From NCBI GenBank assembly GCA_029555925.1, contig JAKPQU010000312.1, positions 1 to 52,040 on the forward strand: a DNA stretch of 52,040 bases. The letters are read 5' to 3'. This document shows positions 1 through 52,040 of this stretch, piece after piece. Position 1 is the first letter of the stretch. Each line of letters begins with the position of its first letter. Source of the DNA: Bacillota bacterium. Lineage in GTDB: Bacteria > Eremiobacterota > SpSt-956 > JAKJGF01. Below the pieces are notes generated by a model, which had not been told where the DNA came from, searched no databases, and was given only the letters and a program-made list of their open reading frames with translations. A program made the position numbers and the translations under genes.

Positions 1-2
1 TT

Positions 3-3000
3 GCAGAAATTCAGGGTAAAACCGATGAAGACGGGAATTTTACTTTTGAACAGTCTCTGGAAAAATATCTTGTAGGGCAGCCTCTTGAAGGAGGCAAAGG
101 TATGGTTCGTTTCACTGTTGAGGTAACAGATAAGGCAGAACATAAAGAAATAATCTATGAGACGCTTTTCGTATCAAAAGATACTGTTCAGATTACACTT
201 GTGCCGGAAAGTGGGGAAATAGTACCGGGTATAGAGAATATACTTTATCTTATTACGTCTTACCCTGATGGTACACCATGTAGAGCAACTGTTTCCATGA
301 AACTTGGACAGCAGGGCTCTCAGAGATTTCAGACATCCTCTACAGGCATAGCAGAATTTACCCTGAAGCCGGAGTTTATGGGCAGACAGATTGAACTCAG
401 TGCCAGTGACGGACTCGGTAATTCCGGTGCTATGACCTATGTCCCTCAAACAGGTCAGACTGCAGAATCCATACTTCTCCGTACAGATAAAGCTGTTTAT
501 AAAGATTCCGATGTTATGAATCTGGAAATTCTTTCTTCTACGGAAGGCAGTGTATTCCTGGATATAGTTAAAAACCGTCAGACACGGCTAACTAAAATTC
601 TTACAGTAAAAGATAAACAGGCAAAAATCGATATATCTCTTACAGATACTCTGGCCGGCACATTACAGATTAATGCTTACAGACTTAAAAAAGACGGCAA
701 TTTTACAAAGGATACAAAGACTGTTTATGTTGAGACGAGCAAGGATTTATCTGTAAAAGTAAGTTCCGATAAAGATATATACAGACCCGGTCGTTCAGGC
801 AAGATAGATTTCGAAGTTAAAGATAAAGAAGGAAAACCGGTGTCTGCCGCCCTCGGTATCTCGGTGGTGGATGAAAGTGTTTTTGCCCTTGCGGAAAAGG
901 AACCGGGGCTGGAAAAAGTTTATTTTACCCTGGAACAGGAACTGTTAAAACCGAAGGTTGAAGTATGCAAACATTATATTGACAGGGTAAGTGATGATCT
1001 TGTAAGGAAGAAAAATGACCAGGATACTGCAAAGGTCGCTTTCTGTTCCATACCTGAAGCTCCCTATTCTATTATGATAAATACCTATCCCGAAAGACTT
1101 GCCAGAATAATGGCACTTCAACAGAAATATTTTTATTTTCTTCAGTGGTTCGGCATGCTCTGTGTTATGCTTATTTTAATATTATCACCTGCCGCTATAC
1201 TCGTTCTTACTTTTTATAACGAGCTTTTAAAGAGAAAAGATGAAGAGAGGTTTATTCCTGTTAATAATGATAACCTTGTGGCAATGCTTGTTTATACGGT
1301 AGGATTTTTTCTTGTATTTCTGACACCTTTCGTTGTTGCAATACTGATTCTTATTATATCGGAAACGGTTAACGGTTATCACGGAAATGAAGAGTATGGT
1401 GCTCTTATATTTTCTATGGTAGCCATGACAGGTGCAGCTTTTGTCTATATAATAATCTTAAGGAATAAAAAACAATGTGAAGATATAAAGAAATTTAATA
1501 CTCTCTGTTACTCCTTTCACCTGATACAGTTATTTCTTACAGGATTAATTTTAACCATGGCTCTTCTGCTGGCCTGTGTCATGACAGGGAAAGATCAGAT
1601 AGGTGGTATATCAATCTTCTTACTCTTTCTGACAGGTGTTATTTCTTCTATCTTTATGAATTTTATCCTTATTTATAATGCCCGGTCTCATTGCAGTAAA
1701 CACAGGAAATCCAATCTCTGGCATTTTATATATAACTGCGGATGTGTTGTTATTGCAGGAGTTTGTGTGGCAGGAATCCTTTTTGCCGTAATAGCACCCA
1801 ATTTTTTAAAAGCAAGGGCACAGGGGCCGCCGCCTTCAACTGTGACTTATGACATTGATACAACAAGTAAATCCATTAATACATTATCTGCAGGCGAAAC
1901 ATCTCCCAATTATGAGTCGGGGCAGGGGCTGATGCTGGATGGTGGCGGATTTTCAGGTAAAAAAGAAATAGTTCAGAATGAACCTTCCGGCGCCCAAATC
2001 TCCCGGACCAAAACGTCTCAGGAACTGCCTGCCTATTTGCGTCAGTATTTCCCTGAAACAATGTATTTCAACCCGGAACTTATAACAGACGAATATGGCA
2101 AAGCTTCTGTTATACTTAAAATGGCAGATTCCATAACAACCTGGAGGATGGGTGTTTCCGCTTCTTCTATGAAAGGAGATACGGGAGGCACTGATTATCC
2201 CATAAAGGTATTTCAGGATTTCTTTATTGATCTTGACCTTCCTCTTAACCTCACTTCAGGTGATGAAGTGTCCATTCCTGTTGCAGTATACAATTATCTG
2301 CCAGAAAAACAGGATATAGATTTAATAGCTGTACAGGATGACTGGTTCGAGCTGTTATGCAAACCTGCCAAATATTTATCCCTCGGTGCAAATGATGTAA
2401 CTGTTGTCTACTACCCGGTAAAGATACATGATACGGGAAAAAAGAAATTTACCGTTTATGCAAAAACAGAAAAAATGAAAGACGGTATAAGTAAATCTGT
2501 GACAATAATACCGAATGGGAAAGAAATTCGTCTTGCAGAAAATGGCTGGCTCAGAGAGCGTGTTTCTGCCGGTCTGAATATACCGGAAAATGCCATAGAG
2601 AAATCTTATGATATGTGGGTAAAGATTTACCCCGGCATGTTCAGCCAGTTAGTGGAAGGACTTGACAGTATGCTTACAATGCCCTATGGCTGATTTGAGC
2701 AAACTACGTCGGTGACGTATCCAAATATTATGGTTTTAGATTATATGAAGGCTTCCGGACAGATTACACCTGATATTCAGATGAAGGCAGAATACTATAT
2801 AAATCTCGGCTACCAGAGACTTATTACCTTTGAAGTTCCTTCCGGGGGATTTTCCCTTTACGGAGAAGCTCCTGCTTCTGTATGGCTTTCTGCCTACGGC
2901 CTTATGGAAATGTATGATATGAATAAGGTATATCCGATTGATGAAAAGATTATTGATAGAACAAAACAGTGGCTTATTTCTCAACAATCTCCTGACGGTT

Positions 3001-4136
3001 CCTGGAAGGCGGATTCTTACAGTTCCTGGGAAGCTGCAGGTAATACGAATTCCGATTTACGTGTAACGGCTTTTGTGGCATGGTCTCTTGCACAGAGCGG
3101 ATATGAAGGAGAACCGCTCAGGAAGGCTGTTAATTATATAAAATCCTCTATAAATAAGGAAAAGGATTTTTATACTCTCTCTCTTGTGGCAAATCTCCTT
3201 TTATATACAGACCCGAAGGGACAGGAAACGAAAAATCTTCTTGAAACTCTTTATAAAGGAAGAACGGAAAATAAAGACAGTGTTTCATGGACAACAGATG
3301 GGAGAACCCTTACGGAATCATATGGAATGACTGCCAGTATTGAAACAACGTCCCTTGTGACACAGGCTTTTTTACGCTCAGGCTCCTGCGGTGATGCTGT
3401 GGAGAAAGCCCTGAAATTTCTGGCTGTGTCCAAAGATACTAACGGCACGTGGTATTCCACCCAGGCTACTGTACTGGCACTGAAGACCCTTGTTCTTTCA
3501 ATAAATACAGATATGGGTAAGAACAGCAAAGGGAAAATACATGTTCTTGTTGACGGGCAGGAAGCAGGCACTCTTGACATTATTCCCGAACAGAGTGATG
3601 TAGTTAAACTCCTGGACCTTAAAGGCTATGGACGGGAAGGGAACTTTAAAGTAGATCTTGTGCCTGAAGGTGATGTAAGATGTATGTACCAGATTATCTA
3701 TTCTTATTATATACCATGGTCTTCTTCTCTGAATTCGTCAGTGGAGAAATCACCTGTAAATATTTCTATCAAATATGACAGGACTGAACTCAAACGTAAT
3801 GATATATTACGTGAGATGGTAACTGTGAATAACAGTTCGGCAAAACCGGGAGAAACAGTAATCATAGATCTTGGAATTCCTCCCGGCTTTGATGTGATTA
3901 CCGATGATTTTGATAAGCTGCTCAATCAGCAGAAGATAGAAAGATTTGACATGACAGGAAGACAGGTAATAGTCTATCTGAAGAGACTTGAACCTGGAAA
4001 ATCTTTCGATTTTTCTTACGGTCTGAGGGCTAAATTCCCGGTAAAGGTTACAACTCCTGTTTCACAGGTTTATGAATATTATAATGCAAATACCAGAGGC
4101 TACTCTGTTCCCGGAAAGATTGAGGTGAAGTTATAA
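3..4136 (+). CDS. Alpha-2-macroglobulin family protein with in-frame TGA (predicted selenocysteine) at the thioester site; 5' end outside window
   Basis: One frame is open from the window edge to TAA 4134-4136, about 1377 visible residues, except for a TGA at 2691-2693. Flanking residues read MPYG-[TGA]-FEQTTSVTYPN, the A2M thioester motif (PYGCxEQ, then PNI.VLDY), so the TGA replaces the thioester Cys, visible residue 897. The part before it has MG-type beta domains with a DESVFAL motif near 287-293, then about six membrane segments (about 373-608) ending in a pilin-like NFLKARAQG, a low-complexity linker, and the conserved ..YFPETMYFNPEL.. domain. The part after it is the alpha/alpha thioester domain and a receptor-binding-like domain. 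A2Ms trap proteases covalently through a Cys-Gln thioester; this one looks membrane anchored. The GTG at 2712 lies inside the hairpin and has no Shine-Dalgarno, so a second start is unlikely. The alternative is a nonsense mutation. Family assignment is very secure; Sec is inferred. Confidence 0.85.
2691..2719 (+). promoter_or_regulatory. Candidate bacterial SECIS element with UGA selenocysteine codon
   Basis: The TGA at 2691-2693 is followed after 11 nt by a perfect inverted repeat: TACGTC (2705-2710), loop GGT (2711-2713), GACGTA (2714-2719). The loop starts 18 nt after the UGA; in E. coli fdhF the GGU of the SECIS loop starts 19 nt after it. A short stem close behind the UGA with G (GGU) in a small apical loop is what SelB recognises. 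The stem is coded by ACG, TCG, GTG and ACG codons, G+C-rich choices for this AT-rich gene, which fits RNA-level constraint. Sec machinery (selA, selB, selC, selD) is not in the window. Confidence 0.72.
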
Positions 4137-4834
4137 TGGAACATAAAATAAATTTCAACAGAATTATATTCGCAGTGGTTTCCATACCCTTTCTAATTAC
4201 TCTGACTGTAGCAGTATTAACACGAGAATTAGCCCCTCTTATGGGGCTGTCTCTGATTATATTCTTTTTATCACCTGCAGGGCTCCTTTTTATGACTTTT
4301 TATAACGGTTATCTTAAAAGGAAAGATAAAAACAGGTTTCTTCCTGCAGATAACAGTGAGAATTTAAAAGCCATAATAATCTATCTTGCAGGATTTTTCG
4401 TTATACTCCTGACACCTTTTATACTAATCGGTGTAATTGCTATTATAACGAATTTCATGCATCTGTACGGCCTCAGAGAGGAACAAATGCTCATAATCCC
4501 TATAAATATTTCCATAATTATTTCAGCAGTCTATATGATAATGCTGGAAAACAGAAAAAAACTGGATGATATAAAGGCAATAGATACACTGAAAAATTCT
4601 TTTTTATTCATGCAGTTATTTACTGTTGCCGTTATAATTTTTATCGCCATAATTGTCTATTCTATTGTGTGTGAAACCACACCTGAGGCTTATTTTACAC
4701 ACTTAAGATGCCTCATATTACCCGGAGTTGCAGGTGTTTTTTCTATGCCCTATATACTCTTTTTTAACGTTATTTCCCATGTCGCCAGGCAGAAGCTTTT
4801 TATGGATACTAAGTCAGATCCTTACACAGAGTAA
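4136..4834 (+). CDS. Polytopic membrane protein, paralogue of the A2M membrane module
   Basis: This 232-residue protein has about six hydrophobic segments and no recognisable enzyme motif. Its ATG (4136-4138) shares the A of the A2M stop codon, so the two genes are translationally coupled. Residues near 58-95 (TFYNGYLKRKDKNRFLPADN, then an LTPF-containing segment) match the module inside the A2M protein (TFYNELLKRKDEERFIPVNN, then LTPF), with the same order of hydrophobic segments. It therefore seems to be a free-standing copy of that module and may associate with it in the membrane; this is inference. It ends at a heptamer repeat facing the convergent transporter gene. A short stretch resembling its C-terminus recurs near 40.2 kb. 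Confidence 0.8.
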   Translation: MEHKINFNRIIFAVVSIPFLITLTVAVLTRELAPLMGLSLIIFFLSPAGLLFMTFYNGYLKRKDKNRFLPADNSENLKAIIIYLAGFFVILLTPFILIGVIAIITNFMHLYGLREEQMLIIPINISIIISAVYMIMLENRKKLDDIKAIDTLKNSFLFMQLFTVAVIIFIAIIVYSIVCETTPEAYFTHLRCLILPGVAGVFSMPYILFFNVISHVARQKLFMDTKSDPYTE

Positions 4835-4836
4835 AA

Positions 4837-4892
4837 AAGTGAGCGGTGAGTGTTGGTCTACTCACTGCTCACTCTTTACTCTTCACGACTCA
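4837..4892. repeat. Heptamer repeat hairpin at a convergent gene junction
   Basis: GTGAGCGGTGAGT (4839-4851) and ACTCACTGCTCAC (4860-4872) form inverted arms with one mismatch and an 8-nt loop, followed by a CACTCTT/TACTCTT/CACGACT heptamer run. It fills the whole 58-base gap between two convergent genes, so a bidirectional terminator role is plausible. There is no strong T-run. Confidence 0.75.
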
Positions 4893-6584
4893 CTAAACCC
4901 TTTTGACTTTCCAGTCCAGAAAAACTTTTCTGATTAAAGCTGCAATGAAGAAGGAAAGAACAGTACTTTTGATAACTACGCCCAGAGTGCTGAATAGATC
5001 TGCTTTTATGAGATCTGTAAAGAAATTTGACATAGTAAGATTCATTTGTAATAAAAACAATGCGGAAAATATTGCAATACAGAGTCCTAATGTAGCCAGA
5101 TTTACTGTTTTTAATAGTTTATCTCCCAGTAATTTGAAATGTTCCGGCCCTGTGAGGTATTCAGTATCATCTTCAGTTGCCTGTGTCTGTTTTTTATCAG
5201 GCAGCATATGGACTGTGCAGAAACTCAGGATATAGGCCATAGAGCCTATGAAAATCAGAAGGCTTATGGACATTTTATCTCCGGGATTTCCGGGGTTACA
5301 GAAGATATTTCTTTCAAAAAATTGAAATACACCGTATTTTAAACCGTTATCATACATCCAGGAACCGCTTGCATAGGAAAAGGAATAGGCAAGGTTTGCC
5401 ACTGACATAAAACCTGCAAAAAGTGATCCTGCGGCATTGGCCGGAATAACTGCTCCTACAATGCTGAATGTACTCATACGTATAATGCTTGTCAGTATGG
5501 CATAAAAGAAATTATATGTAGCAAGATAACAGAGCCGGACAATACCGTCGGAATAGCCGGGAAAAAATCCATGTATAAAACCTGTTACCTTTGTAAACCA
5601 TGGATCTACCAGAAGATATTGTGTCATATTTACCAGAATACTGCAGACTATAAATACTCTGAATACATTTTTCAGACCGAATTTGTCCTGCCATTTAACA
5701 CCTGCCCAGGCAAATATGAGAACACCTGAAAAAAATCCGATATTGGCAACTCCGTCCGCATAACCTATCTGGGTCTGGGTAAAATGAAGGTTTTCAATAA
5801 GATGATTTGTCCATAACGCTCCAAGAGAAGGCTGAAAATGAAACAAAAAATAGAAAACAATAATCCACAGCACAGGCCCCGTATTGAGGCCGTCCCAGAA
5901 ATTTTTTATTGAGTCTTTTATTGGTATGGACTGAGCTGTATCTTTAGGAAGCATAAAAACAAATATAAGGACAAATATTGGTACAAGCGCGAGTAAATAC
6001 AGAAGATAATTAAATTTAAAATTTTCTGCTATCCATCCTCCAGATGCTGCCGCCAGAATACTGGTTCCATATATGGCACCCCAGCATATGGCCTGATTTA
6101 AACCTACTGTGGTGGATTTTGATTGACCGCTGCTTTTGGCTTCTTCATCTCCTTCAATTACCGTGGCTCTGTCCACTGCAACATCTGTACAGGCAAAAAC
6201 TATTGCAATGATAAACATGATACCGAAAAATACTGTATGAGATGTATCTAAAAATGGTGTAAGGAGATATAGAACTGCTCCTCCGAGTAAAAGCATAATA
6301 AGAGTGATTTTGGTTTTACCATATGCATCCATCAGAAAACCTATAACAGGTTTGAAGCTCCATGCCAGGTAGGAACGGGAAAAATATTGCTGTGTAGCAG
6401 ATTCACTCAAGCCGTAATAATAATGTAGATGTCTGAAAAAGGGCTGATAGGTAATGCCCTGAAACGGATTGGCCAGGCCCTGTAATACATATTCCAGGGC
6501 AAAAATGATTTTTATGGGGTTTAAACCTTTTTTGGGGGGACTTTCCTTTTGTTCTTCCGGTAAATTTGCTTCTTGTTCTGCCAT
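4893..6584 (-). CDS. BT1/MFS-like membrane transporter
   Basis: 563 residues with about 12 to 14 hydrophobic segments. The N-terminal half follows the folate-biopterin transporter (BT1) pattern within the major facilitator superfamily: EYVLQGLANPFQG near 30-42, YLAWSFKPVIGFLMDAYGK near 70-90, DVAVDRATVIEG near 130, then LNQAICWGAIYGTS with a GGW loop. BT1 proteins move folates or pterins in trypanosomatids and plants; bacterial substrates are mostly unknown, so none is assigned. The ATG follows GGAGAG at good distance. It lies downstream of the YfhO-like gene on the same strand with a 193-base gap that probably holds its own promoter. The fold is fairly sure, the substrate is not. Confidence 0.7.
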   Translation of the reverse strand: MAEQEANLPEEQKESPPKKGLNPIKIIFALEYVLQGLANPFQGITYQPFFRHLHYYYGLSESATQQYFSRSYLAWSFKPVIGFLMDAYGKTKITLIMLLLGGAVLYLLTPFLDTSHTVFFGIMFIIAIVFACTDVAVDRATVIEGDEEAKSSGQSKSTTVGLNQAICWGAIYGTSILAAASGGWIAENFKFNYLLYLLALVPIFVLIFVFMLPKDTAQSIPIKDSIKNFWDGLNTGPVLWIIVFYFLFHFQPSLGALWTNHLIENLHFTQTQIGYADGVANIGFFSGVLIFAWAGVKWQDKFGLKNVFRVFIVCSILVNMTQYLLVDPWFTKVTGFIHGFFPGYSDGIVRLCYLATYNFFYAILTSIIRMSTFSIVGAVIPANAAGSLFAGFMSVANLAYSFSYASGSWMYDNGLKYGVFQFFERNIFCNPGNPGDKMSISLLIFIGSMAYILSFCTVHMLPDKKQTQATEDDTEYLTGPEHFKLLGDKLLKTVNLATLGLCIAIFSALFLLQMNLTMSNFFTDLIKADLFSTLGVVIKSTVLSFFIAALIRKVFLDWKVKRV

Positions 6585-6777
6585 TATGTATTCTCTCCAT
6601 GTTTTAAAATTTTTGAAAATTTATTTAAATGGTGAAAATTCTATAATTTTCTTAAATTTCCTTCACAGTAGAAAATTTTTTGACCGATTTATAAATTTTG
6701 TGTAAATCTCTGTTTAAAGCCTATTCCATTAAATCCGTATTTTATGTTTGCAGAAAACCTCTTACCCTCTTAGATTT

Positions 6778-9306
6778 TTACTTTTCTCTTTTTCCAATCA
6801 TTACAAATAACATATAAATTACAGCAAGAGAAATAATTTTCCCTCCGTAATAGGAATAAGGAAAGAATACAAATCTTACCGTATGATTGCCTTCTTTTAA
6901 GAACACACTCCGGAATAGGAAATTTGTTCTGTATATTTTTTCTTCTTTATTATCTACAAAAACCTTCCACCCGGGATAATATATATCATTAAAGATCAGA
7001 AATCCCGCTTTCTTCATAGAAGCATTTATATTTACTTCATCTGTATCATATTGAATTATCCAGGCTTTCGAGTCATCAGGAGGTAAATCAGGTTTCCCCG
7101 GTATTTCTTCATCATATATGACACAGATTTTATTCAGATTTTCCGGGTTCTGTTTTAAAAAATCCAGTGTCTCCCGATTTGATTTTAAACATACGGCTCT
7201 GTGTACTATAAAAACTCTAGGAAGAGCTCTGATGTTTCTGTAAATATTGACCTCACCTGAATATATCTGTTTCCAGTTACTGTCATCAATATATAGCTCT
7301 GCCGGCAACAACAGATATTCAAGATTTAATATATTCAGCATTTCATTTTTAAAATCTATATTCTGCCTCAGGGCAGGGAAAAAATCACCTGTAAAATAAT
7401 CAGGATTAACAATTTTGTTGAAAAATTCTGTGAAATTATTTATAAATATAGGCATGTAAAGACCAAGGTCGTCTATTTCATAAGCAGTGGCTACATTCGG
7501 GTAGAGTGTTCCCTGTATCCCATAAACTCTGCCTCTGTTGTTATTTATCACCTGTTCTTCTTTTAGAAATTTTATATAAGGCACTTCTGGAAAAGAATCC
7601 ATTCTCTTCAGCCTTTCTCTTGGTATAAAGCTGAACATTTCTATGGAAAGTATAACTGAAAATATGATAGCTGTTTTTTTGTGGTTATATCTGAAAATCA
7701 GGTATGACAGAAGGGCAGAGAAGAGAAAGAGCAACTTTATAACTATATGGTAATATACTGTTTTATTAAATATGTCAGGGGGATAAATGATACAGGGTAA
7801 TGATATTATAACCATACATATTAAAATAGACATATATACAAAAAACGATCTTATTTTCCCCGAGTATACTAGTTCTATACCTGTGCCTGCAAGAATTGAT
7901 GCAATAAAAGATAAGACCTGTCCCGTATTAAATGGAAAATGAATTATATTAAGTATGGGAAGAGAACCAAGGAGGTTTATTACAGGGAAACCGAAGATTT
8001 TCCCGATTAATAAAAAGAGTACTGTTCCGAAGTAATATTTAATTTTATTATCGTCTTTTGTGCAGAAAGCCAGGAAAATAAGAAGAAAGGGAATTATACC
8101 AATATAGTAGTTATAAAATGCCTGTTTAAAATAAGGTATAAAGATATAGAATATTCTGTCGATATTTACTGCTTTCAATCCTGTTTCCGGATCATGATTT
8201 GTCCATCCGTTCAGGAAGAGGAACTCTATAAATGGTATTATAACTATAAGACCTGTAAATATCCCCAGTGTAAATGCCAGTGATATATTACCGAAGGATT
8301 TCAGAATTTTTTCTTTGCCTGTTATACATCTTAATAGAAAATATGCCAGGCCTATTAAAGAAATTATGGTAACATGTTCGGGAAATCCTGAAAATACTGA
8401 CAGAGCTATGACAATAGACGTAGCTATAACAGTCCTTTTATTTTGCTTTTGATACAATTTTTCCATTATAAAGAAAAACATGGGGAATAACATAGAAGGA
8501 TTCAGATGTATATCAACAATATGTATTATCATTGGCGCACTGAACATATAGGCTATTGCAGAAGTGAGTGATGCAATAACAGAATATTGTAATTCTCTCA
8601 TGTAAAGATACATAAAGAAACCTGAAAAAAAGAGTCTGAATAACATGAAAAGATCCCACGAGTATTTTGAAGGAAGTATATAGAGTATAATTTCAAAGGG
8701 ATTAAACATTGAGCTTCCCATAGAGGCTAAAAAAGGATATCCTCCGGCCTGATAAGGATTCCATATAGGCATATTACCTTTCAGATAATTCAGTCTTTTA
8801 TATTCTGCTGTTGTTTCTTCTCCTACTGCAGGCGAACTGTCTATTACAGGGATTGATGATACATAATTATTCTCCTGTCCGTACACACCTGTAGATAAAA
8901 CATGGGGAATGGTATTTGTACATTTCAGAGTTTTACCGAGAAATATTATATCGTAAAAGAATATTACTACAAGTACTGCAAGTAATAAAGCTGTATATGA
9001 CATTTCTCTTCGCGATATGTTTGTATTCATTGTTTTAAATAAGATAAATAATATACCTGTTATTATAATCCCTAAAATATTAACATATGAACAGATAATT
9101 ATGGATGAAATAGACCATATGATCCCTTTTGTTCTATTGTCTGACAGTATATATAGAGATACGGAAAAAGATAGTGCTGAAATTACATGTAATACCATTA
9201 GTGATGATTTATTTAGATAAGGTGTATTAAATAATTCCAATATAAAAGAAAAAAATAACAATATATATGGAAAATTTTTTTTTATGAAATAAAATTTTGC
9301 AGACAT
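6778..9306 (-). CDS. YfhO-like multi-pass membrane protein (GT-C-type fold)
   Basis: 842 residues. About 14 hydrophobic segments occupy residues 10-560, followed by a C-terminal extracytoplasmic region. The features fit the bacterial YfhO membrane family: an early loop with NPYQAGGYPFLASMGSS and NPFEIILY, an ALPRVFIVHRAV segment after the membrane part, and a GWKVFVDNKEEKIYRTNFLFR beta-domain near the end before a last helix. YfhO relatives in Gram-positives act in lipid-linked glycosylation of teichoic acids, and related GT-C proteins use polyprenyl-phosphate sugars. A role in cell-surface glycosylation is inferred. The ATG follows GAGGG, with a promoter at 9348-9376. Confidence 0.72.
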   Translation of the reverse strand: MSAKFYFIKKNFPYILLFFSFILELFNTPYLNKSSLMVLHVISALSFSVSLYILSDNRTKGIIWSISSIIICSYVNILGIIITGILFILFKTMNTNISRREMSYTALLLAVLVVIFFYDIIFLGKTLKCTNTIPHVLSTGVYGQENNYVSSIPVIDSSPAVGEETTAEYKRLNYLKGNMPIWNPYQAGGYPFLASMGSSMFNPFEIILYILPSKYSWDLFMLFRLFFSGFFMYLYMRELQYSVIASLTSAIAYMFSAPMIIHIVDIHLNPSMLFPMFFFIMEKLYQKQNKRTVIATSIVIALSVFSGFPEHVTIISLIGLAYFLLRCITGKEKILKSFGNISLAFTLGIFTGLIVIIPFIEFLFLNGWTNHDPETGLKAVNIDRIFYIFIPYFKQAFYNYYIGIIPFLLIFLAFCTKDDNKIKYYFGTVLFLLIGKIFGFPVINLLGSLPILNIIHFPFNTGQVLSFIASILAGTGIELVYSGKIRSFFVYMSILICMVIISLPCIIYPPDIFNKTVYYHIVIKLLFLFSALLSYLIFRYNHKKTAIIFSVILSIEMFSFIPRERLKRMDSFPEVPYIKFLKEEQVINNNRGRVYGIQGTLYPNVATAYEIDDLGLYMPIFINNFTEFFNKIVNPDYFTGDFFPALRQNIDFKNEMLNILNLEYLLLPAELYIDDSNWKQIYSGEVNIYRNIRALPRVFIVHRAVCLKSNRETLDFLKQNPENLNKICVIYDEEIPGKPDLPPDDSKAWIIQYDTDEVNINASMKKAGFLIFNDIYYPGWKVFVDNKEEKIYRTNFLFRSVFLKEGNHTVRFVFFPYSYYGGKIISLAVIYMLFVMIGKREK

Positions 9307-9347
9307 TTTATCATAGCCCTCTGGTTTGTTATAAAATAAACTGTAAT

Positions 9348-9376
9348 ATTATACCGTAATAAAATAACCATGTCCA
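9348..9376 (-). promoter_or_regulatory. Sigma70-type promoter for the YfhO-like gene
   Basis: Reading the reverse strand, TGGACA (9376-9371) is followed after exactly 17 bases by TATAAT (9353-9348), about 40 bases before the ATG at 9306. The match to consensus is 11 of 12. Confidence 0.65.
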
Positions 9377-9488
9377 ATAAAAAAATAGTTCTTTTTACGG
9401 GATTAAACTCTCCTTTGGAACTATTTAAATAATTGTTGCGATAAATTATACTGAACATAAGACTAAGAAGGGGGCTGGACTGCATATT

Positions 9489-10625
9489 ATGGAAACTATA
9501 GAAGTAAAAGGTAAAATTCTTGCTGTAGACGATGATGACGGAGTGAGAAGGATTATTAAATATCACCTGAATAAAGCAGGTTATACTGTTCAGACAGCCG
9601 AGAACGGTAAAAATGCCATTGAACTTCTCAAGACCGGTACACCGGATTTGATTATTTCCGATGTATCCATGCCTGAAATGAATGGTTATGAATTATATAA
9701 AGAAATTTCTTCCAAAAAAGAATATAAGCTTATTCCTTTTCTTTTTCTTACGTCCAAGTCAGACAGGGAAGATATTATACTGGCAAAAAAGATGGGAGTA
9801 GATGATTATCTGACAAAACCGGTAGACAAGGATTTGCTGCTCATATCAGTCGACGCAAAGATTTCCCGGTTCAAAGAATTAATGGAAGCCAATAAGAAGA
9901 ATCTGGAGAAAAAGATTAATGATATGTATCGTATGTTATCCCATGAAATTAATACTCCCATATCTATTATTCAGGGTTTTACCGATTTGACGGAAATGCT
10001 TCTTTCTGCCGGCAAACCCAGGATTGAAGATTTAAAGAGTTTTCTTGACGGTATAAAAAGCGGAAACGACAGATTGAGAAAACTTGCCGAGTCTGTATTG
10101 ATACTGAACAGTATTGACGGAGGTTATGAACTGGAACGTTATAATTCTCTGTCTCATCATCATATGATAGTTGATCTTGTCAGTCTTATCAGGGTTGTTT
10201 TAGCCGGTATTAAAGTTACAGCGGAAGAGAAAAATGTAGAGATTGTATTGGATTTGCCGGGTGAACCCGTTCAGGTAAAAGGGCTTGGAGAACATATAAA
10301 GTGTGTAATTGAAAATATTATAGATAACGGAATTAAATTCGCACCTCACAGAACAGGCAGAGTTCTTGTGAAGCTTTATAGAGACGGAAATATGGCAATA
10401 ATAGATGTGGAAGATAACGGCCCCGGTATACCGGACGGAGAGATTGGAAAAATATTTGACAGATTTTATCAGTCAAACAGAGATAAATTCGAGCAGCAGG
10501 GACTTGGTATAGGGCTGGCCATAGCCAAAGCTCTTGCAGAGATTAATAAAATAGATTTAAAGGTGAAAAGCCAGGAGGGACGTGGCGCTACCTTTACCCT
10601 TGTATTTAAGGGAAGTGAAGAGTGA
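9489..10625 (+). CDS. Response regulator-histidine kinase hybrid (REC-HisKA-HATPase)
   Basis: 378 residues, soluble. An N-terminal receiver has acidic residues D14-D16, phosphoacceptor D58 in ISDVSMPEMNG and switch K110 in TKPVDKD. A linker helix leads to a HisKA dimerisation segment with H152 in MLSHEINTPI, then a HATPase domain with N-box IIDNGIKFAP, DNGPGIP and GLGIGLAIAKAL. With the receiver first, this kinase is probably controlled by phosphotransfer from another protein rather than by a ligand. The best Shine-Dalgarno, AAGGGGG, is about 14 bases upstream, rather far, so the start is less sure than the product. It faces another hybrid kinase, from which a heptamer array separates it. Partner unknown. 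Confidence 0.88.
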   Translation: METIEVKGKILAVDDDDGVRRIIKYHLNKAGYTVQTAENGKNAIELLKTGTPDLIISDVSMPEMNGYELYKEISSKKEYKLIPFLFLTSKSDREDIILAKKMGVDDYLTKPVDKDLLLISVDAKISRFKELMEANKKNLEKKINDMYRMLSHEINTPISIIQGFTDLTEMLLSAGKPRIEDLKSFLDGIKSGNDRLRKLAESVLILNSIDGGYELERYNSLSHHHMIVDLVSLIRVVLAGIKVTAEEKNVEIVLDLPGEPVQVKGLGEHIKCVIENIIDNGIKFAPHRTGRVLVKLYRDGNMAIIDVEDNGPGIPDGEIGKIFDRFYQSNRDKFEQQGLGIGLAIAKALAEINKIDLKVKSQEGRGATFTLVFKGSEE

Positions 10626-10760
10626 GAAGTGAGTGGTGAGTGATGCGTAATGCGTAGTGCGTGATGCGTGAGAAGTTGAGAGTTGAAAATTTAAAACCAA
10701 ACCCTCAACCATAAACCTGAAACTATAAATTCTGCTCACTGGTAACTGGTCACTGCTAAC
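10615..10760. repeat. Long heptamer array between convergent kinase genes
   Basis: Consecutive 7-base units run from 10615: GTGAAGA, GTGAGAA, GTGAGTG, GTGAGTG, ATGCGTA, ATGCGTA, GTGCGTG, ATGCGTG, AGAAGTT, GAGAGTT. Further units of the same period follow (ACCCTCA, ACCATAA, ACCTGAA, ACTATAA), then the opposite-sense arm TGCTCAC, TGGTAAC, TGGTCAC, TGCTAAC to 10760. The register is kept through most of the array, which begins inside the last codons of the upstream kinase gene. Confidence 0.85.
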
Positions 10761-10762
10761 GT

Positions 10763-12364
10763 TTATCCTATAAACTTTGCAATTATATCGAGTAATTCGT
10801 TTCTGTCAACAGGTTTTATTATATAATCATCAAAACCTGCTTCTACAAACTGTTCAAGTTCTTCTCCCATGGCAGAGCCGGTACAGGCTATGACCGGTAT
10901 ACTTGCTCCTCCGGTGTGAAGGCGAATTTCTTTCGTAGCTTCTATGCCATCCATTTCCGGCATATTTATATCCATAAGAATAAAATCCAGTTCTTCCTGC
11001 TTGAAAAGATTGAGGGCTTCCTTTCCGTTAGAAGCACTAATGACAGTATATCCCGCATCTGTAAGCGGTTTACTCAGAATTAATCTGAATTCTGAATCAT
11101 CATCTGCTATAAGAATTTTTCTGTCTTTTCTGAGTTTTACGGTTTTTACAGGGGCAGACATTATGAGACTGTCTATAGAATCTTCTTTTTCCTGAGGTTC
11201 TTCAACAGGGAGAGATGTAAGTGGCAGGGTAAAGTTAAAAACAGTTCCTTTCCCAACTTCACTTTCAACCCAGATTTTCCCTCCCAGCAAGGTTACAAGT
11301 TTTTCCGTTATTGTCAGTCCGAGACCTGTTCCTCCGTATTTTCTTGTAGTGGATGCTTCTGCCTGAGCGAATGGTTCGAAGATAGTTTTTATTTTATCAG
11401 CTGATATACCAATGCCTGTATCTATAACAGAAAATTCAGCAAAATTTGAATCGTCTGAAAGTTTACAGCGTAACTTTACATACCCCTGAGAAGTGAATTT
11501 TATAGCATTACTCATAAGATTCATAAATATTTGCCTCAATCTCGTTTCATCTGTTACAATTGACTCCGGCAATTTGGGATCATACTCCAGTTCCAGAGAA
11601 ATATGTTTTTCCTTCGCCTTGATTTGAACTAAATTGATTATGTGCAAAACTACTTCTTCCAGGTCAAATTCTCTTCTTTCAATAACAATTTTCCCTGCTT
11701 CTATTTTGCTCAGATCCAGAATTTCATTCAGCAGTTCAAGGAGGTTCCTGCCACTTTTCAGTATGACATGACTCATGTCCTTGATTTCTTCTTTTGGCAG
11801 TGTATCATCTTCGTACATTATTTCAGAAAAACCAATAATAGAACTGAGAGGTGATCTTATCTCATGGGACATACTGGCCAGAAACATAGATTTGGCCTTG
11901 TTTGCAACTTCTGCTGCAATTTTTGCTTCCAGAAGCTGATCATGAGCCTGGGTAAGATGTTTTGTAAATTGTTTTATCTTTTCAGCGTATTCCTGTGCTT
12001 CTTTCTCTCTGTCTTTATAGGCTGTTATATCCTGAAGGTTATAGGCATAACCATTCTGACACTCTGTAACCTCATTGATTGCTATACATCTTACATGAAA
12101 ATGAATTTTTTCTCCATTCTTTTTAACATGCTTCGATTCGTAACTTTTTATCACGGGGTATTCGAAAGAAACATCTTCTACATTTTTAAAGGGAATATCT
12201 ACCAGATTGAGATATGATGTTCCTTTTATTTCTTCAAGATTATAGCCGAGCAATTTCAGATAGGAATCATTGCAGGAAATAATTTTTTTATTATTATCTG
12301 TAATTACTATTCCATCTATTAAATTACGTAAGATTATGTTGTGAGAATCTTTATTTATTTCCAT
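10763..12364 (-). CDS. Hybrid histidine kinase (PAS-HisKA-HATPase-REC)
   Basis: 533 residues from the ATG at 12364. Order: PAS domain (about 10-115, with DGIVITDNNKKIISCND), coiled linker, HisKA with the phospho-His in LASMSHEIRSPLSSIIGFSE, HATPase with N-box NLMSNAIKFTSQG, DTGIGI and GGTGLGLTI, then a C-terminal receiver with ADDD, phospho-Asp in LMDINMPEMDG and Lys in IIKPVDRNE. There is no membrane segment, so it is a cytoplasmic sensor, perhaps of redox or a small ligand through PAS. An in-frame TTG at 12400 is rejected as the start because it lies in the -35 box. The ATG is 7 bases after the -10 box and has no Shine-Dalgarno, suggesting leaderless translation. Confidence 0.88.
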   Translation of the reverse strand: MEINKDSHNIILRNLIDGIVITDNNKKIISCNDSYLKLLGYNLEEIKGTSYLNLVDIPFKNVEDVSFEYPVIKSYESKHVKKNGEKIHFHVRCIAINEVTECQNGYAYNLQDITAYKDREKEAQEYAEKIKQFTKHLTQAHDQLLEAKIAAEVANKAKSMFLASMSHEIRSPLSSIIGFSEIMYEDDTLPKEEIKDMSHVILKSGRNLLELLNEILDLSKIEAGKIVIERREFDLEEVVLHIINLVQIKAKEKHISLELEYDPKLPESIVTDETRLRQIFMNLMSNAIKFTSQGYVKLRCKLSDDSNFAEFSVIDTGIGISADKIKTIFEPFAQAEASTTRKYGGTGLGLTITEKLVTLLGGKIWVESEVGKGTVFNFTLPLTSLPVEEPQEKEDSIDSLIMSAPVKTVKLRKDRKILIADDDSEFRLILSKPLTDAGYTVISASNGKEALNLFKQEELDFILMDINMPEMDGIEATKEIRLHTGGASIPVIACTGSAMGEELEQFVEAGFDDYIIKPVDRNELLDIIAKFIG

Positions 12365-12371
12365 AAAAGGA

Positions 12372-12400
12372 ATTATACTATTTACCTTTTTATAAGTCAA
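12372..12400 (-). promoter_or_regulatory. Sigma70-type promoter placed for a leaderless transcript
   Basis: On the reverse strand TTGACT (12400-12395), 17-base spacer, TATAAT (12377-12372), then only 7 bases to the ATG of the hybrid kinase at 12364. Transcription would be expected to start at or next to the A of that ATG. Confidence 0.7.
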
Positions 12401-12427
12401 TTGCCGGAAATTGCACTAATTGATGAT

Positions 12428-12468
12428 GGTGCCGGGTGATGGGGTAATAAGAGCCAGAACCCGACACC
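12428..12468 (-). terminator. Candidate hairpin between two reverse-strand genes
   Basis: GGTGCCGGGT (12428-12437) pairs with ACCCGACACC (12459-12468) with one mismatch around a 21-base loop. It lies between the end of the membrane protein gene at 12502 and the promoter of the hybrid kinase. There is no T-run, so terminator function is only possible. Confidence 0.25.
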
Positions 12469-12501
12469 TGAAGCCCATTTTAATGCAATCATTTATATGT
12501 G

Positions 12502-13509
12502 TCATTGAATGTTATTTTCAGATTGATTTACAGGGTCAGTAATTCCGGAATTTTTTTGGTTTTTTTTATCCTGGATATTTCTTATAACCCATAGAATTGT
12601 GCGAATATTTCCTGATGCCAGGAATACTAATATGAACAGACATATTAGTATGATTATATAAAAATTATCGGTAATGTAGGTCATCCGTGAATGAAGGGAC
12701 ATAAAAAAGGTTCCTGTTAAAAAGAAGAACATTATTACCACTGTATTGATAAGTATCAAGAGTAATTCAGATATTCTTGTAACTGTTTTACGGATTTTGT
12801 AAAATGCCAGGTTAATCAGACACGGAATTATGAGACAACCATTTACTATTTGAAAATAAAAAATTATCCTTTTCCCTTCTTCCGTTAAGGAAGACCATTT
12901 GTACTTTATAAAGGCAGCCAGTATTATAAGAAAGAGAAAAATTAATATATTGGTTATATTATGATATATTAACCCGTGAGAATAGGGGTTTGTATCATGT
13001 GTTTTATAAGAAAAATAGTAAAAACAGTCTACAGGTTTTTCCTGTGTCAGTTCTTCCGGTTCAATAGCAGATTTCTGTGATATGAGTTCCAGCAGTTCTT
13101 CCAGATTTTTTATTTCTTCTCCGAAAGCCAGTTCCTGCCCTGCTTCATCCTGAAGAAGATAAAGTTTTTTATAATTATTTCCTTTTTTTATTTTACAGAT
13201 ATAAAAATGTCTTATACTGTTCCAGTTTAAATAATGGCCTCCAATAAACCATAGTTTATATATAGAAATTCTTTCTTCTGTAATTTTATATGACATTATT
13301 TCATATTCCATTATTTCAAAAAACAATGACAGTGCAATAAATAAATAAGAAATACTGGAAAGCAAAAATAAGGTGTGAACCAGTTCGGATGTGCCGTAAT
13401 TGAATGTATATTTAATTAAACCATAGATGACAAAGGCACATGTTATAAATAAGATAAATAAAAGTAAATATATATTTAAATTAATTTTTTTTACAAAGTT
13501 TCTGTTCAT
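12502..13509 (-). CDS. Multi-pass membrane protein of unknown function
   Basis: 335 residues, not recognised as a named family. Two hydrophobic segments (about 13-33 and 45-65) are followed by a soluble stretch with ITEERISIYKLWFIGGHYLNW, reminiscent of the bacterial PH-like domains that follow paired helices, then a Glu-rich loop and four more membrane segments in the C-terminal half. The tail is polar (DKKNQKNSGITDPVNQ). The ATG follows GAAGGG at a moderate distance, and a TATAAT-like element lies about 50 bases upstream. A heptamer hairpin separates it from the deacylase gene; the gap does not suggest tight coupling. Confidence 0.7.
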   Translation of the reverse strand: MNRNFVKKINLNIYLLLFILFITCAFVIYGLIKYTFNYGTSELVHTLFLLSSISYLFIALSLFFEIMEYEIMSYKITEERISIYKLWFIGGHYLNWNSIRHFYICKIKKGNNYKKLYLLQDEAGQELAFGEEIKNLEELLELISQKSAIEPEELTQEKPVDCFYYFSYKTHDTNPYSHGLIYHNITNILIFLFLIILAAFIKYKWSSLTEEGKRIIFYFQIVNGCLIIPCLINLAFYKIRKTVTRISELLLILINTVVIMFFFLTGTFFMSLHSRMTYITDNFYIIILICLFILVFLASGNIRTILWVIRNIQDKKNQKNSGITDPVNQSENNIQ

Positions 13510-13552
13510 TCTCTTCTACCCTTCATTTTTTATTTGAATAATATTATAATAC

Positions 13553-13614
13553 GTGAAGGGTGATCTGTGAAGAGATTATTAATTACTCTTCACTCTTCAC
13601 CCTTCACTCTTCAG
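13553..13614. repeat. Heptamer repeat hairpin
   Basis: GTGAAGGGTGA (13553-13563) is exactly complementary to TCACCCTTCAC (13597-13607), inside a run of 7-base units TTCACTC, TTCACCC, TTCACTC. It lies just after the end of the deacylase gene (reverse strand), so it could serve as its terminator. Confidence 0.75.
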
Positions 13615-13621
13615 CCAATAC

Positions 13622-15262
13622 CTATCTTTTTAAAATTTTTCCTGCTTTTACTCCATTAAATATTCCTTTTTCAACTACAATTTTACCTTCTATTATTACA
13701 TATTCTACGCCTGTCCCGTACTGTGGAGGCGAGTTATAATTTGACATATCTGCTATTGTTTCAGGGTTGAATATTGTTATATCTGCTACCATTTTATCCC
13801 TCAGTAATCCCCTGTCTTTCAGACCGAGCTGTTCTGCCGGCAGTCCTGTTACTCTTTTAACAGCTTCTTCCATAGAAATGAATCTTTTATCTCTTACATA
13901 GGTGCCGAAGAGTCTGGGAAATGTTCCGAATATTCTTGGATCCAGATGGGTCATTTCCGGTTCGTCATAATCTATGCCGCCATCGGAAGAGATAACAGCA
14001 AAATTACACTTTATGAGTCTTTCATAATTACCCTGTGACATAGCGTAACGATAAATTACAGGGCCTCCGTTTCCTTTTTCATCTTTCAGTAAGATTTCTA
14101 TTGCTGTTTCAGCAGGAGTTTTCCCCATTATTTTCCCTGCTTCTTCAAGAGTTTTACCGAATATGTCAGGAAATGCTTTTGAAAAAATTATAATATTTTC
14201 TGGTGCAATTAAAGAAAATTGTTCGGGAAGATGCATTCTGACCCTTGCTTTCAATGTAGAATCTTTTATCAGATTTTCTTTTAAGGAGCCTCCTTTTTTT
14301 GCAAAAGCCGGAAATATATATTCAAGAGTTCCCTGTGCCGAATCATAGGGATAAAAATCACATCTGAGAGGCAGTTTTTTTCCTACAGCTCCCGATACTA
14401 CTTTAATTGCAGGTTCATTACTTATCCAGTAAGGTTTCCCTACTACTCTCAGATGAGATATTTGAACGGGAACTTCAGCTTTTTTACATATATCTACAGC
14501 TTCCTGTGTCCATCTTGCAACATCCTCAGTTTCACTCCTTCTGTGAATTGCGACCATGCCCCTGTGGCGGGAGGTTATTTTTCCTATATATATGAGTTCA
14601 TCTGTACCTGCCAGAGAAGCAGATGAATTTTCCAGCTCCGTAGATACGCCGAGGGCGCCAAGGTTGAAAGACCTCACCAGTACACGTTCTAGTTCGTCTT
14701 TTTCATCCCTGGTCAGAAGGGTTATCCTGTTAGAAGTGCCTGCGATTTTTTTTCTTAAAGAACTGTGTCCTATAAGAAGTCCGTAATTAAGAGCAAGTCC
14801 TTTCCTCTGCATTATTTTGAAATGTTTTTCTAGATCCAGAGGTGAATAACCGCAATTTCCTCCGATAATGGTAGTTATACCCTGAAACAAAAGTATTTTA
14901 TTTAGTCTTTCCTGATATATGCCATCGGGATATTTTGTCTGTATATCAGGCAAATCAGGCCTTGCCGTGCCGTCATAATGGGTATGAATGTCAATAAATC
15001 CGGGGGACACTATCATCCCGGTGGCATCTATTATTTTCCCGGCAGAGTAAAGAGACAGATCTCCTATGGCAGAAATAATATTCTTTTTAATTCCCAGATC
15101 TGAAATGAAACTTACCTGGCCGGAACCATCAACTATTCGTCCGCCTTTTATTATAATATCCAGGCTGTTATCGCCGGCTACTATATGTTCTGCTCCCACG
15201 CAGAAAACAGATAAAGCAGCACAGGATTTTATAAAAGTTCTTCTGTTTATCTTTTCCGTCAT
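13622..15262 (-). CDS. N-acyl-D-amino-acid deacylase family amidohydrolase, exported
   Basis: 546 residues from the ATG at 15262 (Shine-Dalgarno AGAGGAATT). A longer in-frame start would translate the heptamer repeat and is rejected. The N-terminus carries a twin-Arg-like signal, NRRTFIKSCAALSVF, suggesting export. Amidohydrolase features: GGRIVDGSG, metal motif FIDIHTHYDG, GGNCGYSPL, an ISHLR metal site in the middle, SSDGGIDYDEPEMTH near the end, and C-terminal GLKDRG with AD. The family hydrolyses N-acyl-D-amino acids or related D-amino-acid amides with Zn. Exported members could act on D-residues from peptidoglycan or peptides; the exact substrate is unknown. A short repeat separates it from the tubulin-like gene upstream. 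Confidence 0.85.
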   Translation of the reverse strand: MTEKINRRTFIKSCAALSVFCVGAEHIVAGDNSLDIIIKGGRIVDGSGQVSFISDLGIKKNIISAIGDLSLYSAGKIIDATGMIVSPGFIDIHTHYDGTARPDLPDIQTKYPDGIYQERLNKILLFQGITTIIGGNCGYSPLDLEKHFKIMQRKGLALNYGLLIGHSSLRKKIAGTSNRITLLTRDEKDELERVLVRSFNLGALGVSTELENSSASLAGTDELIYIGKITSRHRGMVAIHRRSETEDVARWTQEAVDICKKAEVPVQISHLRVVGKPYWISNEPAIKVVSGAVGKKLPLRCDFYPYDSAQGTLEYIFPAFAKKGGSLKENLIKDSTLKARVRMHLPEQFSLIAPENIIIFSKAFPDIFGKTLEEAGKIMGKTPAETAIEILLKDEKGNGGPVIYRYAMSQGNYERLIKCNFAVISSDGGIDYDEPEMTHLDPRIFGTFPRLFGTYVRDKRFISMEEAVKRVTGLPAEQLGLKDRGLLRDKMVADITIFNPETIADMSNYNSPPQYGTGVEYVIIEGKIVVEKGIFNGVKAGKILKR

Positions 15263-15286
15263 AATTCCTCTACCTTTCTCTATATA

Positions 15287-15337
15287 GTGAGTCGTGAATC
15301 GTGAGTCGTGAGTTGTTGTATTATCCTTCACTTTTCA
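15287..15337. repeat. Heptamer array between two reverse-strand genes
   Basis: GTGAGTC, GTGAATC, GTGAGTC, GTGAGTT from 15287, then an opposite-sense CTTCACTTTTCAC arm near 15327-15337 that overlaps the last codons of the tubulin-like gene. It lies between that gene's stop and the deacylase start. Confidence 0.75.
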
Positions 15338-18300
15338 CTACGAACAGACTTTATATATTCCTGGATTACGTCCCTTTCATCTGACAGAATTACTCTTTCT
15401 GTCATAATTTCGACTAATTTTTTTATAATATTATCTTTTCCTTTATCTTCTATTAACTTCTGCAGTTTTTCTTTTATCATAACCATTAATTCCGGATTTT
15501 CCGAGAGATTTTCATATATTTCATCTTCTTCCATATCGGGAGGTGGAATATAAACTTCAAGAAGTCTGGCAGGAAGATAGGTTCTTCTTATATGGTGGTA
15601 TTTTTCCGTCATCTTAAGCGGTACAGGGTCAGTAGCAGCATCTTCAATGGCAGAATACATTTTTTGAGCAGAAATAAATTTATAACTTTTTCTCATTTGA
15701 TTAAATGATTTCAGAGCAAAAAGAGGTACTCCTGTTTCTACCTGTCCCAGAAGTATTAAATGGCGATCATTCAGACTGAAAAATATCATGTTGGAAAAAT
15801 TTTCTTTAAGGCCTTTTGCAATAAAACTTTCCTCTGATGCAGAGACACCGCAAAAATATATCTTTCCTGTATTTCCTCTCTGGCATATTTTTATCTCATC
15901 TACAGTCCAGAAAGGATGGCTCATTTTAAGTATTTCACTTATCTTATCCAGAGAATTATCCTGTTTTCTGAGCAGTTCGTCGGCACTCATTTCTTCTATA
16001 AAGCTATAGCGGTTCCAGAGGGATTTTCTTATTTTTTCTTTTAAGTATCCCTGCTCTTCATCCCAGCTACCGAGATTGTCGTAAAGCTCTTTCCCTTCAT
16101 AAGCAATAGTATCAGGGCCGTCTTTTCTGTATCCTTCTATATCTTTATCTGTTATAAGCAGATAGGTAAGGGAACCCTGCGGTTCAAATATTTCTTCTTT
16201 TGCTTCTTTACTTTCTTCTCCCAGCTCCTGAGCAATAGCTGATAGTTTTTTTATCGTTTTATCCAGATAATCTTTTTTACTCAAGCAGATTTCCTCCATG
16301 CGGTCAATCTGCTTGAGTTTGAATTTAACTGATATAAGCTGTCCTTTGTTCAGTATTTTTTTATCTATATGATTGAAGAGACTATCCTGTGCTTCGAAGT
16401 ATTTCTCATAATAACGTTTCCATGACAGAACATATTTTATAAAATAAACTATATAGGTAAAGAATATCATTACAAGAGGTATTAACAGCAGAAGGAATGA
16501 AATGATACTAGAAATTATTATAATGACAGGTAGTCCCAGAACCGGTAAGATAGACAGATATCCTATTAAATTAATCCTTCGTGCAGGTAATACGGTTCCT
16601 ATAAATGGTATTACAAAAGAATCTATGGTAGATTGCAGCATGTCAAAGGTTTTGAAATGTTTTTCTTCATCTTCTTTAACAAGACCTTCCGTATATCTGA
16701 GTTTTTTCTGCAGTTCTTCTTTTTTAGCTTTTATTTCCGTGTGAATTTTCTCCACACAGGCAAGAGCACTTTTTAGAGCACAGGAACTATCGGCAGAAAG
16801 TGTATCTATATGTTTTTTTATATTATTTTCCAACTTTTCTAAATTTTCCTGTAACTGTTTTGCAAAATCTTTTTCTGTTTCCTCCAAGAATCGGCTTTCC
16901 AGAAGACCTGCTTCATGTTTTATGCGATTGACCAGTACAGAAGGGTCTGCATTCTCAAATTGTTTTCTGTCAAGTTTCGGTGTCTTTGGTATAAAAGAAC
17001 TGTCTTCTATAGAGTTAATAAGATTTATGGAAGCATCGGTTTCTTCTTTTAATTTACTTTCTGAAAAATCTTCTCTTATAAACAGTTCTGAAATAATCTT
17101 TTCACCGAGAAGGCAGGCACAGTGTTTTCTTACCAGCGTTGCAGGGAAGTACATAAGACTTATTCCGAAAGAGCCGTAAGAAGTATTTTTACCTGAAATA
17201 TCACCCTGAAGCGATGCAGATATGGCCGGAAGGGATTTGATGCTTGGCCCCAGGGGTGTTACTATCATAGCCCTGAGCATTTCCCGGAACATCTTTTCTC
17301 TTTCTTTCTCACTTTCAAGGGCAAATCCCTTGCTGTTTATATAATCTACAAGAAACACTGTTTTAAAAGGTTTATCGGAGTTTTCTATTTCATAGAGACC
17401 GGGATAATAATATTGCTTAAATCCTTTACCCTGAAGGAAATGATCCAGTTCTGCCAGAGAAATGTAAGACAGTGATTGTATTTCGTTTTTATCCTGTATT
17501 TCTCCTTCCAGCACTGCAGGCAGCAGAAAGAGACCGAATCTGTTTGATGTACCGTGATTATATATGACCCTTTCTTCTATCAGATAGATAGTATCTATAT
17601 ATATACCTGTTGCCAGAGGATCATCAAGAGAAGCTATTAGAAATATATCAAAATCATTTGCATCTGCAAGTTCAAAACCTTTTTCATTTAAAATTTTCCT
17701 GTTAGATATAAGTGTTGTATCCCTTAATTTTTGATCTATTTTTCCTGAAATACTGTCAATGTTTGCCCAGAATATTGATCTTGAACCGGCTCTTACTGCT
17801 TCCTTCAGATCTTCTGCCGTGGCATCTCTATTTTTTATTTTCTTTATCTCATTTTTAATCCATCTGTTATATTCTCCCCAGGTACAACTTTTCTTTTCCA
17901 TGTCATCCGGTACGGATTTCGGAAGCAAGATCATTTCATCCATAGTAAGGCTGAGTTTTATATTTACCGGCGTTATAGTTTCTTCTTTATCGGAAGGAAT
18001 AAAATAACTCTTTATAAAAGCGGTAAATTTTGAAAGAAATTCGTCTTTATCATTCAGTTTCAGCCATTCAGTTTCTATGAGTTTATCAAATTTTTCCTGT
18101 ATTTTATTAATCCTGTATGTTAACTTTTCATAGTGTTTCCGTTTTTCTGCATATATATCCTGTTTTTCGTCGATTTTTTCTTCATAAATATTTCCTTTGA
18201 TTTTTTCCTGAATATAGCAGATTATATTCAGGTTATTCCCGATTTTTTCTATTTTATCTTTAATAGCTGCAGAGAGATGGGATAGTAATTCAATAACAGC

Positions 18301-19089
18301 TTTACAGGATTTCCCTGTAACGATAAGGTTTAATTCTTTCTCAAGACATTCGATAAGTTTTTTTCTATGGCCTGGAAGGGCTGACTCTGTGACAGATATA
18401 GTATTTTCAATTAATTTTGTTTTTTCCGCCTTTTGAAATTCCCTCTCTTTATTTATTTTTTCCTCCTGTTTTTTTAATGTAACCTCTGTGTGAGCGATAG
18501 TTTTTTCAATTGCCTCGAGAAAAGCCAGGGTGTTTTTATCTGCCAGTTTACTGTATTTAATCTCTTCTTCCAGGTCATAAACAGTTTTTTCTTTTCTGGA
18601 GGAGAGGTTACCTGCAATGATTTTTTGAATCTTTTCAATACCTTCTATTTCAAATTTTCTGCTGTTTTCTTCTATGGCTTTTTTTAGACCTGCTGCATCA
18701 TAGCCCATATAAGGCTTTTCTTCAATATTTATTTTTACAATATCTCCTTCTTTTTTACGGAGGAGATTTTCTATAAGTCCTGTTTCATCTTTTTCTCTCA
18801 ATTTATTTTCATCGATAAACACTTCCGCATTTCGAAGAGTTACGGAAGAAGCTCTTTTTAACCAGTCTTCGAGCAATTCTTTTCCCAGCCTGAAGGAAAA
18901 GAAATCCTCTATGATTGCTTTCTGATTCTGTTCTTCCAGGACTTCATCTTTAAAATTAACAGAGAGGAATTGAACAGAAGGTAAGTGGCCGAAATTGGAA
19001 AATAGTTCGCTTTTAAATTCTTCAATGATTTTTTTCCCCTGTCTGCCAAGTCCTATGACCAGTGTCGGTTTGATTGCCCGTAAAGACAT
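15328..19089 (-). CDS. Tubulin_2-like giant protein with coiled coils and membrane anchor
   Basis: 1253 residues. The start KPTLVIGLGRQGKKIIEEF with HLPSVQFLSVNF resembles the bacterial Tubulin_2 family (GTP-binding tubulin/FtsZ-like fold). Near residue 486, FLIASLDDPLATGIYIDTIYLI aligns with the position of the family's Gly-rich nucleotide loop (SLaGGTGSG), but that loop is degenerate. The YGSFGISLMYFP motif near 650 also fits. Long coiled coils occupy about 180-390 and 700-830, two or three membrane helices lie near 840-890, and another soluble region follows. It may be a membrane-attached scaffold or polymer; the weak Gly motif questions GTP binding. The ATG follows AGGAGC at 7 bases. Confidence 0.65.
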   Translation of the reverse strand: MSLRAIKPTLVIGLGRQGKKIIEEFKSELFSNFGHLPSVQFLSVNFKDEVLEEQNQKAIIEDFFSFRLGKELLEDWLKRASSVTLRNAEVFIDENKLREKDETGLIENLLRKKEGDIVKINIEEKPYMGYDAAGLKKAIEENSRKFEIEGIEKIQKIIAGNLSSRKEKTVYDLEEEIKYSKLADKNTLAFLEAIEKTIAHTEVTLKKQEEKINKEREFQKAEKTKLIENTISVTESALPGHRKKLIECLEKELNLIVTGKSCKAVIELLSHLSAAIKDKIEKIGNNLNIICYIQEKIKGNIYEEKIDEKQDIYAEKRKHYEKLTYRINKIQEKFDKLIETEWLKLNDKDEFLSKFTAFIKSYFIPSDKEETITPVNIKLSLTMDEMILLPKSVPDDMEKKSCTWGEYNRWIKNEIKKIKNRDATAEDLKEAVRAGSRSIFWANIDSISGKIDQKLRDTTLISNRKILNEKGFELADANDFDIFLIASLDDPLATGIYIDTIYLIEERVIYNHGTSNRFGLFLLPAVLEGEIQDKNEIQSLSYISLAELDHFLQGKGFKQYYYPGLYEIENSDKPFKTVFLVDYINSKGFALESEKEREKMFREMLRAMIVTPLGPSIKSLPAISASLQGDISGKNTSYGSFGISLMYFPATLVRKHCACLLGEKIISELFIREDFSESKLKEETDASINLINSIEDSSFIPKTPKLDRKQFENADPSVLVNRIKHEAGLLESRFLEETEKDFAKQLQENLEKLENNIKKHIDTLSADSSCALKSALACVEKIHTEIKAKKEELQKKLRYTEGLVKEDEEKHFKTFDMLQSTIDSFVIPFIGTVLPARRINLIGYLSILPVLGLPVIIIISSIISFLLLLIPLVMIFFTYIVYFIKYVLSWKRYYEKYFEAQDSLFNHIDKKILNKGQLISVKFKLKQIDRMEEICLSKKDYLDKTIKKLSAIAQELGEESKEAKEEIFEPQGSLTYLLITDKDIEGYRKDGPDTIAYEGKELYDNLGSWDEEQGYLKEKIRKSLWNRYSFIEEMSADELLRKQDNSLDKISEILKMSHPFWTVDEIKICQRGNTGKIYFCGVSASEESFIAKGLKENFSNMIFFSLNDRHLILLGQVETGVPLFALKSFNQMRKSYKFISAQKMYSAIEDAATDPVPLKMTEKYHHIRRTYLPARLLEVYIPPPDMEEDEIYENLSENPELMVMIKEKLQKLIEDKGKDNIIKKLVEIMTERVILSDERDVIQEYIKSVRSEK

Positions 19090-19100
19090 GTGTTAGCTCC

Positions 19101-19215
19101 TGTAATGCGTAATGCGTTATAATTGTGACGCGTAACGCGTAACGAGTGACGGGTGGTTTCGTAATGCGTGATGTGTAATGCGTATCCACTCACTCTTCAC
19201 TCTTCACGACTCACC
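19101..19215. repeat. Composite heptamer array upstream of the tubulin-like gene
   Basis: It joins both repeat types: TGTAATGCG/TAATGCG units, GACGCGT/AACGCGT units near 19127-19150, then GTAATGCGTGATGTGTAATGCG, and an opposite-sense CACTCTT/CACGACT arm ending at 19214. It fills most of the gap between the phosphatase stop at 19251 and the tubulin-like start. Confidence 0.8.
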
Positions 19216-19250
19216 ATCTAAACAATTCTACAAAATATGATTATTCCCTT

Positions 19251-19877
19251 TTATATGCCGTATATTTCACAGATTTTCGGGCTTTCTTTAACCACTTCAG
19301 GCCAGAAATAAAGTAATAATTTCGAGTTGCCGTAATTTTGTTTAAAGCCTCCTATTATACCGGCATGACTTCCTTCCGTTATAATTGCTTTCCAGGCGTC
19401 ATAACCTTTATACCCGCATTTTAACCGTAAATATTTTGCTATAACAGCACCTGTTCTGTCTGCGCCCCATTCACAGTGTACATAGGCTTTTTTGTCTATG
19501 AGTTCCATAATTTTAATTGTTTCTTTGCTGTTTGGCACTTTTTCCGCATTCATAGGGCATGAATAAAATATGAGCCCTTCTTCTTTTACTATTTTTTCTT
19601 CTTCAGAAGCAGGAGAATTAAGAGCTATAACAGATGTTACCCCCATAGATTTCAGTAGTTTTATATAACTTCTTACCTTTTCCGTCGAGTTCCCATGATG
19701 TTCGGGATTGAAAAAACTTCCTCCTGCATATAGTTTATCATCAATAACCCTGAAATTATAAGGAAATTTACCGCTACCCCATACGTCTTCTTCTTTTTTA
19801 CATACGCTTTTTGCCACAGATTCCGCAGCTACTATGAGTAATAGAGTAAAGATAAGAATTATTCCTTTAATTTTCAT
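19251..19877 (-). CDS. Exported dual-specificity/tyrosine phosphatase-like protein
   Basis: 208 residues from the ATG at 19877, preceded by GAGGTG. An upstream in-frame start would translate heptamer repeat and is rejected. Residues 1-22 (MKIKGIILIFTLLLIVAAES) form a signal peptide. The catalytic loop is HCEWGADRTG, the Cys-x5-Arg signature of protein tyrosine and dual-specificity phosphatases, with the general acid probably among the Glu/Asp residues before it. NFRVIDDKLYAGG and GVTSVIALNSP match the N-terminal strands of such enzymes. Export suggests an extracytoplasmic substrate, possibly inositol phosphates or phosphotyrosine; this is not settled. It follows the 461-residue membrane protein gene on the same strand. 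Confidence 0.8.
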   Translation of the reverse strand: MKIKGIILIFTLLLIVAAESVAKSVCKKEEDVWGSGKFPYNFRVIDDKLYAGGSFFNPEHHGNSTEKVRSYIKLLKSMGVTSVIALNSPASEEEKIVKEEGLIFYSCPMNAEKVPNSKETIKIMELIDKKAYVHCEWGADRTGAVIAKYLRLKCGYKGYDAWKAIITEGSHAGIIGGFKQNYGNSKLLLYFWPEVVKESPKICEIYGI

Positions 19878-19907
19878 ATATGTCACCTCTATTAAATTTT
19901 GTAAATT

Positions 19908-19937
19908 TTCACACCTCACACCCTCACGCCTCACGTT
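19908..19937. repeat. Short heptamer array overlapping a gene end
   Basis: CACACCT, CACACCC, TCACGCC, TCACG units. The array reaches into the last codons of the membrane protein gene, whose tail GVEEREA is coded by repeat sequence. Confidence 0.6.
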
Positions 19938-21309
19938 CCTCCACTCCCGGTTTTGGTGCCACTTCTAATGTCATATCATCGGCAAAGGGAGAGCTTATCA
20001 AATTTTCCCTGTCCCAGAAATTCTGTATAAACATACCTATAAGGAGTGACAGGAAAGACCAGAGTATTATAAGAGTGGGATAACATTTTATAGTCGGTAT
20101 GAATTTTGGCATTATCAGAATATTTGAAATATTATACATGTGTTGTCCCTGGAAAACAATCAGTTCTTCTTTTGGTACAAGATCGGGAATGACAGATTCT
20201 GCAAAAATCTGGCAGATAAGATAAGAAAAAAAGAAGGCTTCTATAAGTCCGAGTGTGACTATTTTGGAGGTTCTGGCAGTTGCCTGTTTTGAATCCGATA
20301 CCTGGCTGCTTACCTCCAGATATAGATATAAATAGGCTGAAATAAAAGTCAGGATACAGATAATAAAAAAATGTCTTTCTTTTATTCTCAATGGAAAGGT
20401 CCAGCTTCTGTCGGAAAGGGCTATGTTGATTAAACCCATGAGAATTGCTCCCCAGAGCCTGGGGAGACTTACCTGAAACAAAAGAAGCATTGCCTTGGTA
20501 TCATCTATATTTTTTGCCGTAGCTTTATTTACGAGATATACGGTGAGAAAGATGGTAATTACCGCAAATTCCAGATAATAGAAATATCTTTCCTCTATTT
20601 TAACATTCCAGAGGCATGGCAGGTTACAGTATATCATAAACAGCGATAGAATTACTGTAGCTCCTTTTTTATTTATCAGAATATGGATTAATTTTATCAA
20701 AAATGACCATTTCCAGGAAACAAGGGACAGATATCTGATTGCATTGGCCATGTCATACCGGTACAGGAACCATTTAATGATTTTGGATTGGTCTACAGGG
20801 TCAGTGTCATCCGAGAAATCAAGGGAACAGAAATATATCTCATTTTTTTTAAGAAATCTGCTGTCCAGGATTTTTTTACATCCCTCTTCATCATTATAAT
20901 GAATGCAATATCTTAAAGCCCTGTAAACAATGAGTTCTCTTCCGTATTCTTCGGAATCTCCGAGAGATACAGAGAGAGAGCTGAAAAAAATGTTTTCATC
21001 TTCCTGACTGTCAAACAATTCAGGCAGTAATTCTATCAGGGTATAATAAATTTTATTTAACAATTTGCCTTCCTGTTCTCTATGTTCTTTTTTGAAGGCT
21101 TTTGTAATTGCCATGAAAAAGTCTGACCATATCTTTCTTCTGAGTGGTTTTTCTTTTTCTTTTATATAAACAAGCACATGTTTCGGTAATTTTTCATGTT
21201 TTTTAATCTTTGAAGAAAAATTATCTGTAAATTCTTTATCAATCAACAGGTCATCTATATAGGACAGATCGTCATAAAGAGCTTTCGATTTTTTTATTTT
21301 AAAGAACAC
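19924..21309 (-). CDS. Membrane protein of unknown function with soluble N-terminal region
   Basis: 461 residues from a GTG start (21309), with a GAGGAG site about 13 bases upstream, rather far. The first 200 residues are charged and look soluble and helical (YDDLSYIDDLLIDKEF, HVLVYIKEKEKPLRRK). From about 205 on there are roughly seven hydrophobic segments, including a last one before WDRENLISSPFADD. No family is recognised. The same-strand phosphatase gene starts 46 bases downstream, so the two may be co-transcribed. The C-terminal residues are encoded by a heptamer repeat, suggesting the stop was captured by repeat spread. Confidence 0.7.
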   Translation of the reverse strand: MFFKIKKSKALYDDLSYIDDLLIDKEFTDNFSSKIKKHEKLPKHVLVYIKEKEKPLRRKIWSDFFMAITKAFKKEHREQEGKLLNKIYYTLIELLPELFDSQEDENIFFSSLSVSLGDSEEYGRELIVYRALRYCIHYNDEEGCKKILDSRFLKKNEIYFCSLDFSDDTDPVDQSKIIKWFLYRYDMANAIRYLSLVSWKWSFLIKLIHILINKKGATVILSLFMIYCNLPCLWNVKIEERYFYYLEFAVITIFLTVYLVNKATAKNIDDTKAMLLLFQVSLPRLWGAILMGLINIALSDRSWTFPLRIKERHFFIICILTFISAYLYLYLEVSSQVSDSKQATARTSKIVTLGLIEAFFFSYLICQIFAESVIPDLVPKEELIVFQGQHMYNISNILIMPKFIPTIKCYPTLIILWSFLSLLIGMFIQNFWDRENLISSPFADDMTLEVAPKPGVEEREA

Positions 21310-21411
21310 TTTTAGATAATACTCCTCTGTTTTCTTTATTTCCTTAAAAAATTATATCATTTCAACTGGAATAAATCAAATTGCTGATTTAAAGTAATTC
21401 TGAAAATTCAC

Positions 21412-21440
21412 TTGTAATTATATAGTTAAATAAGTATAAT
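21412..21440 (+). promoter_or_regulatory. Sigma70-type promoter for the lipoprotein gene
   Basis: TTGTAA (21412-21417), 17-base spacer, TATAAT (21435-21440), 48 bases before the ATG at 21489. A strong AAGGAGG ribosome site follows. Confidence 0.7.
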
Positions 21441-21488
21441 ATTAAAATAGATATTATTATAATTATTTAATTTACTAAGGAGGAAAAT

Positions 21489-23018
21489 ATGAAAAAAAGC
21501 AGGATTTTAGAACTGTGTTGCCTTTTATTTATTCTTGTTCCCCTATCAGGTCTGTATGTAATCGGATGCAGTGATTCCGGAACAGTTACAGGTAATCCGG
21601 TAAATCCATCTCAACCCACCGCTGTTCCTCCCCAGAAAGGGAATATTATCGGAACATTGCTTAACAGTCAGGGAAATCCTATGGGTAATTTAATGGTAAT
21701 TTTGAGAGCAGCTCTGGGCAGCCCTGAAATTGCAAGAACCACTACAGATAGTAACGGAAATTTTTCTTTTTCAAATATTACTGTAGGCAGTTATATTCTC
21801 GAGGCTCTTAATTCAGCCGGTGCAGTAATAGCAAGTGCAAATACAGGTGTAAACGCAAATAGTACAACTAACAGTCAGATTGTGGAAGGTACTTTCCTTC
21901 CCACTCCTACACCTACTTCTCCTCCTACGTCTACTCCTGATCCCAGGACACCTACAATATTTATACCACCTCCGCCTCCACCGGGCTCAACATCCACTCC
22001 CACACCTACGGCAACTTTTACGGGTACGCCTCCTACATCCACTCCTACACCTACAGCGACAGGGCCTACACCTACCCGTACAAATACTCCCGTTGTTTCT
22101 ACGAGGCAACCTCGTGGAATAGCAATAACAGGCAGTGGCAGAGTATATGTGGCAGAATATAAAAGTAACACTGTAGCTTATTTCCTTCCCGGTGCTACGA
22201 CTGCCAGTCATGTAAGCACCGGTATAGGAACAAATCCTGAGTGGATAACAACGACAAATAATAATCAGGTATTTGTCACCAATTTTAACAGTGCCAATAT
22301 TTCTCAGATTACCGACGGAGACTCTACGGGAAGAATAATACCTCTTCCGTCCGGAACACATGCAAGAAAACCTATGGGTATAACAACAGACAATACCAGT
22401 CTTTATATTGTAGATAATAACAATGCCGATTTGCTTGTTATCCCGATTTCACAGTTGACCACTCCTTTAAATTCCGATCCGAATACCTATACTAAAGTAT
22501 ATAATATACCGAATGCTACAAATGCCAGATATATAGGATACTACAATAATCGACTTTATATTACAGCAGATAATAAAATTGTTATTTTAACTGCTGCCAA
22601 TCCTCTGACAGATCCGAACTCCGTGGCTGTCGGAAGTTCACCTATGGATATAGATATTGGTTCAATGTACGCTCTTACCGGTAATTTCGGTTCCAATAAT
22701 GCTTCAATAATGGTTACCGGTACCAATGCAGTTTCATCGTTTGCTACCGGTAATCAACCTTACGGAGTGGATATTTTTTATGATCTTACAGGGGTTTTTG
22801 TGGCAAATATGCTGTCCAATACGATAACACGGGCTGATATTAATGGTACAGTATCAGACTTTACTATTACAGGAGGCACATTGAATGATCCTTATGATCT
22901 GACCAGTAGTGCCGTAGATGCAAATTATCTCTATGTTACAAATAGTGAAGGTGATAATGTCTTCAGAATTAATACCGGCACCAGGCATGTAGATACTATT
23001 ACAAATTTGAAGCCCTAA
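21489..23018 (+). CDS. Surface lipoprotein: carboxypeptidase-regulatory-like domain, PT-rich linker, beta-propeller
   Basis: 509 residues. The signal ends at LYVIGC, a reasonable lipobox with Cys27, so the protein is probably lipid-anchored. Residues about 50-130 form a CarboxypepD_reg-like beta-sandwich (GNIIGTLLNSQGNPMGNL, TTDSNGNFSFSNITVGSY). Residues about 135-200 are a Pro/Thr-rich spacer of PTPT and TPTATG repeats like those in secreted wall-spanning proteins. The rest is a propeller with repeats of the type GVDIFYDLTGVFVANMLSN and ITTTNNNQVFVTNFNSANI. Such propellers bind proteins or polysaccharides; the ligand is unknown. The gene has its own promoter, an AAGGAGG site and a strong terminator, so it is a single-gene transcript. 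Confidence 0.85.
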   Translation: MKKSRILELCCLLFILVPLSGLYVIGCSDSGTVTGNPVNPSQPTAVPPQKGNIIGTLLNSQGNPMGNLMVILRAALGSPEIARTTTDSNGNFSFSNITVGSYILEALNSAGAVIASANTGVNANSTTNSQIVEGTFLPTPTPTSPPTSTPDPRTPTIFIPPPPPPGSTSTPTPTATFTGTPPTSTPTPTATGPTPTRTNTPVVSTRQPRGIAITGSGRVYVAEYKSNTVAYFLPGATTASHVSTGIGTNPEWITTTNNNQVFVTNFNSANISQITDGDSTGRIIPLPSGTHARKPMGITTDNTSLYIVDNNNADLLVIPISQLTTPLNSDPNTYTKVYNIPNATNARYIGYYNNRLYITADNKIVILTAANPLTDPNSVAVGSSPMDIDIGSMYALTGNFGSNNASIMVTGTNAVSSFATGNQPYGVDIFYDLTGVFVANMLSNTITRADINGTVSDFTITGGTLNDPYDLTSSAVDANYLYVTNSEGDNVFRINTGTRHVDTITNLKP

Positions 23019-23029
23019 ATTTTTATCTG

Positions 23030-23070
23030 ACAGGCACAGTTTTCCGGAAAACTGTGCCTGTTTGTTTTTT
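23030..23070 (+). terminator. Strong intrinsic terminator
   Basis: A perfect palindrome from 23030 to 23061 (arms ACAGGCACAGTTTTCC and its complement, CCGG at the tip) is followed by TTGTTTTTT. It begins 11 bases after the lipoprotein stop. Confidence 0.92.
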
Positions 23071-23112
23071 ACGGAATTATGGCAGAATTTTTGCAGTATA
23101 TGTTTATTCATG

Positions 23113-24411
23113 TGTAACAAATATATTTATATTATCATTATTGCATATCTTATGATCTCCCTCTCATCTCCTGCATCTTCAGACCCGGAAAACCTGCAGG
23201 ATATTTATTGCCAAAAACTTCTTGTATGTAAAAAAACTGATACGGCATTGAAAGCCCGCCTTGCAGGGGCAAGGCTTAAATTGTTGCAATTGAGCAATAT
23301 CCGTTCGACGCCTGTTACAGAAGTTACTATTACATCCATTTCTCCGCTTACAGATTACGTGAACCTGCTCAGAAAATATTTTCCTCTTGCCGGGGTAACA
23401 GGAAGATTTCAGGACTGGAGAACCACTTCTAAATATCGACGTCATGCGGGATTGCATTATGGTTATGACATATATCTTGAGAAAGGTACAAAAATACCGG
23501 TTCTCTGGGATGGCACTGTAACAGATGTGATTAACTGGTACGGTGAAGAATATGGAGTAACTGTTAGTTCTTCCGGCGGTTTAAATCTTACCTATGGCCA
23601 CGTAAGCCCGAGAGTGGAACCGGGACAGAAGGTATCGAGAGGAGATATTATAGCACTCTGCTGGAGCGATCATGTAGACTTGAAAATGCGGGACAGTGCC
23701 GGAAATTTTGTGGATTTTGCAAAATTTATCGGAGTTAAGAAAACACTTCCTCCCAGGACATATGAAAAAGAAAAGAAAATAGCTTTATGTCAGATATTTC
23801 TTATAGAATCCTTTATTCATTTAAATATAGCAGAAGCCTATATGGATTATATTGATACCATGTCTTCATATTACAGTGTTGCCATAGCTTCTCTTTCAGA
23901 AGAGGAAACCTATTTTACCCTGAAAGATTCTAAAAAATACAGGGAAGAAATTGATTATATCCGGAGCCTTAAAGAAATATTTGCTGAACATTTCAGGCTT
24001 AAGAAACATAAAATGTCTTCACTTGCAGGGCTTGTCGAAAAGCATATAGCTATGGCGGGAGAAAAGCAGAAGAACAGTGAAGCCCTGTTATTTACTTCCG
24101 AAGTAAAAATGACATTTAAGTCCCTTAAGGAAAAAATGAACAAGGTAAAATCTGATTTTAAGCCTGTAAAAGAAAGATTTCATCCCTCTGCCGGATCAAA
24201 TGTAACTTTTAAATTTCCTCCTGAATATATTGTTCAGATTAAAACAACGGCCGGGAAATCCGGGAATGATAAAGCTTTAATTGAAGCAAGGAATAATCTT
24301 GCTGCAGCCTTTGAACTTTATATACAGGGAGTCATTCCTGTGGAAAAACTTGATAATTTTAGGTGGAATTATAGAAAGGTTTTGATGGAATTTAGAATTG
24401 AAAATTACTGA
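23113..24411 (+). CDS. Exported M23 (LytM)-like peptidase domain protein with coiled-coil C-terminus
   Basis: 432 residues from the ATG at 23113. An earlier ATG at 23062 is inside the terminator, so this start, which gives a signal peptide (IYIIIIAYLMISLSSPASS), is preferred despite a weak ribosome site. Residues near 110-220 follow LytM/M23 order: HYGYDIYLEKGT (HxxxD-type metal site), DGTVTDV, TYGHVSPRVEPGQKVSRGD, then SDHVDLKMRD, where the usual HxH is HxD. M23 enzymes cut peptidoglycan cross-bridges; the changed last ligand could mean loss of activity, as in EnvC/NlpD-type regulators. The C-terminal half is Lys/Glu-rich helical. It is probably periplasmic. Confidence 0.75.
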   Translation, partial: CNKYIYIIIIAYLMISLSSPASSDPENLQDIYCQKLLVCKKTDTALKARLAGARLKLLQLSNIRSTPVTEVTITSISPLTDYVNLLRKYFPLAGVTGRFQDWRTTSKYRRHAGLHYGYDIYLEKGTKIPVLWDGTVTDVINWYGEEYGVTVSSSGGLNLTYGHVSPRVEPGQKVSRGDIIALCWSDHVDLKMRDSAGNFVDFAKFIGVKKTLPPRTYEKEKKIALCQIFLIESFIHLNIAEAYMDYIDTMSSYYSVAIASLSEEETYFTLKDSKKYREEIDYIRSLKEIFAEHFRLKKHKMSSLAGLVEKHIAMAGEKQKNSEALLFTSEVKMTFKSLKEKMNKVKSDFKPVKERFHPSAGSNVTFKFPPEYIVQIKTTAGKSGNDKALIEARNNLAAAFELYIQGVIPVEKLDNFRWNYRKVLMEFRIENY

Positions 24412-24418
24412 AAAAGTC

Positions 24419-24447
24419 TTGACATGTAAAAGATAATCGGTTAAAAT
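24419..24447 (+). promoter_or_regulatory. Sigma70-type promoter of the peroxiredoxin gene
   Basis: TTGACA (24419-24424), 17-base spacer, TAAAAT (24442-24447). An inverted AATAAT-ggaat-ATTATT (24445-24461) overlaps the -10 box and start region and could be a PerR/Fur-like operator, though it does not match a full consensus. Confidence 0.75.
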
Positions 24448-24494
24448 AATGGAATATTATTCTTGATTATTTAAATAGAGAAAGGAAGATGGCT

Positions 24495-25079
24495 ATGTGT
24501 CTTGTAACAAAAGAAGGACCTGATTTTAAAGCCCAGGCGGTTATGCCGAATAATACTTTTGAGGAATTGAGTCTGTCGAAATTCAGAGGTAAATATGTGC
24601 TTTTATTCTTTTATCCTCTGGATTTTACCTTCGTATGCCCTACCGAGATTATAGCTTTTGATAAGAAACTGGCTGAATTTAAAAAGAAAAACTGTGAAGT
24701 TATCGGAGTCTCTATAGATTCACACTTTACCCATCTGGCATGGAAAAACACTCCCCGCGACCAGGGAGGTATAGGAAATATCCAGTATCCTCTTGTGTCG
24801 GATCTGGATAAAAATATTTCGAAAGCCTATGGAGTACTGGTAAATGAATCTATAGCTTTAAGAGGACTTTTCCTCATAGACCCGAAGGGTGTGGTACGTC
24901 ATGCCCTGGTCAATGATTTGCCTCTCGGCAGAAGTGTTGACGAAGCCCTCCGTACACTTGATGCACTTCAGTTCGTAGATACCCATGGTGAAGTATGTCC
25001 TGCCAACTGGAAAGAGGGAGAAGAAGCCATGAAACCTACTTCCGATGGCGTAGCAGGTTATCTGGCAAAACACGGGTAA
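24495..25079 (+). CDS. Typical 2-Cys peroxiredoxin (AhpC/Prx1 type)
   Basis: 194 residues. The peroxidatic Cys is in FTFVCPTEIIAF (about residue 48) and the resolving Cys in GEVCPANWKEG (about 168), so this is the typical two-Cys class that reduces H2O2 and alkyl hydroperoxides, with a thioredoxin-like or AhpF partner not present here. The sensitive-type GG.G region (RDQGGIGNIQYPLVSD) is present. Two in-frame ATGs exist at 24489 and 24495; AGGA lies only 2 bases before the first but 8 before the second, so the second is chosen. A consensus promoter precedes it and a heptamer array follows at the convergent junction. Confidence 0.93.
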   Translation: MCLVTKEGPDFKAQAVMPNNTFEELSLSKFRGKYVLLFFYPLDFTFVCPTEIIAFDKKLAEFKKKNCEVIGVSIDSHFTHLAWKNTPRDQGGIGNIQYPLVSDLDKNISKAYGVLVNESIALRGLFLIDPKGVVRHALVNDLPLGRSVDEALRTLDALQFVDTHGEVCPANWKEGEEAMKPTSDGVAGYLAKHG

Positions 25080-25080
25080 T

Positions 25081-25138
25081 CAGTGAGTGTGGTGAGTAGT
25101 GAGTGGTGAGTGGATAATACCCGCCATTTACTACTCAT
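25081..25138. repeat. Heptamer array at a convergent gene junction
   Basis: Units GTGAGTG, TGGTGAGTAGTGAGTG and GTGAGTG on the left face a CATTTACTACTCATG right arm. The array fills the whole gap between the peroxiredoxin and universal stress protein stops and could terminate both. Confidence 0.75.
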
Positions 25139-25140
25139 GC

Positions 25141-25569
25141 CTAAACTATTTCTACCTTTACTCCTGTAGACTCTGTAATCAATTCTGCAAATTTCTCTAT
25201 CTGTTCTGTTTTAAAATATTTTTGATTATGTTCTTCTCTGGGGCTTCCGAGTACCAGTAGATCTGCATTTTTTTCAATGAGACATTTTTCTATTGCTTCT
25301 CTTATAGTGCCTTCACCTGTAACAAAATCAGCTTCCACTCCTTTTTTCTTTGCCTGAGCTCTGGCTATTCTCAGGAGAAGCCTTCCCATTCTTGTTACTT
25401 CATCTTTGAGTTCAGTCCTGATCCTTATGTCAGATTTTTCGATTAAAATGTTGTCTATGACATAGAGAAATATTATTTTAAATTCCCGAGCTCTGGCTAT
25501 ATCTATAGCTTTGGCCTGTGTTGTTCTGCTTGCCAGCCCACCTCTTATGGCACATACAAGTGTTTTCAT
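25141..25569 (-). CDS. Universal stress protein (UspA-like)
   Basis: 142 residues with the alternating beta/alpha pattern of Usp domains: TLVCAIRGGLAS, KAIDIARAREFKIIFLYVID, then ADFVTGEGTIREAIEKCLIEKNADLLVLGSPREE. The C-terminal ATP-binding motif (GxxGx9GS/T) is not clear, so nucleotide binding is uncertain. The ATG follows GAGGAGA, which lies within the last codons of the antiporter gene; the genes are 9 bases apart and surely co-transcribed. Usp proteins paired with transporters often sense the energy state and regulate the partner, so control of the antiporter is a reasonable inference. Confidence 0.8.
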   Translation of the reverse strand: MKTLVCAIRGGLASRTTQAKAIDIARAREFKIIFLYVIDNILIEKSDIRIRTELKDEVTRMGRLLLRIARAQAKKKGVEADFVTGEGTIREAIEKCLIEKNADLLVLGSPREEHNQKYFKTEQIEKFAELITESTGVKVEIV

Positions 25570-25578
25570 AATTTCTCC

Positions 25579-27138
25579 TCAATCCAGTGATTCTATTACT
25601 GAAAGTGCTTCAATCCTTCTGTCTATTTCTTCGGCTAATTCCGTATAAACCTCATCTGAAAGAAGGCCTCTATGAAGAGCATCTCCCAGTGAGCTTCTTT
25701 CTGCTCTCAATGCTTCTCTTCTTGCCTGAATTATCACTTCTTTTTCCATTTCTGGATGTTCCGCAAATAAATCAGTCAGATCTTTTGTAAGTTGTTCATC
25801 GAGTTCATGATATTCTTCACACATACCGGCCCAGACATCGCCTGAAAGAATACCTTCTTCCCTGAGTCTTATTAAACTCTGAAGACCTGCCCTCATGGAA
25901 TATAATTTCCCCCATCTTTTTTCTCTTACCAGCTTTCTTTCCGGCTTTTCTGTGAGACCCAGTTTTTTCAATATGAATTGAATTGTTGTACCCTGAGCAA
26001 GAAGTGTAAAAAGTACAACTCCGTAGGCCATGGTCTGAAGTAATTCCATGTGAGGCAGTTTCAGAGGAAGTGTGAGAGCCAGTGCAAGACTCAATGCACC
26101 TCGAAGACCTCCCCAGAATAAAACATGTCTCCATGATCTCGGCATATACCCTCCCATATAGTGATGTACAGGCCAGGAGAGACCGTATACTACGATTGCT
26201 CTGCTGATTAAAACAGCTAGGACTGCCACAGATATGGGCCATATATTTGTTATAATAGTAGATATATTTACTTTAAGTCCTATGAAAAGAAAAACAAGTG
26301 AATTTGCAAGAAAAGCCAGATATTCCCAGAAATTGAAGAGCACAATTTTAGTCGTAGGAGACATACCTTTGGGCCCGAGATTCCCGCTTAATATCCCTGC
26401 TGATACGACAGCAAGAACGCCGCTTACATGGAAATGTTCTGCCATCAGGTAGCTACCATAGGCGAGAACTGTTGTTATTGTTATTTCTATGAGATAGTCA
26501 TCAATGCGGGCTATAATCTGTGAGCCTATCCACCCTAAAACTCCCCCTATTAAAAGCCCCATAAAGGAAACTTTAAAAAAATTCAGTATAGATACAGGAA
26601 GGTTAAAGGAAGCGGTTAGTGCTACAGCTAGAGCCAGTTTAAACAATACTATGGCAGTTCCGTCATTGAATAAACTTTCTCCTTCTACCGTCACGGCAAG
26701 TCTTTTCGAAACACCGAGTGTTCTGAAGAGGGCCACTACAGCTACAGGATCTGTGGCGGAAATAAGAGCGCCGAATACTATTGCTACCGGCATGGCTATA
26801 CCTGTTCCGCAGGTTATAATTACTCCCACAATCAATGTAGTTATTATGACTCCTGGGACGGCCAGCATTAATATGGACGTAAAATTATCCCTTAATACAT
26901 TGAATTCCACATGGAAAGCTGCTTCAAAAACCAGGGGAGGTATAAATATACCCAGTATGAGTTCAGGTGTTATTTCAATATTTACAGGTGATTGGCTGGT
27001 TACAAAAAGCCCTGCAATTACAAGAGCCACTGTGTATGGCATCCTCAATCTCTGTGCCACTACAGCAACAATTGTTACAAGGACGAGTAATTCAATTATG
27101 AGTGTTTCACTTTCAAAGAAATGTTCTAGATTGCTCAT
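25579..27138 (-). CDS. CPA1-type Na+(K+)/H+ antiporter
   Basis: 519 residues. About 12 membrane segments occupy residues 12-390, followed by a cytoplasmic helical tail rich in Glu and Arg. Signature segments: FIPPLVFEAAFHVE, the ion-site motif ALISATDPVAVVALFR with the ND/TDP-type acid, GESLFNDGTAIVLFK, and HVLFWGGLRGALSLALAL. These are standard for NhaP/CPA1 exchangers that swap Na+ or K+ for H+. The tail carries two helical repeats resembling regulatory domains. It has no Shine-Dalgarno at the chosen ATG. It leads the two-gene operon with the universal stress protein and is divergent from the CBS/ArsB genes. Confidence 0.9.
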   Translation of the reverse strand: MSNLEHFFESETLIIELLVLVTIVAVVAQRLRMPYTVALVIAGLFVTSQSPVNIEITPELILGIFIPPLVFEAAFHVEFNVLRDNFTSILMLAVPGVIITTLIVGVIITCGTGIAMPVAIVFGALISATDPVAVVALFRTLGVSKRLAVTVEGESLFNDGTAIVLFKLALAVALTASFNLPVSILNFFKVSFMGLLIGGVLGWIGSQIIARIDDYLIEITITTVLAYGSYLMAEHFHVSGVLAVVSAGILSGNLGPKGMSPTTKIVLFNFWEYLAFLANSLVFLFIGLKVNISTIITNIWPISVAVLAVLISRAIVVYGLSWPVHHYMGGYMPRSWRHVLFWGGLRGALSLALALTLPLKLPHMELLQTMAYGVVLFTLLAQGTTIQFILKKLGLTEKPERKLVREKRWGKLYSMRAGLQSLIRLREEGILSGDVWAGMCEEYHELDEQLTKDLTDLFAEHPEMEKEVIIQARREALRAERSSLGDALHRGLLSDEVYTELAEEIDRRIEALSVIESLD

Positions 27139-27189
27139 TTTTATATTCTATGTAAAAACCCCGTAATGTTTGATGTGACTAATTAATGA

Positions 27190-27285
27190 GATAAGCATAA
27201 ATTACATATATGCTCTCGTGACGCGTAACGCGTGACGCGTCACGGGAGGAAAACGTTTATTACATGATTATGCTCAGGTCAGTAA
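27190..27285 (+). repeat. Type II inverted-repeat element, copy 1
   Basis: It runs from ATAAGCATAAATTACATATA through a heptamer core (GTGACGCGTAACGCGTGACG) to TTTATTACATGATTATGCTC. Ends AAGCATAA/TTATGCT are inverted. An inverted copy lies at 33974-34063 and diverged copies near 39747, 44677 and 46370. Confidence 0.75.
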
Positions 27286-27446
27286 ATTCTAAAATATTCT
27301 AAATATATTTTATTTATAGTATCATTATGTTTAATTTTCTGCAAGCTACTTTTTATTAATTTTTTATATAGAATGGTTGCTATTGCAACGAGTTTATTGT
27401 AAACTGATAATAATAATTTTTTTGATCAACTAAATCTATGAATATT

Positions 27447-27593
27447 ATAGTTAATTTCATAACGAGCCTTAAATGATACCCCGTAATGAGTAAAGTGTAA
27501 TACGTGATGGGCAGGAGTATAAACCTGTCACGCGTCACGCGTTACGCGTCACGACTCCTTAATTTTAAATAAGTTATGAAATACACTGTAATA
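27447..27593 (-). repeat. Type I MITE-like element, copy A
   Basis: Left end TTAATTTCATAAC, right end AAGTTATGAAATACACTGT, with heptamer core TGTCACGCGTCACGCGTTAC between. It has the same orientation as the copy at 40511-40650 and ends immediately before the ribosome site of the CBS gene. Confidence 0.75.
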
Positions 27594-27619
27594 ATATTTT
27601 CGAAAGGAGTTGTTATTTA

Positions 27620-28093
27620 ATGATACTCAAGAATTGTATGAAGGATGTCATTGCTATTCGACCTTCAACTACCGTCAGGGAGGCGGCGAAATTGATAATT
27701 GAAAGGCGCGCAGGGACACTTCCTGTAGTGGATGATAATGAAACTCTCGTAGGAGTGGTAAGGCTTCCCGGTATTTTAAAGGTCTTTATGCCTAACTTTG
27801 TTTCTTTACTGGATAATATTGATTTTGTAGCTGACTTCGGCTCCCTCGAAGAGCTTCATTTCAGCGATATACCGGAAATAGAAAATATTACTATGAAAAA
27901 AATTATGGAAAAACCTGTCCTTGTAGACGAAGAATGCGGCCTGTTACGGGCTTTTGCCATTATGGATAAATATAATTTTATGGATTTACTCGTTGTAAAT
28001 AAAGAAGGTCGTCTTGTCGGTATTGCTTCCCGTGTGGATATTGCCGCAGGATTTCTCTCTGCTTCCATGGAAAGCGGAGGTGCTCTGACATGA
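27620..28093 (+). CDS. CBS-domain pair protein
   Basis: 157 residues forming two CBS motifs (Bateman module): MKDVIAIRPSTTVREAAKLI with GTLPVVDDNETLVGVV, then IMEKPVLVDEECGLLRAF with LVVNKEGRLVGIASRVDI. Such modules bind adenosine nucleotides or SAM and gate enzymes or transporters. The stop overlaps the ATG of the ArsB/NhaD gene (ATGA), so the two proteins are coupled and the CBS protein probably regulates that transporter. The Shine-Dalgarno AAAGGAG lies 11 bases upstream. A degraded second copy of this gene's 3' end precedes the second transporter. Confidence 0.85.
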   Translation: MILKNCMKDVIAIRPSTTVREAAKLIIERRAGTLPVVDDNETLVGVVRLPGILKVFMPNFVSLLDNIDFVADFGSLEELHFSDIPEIENITMKKIMEKPVLVDEECGLLRAFAIMDKYNFMDLLVVNKEGRLVGIASRVDIAAGFLSASMESGGALT

Positions 28094-29385
28094 CAGTGCC
28101 TCAGATTATTGCTCTTGTTATTTTTATCCTTACTTTTACTCTTCTCATTACCGAAAAGATTCACCGTACTATTGCCGCCATGATCGGCGCTTCCGTAATG
28201 GTAGGAAGCGGAATAATAATGAATTTTTATTCTGCTGAAGAAGCGCTTCATACAGTCGATTTTGAAACGCTGGGGCTGCTTCTGGGAATGATGATCCTTG
28301 TAAGACTCCTTCAGCAAACAGGTTTTTTTCAGTATGCCGCAATTGTGACTGCAAAAAAATCCGGAGGGAATGTATGGTTTCTCATGGTATTCCTCGGTGT
28401 AACTACATCTGTTTTATCTATGTTTCTGGATAATGTTACTACAGTTGTTCTGATTGCTCCCGTAACAATATTGATTGCCGAAATGCTTAATATAAGTGCC
28501 GTTCCTCTTCTCATGGCAGAAGCTATGCTGTCAAACATAGGAGGAGTTGCCACCCTTGTAGGTGATCCTCCAAATGTGATAATAGCTACTGTCACAAAAT
28601 TTACTTTTCTGGATTTTCTGACTCATCTGGCTCCAATGTCTCTTGTGGCATGGTTCGTTACTCTTGTTGTATTCAGAATAGTTTTTCGTAAAGAACTGTC
28701 TGCAAAACCTAAAAATATAAAAGGACTTATGAGTCTGAATGAAAAGAAAGCCCTTAAGGATCCGCAGAATGCCAGAAAAATACTGACAGTTCTAGGTTTT
28801 GTAATAATATTTTTCTTCTTACAGGGTCTGCTTCATCTAACTCCTGCCTATGTGGCTCTGACAGGAGCTTCTCTTGCTTTACTGCTTGTACGTCCTCCTA
28901 TGGAAGAGACTATAAGTCATGTTGAATGGAATGTTCTTTTATTTTTTGCATCTCTCTTTATATGTGTGGGAGGACTGAAATTTTCCGGATTATTAGAATT
29001 ATTCTCAACAGGTATAGTTGGCCTTGCCAGAGAGAACCTTTTATTTGCCGATCTGCTTTTACTATGGGTTGGTGCAATAGCATCAGGAATTATAGATAAT
29101 ATTCCATTTACCATAGCCATGGTTCCTGTGATTCAAAAACTGGGGGACATGGGTATATGTGTTTCTTCACTCTGGTGGGCTCTTGCCCTGGGCGTCGGTT
29201 TCGGAGGGAATGCCACTCCTATAGGTTCTACTGCCAATGTGATAATTGTATCTTTGAGTGAAAAGACAAAAAAACCGATATCTTTTAATCTCTGGCTTCG
29301 TACCGGTATTCCAGTTATGATTTTTACATGTCTTGGTATAAGTGTATTATTTATTATATTCTTTAAATGGATGAATACACCGTAG
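28090..29385 (+). CDS. ArsB/NhaD-family ion transporter, copy 1
   Basis: 431 residues with about 11 membrane segments of the ion transporter superfamily that includes ArsB, NhaD and P-protein relatives. Visible motifs: FLDNVTTVVLIAP, the paired LSNIGGVATLVGDPPNVI and IDNIPFTIAMVPV, and GGNATPIGSTANVI, the two half-repeats' signature loops. Substrate is either Na+/H+ exchange or an anion; the sequence does not decide, but the neighbours (CPA1 antiporter, P-type ATPase, CBS regulator) favour cation or pH homeostasis. It overlaps the CBS gene by ATGA. Copy 2 downstream is nearly identical over its length. Confidence 0.85.
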   Translation: MTVPQIIALVIFILTFTLLITEKIHRTIAAMIGASVMVGSGIIMNFYSAEEALHTVDFETLGLLLGMMILVRLLQQTGFFQYAAIVTAKKSGGNVWFLMVFLGVTTSVLSMFLDNVTTVVLIAPVTILIAEMLNISAVPLLMAEAMLSNIGGVATLVGDPPNVIIATVTKFTFLDFLTHLAPMSLVAWFVTLVVFRIVFRKELSAKPKNIKGLMSLNEKKALKDPQNARKILTVLGFVIIFFFLQGLLHLTPAYVALTGASLALLLVRPPMEETISHVEWNVLLFFASLFICVGGLKFSGLLELFSTGIVGLARENLLFADLLLLWVGAIASGIIDNIPFTIAMVPVIQKLGDMGICVSSLWWALALGVGFGGNATPIGSTANVIIVSLSEKTKKPISFNLWLRTGIPVMIFTCLGISVLFIIFFKWMNTP

Positions 29386-29394
29386 ATGACAGAT

Positions 29395-29501
29395 AATATA
29401 ATTTTATGAATTTATTTGATGTAAAGAGAGAAAAGCGTCCTGCAGGAGGTATTATGGCAGGATGTTTTTCTGCGTCCATGAATGGAGATGTTTTATTATG
29501 A
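29395..29501 (+). pseudogene. Remnant of a duplicated CBS gene 3' end
   Basis: In frame this reads FMNLFDVKREK..MAGCFSASMNGDVLL-stop, matching the end of the intact CBS protein (FMDLLVVNKEG..AAGFLSASMESGGALT-stop) with an internal loss. It ends at the same ATGA junction with the transporter. It shows that the duplicated unit was CBS plus transporter and that the second CBS copy was mostly deleted. Confidence 0.75.
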
Positions 29502-30793
29502 CATTGTCTCAGATTATTGCTCTTGTTATTTTTATTCTTACTTTTACTCTTCTCCTTACAGAAAAGGTTCACCGCACTATTGCAGCGATGGTGGGCGCTT
29601 CCGTAATGGTAGGAACCGGGATAATAATGAAATTTTATTCTGCGGAAGAAGCGCTTCATACAGTTGATTTTGAAACACTGGGACTGCTTCTGGGCATGAT
29701 GATCCTTGTAAGACTCCTTCAGCAGACAGGTTTTTTTCAGTATGCAGCAATTGTGACTGCAAAAAAATCCCGGGGTAATGTATGGTTTTTACTGTTATTT
29801 CTGGGTGGAATTACATCTGTTTTATCTATGTTTCTGGATAATGTTACAACAGTTGTTCTGATTGCTCCCGTGACAATATTGATTGCTGAAATGCTTCATA
29901 TAAATGCCGTGCCTTTTCTTATGGTAGAAGCCATGCTTTCAAATATAGGAGGAGTTGCCACTATGGTAGGAGATCCTCCCAATGTTATAATAGCCACTGT
30001 CACGAAATTTACTTTTCTGGAGTTTCTGACCCATCTCGCTCCTATGTCTCTTGTTTCATGGGCTGTGACATTGATTCTTTTCAGAATAATTTTTCGTAAA
30101 GAACTGTCTGCAAAACCTAAAACTATAAAAGGCCTGATGAGTCTGGATGAAAAGAAAGCCCTTAAAGATCCACAGGATGCGAGAAAAATATTGACAGTTC
30201 TAGGTTTTGTAATAATATTGTTCTTTTTACAGGGGGTACTTCATCTTACCCCTGCCTATGTAGCTCTTACGGGAGCTTCTCTTGCTTTACTTATTGTACG
30301 TCCTCCCATGGAAGAGACTGTACGTCATGTCGAATGGAATGTTCTCCTGTTTTTTGCCTCTCTGTTTATCTGTGTGGGAGGGTTGAAATTTTCAGGGTTA
30401 CTCGAGTTGTTTTCCTGCGGTATAATTGAGCTGGCAAGAGAAAATATATTACTTGCAGATATGCTTTTACTCTGGGTAAGTGCAATAGCTTCAGGCGTTA
30501 TTGATAATATTCCTTTTACAATAGCTATGGTTCCTGTGATTCAAAAATTAGGAGAAATGGGCATACAGGTCACTTCTCTCTGGTGGGCTCTTGCCCTTGG
30601 CGTTGGCCTGGGAGGCAATGCCACTCCTCTAGGTTCTACTGCCAATGTAATAATTGTATCTTTAAGTGAAAAAACTAAAAAACCGATTTCTTTTAATTTC
30701 TGGCTTCGCACTGGTATTCCTGTAATGATCTTTACATGTCTTGTTATAAGTTTATTATTTATTATTTTCTTTAAATGGATGAATACACCGTAA
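29498..30793 (+). CDS. ArsB/NhaD-family ion transporter, copy 2
   Basis: 431 residues from the ATG at 29498, matching the start of copy 1 (MTVPQIIALV versus MTLSQIIALV). An earlier in-frame ATG at 29462 lies in the CBS remnant and is rejected. It is nearly colinear with copy 1 and keeps all transporter loops (FLDNVTTVV, GDPPNVI, DNIPFTIAM, GGNATPLGSTANVI). Substitutions are mostly conservative at loops and helix ends, suggesting both copies are functional. Without an intact CBS partner of its own, it may share the first CBS protein. Its stop lies 39 bases inside the 3' end of the opposing P-type ATPase gene. Confidence 0.85.
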   Translation: MTLSQIIALVIFILTFTLLLTEKVHRTIAAMVGASVMVGTGIIMKFYSAEEALHTVDFETLGLLLGMMILVRLLQQTGFFQYAAIVTAKKSRGNVWFLLLFLGGITSVLSMFLDNVTTVVLIAPVTILIAEMLHINAVPFLMVEAMLSNIGGVATMVGDPPNVIIATVTKFTFLEFLTHLAPMSLVSWAVTLILFRIIFRKELSAKPKTIKGLMSLDEKKALKDPQDARKILTVLGFVIILFFLQGVLHLTPAYVALTGASLALLIVRPPMEETVRHVEWNVLLFFASLFICVGGLKFSGLLELFSCGIIELARENILLADMLLLWVSAIASGVIDNIPFTIAMVPVIQKLGEMGIQVTSLWWALALGVGLGGNATPLGSTANVIIVSLSEKTKKPISFNFWLRTGIPVMIFTCLVISLLFIIFFKWMNTP

Positions 30794-33493
30794 TTTAAAA
30801 TAATTATTTATTATCTTAAAAATCTCCATAACTATTAAGATAATTGCTGCTATCAATAAAACAATTGACCATTCGGTAAATGTCACTGCTTTTACATATA
30901 AAATTTTCTGCATAAAAGGTAAGAATAAACTTAATATATGTATTCCCTGTGCCAGCATTACTCCCATGATAAGTATGTAATTACGGCTCAAAGGTACTTT
31001 AAAGGCTGATGTGGATTCAGAGCGGCAGTTAAATACATGGAAATTCTGCATTAATACCATAAGTAAGAGAATAATATTTCTGGCAGATGCTTCATCCATT
31101 ATCTGATTTTTTATAAGCCAGTACCATGAAATAAAAGCAGTCACTCCTATAGCAAATCCCGATACCAGTGTCTGATTGACCATCTGAGGATTGAATATTT
31201 TTTCATCTGTCTTTCTGGGCTTTCTTTTCATTGCCCCCGGTTCTCCACCCTCAAAGGCAAGAGCTACATCCTGTATGCCGTTTGTAACAAGGTTCAGCCA
31301 TAGTAACTGTACAGCCAGTAATGGCAGAGGAAGACCGGCAAGGACAGAAGCAAAAAATAATATAATTTCTGCCGCTCCTGTAGATATAAGCAGATAAATT
31401 ACTTTTCTTACATTATCATAGGCAAATCTTCCTTCTTCAACACCTGAAACTATAGAGGAGAAATTGTCATCTGCTACGATCATAGAACTGATTTCTTTTG
31501 CCACATCTGTACCTGAACCCATGGCAACACCGATATTTGCCCGTGACAGTGCGGGAGCATCATTTACTCCGTCTCCTGTTACTGCAACAAATTCTCCCTC
31601 TTTCATAAGCATATCAACAATTTCAAGCTTCTGTGTCGGCGAAACCCTTGCAAATACATTCGATGAACATACAAGCTGTTCAAAGGCCGGACTGTCAGGT
31701 GTTCCTGCTTCACTTAATTGCCGTCCTGTAACAGTGTTCTGTTCTTCTCCCGATATACCCAGTTCCTTTGCAATAGCAGAAGCAGTGGAAGGATGATCGC
31801 CTGTAATCATTATTACTTTTATCCCTGCATCTTTACATTTATTTACGGCCTCAATGGCTTCAGGTCTTAAAGGATCTATAAAGCCTGCAAGTCCGTAAAA
31901 AACCACTTCTTTTAAGTCACTTATTTCATAGACTTCTTTCTTTTCATTATATTCTCCTCCTGCAATGGCGAGAACCCTGAGACCCTTTGATGCCATTTCT
32001 TCTGCCTGATTTTCTATTTTCTCTCTGTTCAGTTCAACATGTTTTCCGTTCATCATAGTGCAAAAATTTAAAACAGTCTCCACAGCACCTTTGGTAGCAA
32101 CAAAAATTTTATCTTTTTCTTCATAAAATGCGGCAGAGAATTTATGTTCTGATTCATAAGGTATTTCTCCGCAGAGTTTAAGGTTATTGCGGAAGGCTTC
32201 TATGTTTATACCGGTTTTACAGGCCAGACCGAGAAAAGCTACGTCTATTGCATCACCGTGATAGTTCCATCTGTCCTTTTCTTTTGTCAGAGACCCTTCA
32301 TTTGCTATTACGGATAATTCAGCCAGTTTTTTGAGTTCTTTCCATGGTGCTTCATTATCTTCTTTTTGTTCACAACTGATTTCTCCTTCGCCGTTATAAC
32401 CTTCGCCGGAAATGGTGAATATATGTCCGTCTGGAAGCACTACCGTGCGAACAGTCTGCTGGTTTACCGTAAGGGTTCCTGTTTTATCACTGGCTATAAC
32501 GGTACAGCTGCCGAGACTTTCAACTGCAGTCAATTTTCTGACTATAACATTTCTCCTTGCCATACGCTGGGTTGCAATAGAAAGAGCAACAGTCAGGGCA
32601 ACAGGCAATCCTTCAGGAATGGCTGAAACAGCAAGAGCAACTACGGCAAAGAAAATTTCCGATGCTTTAAGCCCCTGATACATGAGTAATGCTGACAGAA
32701 TAATACTGATAAAAATTACTATAATGCTTATCTGTTTTGTAAATTTTTCCATTCTTAACAGGAGAGGAGGTTTCCCGCTTTCTGACGTGGCGATTTTTTT
32801 TGCTATCATACCTACCTGTGTTTCAAGGCCTGTACCAACCACAACACCAGTTCCTCTTCCTGAAGTAACCATTGACCCGGCAAAAGCCATATTTTTTCTT
32901 TCACTTACACCTGTATCTCTATCCAGAATAGCGGTAGTTTTTTCTGAAGCGACGGACTCTCCTGTAAGGAAACTTTCATCTGCCGTCAGATTATTTACCT
33001 GTACCAGACGGAGATCTGCAGGCACTTTTACCCCTGACTCAAGAAGAACTATGTCTCCCGGCACAAGGTCTTCAGAATTGATTTCCTCTTCTTTTTTATT
33101 ACGTCGTACCTTTGCTTTTATCTTTATCATATTTTGCAGGCGGCTTGCACTTTTTTCTGCATTATATTCCTGATATGTGCCTATTACACTGTTCAGAAGG
33201 ATTACAATCAGTATAAATATAGCATCTTTGCTGTCTCCGATTGCAAGCGATGCTATGGCGGCAGCAAGCAGTATAAATATAAGGGGATTTATTAATTGAT
33301 GAAAAAATATTGCTGCTATAGTTGGAGGAACTCTGGCAGGCAATATGTTCTGACCGTAAACGGTCAGCCTGTGAGAAACCTCTCTTTCATCCAGACCGTC
33401 TATGGTGCTTTTTACTTCCTCATATACTGATTGTTCATCCATAGAATACCAGGGTTCTTCATATAATCTGAGAGCATGTGTTTTTTGTTCCAT
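30755..33493 (-). CDS. P2-type cation-transporting ATPase
   Basis: 912 residues. Order: cation ATPase N-domain, M1-M2, actuator domain with TGES (LTGESV), M4 with AVSAIPEGLPVALT, phosphorylation motif SDKTGTLT, nucleotide domain, hinge TGDGVNDAPALSRANIG, and M5-M10 with LLWLNLVTNGIQD. PEGLP in M4 is typical of P2A Ca2+/Mn2+ pumps (SERCA/PMR1), but M6 has Asn where SERCA has the ligand Asp (NLVTD), and a different Asp follows, so the ion is not certain. The ATG follows GGAGG. It is convergent with the second ArsB/NhaD gene, overlapping by 39 bases. Confidence 0.9.
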   Translation of the reverse strand: MEQKTHALRLYEEPWYSMDEQSVYEEVKSTIDGLDEREVSHRLTVYGQNILPARVPPTIAAIFFHQLINPLIFILLAAAIASLAIGDSKDAIFILIVILLNSVIGTYQEYNAEKSASRLQNMIKIKAKVRRNKKEEEINSEDLVPGDIVLLESGVKVPADLRLVQVNNLTADESFLTGESVASEKTTAILDRDTGVSERKNMAFAGSMVTSGRGTGVVVGTGLETQVGMIAKKIATSESGKPPLLLRMEKFTKQISIIVIFISIILSALLMYQGLKASEIFFAVVALAVSAIPEGLPVALTVALSIATQRMARRNVIVRKLTAVESLGSCTVIASDKTGTLTVNQQTVRTVVLPDGHIFTISGEGYNGEGEISCEQKEDNEAPWKELKKLAELSVIANEGSLTKEKDRWNYHGDAIDVAFLGLACKTGINIEAFRNNLKLCGEIPYESEHKFSAAFYEEKDKIFVATKGAVETVLNFCTMMNGKHVELNREKIENQAEEMASKGLRVLAIAGGEYNEKKEVYEISDLKEVVFYGLAGFIDPLRPEAIEAVNKCKDAGIKVIMITGDHPSTASAIAKELGISGEEQNTVTGRQLSEAGTPDSPAFEQLVCSSNVFARVSPTQKLEIVDMLMKEGEFVAVTGDGVNDAPALSRANIGVAMGSGTDVAKEISSMIVADDNFSSIVSGVEEGRFAYDNVRKVIYLLISTGAAEIILFFASVLAGLPLPLLAVQLLWLNLVTNGIQDVALAFEGGEPGAMKRKPRKTDEKIFNPQMVNQTLVSGFAIGVTAFISWYWLIKNQIMDEASARNIILLLMVLMQNFHVFNCRSESTSAFKVPLSRNYILIMGVMLAQGIHILSLFLPFMQKILYVKAVTFTEWSIVLLIAAIILIVMEIFKIINNYFKLRCIHPFKENNK

Positions 33494-33565
33494 TTAAAAT
33501 AGCCTCCATTTGAATTTTTGGCAAACGTATAAAATTTATTTTTCAGGGAGCTGTTATGAAAAGTA

Positions 33566-33700
33566 TAGTGTATTTCATAACTTATTAGAATTTAAGTCGT
33601 CGTGACGCGTAACGCGTGACGGGTTTAATCCCCGCGCATCACGCATTACGCATTACGCATTACGAGGTCATTATTTATGGATAGTTATGAAACTAACTAT
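33566..33700 (+). repeat. Type I MITE-like element, copy B
   Basis: TAGTGTATTTCATAACTTAT at the left, heptamer core (GTGACGCGTAACGCGTGACG, then GCATCACGCATTACGC), and ATTTATGGATAGTTATGAAA at the right. The ends TTTCATAACT/AGTTATGAAA are perfect 10-base inverted repeats. It is nearly identical to the copy at 40001-40145. Confidence 0.85.
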
Positions 33701-33973
33701 AAAGCAAATCATAAGCAATAAAAAGGATTTCATGCGGATAATATTACTGATTAATATTATAACAATATCTGGAAGAAAATTCTACATGTTTTTATAAAAT
33801 TTGCCTGCCATGAAAAACAATATCTACTGCAATATGGTAATTTTATATAAATTATGTTATATTCTTTATTGTTGTAGCTATAGTTTTGCACTTTTTGAGA
33901 AAACTTAATTTCTTACATAGTTGAATGAAATTATGTAGGACTTAAAGAGATATTAGCTTATGTTTTTTACTCA

Positions 33974-34063
33974 ACTGACCTGAGCATAAGCATGTAATAA
34001 AAGTTTTCCTCCCGTCACGCGTCACGCGTCACGAGAGCATATATGTATTATTTATGCCCACGT
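33974..34063 (-). repeat. Type II inverted-repeat element, copy 2
   Basis: An inverted copy of 27190-27285: GACCTGAGCATAAGCATGTA, core CCCGTCACGCGTCACGCGTC, and GAGAGCATATATGTATTATT. Confidence 0.75.
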
Positions 34064-34098
34064 CGGTAAAATAAATATAATTATGGAAAGGTTAACTT

Positions 34099-34611
34099 AT
34101 GGAAAATAAATATATAGAAGAAATAAGGAATTTATTTTTAAAGGTTTATCATAAATTTTCCTGTCAGACACAGATATTGAAGAAAAATTATGGGATTACC
34201 ATTCATCAGGCAAATATTATACTTCTTTTGAATAACAAGGATTATATATCTATGACGGAATTGAGTGAAAGAGTTCATCTTAATAAAAGTACTGTATCAG
34301 GTATAGTATTTCGTATGTTTAAAAAAGGATGGGTCAATGTTGAAAGATTTGAAAATGATAGGAGAAGATTGAAGATTACTCTTACGGACGAAGGAAAAGG
34401 TCTTGCGCAGTGGCTGGAAGTATCACAGGTATGGAATATATTCACTCCTATCGCTAACCTTGAAGAGAAGAAAATAGAAGAGCTTCTTACTTCATTAAAA
34501 GAACTTGTAGGTTATCTGGACTGGTCACACCCTTCTTCAGAAGAGGTTTTGCTCACAATTGAAGAACATGGACAGACTTTTTTTGAGAAGGACATAAAAG
34601 AAAATATTTAA
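34099..34611 (+). CDS. MarR-family transcriptional regulator
   Basis: 170 residues with a winged-helix fold: helix GITIHQANIILLLNN, recognition helix YISMTELSERVHLNKSTVSG, and the wing VNVERFENDRRRLKITLTDEGK, which has the DxRxxx-type wing motif. MarR proteins bind palindromic operators as dimers and respond to small ligands or thiol stress; several Cys are absent here, so a ligand is likelier. The gene stands alone, divergent from the P-type ATPase, which is a plausible target. The Shine-Dalgarno GGAAAGG lies 8 bases upstream. The longer C-terminal tail (about 25 residues beyond the last helix) is unusual. Confidence 0.88.
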   Translation: MENKYIEEIRNLFLKVYHKFSCQTQILKKNYGITIHQANIILLLNNKDYISMTELSERVHLNKSTVSGIVFRMFKKGWVNVERFENDRRRLKITLTDEGKGLAQWLEVSQVWNIFTPIANLEEKKIEELLTSLKELVGYLDWSHPSSEEVLLTIEEHGQTFFEKDIKENI

Positions 34612-34640
34612 TTTGCAGGATGGAAAAAAATGAGTTTTCT

Positions 34641-34680
34641 GGGTCTTCATATACAAATGAACCCTGAGACACGTCTCAGG
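34641..34680. terminator. Overlapping hairpins between convergent genes
   Basis: A hairpin of GGG(TC)TTCAT with ATGAACCC (34641-34665) overlaps CCTGAGAC-AC-GTCTCAGG (34663-34680), a perfect 8-base stem. They lie between the MarR and sensor-kinase stops. There is no T-run, so a terminator is likely from position only; they could be alternative folds. Confidence 0.4.
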
Positions 34681-34726
34681 AAATATATGATAATATAGTA
34701 GATATTTCATCGCCTACCGTTACATG

Positions 34727-37700
34727 TTATTTATGAATAGCCATGTTTTTTATCACCTCCATAAATGATTTAAACTCATATGGTTTCTGCAGAAAATCTT
34801 TTATACCGTCATTACCAAACTGTCTGTATACTTCTTCTTTACTGTATCCGCTCGAAATAATGACCTTTACATCACTCCTGATTTTACACAGTTCATCATA
34901 TGTCTCTTTCCCGCTGAGATCAGGCATGGTCATATCCAGAATAACTGCACATATGTCCTGACCTTTTAATCTGAATATTTCAATTCCTTCTTTCCCGTTT
35001 GAAGCAGTCAATACGTCAAACCCTGCCTTTTTTAGAAAGGATTCTGCTATGTTACGAACACTTTTTTCATCATCTATTATAAGAAAAGTTCCTGTTCCTC
35101 TGAATGGTTGAAATGTTTTTTTCTCCGTTTTCTCCGGTGTCACAGTTATTTCTTCTCTTTTTAAAGCCGGAAGCAGAACTGTCATAGTAGTTCCTTCTTC
35201 CGGTGAAGTGGAGACTCTGATAGCACCTTTATGACCTCTAATAATACCCAGAACTGCGGCCAGGCCGAGTCCTCTCCCGAGAAATTTTGTTGTGAAAAAA
35301 GGATCAAAGATTTTGTCTTTTACTTCTTCTGTCATACCGCACCCTGTATCAGATATTTCCAGAAATACATAGAGGCCTTCAGCTATTTTCTCTTTGAGAT
35401 AAGTACCGGCAATATAATATCTGTCACAATTTTTTAGTCCTGTTCGTATGGTTATTGTACCCTGGTTTTCTCCTATTGCTTCTGAAGCATTTATGACAAA
35501 ATTCATAATAACCTGCTCTATCTGGGTTCTGTCACATTCTATCAGCGGCAGTTCTTTAGAAAGATTATATAAAATATTACATTTTTTTGAGACTGAAATT
35601 TTAATGAAATTTTCCATCTTACTGATAAGTTCGGTAATATTTACCCTGTCCCTTACAATAGACCCTCTTCCTGTAAAGTTCAGTATCTGTCTTGTAATAT
35701 TTGCGGCATGGTTTATGGAATTTATTATTTCATCAATATTTTCTTTCAAAGGAGAACCTTCCGGAATGTCCATCATGGTAAGTTCTGCATAACCCAGCAT
35801 CCCTGCCAGTATATTGTTAAAATCATGGGCAATTCCGCCTGCCATTATACCGAGGCTTTCCATTTTCTGTGATTGCCATAGATGTTCTTCTATTGTTCTT
35901 TTTTCTTCTATAGAACGTCTTCTTTCAAATACATTTACAAAAATTTCTCCTAAAAGCCTCAGAAGTCTCACATCTTCTTTTCTCCATACTCTTTCTGCAT
36001 TTTCCGAGTTAAACACAAGTGAGCCTATAAGTGATTTTTCTATGACCATTGGAATGGCCAGTTCTGTTCTGTAGGAAAATTCTTCCCATTTTATTGTTTC
36101 TCCGTCAAGTTTCATCTGAAAATCTGTAATGAATTCTCTGGGGCTTAAATCGGAATGAGGAACAAAGTCACCGTCACACCATCTGTAGTGTTTATCTATA
36201 TTTTTTAAATCCTTTGAAAATATATTGATATAACAGAATTTAACTCCCAGAAACTTCCCCGTTGTTTCAAGGGCAAAGTTTATTTCACTGTCTATTTCAT
36301 CTGCCGTAATATTTATAAATTTACTTGAAATATCTGTAATAAGTTCTTCTACTGAAAGTCTGTACAGAAGTTCTTCCTGAGATTTTTTTCTCTCTGTAAT
36401 ATCCATGACAACTGAGAATATACCCGTATAATTTTCTTTTTCATCTAATATGGATGAATTTGAGAAAATAGTATAAATTTCTTTTCCGTCTTTTCTTTTA
36501 AGTATTATTTCAAAATGTTCTGACCACATTTTTTTATGTACTTCAAATACTTCAAATTTTTCTCTCAAGTTTTTTGCCGTTTCTTCCCTGACATAATCCA
36601 GAAGATTTGTTCCCGTAATTTCCTCTCTTCTGTATCCTGTTATATTGCAAAAAGCCTGATTGGCAAATGTTATTATTCCATCTCTGTTTATGGCGAGAAT
36701 ACCTTCATTCAGCTGCTCTACAAGTTTTCTGTATTTTTCCTCACTCATTCTGAGGGCATGGCGGGATGTTTCTTTTTCTTCCTCTCTTTTTTCCAGTGCT
36801 TCTGCCATTTTGTCAAAGGATTTTGCGAGCTGTCCCAGTTCATCTGTCGTATGGGGAACGTCTGTTCTGGTTTTCATATTTCCAAGGCCGATTTTTAAAG
36901 AAGCGCTTAAAAGTTTTTTCAATCTGTTGATTATAATGATATTACCCAGAAACCAGCCTGCAGAAATTGTAATAATAAGGGAAGATAAAAGGAGTAATAT
37001 ATTTCTTACCATTACATAGTTTACTTCCGATAATGCCCTGTATAACGGTATGCCTGCCCTTATAAACAGATAGGGTTTTTCTCTGAGTGTTAATTTTTTA
37101 AAGGCATACAGTCTTTTAATACCGTCAAGACCTTTCCCTGTAAAGGTACCTTCTTCATGTTGTCCCGTCATGGCAGATATCATATCGGGCAGGTCATATT
37201 CTCCTTCGTAATTCATAGAAGAAGGATAATATTTGAGAATTCTTCCCTGTGAATCACAGAATATAAGGTTTGATCCTTCAGGCAGTTCTGCCTGAAGAAA
37301 GGACTGGCCATATAATTCAAGGTTGAAAAAGGCTATGATTACTCCCTGTATATGTCCCTGTCTGTCTGTTACAGTACATGCAAAAGGAAGAACAGCTTTT
37401 TTGTAGATATGTTTCTCTGTATATTCCCCTGCAACAAGCCTGTTCTCTTTTATTGCATCCTGAAAAAATGATTCGCTGGCCAGGGAAGTTTTTTTATCTG
37501 AATCTGTAGAGAAAAGAATATTTCCATGTTTATCTGTAATAATAATACCGGCACAGAAAGGATTTTCTTTCATAAGTTCTTCCAGAAATCCCCGGTGCTC
37601 TGAAGTTTTTTCTGTTATATCCAGTTCGGATAATATTGTAATTAACTGATGAATACTTTTAGATGCCTGTTCTTCCTGTATCGCTATATTTCTTACCAGC

Positions 37701-37846
37701 TGGAGAGTGCTGTAATTTGCATTTTTTAATGCAATATTTCTCCTTTCCATACCTGTGTATATCATTATGGCAAATACAGGTACTACAGATAAAAGAATCA
37801 GGCATATTAAATTAATTCTCATGGATAAAGTAAAAAGGGTTTTCAT
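34727..37846 (-). CDS. Membrane-bound hybrid histidine kinase (Cache-HAMP-PAS-GAF-HisKA-HATPase-REC)
   Basis: 1039 residues. A first membrane helix (about 10-30), an extracytoplasmic Cache-like sensor (about 35-275), a second helix (about 280-305), HAMP, PAS (SEEKYRKLVEQLNEGILAIN), GAF-like domain (about 500-650), HisKA with phospho-His in GGIAHDFNNILAGMLGYAE, HATPase with N-box NFVINASEAIGE and GRGLGLAAVLGI, and a C-terminal receiver (IIDDEKSV, VILDMTMPDLSG, LQKPYEF). It senses an external small molecule, probably an organic acid or amino acid, and passes phosphate to its receiver. The ATG is 4 bases after the stop of the aminomutase-like gene, so they form one operon. No Shine-Dalgarno is visible at the start. 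Confidence 0.9.
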   Translation of the reverse strand: MKTLFTLSMRINLICLILLSVVPVFAIMIYTGMERRNIALKNANYSTLQLVRNIAIQEEQASKSIHQLITILSELDITEKTSEHRGFLEELMKENPFCAGIIITDKHGNILFSTDSDKKTSLASESFFQDAIKENRLVAGEYTEKHIYKKAVLPFACTVTDRQGHIQGVIIAFFNLELYGQSFLQAELPEGSNLIFCDSQGRILKYYPSSMNYEGEYDLPDMISAMTGQHEEGTFTGKGLDGIKRLYAFKKLTLREKPYLFIRAGIPLYRALSEVNYVMVRNILLLLSSLIITISAGWFLGNIIIINRLKKLLSASLKIGLGNMKTRTDVPHTTDELGQLAKSFDKMAEALEKREEEKETSRHALRMSEEKYRKLVEQLNEGILAINRDGIITFANQAFCNITGYRREEITGTNLLDYVREETAKNLREKFEVFEVHKKMWSEHFEIILKRKDGKEIYTIFSNSSILDEKENYTGIFSVVMDITERKKSQEELLYRLSVEELITDISSKFINITADEIDSEINFALETTGKFLGVKFCYINIFSKDLKNIDKHYRWCDGDFVPHSDLSPREFITDFQMKLDGETIKWEEFSYRTELAIPMVIEKSLIGSLVFNSENAERVWRKEDVRLLRLLGEIFVNVFERRRSIEEKRTIEEHLWQSQKMESLGIMAGGIAHDFNNILAGMLGYAELTMMDIPEGSPLKENIDEIINSINHAANITRQILNFTGRGSIVRDRVNITELISKMENFIKISVSKKCNILYNLSKELPLIECDRTQIEQVIMNFVINASEAIGENQGTITIRTGLKNCDRYYIAGTYLKEKIAEGLYVFLEISDTGCGMTEEVKDKIFDPFFTTKFLGRGLGLAAVLGIIRGHKGAIRVSTSPEEGTTMTVLLPALKREEITVTPEKTEKKTFQPFRGTGTFLIIDDEKSVRNIAESFLKKAGFDVLTASNGKEGIEIFRLKGQDICAVILDMTMPDLSGKETYDELCKIRSDVKVIISSGYSKEEVYRQFGNDGIKDFLQKPYEFKSFMEVIKNMAIHK

Positions 37847-37850
37847 TTTT

Positions 37851-39722
37851 TCAGTAATAATACCAGATAGTTCTGTATTCTCCGATATCTTCTCCTTTCT
37901 TTAAAAGTTCCTGAAGATAATCATATATCGGTACATCTGTATAATCATAGGCAGGAACCAGTGTAATATTTTTCTCCCATGGATGAAACTGGTAAATCCT
38001 CGCTCCATCAGGGACTATCATGATGATATCATGATCCTGCCAGGCACGGAGATGATTTTTTCCCATTCTCGGCACATTGAAAACTGTTTCGTCAGTTCGG
38101 GTCAGTCCCGGCAGTATTCTTACCTCTTCTTTCCTTTCCTGAAGTATTCTTGCAACAGGAACCATATAACTTCTTGTCTCTTTTTTCCCCTTCATATTGA
38201 AGGTATAATAGGGGTCAACACCGGCAAGCCTCAGATCATGCCTGAGTTTTGCACTTTCAAAACGACGGGAATTTCCCATGTTGAATACTGATTGATTATA
38301 TACGCTCATACCTCTTAATCTTATTTTTCTTACTGCCTCACATGCCTCGGGAGTAATCTCGGAAGAATGTACGAAATGGGTCATTACCGCAATTTCTCTC
38401 CTGCCCGGCATATGATATGTACCGATTATGTCTGCAAGGTTATCTGTCCATCTCTGTGGCAGCACAACAGGTGTTCTCGTGCCGAAACGAATACGAAATA
38501 TATGATCCATTGAAGAAAGCTGTTTCAGGAGATATTCTATCATGTCATCTGTCATAATCATGGGGTCACCGCCTGTAATGAGAATCTCTCCCACGCCTTT
38601 ATGGTTTTTCAGCCAGTCCAGAGAAGACTTTATGGTTTTTTGGGAAGCCTGTGCATCAGGGGCCAGACATTCGCCTATTTCCCAGTTCCTCTGGCAGTAA
38701 ACACAGATCTGAGCACATGTGTTATAAGGTTTTAATATGGCAATCATGGGATATCTTCTTGTAACCAGTTCAACCGGTGATGTATCCTGTTCTCCCATAA
38801 AATCAAAAGCGCTTCTGTCCAGTTTGCTGTCACAAAGTGTATCTACATAATCGGGAGGCGGTATTACCTGGGTCCGTACTGCATGACCATAATGTTCTTT
38901 TTTTGAATATTCCATAAGGCTCAAATAGTAAGGAGTAATGCCGAAAGGTATTTTATTTTTCTCGGCTTTTTTGATGGCTTTTGTCTGACCATGCGTTAAT
39001 TCCAGAAGATCCCCTATTGTATCGGCATTTTTTATTACATGTCTTAAATGCCATCTGTAATCAGACCAGTCTTCGTCGGAACCGTTAAAATATTTCAAGA
39101 TTCTCTCTTTGTTTTTTTCTCTTTTTTTAATAATTTCTTTTCCCAGACCTGACGGATATCTGCTGAAATATTCCCCTATTGTTTCCGATACACTGTCCAG
39201 AGCCTCTGTCCTTTTTAAAGCTGCTTCCCTGCCTTTTAAGTAAACAAAATCAGGTATCTTTTTCCCGTCCAGTTGCTCTATATAGACATCAGCTTTACCT
39301 GAAACTGCTTTGAATAAAGCTATAAATTCAAGTATAAAGCCTGCCTCTATTCCTTCATAAGAGTTTTTTGCAAGTTTCCACAGATATGTTAATGAACTTA
39401 TACCTGTTCTTTTTTCATTTATCGGCGCAATAATGTTTTTAAAAACCTTTATACTTTCTCTTACAAGATCCCTTTCCAGAACCTTTTTTTTACAGTCCAG
39501 ACCGTAAAGGTCTCTTTCGCTTTTTTCCAGATATGTATAAAGTTTACCCCTCAGTTCTTCAAGTTCTTTAGCTGTTCTGAAGATTTCTGTTATGTCTCCG
39601 TTTATATGCCATAAATATTGATTGTAACACTCTGGTGCATTAATAGAATCAGGTTTTTCTATCTCCAGAACATACTTTAACATGTCATTTACCGTTCTTG
39701 ATGATAAAGAATTTTTTCCCAT
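37851..39722 (-). CDS. Divergent KamA (lysine 2,3-aminomutase)-family radical SAM protein
   Basis: 623 residues from the ATG at 39722, with AAAGGAG 8 bases upstream; a longer start would read through a repeat and is rejected. A helical N-terminal extension of about 250 residues precedes the radical SAM core with CAQICVYCQRNW (CxxxCxxC, near 330) and GEILITGGDPMIM. The PLP Lys is probably in VPRMGKNHL. KamA binds lysine with Asp in the FQCD and DAPGGGG motifs; here these read FNMKG and NVP, so lysine is an unlikely substrate. KamA enzymes shift an amino group using SAM and PLP. The coupled sensor kinase suggests regulation by an external signal. Confidence 0.8.
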   Translation of the reverse strand: MGKNSLSSRTVNDMLKYVLEIEKPDSINAPECYNQYLWHINGDITEIFRTAKELEELRGKLYTYLEKSERDLYGLDCKKKVLERDLVRESIKVFKNIIAPINEKRTGISSLTYLWKLAKNSYEGIEAGFILEFIALFKAVSGKADVYIEQLDGKKIPDFVYLKGREAALKRTEALDSVSETIGEYFSRYPSGLGKEIIKKREKNKERILKYFNGSDEDWSDYRWHLRHVIKNADTIGDLLELTHGQTKAIKKAEKNKIPFGITPYYLSLMEYSKKEHYGHAVRTQVIPPPDYVDTLCDSKLDRSAFDFMGEQDTSPVELVTRRYPMIAILKPYNTCAQICVYCQRNWEIGECLAPDAQASQKTIKSSLDWLKNHKGVGEILITGGDPMIMTDDMIEYLLKQLSSMDHIFRIRFGTRTPVVLPQRWTDNLADIIGTYHMPGRREIAVMTHFVHSSEITPEACEAVRKIRLRGMSVYNQSVFNMGNSRRFESAKLRHDLRLAGVDPYYTFNMKGKKETRSYMVPVARILQERKEEVRILPGLTRTDETVFNVPRMGKNHLRAWQDHDIIMIVPDGARIYQFHPWEKNITLVPAYDYTDVPIYDYLQELLKKGEDIGEYRTIWYYY

Positions 39723-39746
39723 AAATAATGCTCCTTTCTTACTGGT

Positions 39747-39834
39747 GTGAGCATAAATAATACATAAATCCTTTCGTGACGTGTGACGCGTGATGAGAGG
39801 AACACTTTTATTACACACTTATTACCGCTACAGG
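39747..39834 (+). repeat. Type II element, copy 3 (diverged)
   Basis: GTGAGCATAAATAATACATA, then TTTCGTGACGTGTGACGCG and AACACTTTTATTACACACTT, the same order as the copy at 27190-27285 with many substitutions. It lies directly upstream of the aminomutase-like gene. Confidence 0.6.
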
Positions 39835-39840
39835 TAAATT

Positions 39841-39945
39841 TATATGAAAATGATGAAGTTTGCACCTTCACTGGATGTTGATTTTCATATTTGGTTGTGA
39901 CCGCTCCGGTCATGTCTGTTAGTAACCATTTATCAGCTTCTGCCT
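39841..39945 (-). repeat. Leader-like repeat upstream of the aminomutase gene
   Basis: It shares order and sequence with 42367-42490: a TATGAAAATGA stretch, TTCACTG, TGTGAC/GTGAC, then CGCTCCGGTCATG versus GTTCCGGTTATG, and TTTATCA. Both lie upstream of a reverse-strand gene. Confidence 0.45.
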
Positions 39946-40000
39946 GACAGGCTCTTACAAAGAAAAATAATTTGCCTTATTTAATTTGTTTTACAGACAA

Positions 40001-40145
40001 TATAGTGTATTTCATAACTTATTAGAATTTAAGTCGTCGTGACGCGTAACGCGTGACGCGTGACGGGTGTAATCCCTGCGCATCACGCATTACGCGTCAC
40101 GCATTACGAGGTCATTATTTATGGATAGTTATGAAACTAACTATA
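40001..40145 (+). repeat. Type I MITE-like element, copy C
   Basis: Left end AGTGTATTTCATAACTTATT, heptamer core from about 40040, right end ATGGATAGTTATGAAACTAA. It differs from copy B mainly by one extra heptamer and small changes in the core. Confidence 0.85.
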
Positions 40146-40169
40146 ATTTTTAATTCTATATAAAAAACT

Positions 40170-40262
40170 AATTTTTCTGCTCCAGAGCCCGCCAGGCAGA
40201 AGTTTTTTACGGATACCACTTTACCTGTTACGGTACTTATGTTCTGGTCAGTAATATTATGA
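40170..40262 (+). pseudogene. Remnant resembling the C-terminus of the 4.1-4.8 kb membrane protein
   Basis: The frame reads APEPARQKFFTDTTLP..SVIL-stop, against the intact protein's SHVARQKLFMDTKSDP-stop. Over 27 bases from GCCAGGCAGAAG, 24 are identical. It begins right after a type I element. Only the tail is recognisable; the rest is lost or too diverged. Confidence 0.45.
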
Positions 40263-40510
40263 TATGCAAAATTAATCTGTTTTAGATCACTTTTACAATT
40301 ATATCAAAAATGAGACTGATTGGTATATTTATTAGAAGTGCTGGTAAATTACTTTGAAGATCGTAGAAAATTTATGTTAATAAGAATGGTTCCTATAGAT
40401 ACAATTATATTATATACTTTTATTGAATATCTGTCAACTTATTCCTCTCCAATAAGTTATCTGATATAATAGTTCTCCATATATCTGTCCAGCAGGTATG
40501 AAAAATTTCC

Positions 40511-40650
40511 AGTTAATTTCATAACTATCCATAAATAATGACCTCATAATACGTAAACGTGATGCATTATGTTCATTGATTACACCCGTGACGCGTTACG
40601 CGTTACGCGTCACGACGACTTAAATTCTAATAAGTTATGAAATACACTGT
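40511..40650 (-). repeat. Type I MITE-like element, copy D (inverted)
   Basis: AGTTAATTTCATAACTATCC at the left, heptamer core CCCGTGACGCGTTACGCGTT, right end AATAAGTTATGAAATACACT. It is inverted relative to copies B and C and ends about 16 bases before the MscS start. Confidence 0.85.
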
Positions 40651-40665
40651 AATAAAGGAGAAAAA

Positions 40666-41775
40666 ATGAATAGATTGACAGAATTATTTTCAAAATTAAA
40701 TAATGTGTTATGTTATAAATGTCTTGGTCTTGAACTATGCCGTATAGTTCTGGCATTAGTAGTTTTTATGTTGTTATTATTGTTGAGAGGAGTAATAAGA
40801 CACTGTGCCGTTAAAATTCTCAGAAAATTAACTGCGAGAGTGAATTTTTCTTTTGACGAAGATATTGTCAGAGAACTGAAAAGCCCTTTTGATTTTTTGT
40901 TTTTATTCCTATCTCTGTGGCTGAGCTTTTACATACTCGGTGCGGAAAAGTTATTTCTCATTGTAAATAATCTGGAACGGATAATCCTTATTGTTATCAT
41001 TGCCTGGGCCATATACAGGGTATTGCATGTGACGGTAACTCTCCTCAGGAATATAAATGAACAGAGAGACAGAAAGCTGGATAATTATATAATAGTATTT
41101 GCGGAAAATACTGTTAAAACCGTTGTGGTAATAGTCGCAACAATTATGGTTCTTCAGGAACTGGGATATAATGTAACAGGTATTGTTGCGGGACTCGGTA
41201 TAGGAGGTCTTGCCTTTGCCCTTGCGAGCAAGGATTTCGTGGCAAATATATTCGGTTTTATTACCATATTCCTGGATAAACCATTTACGGTAGGTGATTA
41301 TATAGTAACACCCGATGTGGAAGGAACTGTAGAAGATATATGGCTGAGGTGCACAAAAATCAGAGCTGCCGATCAGTCTCTTGTAACGATTCCCAATTCC
41401 GTTCTTGCTGCAAAAGCCGTTACAAACAGATCTGTAATGAAAAAAAGAGTGATGACATTTAAAATTGGTGTTCTGTGTTCTGCTAAATCATCTCAGATTG
41501 ATGAACTGTGTAAAAGACTCAGAGAAATGCTGAACCATCATGAAGGTGTAAACAGTGAAACAATTCATGTTTATTTTACCGAATTCGGAGAGAGTTCTTT
41601 CAATATTTTTCTTTATTTTTTTACAAACAGTACCGTATGGAAGGAATATCTGGAGGTTCAGCATGATGTAAATCTTAAGATTATGAATATTATGGATGAG
41701 CTTTCTGTTAAACGGGCCTATCCTTCAAGAAGCATATATATAGAAAAAGATTTTTCTTTAGAGAAAAAGTCATAA
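40666..41775 (+). CDS. MscS-family small-conductance mechanosensitive channel
   Basis: 369 residues with about four or five membrane helices (about 20-45, 70-90, 100-125, 145-180) and a cytoplasmic C-terminal vestibule. The pore-lining helix and following loop are GLGIGGLAFALASKDFVANIFG, then IFLDKPFTVGDYI, DVEGTVEDIWLRCTKIR and VTIPNSVLAAKAVTN, all hallmarks of MscS channels that open under membrane tension to release solutes after hypo-osmotic shock. The ATG follows AAAGGAG at 7 bases. The repeat element ending about 16 bases upstream probably shaped its promoter or leader. A bidirectional terminator follows. It fits the osmotic/ion theme of the neighbourhood. Confidence 0.92.
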   Translation: MNRLTELFSKLNNVLCYKCLGLELCRIVLALVVFMLLLLLRGVIRHCAVKILRKLTARVNFSFDEDIVRELKSPFDFLFLFLSLWLSFYILGAEKLFLIVNNLERIILIVIIAWAIYRVLHVTVTLLRNINEQRDRKLDNYIIVFAENTVKTVVVIVATIMVLQELGYNVTGIVAGLGIGGLAFALASKDFVANIFGFITIFLDKPFTVGDYIVTPDVEGTVEDIWLRCTKIRAADQSLVTIPNSVLAAKAVTNRSVMKKRVMTFKIGVLCSAKSSQIDELCKRLREMLNHHEGVNSETIHVYFTEFGESSFNIFLYFFTNSTVWKEYLEVQHDVNLKIMNIMDELSVKRAYPSRSIYIEKDFSLEKKS

Positions 41776-41809
41776 AAACATCTTCACCATATATAAATCA
41801 TGTCAGAAA

Positions 41810-41838
41810 AAAAGGTTGAATTTTCTGTTCAACCTTTT
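41810..41838. terminator. Bidirectional intrinsic terminator
   Basis: AAAAGGTTGAA (41810-41820), loop of 7, TTCAACCTTTT (41828-41838), a perfect 11-base stem whose A and T ends give T-runs on either strand. It lies between the convergent MscS and zinc-ribbon genes. Confidence 0.85.
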
Positions 41839-41879
41839 GACCTGCTAAATTTTTCAAAATCAGTTAAATTCATGCAATA

Positions 41880-42338
41880 TCACCTTCTGGTAAGTCTGTA
41901 CATTAATTTTGTCAGACCTATTTTGTCGCACATCCTGTTTAAGAAACTGCCCTGTTCTTTCATAATATTTTCGAGCCGTCCATGTTTAAGCCATATACCT
42001 ATACATTCTTCACAGACCCATACCTGGGTATTTATAAACTGTACTTCCTGTAGTCCCATGCCGCATTGAGGGCATTTCATGTAGTGAAGCTGCTGTCTTC
42101 TCATTTTTTCTTCGTCTAACAGTCTGGTTTGTTTTTCACTTCTCTCTTCTTCAAGCTTTTTTCTGAGGTCTGCTATGAGTTTTGCTTCATGTTTTGCAAT
42201 GTAATCTTCCAGATTTTTATTTAAAATCTTCTGTTTCATCGCTCCATACTGGGCAATTTCTTCAATTGCAGATAATCTATTGGTCAGACTCTGATTTTTG
42301 GTTTTTACAGTCCCAAAATCACTTTTTACCGTTTCCAT
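41880..42338 (-). CDS. Zinc-ribbon (TFIIB-type) protein with coiled coil
   Basis: 152 residues from the ATG at 42338, chosen because AGGGAGGTGA lies 5 bases upstream; a longer start covers the leader repeat. Residues 1-80 are a charged helix, likely coiled coil (EEERSEKQTRLLDEEK). MKCPQCGMGLQEV and WVCEECIGIWL near 90-120 give two Cys pairs of a TFIIB-like zinc ribbon, followed by a helical tail. Such proteins have no assigned enzyme activity; binding a protein or nucleic acid is possible. The gene stands alone. Function unknown. Confidence 0.75.
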   Translation of the reverse strand: METVKSDFGTVKTKNQSLTNRLSAIEEIAQYGAMKQKILNKNLEDYIAKHEAKLIADLRKKLEEERSEKQTRLLDEEKMRRQQLHYMKCPQCGMGLQEVQFINTQVWVCEECIGIWLKHGRLENIMKEQGSFLNRMCDKIGLTKLMYRLTRR

Positions 42339-42729
42339 TGAGGTCACCTCCCTTCTGCAGAATTTGTATGAAAATGAAGACATTTTATGCTTCACTGTCT
42401 GTTATTTTTAATGTGTGATAGTGACTGTTCCGGTTATGCACGTTATTAGAATTTTTTTATCATTACCGGAGCATTATCTGCTGATTACGGGAGAAGTGTC
42501 TTCAGGAGAAGCGATTGAACAGGGAAGAAGTATTTATTTCTTTATAATAAAAGGTTTGTGTATAACCTGAATATAAATTCACTTCTATTTATTATATCAT
42601 TATTTGCAATAATTTACAAGGTTATCATTGTTTTTTTATGACAAGTAAATTCACGTTTACTCTGAATATTCTACAATAAATTTTTTCCATTTTATGTAAA
42701 ATTACATGCCATTTTTTTCAGGCAATCTC
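42339..42729. other. Intergenic region upstream of the zinc-ribbon gene
   Basis: 391 bases. The half next to the zinc-ribbon start (42367-42490) carries the leader-like repeat; the rest is AT-rich with no ORF. On the far side it meets the end of the TPR gene at 42730. Confidence 0.5.
42367..42490 (-). repeat. Leader-like repeat upstream of the zinc-ribbon gene
   Basis: Second copy of the sequence found at 39841-39945. On the reverse strand both carry AACCGGAAC/GACCGGAGC followed by AGTCAC/GGTCAC and a run ending in TCATTTTCATA before the gene. Confidence 0.45.
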
Positions 42730-44082
42730 TTATGGTCTGGAGAGACTTTCTATATTTTTTTTTGCTTTTTCTGCTACAGGGCTTTCGGGAGACAGTTCTA
42801 TTACCCTCATATATGCTCCATAGGCTTTTTCTCCATTACCTGCCGCCTGGTATATAACTCCGAGAACAAAAAAACCTGCAGGATCTTTTCCGTTAAGTTC
42901 TGTTGCCTTTTTCGCACATTCTATTGCTCTGGCATTATTCCCGTTCTGATAAGATGCCCATGCCAGTTCACGATAATAGTCACTGTTATATGGCGATAAT
43001 TTTACTGCTTTCTCATATTCAGCTACTGCTTCTTTTAACCTTTTGCTTTCAAACAGAGATTCTGCAAGAAAATAGTGGCTTTTGCTTTCCGAAGGCGATA
43101 GTGTTGTAGCCTGTCTGAATGAGGAAATGGCTTCTTCGTATTTTCCCGTATAATAATAACATAAGCCGAGGTTATGTTGAATTGTTGCATTTTTTGGTTC
43201 AATTGTTCCGGCTTTCAGGTAATAAGTTGAAGCCTTGTCGAACTCGCCATTGTCGAAACAGGCACTACCGAGATCTACATTGTAGAGGATATTGTCCGGT
43301 TCGAGTGATGCAGCTTTAGTAAATTCTTCTATTGCCTCTTTGATTTTTTCTGTTTTTATATAACATTTTCCCAGTAAATTATGTGTCAGAGGGTCTCGGG
43401 GAGACAATTCTACAGATTTTTTAAAATTTGTTATGGCAGAGTCATAATCTTTCATATGGAAATAACATACACCAAGATTATGATAACATGTTGTATCAGG
43501 TTTTATGGCTATTATTTTATTATATACTTCTATTGATTTTTCGTAATATTTATTTTTATAAAGACAATCTGCCAGAGTAAGCAGAAATTTTATCTCCTTT
43601 GGCCTTAATTTTACTGCTTCTTCATAGGCAGTGATTGCTTCTTTGTATATGCCTCTTCTGCTATACATATCTCCCAGTGCTTTATGGGTTTCCGCTATGG
43701 ATGGCGCCAGCCTTATAGACTGAATATAATTTTTTTCCGCTTTCTCGTAATCTTTCAATTTCTCATAACATATGGCTATGGCAAGATACACCACTCCGTT
43801 ATTTGCATCTAATTTTAATATGTCATCATAAATTTTTAATGCTCCCCTGTAGTCTCCCTTACCTGAGAGGCTTCTTGCTTTTTCCATCAGTTCTTTTACT
43901 CCCGGTTTTTTTGGTGTAGGAGTGGGTTTTGGTTCCCCTTCTTTCCCTTTTTCTTCTGGTTTTTCTCCTCCATGAGAACTGCTGGAAGCTATTTCCTGTT
44001 TTATATTACCGTACGTACCGGATGTGTTTACAGTGAAAACTATTATAAGGAAAATTACTACTATAAGTTTATTTAAATACAT
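42730..44082 (-). CDS. Exported tetratricopeptide-repeat protein
   Basis: 450 residues. An N-terminal hydrophobic segment (LNKLIVVIFLIIVFTVNTSG) is a signal peptide or anchor; a Glu/Lys/Pro-rich linker follows (KPEEKGKEGEPKPTPTPKKP). From about 70 to the end there are roughly eleven consecutive 34-residue TPR units with the standard spacing (W/Y..LG..Y....Y..A...Y..A..L.P), for example NLGVCYFHMKDYDSAITNFK. TPR arrays hold protein complexes together; the partner is unknown. The ATG follows GGCAGGTG at 4 bases, after a short heptamer array. The signal and linker suggest work outside the cytoplasm. Confidence 0.85.
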   Translation of the reverse strand: MYLNKLIVVIFLIIVFTVNTSGTYGNIKQEIASSSSHGGEKPEEKGKEGEPKPTPTPKKPGVKELMEKARSLSGKGDYRGALKIYDDILKLDANNGVVYLAIAICYEKLKDYEKAEKNYIQSIRLAPSIAETHKALGDMYSRRGIYKEAITAYEEAVKLRPKEIKFLLTLADCLYKNKYYEKSIEVYNKIIAIKPDTTCYHNLGVCYFHMKDYDSAITNFKKSVELSPRDPLTHNLLGKCYIKTEKIKEAIEEFTKAASLEPDNILYNVDLGSACFDNGEFDKASTYYLKAGTIEPKNATIQHNLGLCYYYTGKYEEAISSFRQATTLSPSESKSHYFLAESLFESKRLKEAVAEYEKAVKLSPYNSDYYRELAWASYQNGNNARAIECAKKATELNGKDPAGFFVLGVIYQAAGNGEKAYGAYMRVIELSPESPVAEKAKKNIESLSRP

Positions 44083-44097
44083 ATTGCACCTGCCTTA

Positions 44098-44131
44098 AAC
44101 CGTTAACGAGTAACCCGTCACACGTTATGCG
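44098..44131. repeat. Short heptamer array
   Basis: AACCGTTAACGAGTAACCCG, then TCACACGTTATGCGTTACGA. It fills the gap between the nitroreductase stop and the TPR leader. Confidence 0.6.
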
Positions 44132-44653
44132 TTACGATTTTACCTGCCATTTTTCTCTGTGGACTTTTGCTTCGTCATACTGGGTTCTTGGATCTATATT
44201 TTTTGCCGGATGTCCTACAGGAATAAGAGATAATATCTGAATATGTTCCGGTATACCAAGAGTTTCTCTTACTGCTTTAACACGATCCGGTTTCGGATGA
44301 ACTCCGAGCCATACGGAACCAAGGCCAAGACCTCTTGCACTGAGCAGTATATTCTGTGTGGCTGCACTGCAGTCCTGTGCCCAGTAATCAGATTTCGCCG
44401 GATCTCCTGCCACTGCAATGGCAAGTGGTGCTTCTGCAAGCATTTTTCCATATGGATGGACTTCTGCAAGTCTGTCAAGGGTTTTTCTTTCCTTGACCAC
44501 TATAAATGACCATGGCTGAACATTTCTGGCAGAAGGAGCAGCCATGGCTGATTTTAAAATAATCATGATGTCTTCTTCCGAAACAGGCTCTGAAGTGAAA
44601 TTCCTTATACTTCTTCTGGATGTTATGAATCTTAAAACTTCTTCTTTTGTCAT
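44132..44653 (-). CDS. Nitroreductase-family FMN oxidoreductase
   Basis: 173 residues. FMN-binding residues are in FITSRRSIRNFTSEPVS, then MAAPSARNVQPWSFIVV, AVAGDPAKSDYWAQDCSAATQN and LGLGSVWLGV, the usual order of the nitroreductase fold. Family members reduce nitro compounds, quinones or other electron-poor substrates with NAD(P)H as homodimers; here the substrate is unknown. The ATG follows AAAGGAGG at 8 bases. The gene is close to full length for the short subgroup. It sits upstream of the TPR gene and downstream of a diverged repeat element. Confidence 0.88.
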   Translation of the reverse strand: MTKEEVLRFITSRRSIRNFTSEPVSEEDIMIILKSAMAAPSARNVQPWSFIVVKERKTLDRLAEVHPYGKMLAEAPLAIAVAGDPAKSDYWAQDCSAATQNILLSARGLGLGSVWLGVHPKPDRVKAVRETLGIPEHIQILSLIPVGHPAKNIDPRTQYDEAKVHREKWQVKS

Positions 44654-44676
44654 TTTAATTGCCTCCTTTTTAATAG

Positions 44677-44830
44677 TCGTGACGCGTAACGCGTAACCCG
44701 TAACCCGAGGAACGAATGTTTACGTAATATGTGTTGTAATATTACTGATTTTAAATGCTTATGCTCAGGTCATACTCATTTATCTGTAATACGTAAGGTT
44801 TTTATACGCGTCACGCGTTACGCGTCACGA
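44677..44830. repeat. Heptamer arrays plus diverged type II element
   Basis: CGTGACGCGTAACGCGTAAC near 44678-44700, a type II-like arm TGCTTATGCTCAGGTCATAC near 44756-44775, and an opposite-sense CGCGTCACGCGTTACGCGTC array (44808-44827) that extends into the 3' end of the histidine kinase gene. Confidence 0.65.
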
Positions 44831-45978
44831 TTCTGTTCAGGGTTAAAAATTACAGCTTCATGCTCTACGGGAAATTCTATAGTAAAGACTGCTCCTTCTC
44901 CTTCTTTACTGTGAACATAAATTTTTCCTTTGTTCTGTTTAACCATTCCATAGGATACACTCAGACCAAGCCCTGTACCTTCTCCCACTTTTTTTGTTGT
45001 GAAGAAAGGATCGAATACTCTTGGAATATCTTCAGGTTTTATACCGGGCCCTGTATCTTTAAAGGTGATTTTTACAATATCATTATCTTTTTCTGTTTTA
45101 ACAGTCAGAGTTCCTCCTTTTTCTCCCATGGCCTGAATAGCATTGGTGGCAATATTTAAGAAAATCTGCTGGAATTGATGGGGATCGCCTGTTACACATG
45201 GTAGATTTTCTTCTAATTCTTCCACAAATTCTAACTTACCTTTTTTCAGTTCATAGTTAAACAGTTTCTTTGTTTCCTTTAATATATCATTTATAGATAT
45301 AAGTTGCTGTGTTATTTCATGATTTCTCGAAAAAACCATCAGTTTTTGTAGTATTTCTTTTGCTCTTATAGCTTCTCTGTTTATAGTTTCAAGGTCTTCC
45401 TGCATTTCTTTATCGCATTTCGGATTGATTTTAAGGAACTGGGCAAATCCCATAATACCGGTAAGAGGATTGTTTATTTCATGAGTTATACCTGCTATGA
45501 GCTGTCCTATAGATGATAATTTCTCAGCCTGTATCATCTGTTCTTCCCATAATTTTTTCTGTGTTATATCACGAAATATACCTGTTATATAAATGGGATT
45601 ATTTTTTTCATCTCTTATAGCAGAAGCAGAAAAATGAACAAGGATTGGATTGCCGTTTTTTTTCTTTATCTTGACTTCCTCTTCCCAGCTTTTTTGAATG
45701 ATGAGATTTATCAGTGCTTTTAATTCGTTCATACTTTTCCCCGGAAGGAAAGAAATAAAAGATTGTCCTGTTATTTCATAATCTTCATATTCAAGCAGTT
45801 TTTTTATGGCATCATTTATAAAAGAAATTTTACCTTCCATATCTGCAATAAAAACACATTCACTTATACCTTTTATGACATGGGCGAATTTTAATATCTC
45901 TCTGTTTCTTTCATTTAATTCAATATTAAGTAATTCTATTTCTTTTTTTTTCTTTTGCTTCAAGGGCAAGATATTCAA
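44818..45978 (-). CDS. Histidine kinase, catalytic half (PAS-HisKA-HATPase) of a frameshifted gene
   Basis: 386 residues. The first 20 residues read in the overlap with the upstream frame and are probably not the true N-terminus. A PAS domain (about 35-150, with IFRDITQKK), HisKA with phospho-His in AGITHEINNPLTGIMGFAQ, HATPase with N-box NIATNAIQAMGE, DTGPGI and EGTGLGLSVSYG. It lacks an input or membrane segment of its own. The upstream reading frame supplies four helices, and a run of nine A bases where the frames meet shifts by one; with eight A bases the two would be a single membrane kinase. The 3' end overlaps a heptamer array. Confidence 0.8.
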   Translation of the reverse strand: MNILPLKQKKKKEIELLNIELNERNREILKFAHVIKGISECVFIADMEGKISFINDAIKKLLEYEDYEITGQSFISFLPGKSMNELKALINLIIQKSWEEEVKIKKKNGNPILVHFSASAIRDEKNNPIYITGIFRDITQKKLWEEQMIQAEKLSSIGQLIAGITHEINNPLTGIMGFAQFLKINPKCDKEMQEDLETINREAIRAKEILQKLMVFSRNHEITQQLISINDILKETKKLFNYELKKGKLEFVEELEENLPCVTGDPHQFQQIFLNIATNAIQAMGEKGGTLTVKTEKDNDIVKITFKDTGPGIKPEDIPRVFDPFFTTKKVGEGTGLGLSVSYGMVKQNKGKIYVHSKEGEGAVFTIEFPVEHEAVIFNPEQNRDA

Positions 45979-46300
45979 TGTTTTTCTGTCTTATTACAAC
46001 AACCAGATAGAACCCTGCAATGAGAAGGAGCAATTTGATCATAAAAACATTACTGGGAGCACTCATAGTCTGAGAAATTTTTCCCGGTATTATTTCTATA
46101 AGGGAGAAAGCATGAACTGTCCAATACAGGCTGTCAAATGTTAATGCCAAACTGAAAACTATAAAGGCTTTTACCAGGGCATTTACCTTCAGGTTGTCAG
46201 GAGCCAGTTTCCCGTATCTGAACAGGAGATTATAGAGTATATATATCCAGATAAGGGAAAGATTAATATAGATTATTAATATTAAATAACCGTTAATCAT
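45926..46300 (-). CDS. Membrane sensor half of the frameshifted histidine kinase
   Basis: 124 residues with four hydrophobic segments (about 4-25, 38-60, 65-85, 87-105) followed by a charged linker (LALEAKEKKRNRIT-stop). The last codons lie in the run of nine A bases (reverse strand of 45942-45950). Skipping one A gives KEKKEIELLNIELNE, continuous with the kinase half, whose next sequence is EILKFAHVIKG. A four-helix N-terminus followed by a coiled linker and PAS is common in bacterial sensor kinases. No good ribosome site precedes the ATG. The piece is not likely to act alone. Confidence 0.65.
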   Translation of the reverse strand: MINGYLILIIYINLSLIWIYILYNLLFRYGKLAPDNLKVNALVKAFIVFSLALTFDSLYWTVHAFSLIEIIPGKISQTMSAPSNVFMIKLLLLIAGFYLVVVIRQKNIEYLALEAKEKKRNRIT

Positions 46301-46369
46301 AAGTTTTATAGTTTCAGCCGCTCAATTTTACCCAGCTGTAAATCATGCTGCGAGACATCGGTAAATAAT

Positions 46370-46426
46370 GACTGACTATAAGCATGTAATAAAAATCTTC
46401 TTCCCGGCACGGTGCACAAGAGCAAT
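46370..46426 (-). repeat. Type II element, copy 4 (diverged, inverted)
   Basis: TAAGCATGTAATAAAAATCT and TTCTTCCCGGCACGGTGCAC follow the order of copy 2 (33974-34063), but the heptamer core is mostly gone. Confidence 0.5.
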
Positions 46427-46601
46427 TAAGTTAACTACAGTAAAACATACACATTCCTATAATTAATATACCGTCAAATTTCTTTAATTATACCATATTG
46501 TCACATTTATTTACTACTTTATTTAAAGTTTATTTCTTCGAAGGATTATGATTTTTTGCAGCGAATAAGAGAAAATTAACGGCTGTGTATCTTGTGCCTG
46601 A

Positions 46602-46640
46602 AGGTTTTCACCTGGAGGAAAGCACGGTGACAGAAAACCT
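46602..46640 (+). other. Imperfect leader hairpin
   Basis: AGGTTTTC (46602-46609) is complementary to GAAAACCT (46633-46640). Inside, ACC (46610-46612) can pair with GGT (46626-46628), leaving a GACA bulge and a purine-rich loop. It lies about 65 bases before the TTG start of the SH3/TolB gene. It may be a leader RNA structure or the trace of an element; no known riboswitch was matched. Confidence 0.35.
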
Positions 46641-46703
46641 GCCATACCGGTAAGTAATTCAGTACCCGCCATGTACCATTCACCATTTAGGAGATGATAA
46701 TCT

Positions 46704-47966
46704 TTGAAAATTTTTTTTACTGTTCTTTTTATTTTATCTATGATTTATTTTATTACTGCCCAGGGTATAGTGACTATTGTTAATGCTTCTGACGTAAATA
46801 TAAGAGATGGCGCCGGCCTTGATAAAAAGATAATTGATCAACTGCAAAAAGGCGAAGAACTGATCCTGATAGATGTACAGGGCGACTGGTATTATGTAGA
46901 GTACAGGGAAAATAAAAGGGGCTGGATATTTAAAGATTTTGTTCTAAGTGCCACTCCCGTTGTGAAAAATACACCTACTGTTGTAAATACACCTGTACCT
47001 GACATAAGTAAAGAGAAAATTGTTTTTGCCACTGCTTCCGGCCTCAGGATTATAAATGATGACGGTACAAATCTTCAATCTCTGACTGATGTGGAAGGTG
47101 ATAATTTCCCTGTATGTTCTCCTGACGGTAAGAAAATAGTTTTTATTAATTACAGGGAAGGAAGAAATCTTTATGTTATAAACAGTGACGGGAAAGGTAG
47201 AAAAAAAATAACAGAAAACCTCTCTGTTTTGCCATATATAGAATGGTTGAAAAATGGGAAAACCATGTTTTTTGGTGTGGAATTTTCGGAGAATTTATAT
47301 TATACCAGCATATTCGCTTTGGCTGAAGGAGGGAAGGCGAAAAATATAAGTCAGAAAAAGGACAATTCTGACAGCCATCCACTTCTGGCACCTGATAACA
47401 GCCTCATTGCTTTTTGTTCTAGAAGGGACAGGAACAGTGAGGTATATATAATGAAGCCTGATGGAACAAATCAAAGAAACCTCACAGTCCATCCTGCCGA
47501 GGATGTACCGGGATGCTGGTCAAAGAGCAGTAAGAGTATAGTGTTTACTTCCAACAGGGATTCCGACTATAAAACCCTTAAGATGACCCCGGCTCCTAGA
47601 GAGATTTATCTGGTCAAAGTAGAAACTATGCAGGTTATTAATTTAACAAATAATAGCGGAGATGATTATAACCCTGTTGTCAGTCCTGATGGTAATAAGA
47701 TATTATTTCTCTCTGACAGGAATAGCGAGCCGAGAAAATATTACTCCCATATATTTGTAATGAAATCTACAGGAAAAGATGTTGTAGAGATTACCGATAT
47801 AGATGGTGACAAATCAAATATTTCCTGGTCTCGTGACGGTTCGGAAATTCTTTTTCAGGTAAATTCAGGCGGTACTGATTATATTTATATTACGGATATT
47901 AAAGGGAAAAATAAACCATTTTTATTGAGTGAAGGATTCTCGCCTCAGTGGTGCCAGAAACAGTGA
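46704..47966 (+). CDS. Exported SH3b plus TolB-like beta-propeller protein
   Basis: 420 residues from a TTG start with AGGAG about 11 bases upstream. Signal peptide: IFFTVLFILSMIYFITAQG. An SH3b domain at about 20-80 has VNASDVNIRDGAGLDKKI and GDWYYVEYRENKRGWI. A short PTV linker precedes a propeller of five or six TolB/WD40-like (PD40) blades, with motifs such as FPVCSPDGKKIVFINYREGR, NPVVSPDGNKILFLSDRNSE and NISWSRDGSEILFQVNSGG. SH3b domains bind cell-wall peptides and PD40 propellers bind proteins, so a wall-facing scaffold or sensor is likely. A heptamer array follows. Confidence 0.85.
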   Translation: MKIFFTVLFILSMIYFITAQGIVTIVNASDVNIRDGAGLDKKIIDQLQKGEELILIDVQGDWYYVEYRENKRGWIFKDFVLSATPVVKNTPTVVNTPVPDISKEKIVFATASGLRIINDDGTNLQSLTDVEGDNFPVCSPDGKKIVFINYREGRNLYVINSDGKGRKKITENLSVLPYIEWLKNGKTMFFGVEFSENLYYTSIFALAEGGKAKNISQKKDNSDSHPLLAPDNSLIAFCSRRDRNSEVYIMKPDGTNQRNLTVHPAEDVPGCWSKSSKSIVFTSNRDSDYKTLKMTPAPREIYLVKVETMQVINLTNNSGDDYNPVVSPDGNKILFLSDRNSEPRKYYSHIFVMKSTGKDVVEITDIDGDKSNISWSRDGSEILFQVNSGGTDYIYITDIKGKNKPFLLSEGFSPQWCQKQ

Positions 47967-48017
47967 GCAGTTATCAGTGACCGGTGAGCAGTGACATTAT
48001 TCTTCACCCTTCACCCT
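47967..48017. repeat. Heptamer array at a convergent gene junction
   Basis: GCAGTTATCAGTGACCGGTG, then AGCAGTGAC, an AT spacer and TTCACCCTTCACCCTTCACG. It fills the gap between the SH3/TolB stop and the kinase-fusion stop. Confidence 0.75.
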
Positions 48018-50015
48018 TCACGACTTACAGCATCTGAAACCGAGAAAATAGTATCTGAATGTCGGTTTATACCATCTTCTGAATGATGAACGGAAATGAA
48101 GGGGATTATCCAGAAACCATGCTCCTCCTCTTACTACTTTGTATTCAGTTCCGAAATTTTCATTTGTATAGGTGCTTCCCGAATATGCATTCAGCCAGTC
48201 TTCACACCATTCCCATACATTCCCTGCCATGTCTTCCACTTTAAAGGGACTTATTCCCTGTGGAAAACTTCCTACAGGCATAAGGCTTCCACAGCCTCCG
48301 TAACATCGGTTTGCACATTTTTTAGGACTCCACTCGTTTCCCCAGGGATATTCTCTTCTTTCTATACCACGGGCAGCTACTTCCCATTCCGCTTCTGAGG
48401 GCAATCTTTTTTCTGCCCATTCTGCATAGGCTTTTGCACCATACCAGGTGACACATACTACAGGATGGTCATCATAACCTGTTTCAACCCTGTATCTTCC
48501 TCTCAGCTTTTCTATCCTGCATTCTGTATCGTTTATATAAATCCACTGTTCTTCTGCTCCTTCCATTCTTTTTCTGTTCAGGAATTTGCAGTACTGTCTG
48601 TTAGTTATGAGATATTTATCCATATAGTAAGCTTTTAAATTTACCATGTGTTTCGGTTTTTCTATTTCTACAGCATTTGGATTATTATCATCATTTCCAA
48701 TCCAGTAATCTCCGGCAGGTATAAGAACCATGTGTGCTTCATCTTTTTCATTCTTTATAAATTCAGGAAGTTCAGTCTCATTAATTTCAATTTCAGGCAT
48801 TTCCACGTCTTCAGACAACTCCTGAGTGGTTTTAACATTTCTTATTTCTCTCCTTATGAGTGTCTGAATCATATCAGGAAGAGCCTGTATTTTTTGAAAT
48901 AACTCTGTTGTTAAACCTCCTGTTTTTTCTTTTTTCTTTGTAATGGCACTTTCTTCCTTTCTGGTAGAAAGGTCTGAAGCTATTTTTTCTTTTTTCCTTG
49001 TAAGGTCAATGTCTTCCTGTTTTTTTATAATCGCTTCTTCCTTTCTGGTAGAAAGATCTGAAACTGTTTTTTCTTCTTTCTTTAACGTAGAAAATGTCAG
49101 GTACTGCAGTTGCCTGGTCTGACTTAAATACTCTACAAGAGCATTTTTCATTTCTATAGCTGTTTCATATCTGTCTTCTACTTCAAGAGCAAGAGCTTTT
49201 TCCAGTATTATTTCAAGCTCTACCGATACGTCAGGATTAAGTTGCCTTACAGGTTTAAACATACAGGGGGTAGGCACTTTGCCTGTAAGCAAATGATGAA
49301 TTGTCGCTCCCAGTGAAAAGAGATCGCTTTGAGGCACTACTTTACCGTCAAATTGTTCCGGAGAGGAGTAATGTGGCGTTCCGATTGATGTCATAGTGTT
49401 TATATGTTCTGGCATTATACTTCTGGCTATACCGAAATCTACCAGCATTACCTGGTTATTAGTTTTCTGGATCATTATATTGGCAGGCTTCAAATCTCTG
49501 TAAATAATAGGAGGATTATTTCTGTGCAGATAAGAAAGGACATCAAGTAAATCTATGGCCCATTTAACTACTTTATCTTCAGGTAATCCTGGCTTACCGT
49601 ATTTACGAAGAATTTCATCCAGATCCTGCCCTTCTACAAAATCCATGACAAGATAATAGGTACCTTTTTCTATAAAGTAATCTATTACTCGCGGAAGATT
49701 GGGATGATGAAGTGTTCGAAGCATTTTGGCTTCTTCCTGGAATCTGAAAGCCAGGTAATTGGCATCATGGGAAGATTCGTTAATTATCATTTCTTTTACA
49801 GCACATTTATTGCTGAATCTCTTATCGATAGCCTGATAAATTGCTCCCATACCACCTGATTTTATGAGCTTCTTTATTTCATATCTGTTATCAATAACGG
49901 TTCCCGGTGTAAGGGAACCGGTAGTTGTAGTTTCTTCCAGGGAACAACCGCAATTACCACAGAATTTTGCGTCAATATTATGCTTTTCACCACATCCGGA
50001 ACAGTACTTTACCAT
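48018..50015 (-). CDS. Zinc-ribbon, Ser/Thr protein kinase and FGE-like domain fusion
   Basis: 665 residues, cytoplasmic. A zinc ribbon (C5, C8, C19, C22) precedes a eukaryotic-type kinase: SGGMGAIY glycine loop, K74 in CAVKEM, IIYRDLKPANIM (Tyr replaces His in HRD), LVDFGIA and GTPHYSSPEQF. A charged linker holds two copies of a SDLSTRKEE repeat, then a C-terminal FGE-sulfatase domain (about 430-665): WIGNDDNNP, YLITNRQYCKFLN, PVVCVTWYGAKAYAEWAEKRLPSEAEWE, GNVWEWCEDW, VVRGGAW. Active FGE needs two Cys after the GG.W motif; these are absent, so the domain is probably a binding module. The ATG follows AGGAGGAG. Confidence 0.9.
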   Translation of the reverse strand: MVKYCSGCGEKHNIDAKFCGNCGCSLEETTTTGSLTPGTVIDNRYEIKKLIKSGGMGAIYQAIDKRFSNKCAVKEMIINESSHDANYLAFRFQEEAKMLRTLHHPNLPRVIDYFIEKGTYYLVMDFVEGQDLDEILRKYGKPGLPEDKVVKWAIDLLDVLSYLHRNNPPIIYRDLKPANIMIQKTNNQVMLVDFGIARSIMPEHINTMTSIGTPHYSSPEQFDGKVVPQSDLFSLGATIHHLLTGKVPTPCMFKPVRQLNPDVSVELEIILEKALALEVEDRYETAIEMKNALVEYLSQTRQLQYLTFSTLKKEEKTVSDLSTRKEEAIIKKQEDIDLTRKKEKIASDLSTRKEESAITKKKEKTGGLTTELFQKIQALPDMIQTLIRREIRNVKTTQELSEDVEMPEIEINETELPEFIKNEKDEAHMVLIPAGDYWIGNDDNNPNAVEIEKPKHMVNLKAYYMDKYLITNRQYCKFLNRKRMEGAEEQWIYINDTECRIEKLRGRYRVETGYDDHPVVCVTWYGAKAYAEWAEKRLPSEAEWEVAARGIERREYPWGNEWSPKKCANRCYGGCGSLMPVGSFPQGISPFKVEDMAGNVWEWCEDWLNAYSGSTYTNENFGTEYKVVRGGAWFLDNPLHFRSSFRRWYKPTFRYYFLGFRCCKS

Positions 50016-50325
50016 AAAGCTCCTCCTGCTTTTTTCCTCTGCCGGTTCTCTCTGTGTTCTCTCACCTGAATATAAGACGGAAGCATATATTATGACCTAT
50101 ACTCACACCGATAAATGTTCTAAATACCTGTGATATTCTATATATAGTAATCATGTCCTTTGAAAAGTAAAAATTTTCTATTTTTTCATAGTAATTATTT
50201 CTATAGTATTGTAAAATAGGGAAAAGTGAGTCGTAGGGGCGCCCCCACCTGTGGTCGCCCGGTACCGGTAAACCACCCGTCACGCGTTACGCGTTACGCG
50301 TCACGATTTTAAGGAGGAAATAAGC
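50016..50325. other. Divergent intergenic region with GC-rich repeat
   Basis: 310 bases. The repeat at 50233-50304 is the only structure seen; the rest is AT-rich with no clear promoter for either flanking gene. Confidence 0.5.
50233..50304. repeat. GC-rich palindrome plus heptamer array
   Basis: GTAGGGGCGCCCCCAC and GTGGTCGCCC (50233-50260) form imperfect inverted arms of the TAGGGGCGA-type repeat seen in many bacterial genomes; it looks unlike the local AT-rich sequence. A heptamer array CCGTCACGCGTTACGCGTTA then leads to the ribosome site of the next gene. Confidence 0.6.
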
Positions 50326-51534
50326 TTGTTAGATATTTTATTGGAGAATGATATAAAATCATATGTAGAACAAAGTAAGACCAGAATTGTATTCGGATGG
50401 GAGAAATCCCTTGAAATAAGAAATTATATAGATACAGTTATCAGGGATTTACAGCAATATCTCTATATAGGGGAACAGGTTTTCTTATTGATTGCTAGAC
50501 CTCTTATAGAAACGGAATTTTATTCTAAATTTATTAAACATATCGGCCCTTCAGAGATATTCCCCTGTGAATGTCAGAACCCGGGCCTTATGGATCTTGC
50601 AGAGGTTTTTGCCGCATACAGAAAAAACAGGCAGCGAATAGTTATAGGTGTTGGAGGAGGAAGCATAATGGACCTTGCCAAGGCTATATCCGGCTGGGCA
50701 TATCACCCGGGCTTTATTCCGGCTTTCCCGCGAATTTCAGAAGGTCTTCCATGTTATCCATTAATTCTTATTCCAACTATGGCAGGAACAGGCAGTGAAG
50801 TTACTCCTTATATATTTATGACTGATAAACAGGGATGCAGGGTTATAAATGGTCTTGTTCCTCCCTATATATCAATTGTAGATCCCTGGCCGTCAATTAC
50901 TTCCATGCATTATCAGACACTTTATGCAGCTATGACAGCCTTCGCCCATTCCGTTGAAGCACTTGTCTCTAAAAAGGCCACTCCTGAGACGGATAAACTT
51001 GCTTTTCGAGCAATTGAACTTATACTTACCAACCTTCCGAAAGTATTAAAAGATAAAAGTCATATGGAAGGAAGGACAATGTTATCCCTTGCCTCTGTTC
51101 TTGCGGGGTTATCCACGAATGCAGGACTGGGACTTACTGCATGTATGGCACTTCAGATACATAATATCCCTTACGGACTTATATTGTCACTTATTTTACC
51201 ATTTGTTATAGAATATAATGAACCTTTTTGCAGAGAGAAATATGAAGATGTAAATAATTTATTTATTTACAGGGGAGAAAAACTGTCTGAAACACTTCAG
51301 GAATGGTTTAATTATCTGGGAGTTTATTCTTTTGAAGGTATGTACAGAAAGAATCTGGAAACATTCCTTCACAGTGAATACTGTATTCGTTTATCTACAC
51401 AGCTTGTTAAGGATAATATCCATTATGTAACTAATCCGGCTATTGCAGATGAAGAAGCTATAAAGAATCTCTTTTACTCCCTTCATACAATCCCACTTCA
51501 ACCTCAGAAAAGATATGGAGATCTCCTCATGTAA
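50326..51534 (+). CDS. Iron-containing alcohol dehydrogenase family protein lacking metal ligands
   Basis: 402 residues from a TTG start, with AAGGAGGAAA 5 bases upstream. The NAD-binding part is conserved: VIGVGGGSIMDLAKAI near 107-122, PTMAGTGSEVTPYIF near 149-163. In Fe-ADHs such as FucO the metal is held by Asp and three His; here the Asp position is Thr in AMTAFAHSVEA (the His is kept), and both later His are lost (CMALQIHNIPYG has Leu and Tyr there). A metal-dependent dehydrogenase is therefore unlikely; it may use another mechanism or only bind a nucleotide. It is unlike any neighbour and is followed by a zinc-ribbon gene. Confidence 0.78.
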   Translation: MLDILLENDIKSYVEQSKTRIVFGWEKSLEIRNYIDTVIRDLQQYLYIGEQVFLLIARPLIETEFYSKFIKHIGPSEIFPCECQNPGLMDLAEVFAAYRKNRQRIVIGVGGGSIMDLAKAISGWAYHPGFIPAFPRISEGLPCYPLILIPTMAGTGSEVTPYIFMTDKQGCRVINGLVPPYISIVDPWPSITSMHYQTLYAAMTAFAHSVEALVSKKATPETDKLAFRAIELILTNLPKVLKDKSHMEGRTMLSLASVLAGLSTNAGLGLTACMALQIHNIPYGLILSLILPFVIEYNEPFCREKYEDVNNLFIYRGEKLSETLQEWFNYLGVYSFEGMYRKNLETFLHSEYCIRLSTQLVKDNIHYVTNPAIADEEAIKNLFYSLHTIPLQPQKRYGDLLM

Positions 51535-51671
51535 AAATACGACTTCAGGCTTACATCTTTAGTCCTATTGTTATAATTATTTTTTAAAGAATCTACAACC
51601 TGAGAAGCTTTTTAAGTTTTTTAAATTATTGTACCATAAATATGGAAAAATTTATTGAAGGAGGGATTGAA

Positions 51672-52040
51672 ATGTATTTAAAAGTGGTAATTGACAGAAT
51701 GGGTAACACCCATATGATAAAACCAAGGCCTGAAATGGATGTTGTATGTCCTTTTTGCAAGGCTGTTAATACTTATATACTTGCTCAGGATTCAACCCTT
51801 TTCTGTAATTATTGTGGTAAACGTCTTGTTACACAGGTCAATGATGGTAATCCTGACATAGAGGAAGAATATTCTGATGAGCAGATAAGTGATTTTATCC
51901 GCATTTTAAAAGAAGGTGGTTCCTTTTATGATAGAACCGATGCTATAACATCTCTGGGAAAGATTTCCAGAAATAATAAAAGAATTGGTATTATATTTAA
52001 TTTATTGCATAAAATAAGTATTTCAGAACCTGATGTTGAG
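51672..52040 (+). CDS. Zinc-ribbon protein, 3' end outside window
   Basis: 123 visible residues, frame open to the window edge. The ATG follows GAAGGAGG at 8 bases. Residues about 25-55 hold two CxxC pairs, VVCPFCKAVN and LFCNYCGKRL, a zinc ribbon. An acidic stretch (PDIEEEYSDEQ) and a helical region resembling HEAT-like repeats follow (ISDFIRILKEGG, AITSLGKISRNN). Function unknown. It may belong with the preceding dehydrogenase-like gene, with a 137-base gap. Confidence 0.75.
   Translation, partial: MYLKVVIDRMGNTHMIKPRPEMDVVCPFCKAVNTYILAQDSTLFCNYCGKRLVTQVNDGNPDIEEEYSDEQISDFIRILKEGGSFYDRTDAITSLGKISRNNKRIGIIFNLLHKISISEPDVE

Follow-up and report, generated by a model that had tools for sequence, protein, structure and literature searches.

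A bacterial alpha-2-macroglobulin gene with UGA at its thioester cysteine codon and a SECIS-like hairpin, likely read as selenocysteine that would then form an internal selenoester

We analyzed a continuous stretch of 52,040 nt (the window), which begins within a gene for an alpha-2-macroglobulin (A2M) (Table 1). The Pfam domains PF00207, PF07678, PF07703, and PF07677 all scored above their curated cut-offs on the A2M frame. We found a single in-frame stop before the end of this frame, the TGA at codon 897, and the sequence around it reads ATG CCC TAT GGC TGA TTT GAG CAA ACT ACG TCG GTG ACG TAT. The motif PxGC-x-EQ with its Cys is absent from the protein; PYG-U-FEQ keeps every residue of the motif except the Cys, whose place is taken by the UGA. 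Three full-length neighbors, P0002 (86% identical; source name Candidatus Eremiobacterota), P0003 (84%), and P0004 (68%), have Cys at this site. TGA ends ordinary genes in the window (11 of the 31 stops counted across 30 ORFs, the internal A2M stop being one of the 11). Since TGA is a usual terminator there, we ruled out a reassignment of UGA across the window.

Table 1. Positions of the A2M gene, its domains, and the elements around the UGA in the window
Feature	Position	Strand	Remarks
A2M frame, 1377 residues plus stop	3..4136	+	One UGA read through; 5' end outside the window; Pfam A2M_BRD, A2M, TED_complement, A2M_recep
A2M bait-region domain PF07703, residues 159-296	477..890	+	Pfam
A2M domain PF00207, residues 686-772	2058..2318	+	Pfam
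Thioester domain PF07678, residues 881-1164	2643..3494	+	Pfam; split by the UGA
Thioester motif PYG-U-FEQ, with Gln900 as would-be acyl donor	2682..2702	+	Alignment
UGA codon 897, predicted selenocysteine, at the thioester Cys position	2691..2693	+	Cys aligned in P0002, P0003, P0004, and CD109
SECIS-like hairpin TACGTC-GGT-GACGTA, 11 nt after the UGA	2705..2719	+	Stem 2705-2710/2714-2719, loop 2711-2713
GTG codon, Val904, seven residues past the UGA	2712..2714	+	Spans loop bases 2-3 and base 1 of the 3' arm; where the apparent ORF 2712-4136 mechanically starts
Ser1008	3024..3026	+	Alignment; aligned with a His of CD109
Receptor-binding domain PF07677, residues 1285-1365	3855..4097	+	Pfam; 3' of the UGA

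Between the bait-region domain and the A2M domain, the gene encodes six hydrophobic segments (positions 1125-1817). The next gene (4136-4834) encodes a membrane protein homologous to this stretch (37% identity over 184 aligned columns; E 4e-30). The last hydrophobic segment (1791-1823) ends in IAPNFLKARAQ, which we take to resemble the N terminus of type IV pilins or GspG; a related A2M, P0064, carries the source name "type II secretion system protein GspG." Elsewhere in the window, the minus strand at 15328-19089 encodes a 1253-residue protein with a tubulin-like domain (PF13809, 73.7 bits), and two adjacent, very similar membrane-protein genes (28090-29385 and 29462-30793) form an apparent tandem duplication (28090-30793).

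The hairpin stem begins 12 nt and its loop 18 nt after the UGA, with 11 and 17 nt, respectively, in between. The original prediction had described a 1377-codon frame broken once by a TGA on the thioester Cys codon, TGA as a normal stop elsewhere in the window, and a 6-base stem with a GGU loop from 18 nt after the UGA, and the coordinates and stop counts bear this description out. The published bSECIS model describes a stem of 4 to 16 bp, a loop of 3 to 9 nt with G in the first two loop positions, a UGA-to-loop distance of 16 to 37 nt, and a minimum free energy of at most -7.5 kcal/mol (PMC13188914). We found that the window hairpin fits this geometry (6 bp, 3 nt, GG, and 17 nt). Set against the energy limit of the model, it gave -5.4 kcal/mol when 30 to 40 nt were folded, -5.8 for 45 to 50 nt, and -7.7 for 55 to 60 nt. 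The folding energy of the short hairpin (-5.4 to -5.8 kcal/mol) is unexceptional, with z values of 0.42 and -0.40, and shuffled sequences fold equally well. The specificity of the hairpin comes from its geometry.

We found the exact geometry (11-nt spacer, 6-bp stem, and 3-nt loop) at 4 of the 1875 TGAs on both strands of the window, and among these four, only that of the A2M has a long open frame around it (896 codons before it and 480 after). When all positions in the window were counted, the exact geometry with G first in the loop occurred at 10 per 104,000. Under a looser rule (6-bp stem, GGT in the loop, 15 to 25 nt away), a hairpin lies downstream of 11 of 14,683 codons in the window genes, some of these being this same hairpin, and downstream of none of the 177 Cys codons. 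When the same peptide was recoded synonymously with the codon usage of the window, the samples contained that hairpin at a rate of 1 in 100,000 and a 6-bp stem of any kind at 3.5 in 10,000. The stem is built of codons that are rare in the window: ACG (95 of 885 Thr codons), TCG (53 of 997 Ser codons), and GTG (133 of 948 Val codons). On the counts for TGA geometry and synonymous recoding, we rejected a chance hairpin.

Rfam and tRNA scans of the 52,040-nt window gave no match. A scan of GTDB contigs yielded one relative of the window, the contig L001 of genome G001. Its orthologue of the window A2M has TGT at the site and no stem. G001 encodes the machinery for selenocysteine (Sec): selB (398 bits), directly followed by a tRNA-Sec (69.3 bits; anticodon tca according to ARAGORN), selA (545.8 bits), and selD (376.8 bits), all above curated cut-offs. 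The selD gene itself has one in-frame TGA, in the motif AAG-U-ASK (1528-1530 of locus L072), followed by the hairpin AGGTCC-GGA-GGACCT. This Sec form of SelD (TIGR00476) is a different protein from the A2M and shares with it the UGA, the 11-nt spacer, the 6-bp stem, and the 3-nt loop with G first. The two stems have one of six pairs in common; the other five differ, with both sides changed. Among 58 relatives of G001, tRNA-Sec scored at least 62 bits in 43 and above the cut-off in 45, the lowest of which may be tRNA-Ser, because each of the 14 control genomes also matched to some degree, 5 of them above the cut-off. Sec decoding thus looks common in the phylum of G001. Our literature search for Eremiobacterota together with selenocysteine found no paper.

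We also searched the 58 relatives of G001 for A2M proteins and found a match in 33, with one in-frame stop among the matches listed. The stop-bearing gene is also in G001, on another contig, and has a single TGA, which lies on the thioester codon. Over the matched part, its product is about 48% identical to the window A2M. It reads MPGG-U-FEQTTSLTYPD, and its hairpin is TACGTC-GTT-GACGTA, with the spacing seen in the window. Both types of A2M, with Cys and with UGA, thus occur in one genome, G001. That the stems are identical does not count as independent evidence of descent, since few such stems can be coded within the shared peptide TTS-x-TY. For the G001 gene, ViennaRNA favors another pairing of the 5' arm and gives the stem pair probabilities of about 0.02. 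At loci matching PxG[C/stop]-x-EQ, we tabulated stems that lie 15 to 25 nt away and carry G in the first two bases of the loop, counting G-U as pairs. A 6-bp stem occurs in none of the 25 Cys-type A2M genes in this table; one has 5 bp, and the others have at most 4.

The window gene and the G001 gene are the only two A2M genes in which the stop was read as UGA in DNA. DNA pattern searches for more of them in 388 and 375 genomes (widely overlapping sets) gave no further real case. Five pattern matches lay outside the phylum of G001, none of them an A2M, and a second match inside the phylum was also no A2M. Beyond the 149 genomes of the phylum lay 239 others; protein searches in 80 and 77 of these found A2Ms (E ≤1e-30) in 7 and 5 genomes, none with a stop. 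A tblastn search of plasmids with a C-terminal fragment gave no match, and a DNA pattern search and an alignment search of viral contigs found no such A2M. One member of the phylum, G018, carries a protein identical to P0047, which is named Candidatus Eremiobacteraeota.

To follow the break in protein records, we searched a database of 5.8 billion proteins with the parts of the window protein before and after the UGA, restricting length to a range in which most full-length A2Ms do not fall. The upstream query found 392 matches, and among the best 120, which were listed, 89 break off after PxG, immediately ahead of the thioester Cys position. The Cys is present in the remaining 31 (in 30 it was recognized by the first motif, and P0324 has it as GCFEQS), and none of the 120 stops elsewhere before the site. 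The 89 include P0266, which is 100% identical to, and the N-terminal part of, the UGA gene of G001; for all the others, the stop codon is invisible in the protein record. Two close neighbors, P0242 and P0243 (sharing 94% and 90% identity with the window where compared), end at the same residue. The fraction of 89 in 120 is no frequency in nature, because the searches favor relatives of the window and keep long proteins out. The 89 carry the source names Candidatus Eremiobacterota, Chloroflexota/Chloroflexi, Anaerolineae, and Candidatus Eisenbacteria. A pattern search for Chloroflexota 16S rRNA was positive in none of the 388 genomes.

The downstream query found 441 matches, and 75 of the best 120 lack the thioester motif. 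Among these listed fragments, 73 start within 20 residues past the site, one at 30, and one at 55; their source names are Chloroflexi and, on records marked partial, Armatimonadota. The start lies at an NTG codon, the seventh residue after the UGA position, in 44 of the 75, which coincides with the place of the GTG in the window hairpin. Eight of these 44 are written as Leu at that residue, and Leu stands there in none of 193 Cys-type proteins. Part of this pattern is selection by gene callers, which need a start codon. Six pairs of N- and C-terminal fragments agree in the size of the longest contig of their source (36032, 29581, 11879, 9534, 9249, and 5838). Scattered stops and a hairpin that is not conserved had been named as signs against the original prediction. 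Instead, the listed upstream matches end at one residue or hold the Cys, and the hairpin recurs in the UGA-type A2M of G001, with its geometry also present in selD. A genome lacking selB and selC was another such sign, and G001, the one relative from the contig scan, has selB and tRNA-Sec next to each other.

We then built a FastTree phylogeny from up to 230 residues before the site for 276 A2Ms, 91 of them stop-type and 185 Cys-type. The tree left out the query, the motif-less C-terminal fragments, and proteins with neither PxGC-x-EQ at residue 200 or later nor, among P0242-P0359, a PxG end; the rows L040 and P0266, both kept, are one gene. We found at least 13 changes between Cys and stop, against a mean of 76.4 and a minimum of 65 in 500 label shuffles. 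The stop-type forms clades yet switches repeatedly with Cys, including among the nearest neighbors of the window. Compared with L001, pN/pS was 0.286 before the UGA (111 codons) and 0.323 after it (475 codons). Purifying selection acts on the frame both before and after the UGA.

Taken together, the position of the UGA, the hairpin, the machinery in G001, and the recurrence of the break lead us to conclude that the UGA of this A2M is very likely decoded as Sec. The fuller reading, that a bacterial A2M gene with UGA at the thioester Cys codon and a SECIS-like hairpin is read as Sec and that this residue would then form an internal selenoester with the nearby Gln, is in our judgment likely. According to this model, SelB and charged tRNA-Sec would bind the hairpin so that Sec is inserted at the UGA, and the folded thioester domain would join Sec897 to Gln900 as an internal selenoester. 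Once the bait region is cleaved, the Sec897-Gln900 bond would lie exposed, and the acyl group would pass to an amine of the attacking protease, which would thereby be held covalently in the trap. Selenium, as the better leaving group, may make this capture faster. Given Sec decoding, the protein is probably such a selenoester protease trap.

The CD109 His aligned with Ser1008 is, we assume, the catalytic His of the C3 type. By analogy with the complement isotypes C4A and C4B, Ser1008 in place of the CD109 His points to direct attack by amines, which would be favored over hydroxyls. Work on bacterial A2Ms describes how cleavage of the bait bares a Cys-Gln thioester that is able to bond the protease (PMC4498604). 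In model chemistry, aminolysis of a phenyl selenoester is reported to be about six times faster than that of an activated thioester, and stronger activation is reported to speed hydrolysis as well (PMC7232547). These rates make faster capture plausible, with stability as its cost.

We considered three other readings of the break. In the one that survives best, the UGA is read as Sec, but no ester with Gln900 forms, and the residue acts as a free selenol, for example in redox defense or metal binding. Many known selenoproteins are described as thiol-based oxidoreductases or as resembling them (PMC13188914), which would fit a free selenol. Such a residue would not need the Gln or the rest of FEQT, yet these are kept in both UGA genes read in DNA. 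In addition, the surrounding domains are ordinary A2M domains, and repeated swaps of Sec and Cys at one site in one family suggest the same role for both. We regard the free selenol as unlikely.

Far less probable is that the UGA is a real stop and the NTG seven residues on a restart, giving a two-piece A2M that lacks a thioester. The 44 listed fragments that begin at that NTG, with a GTG at the same place in the window, are what a restart would produce, but the NTG can equally be explained as a by-product of the loop sequence together with the need of gene callers for a start codon, and the other 31 of the 75 begin elsewhere. Moreover, the break sits exactly on the Cys codon and not nearby, FEQTTS between the stop and the NTG is kept in both genes read in DNA, and the stem geometry is that of the UGA-coded selD. 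Least credible of all is that the TGA is a base error, or that a gene in decay has recently mutated from Cys to stop. A single base separates TGA from TGC or TGT, and three close relatives have Cys, but we rejected both explanations on the recurrence of the same end in 89 of the 120 listed matches, two of them close neighbors, and on a pN/pS that past the UGA stays about as low as upstream. A second gene, in G001, has the same stem.

The selenoester reading sets this protein beside several known systems. The bacterial A2Ms ECAM/YfhM of Escherichia coli and SaA2M of Salmonella are described as having bait-region, thioester, and C-terminal macroglobulin domains and a C-x-E-Q site (PMC4498604), all of which the window protein shares; it differs in its predicted Sec in place of Cys and in its six hydrophobic segments between the bait and A2M domains. 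Among CD109, human A2M, and complement C3, the best solved relative by sequence is CD109 (8s3o, E 2.6e-42), whose PYGC-x-EQ aligns with PYGU-F-EQ of the window protein. The differences from CD109 are again the predicted Sec for Cys and also Ser1008 for the aligned His. A 2026 account of 119 prokaryotic selenoprotein families and subfamilies describes Sec at positions where homologues keep Cys, with a bSECIS just past the UGA (PMC13188914), as here.

A2M is absent from Table 1 of that account, which lists the 119 families and subfamilies and cites some from two papers of Haft and coworkers, and a word search of its text found neither "macroglobulin" nor "thioester" (PMC13188914). The same two words are absent from the searched text of PMC12013277, PMC9312934, and PMC1794560. 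A literature search for selenoprotein or selenocysteine with A2M or thioester found nothing related by title or start of abstract within its coverage, outside of which lie preprints and most subscription papers. The Cys form of CTP-synthase-type glutamine amidotransferases makes a passing glutamyl thioester during catalysis. The entry nearest in chemistry in the published table is a predicted glutamine amidotransferase related to CTP synthase, with the motif GxUxG (PMC13188914). The ester there is passing, whereas in A2M it is stored. A predicted precedent for Sec in acyl transfer therefore exists if the passing intermediate of the amidotransferase counts.

With some reserve, we lean toward the view that these genes encode a natural stored protein selenoester. 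This would be a widespread class of bacterial A2Ms, many of them in Chloroflexota, in which an encoded Sec is the acyl warhead of a protease trap, a non-redox role repeatedly acquired and given up in exchange with Cys. Many of the selenoproteins known so far are redox proteins or look like them (PMC13188914). If true, the 21st amino acid would gain a further use, that of leaving group in a built-in acyl ester. The family is apparently a large selenoprotein family, which gene callers have split into two ORFs labeled "hypothetical protein" or truncated A2M. Its Cys- and stop-type versions stand side by side, with at least 13 switches on the 276-protein tree, and may offer a way into why cells pay for selenium without an obvious redox step.
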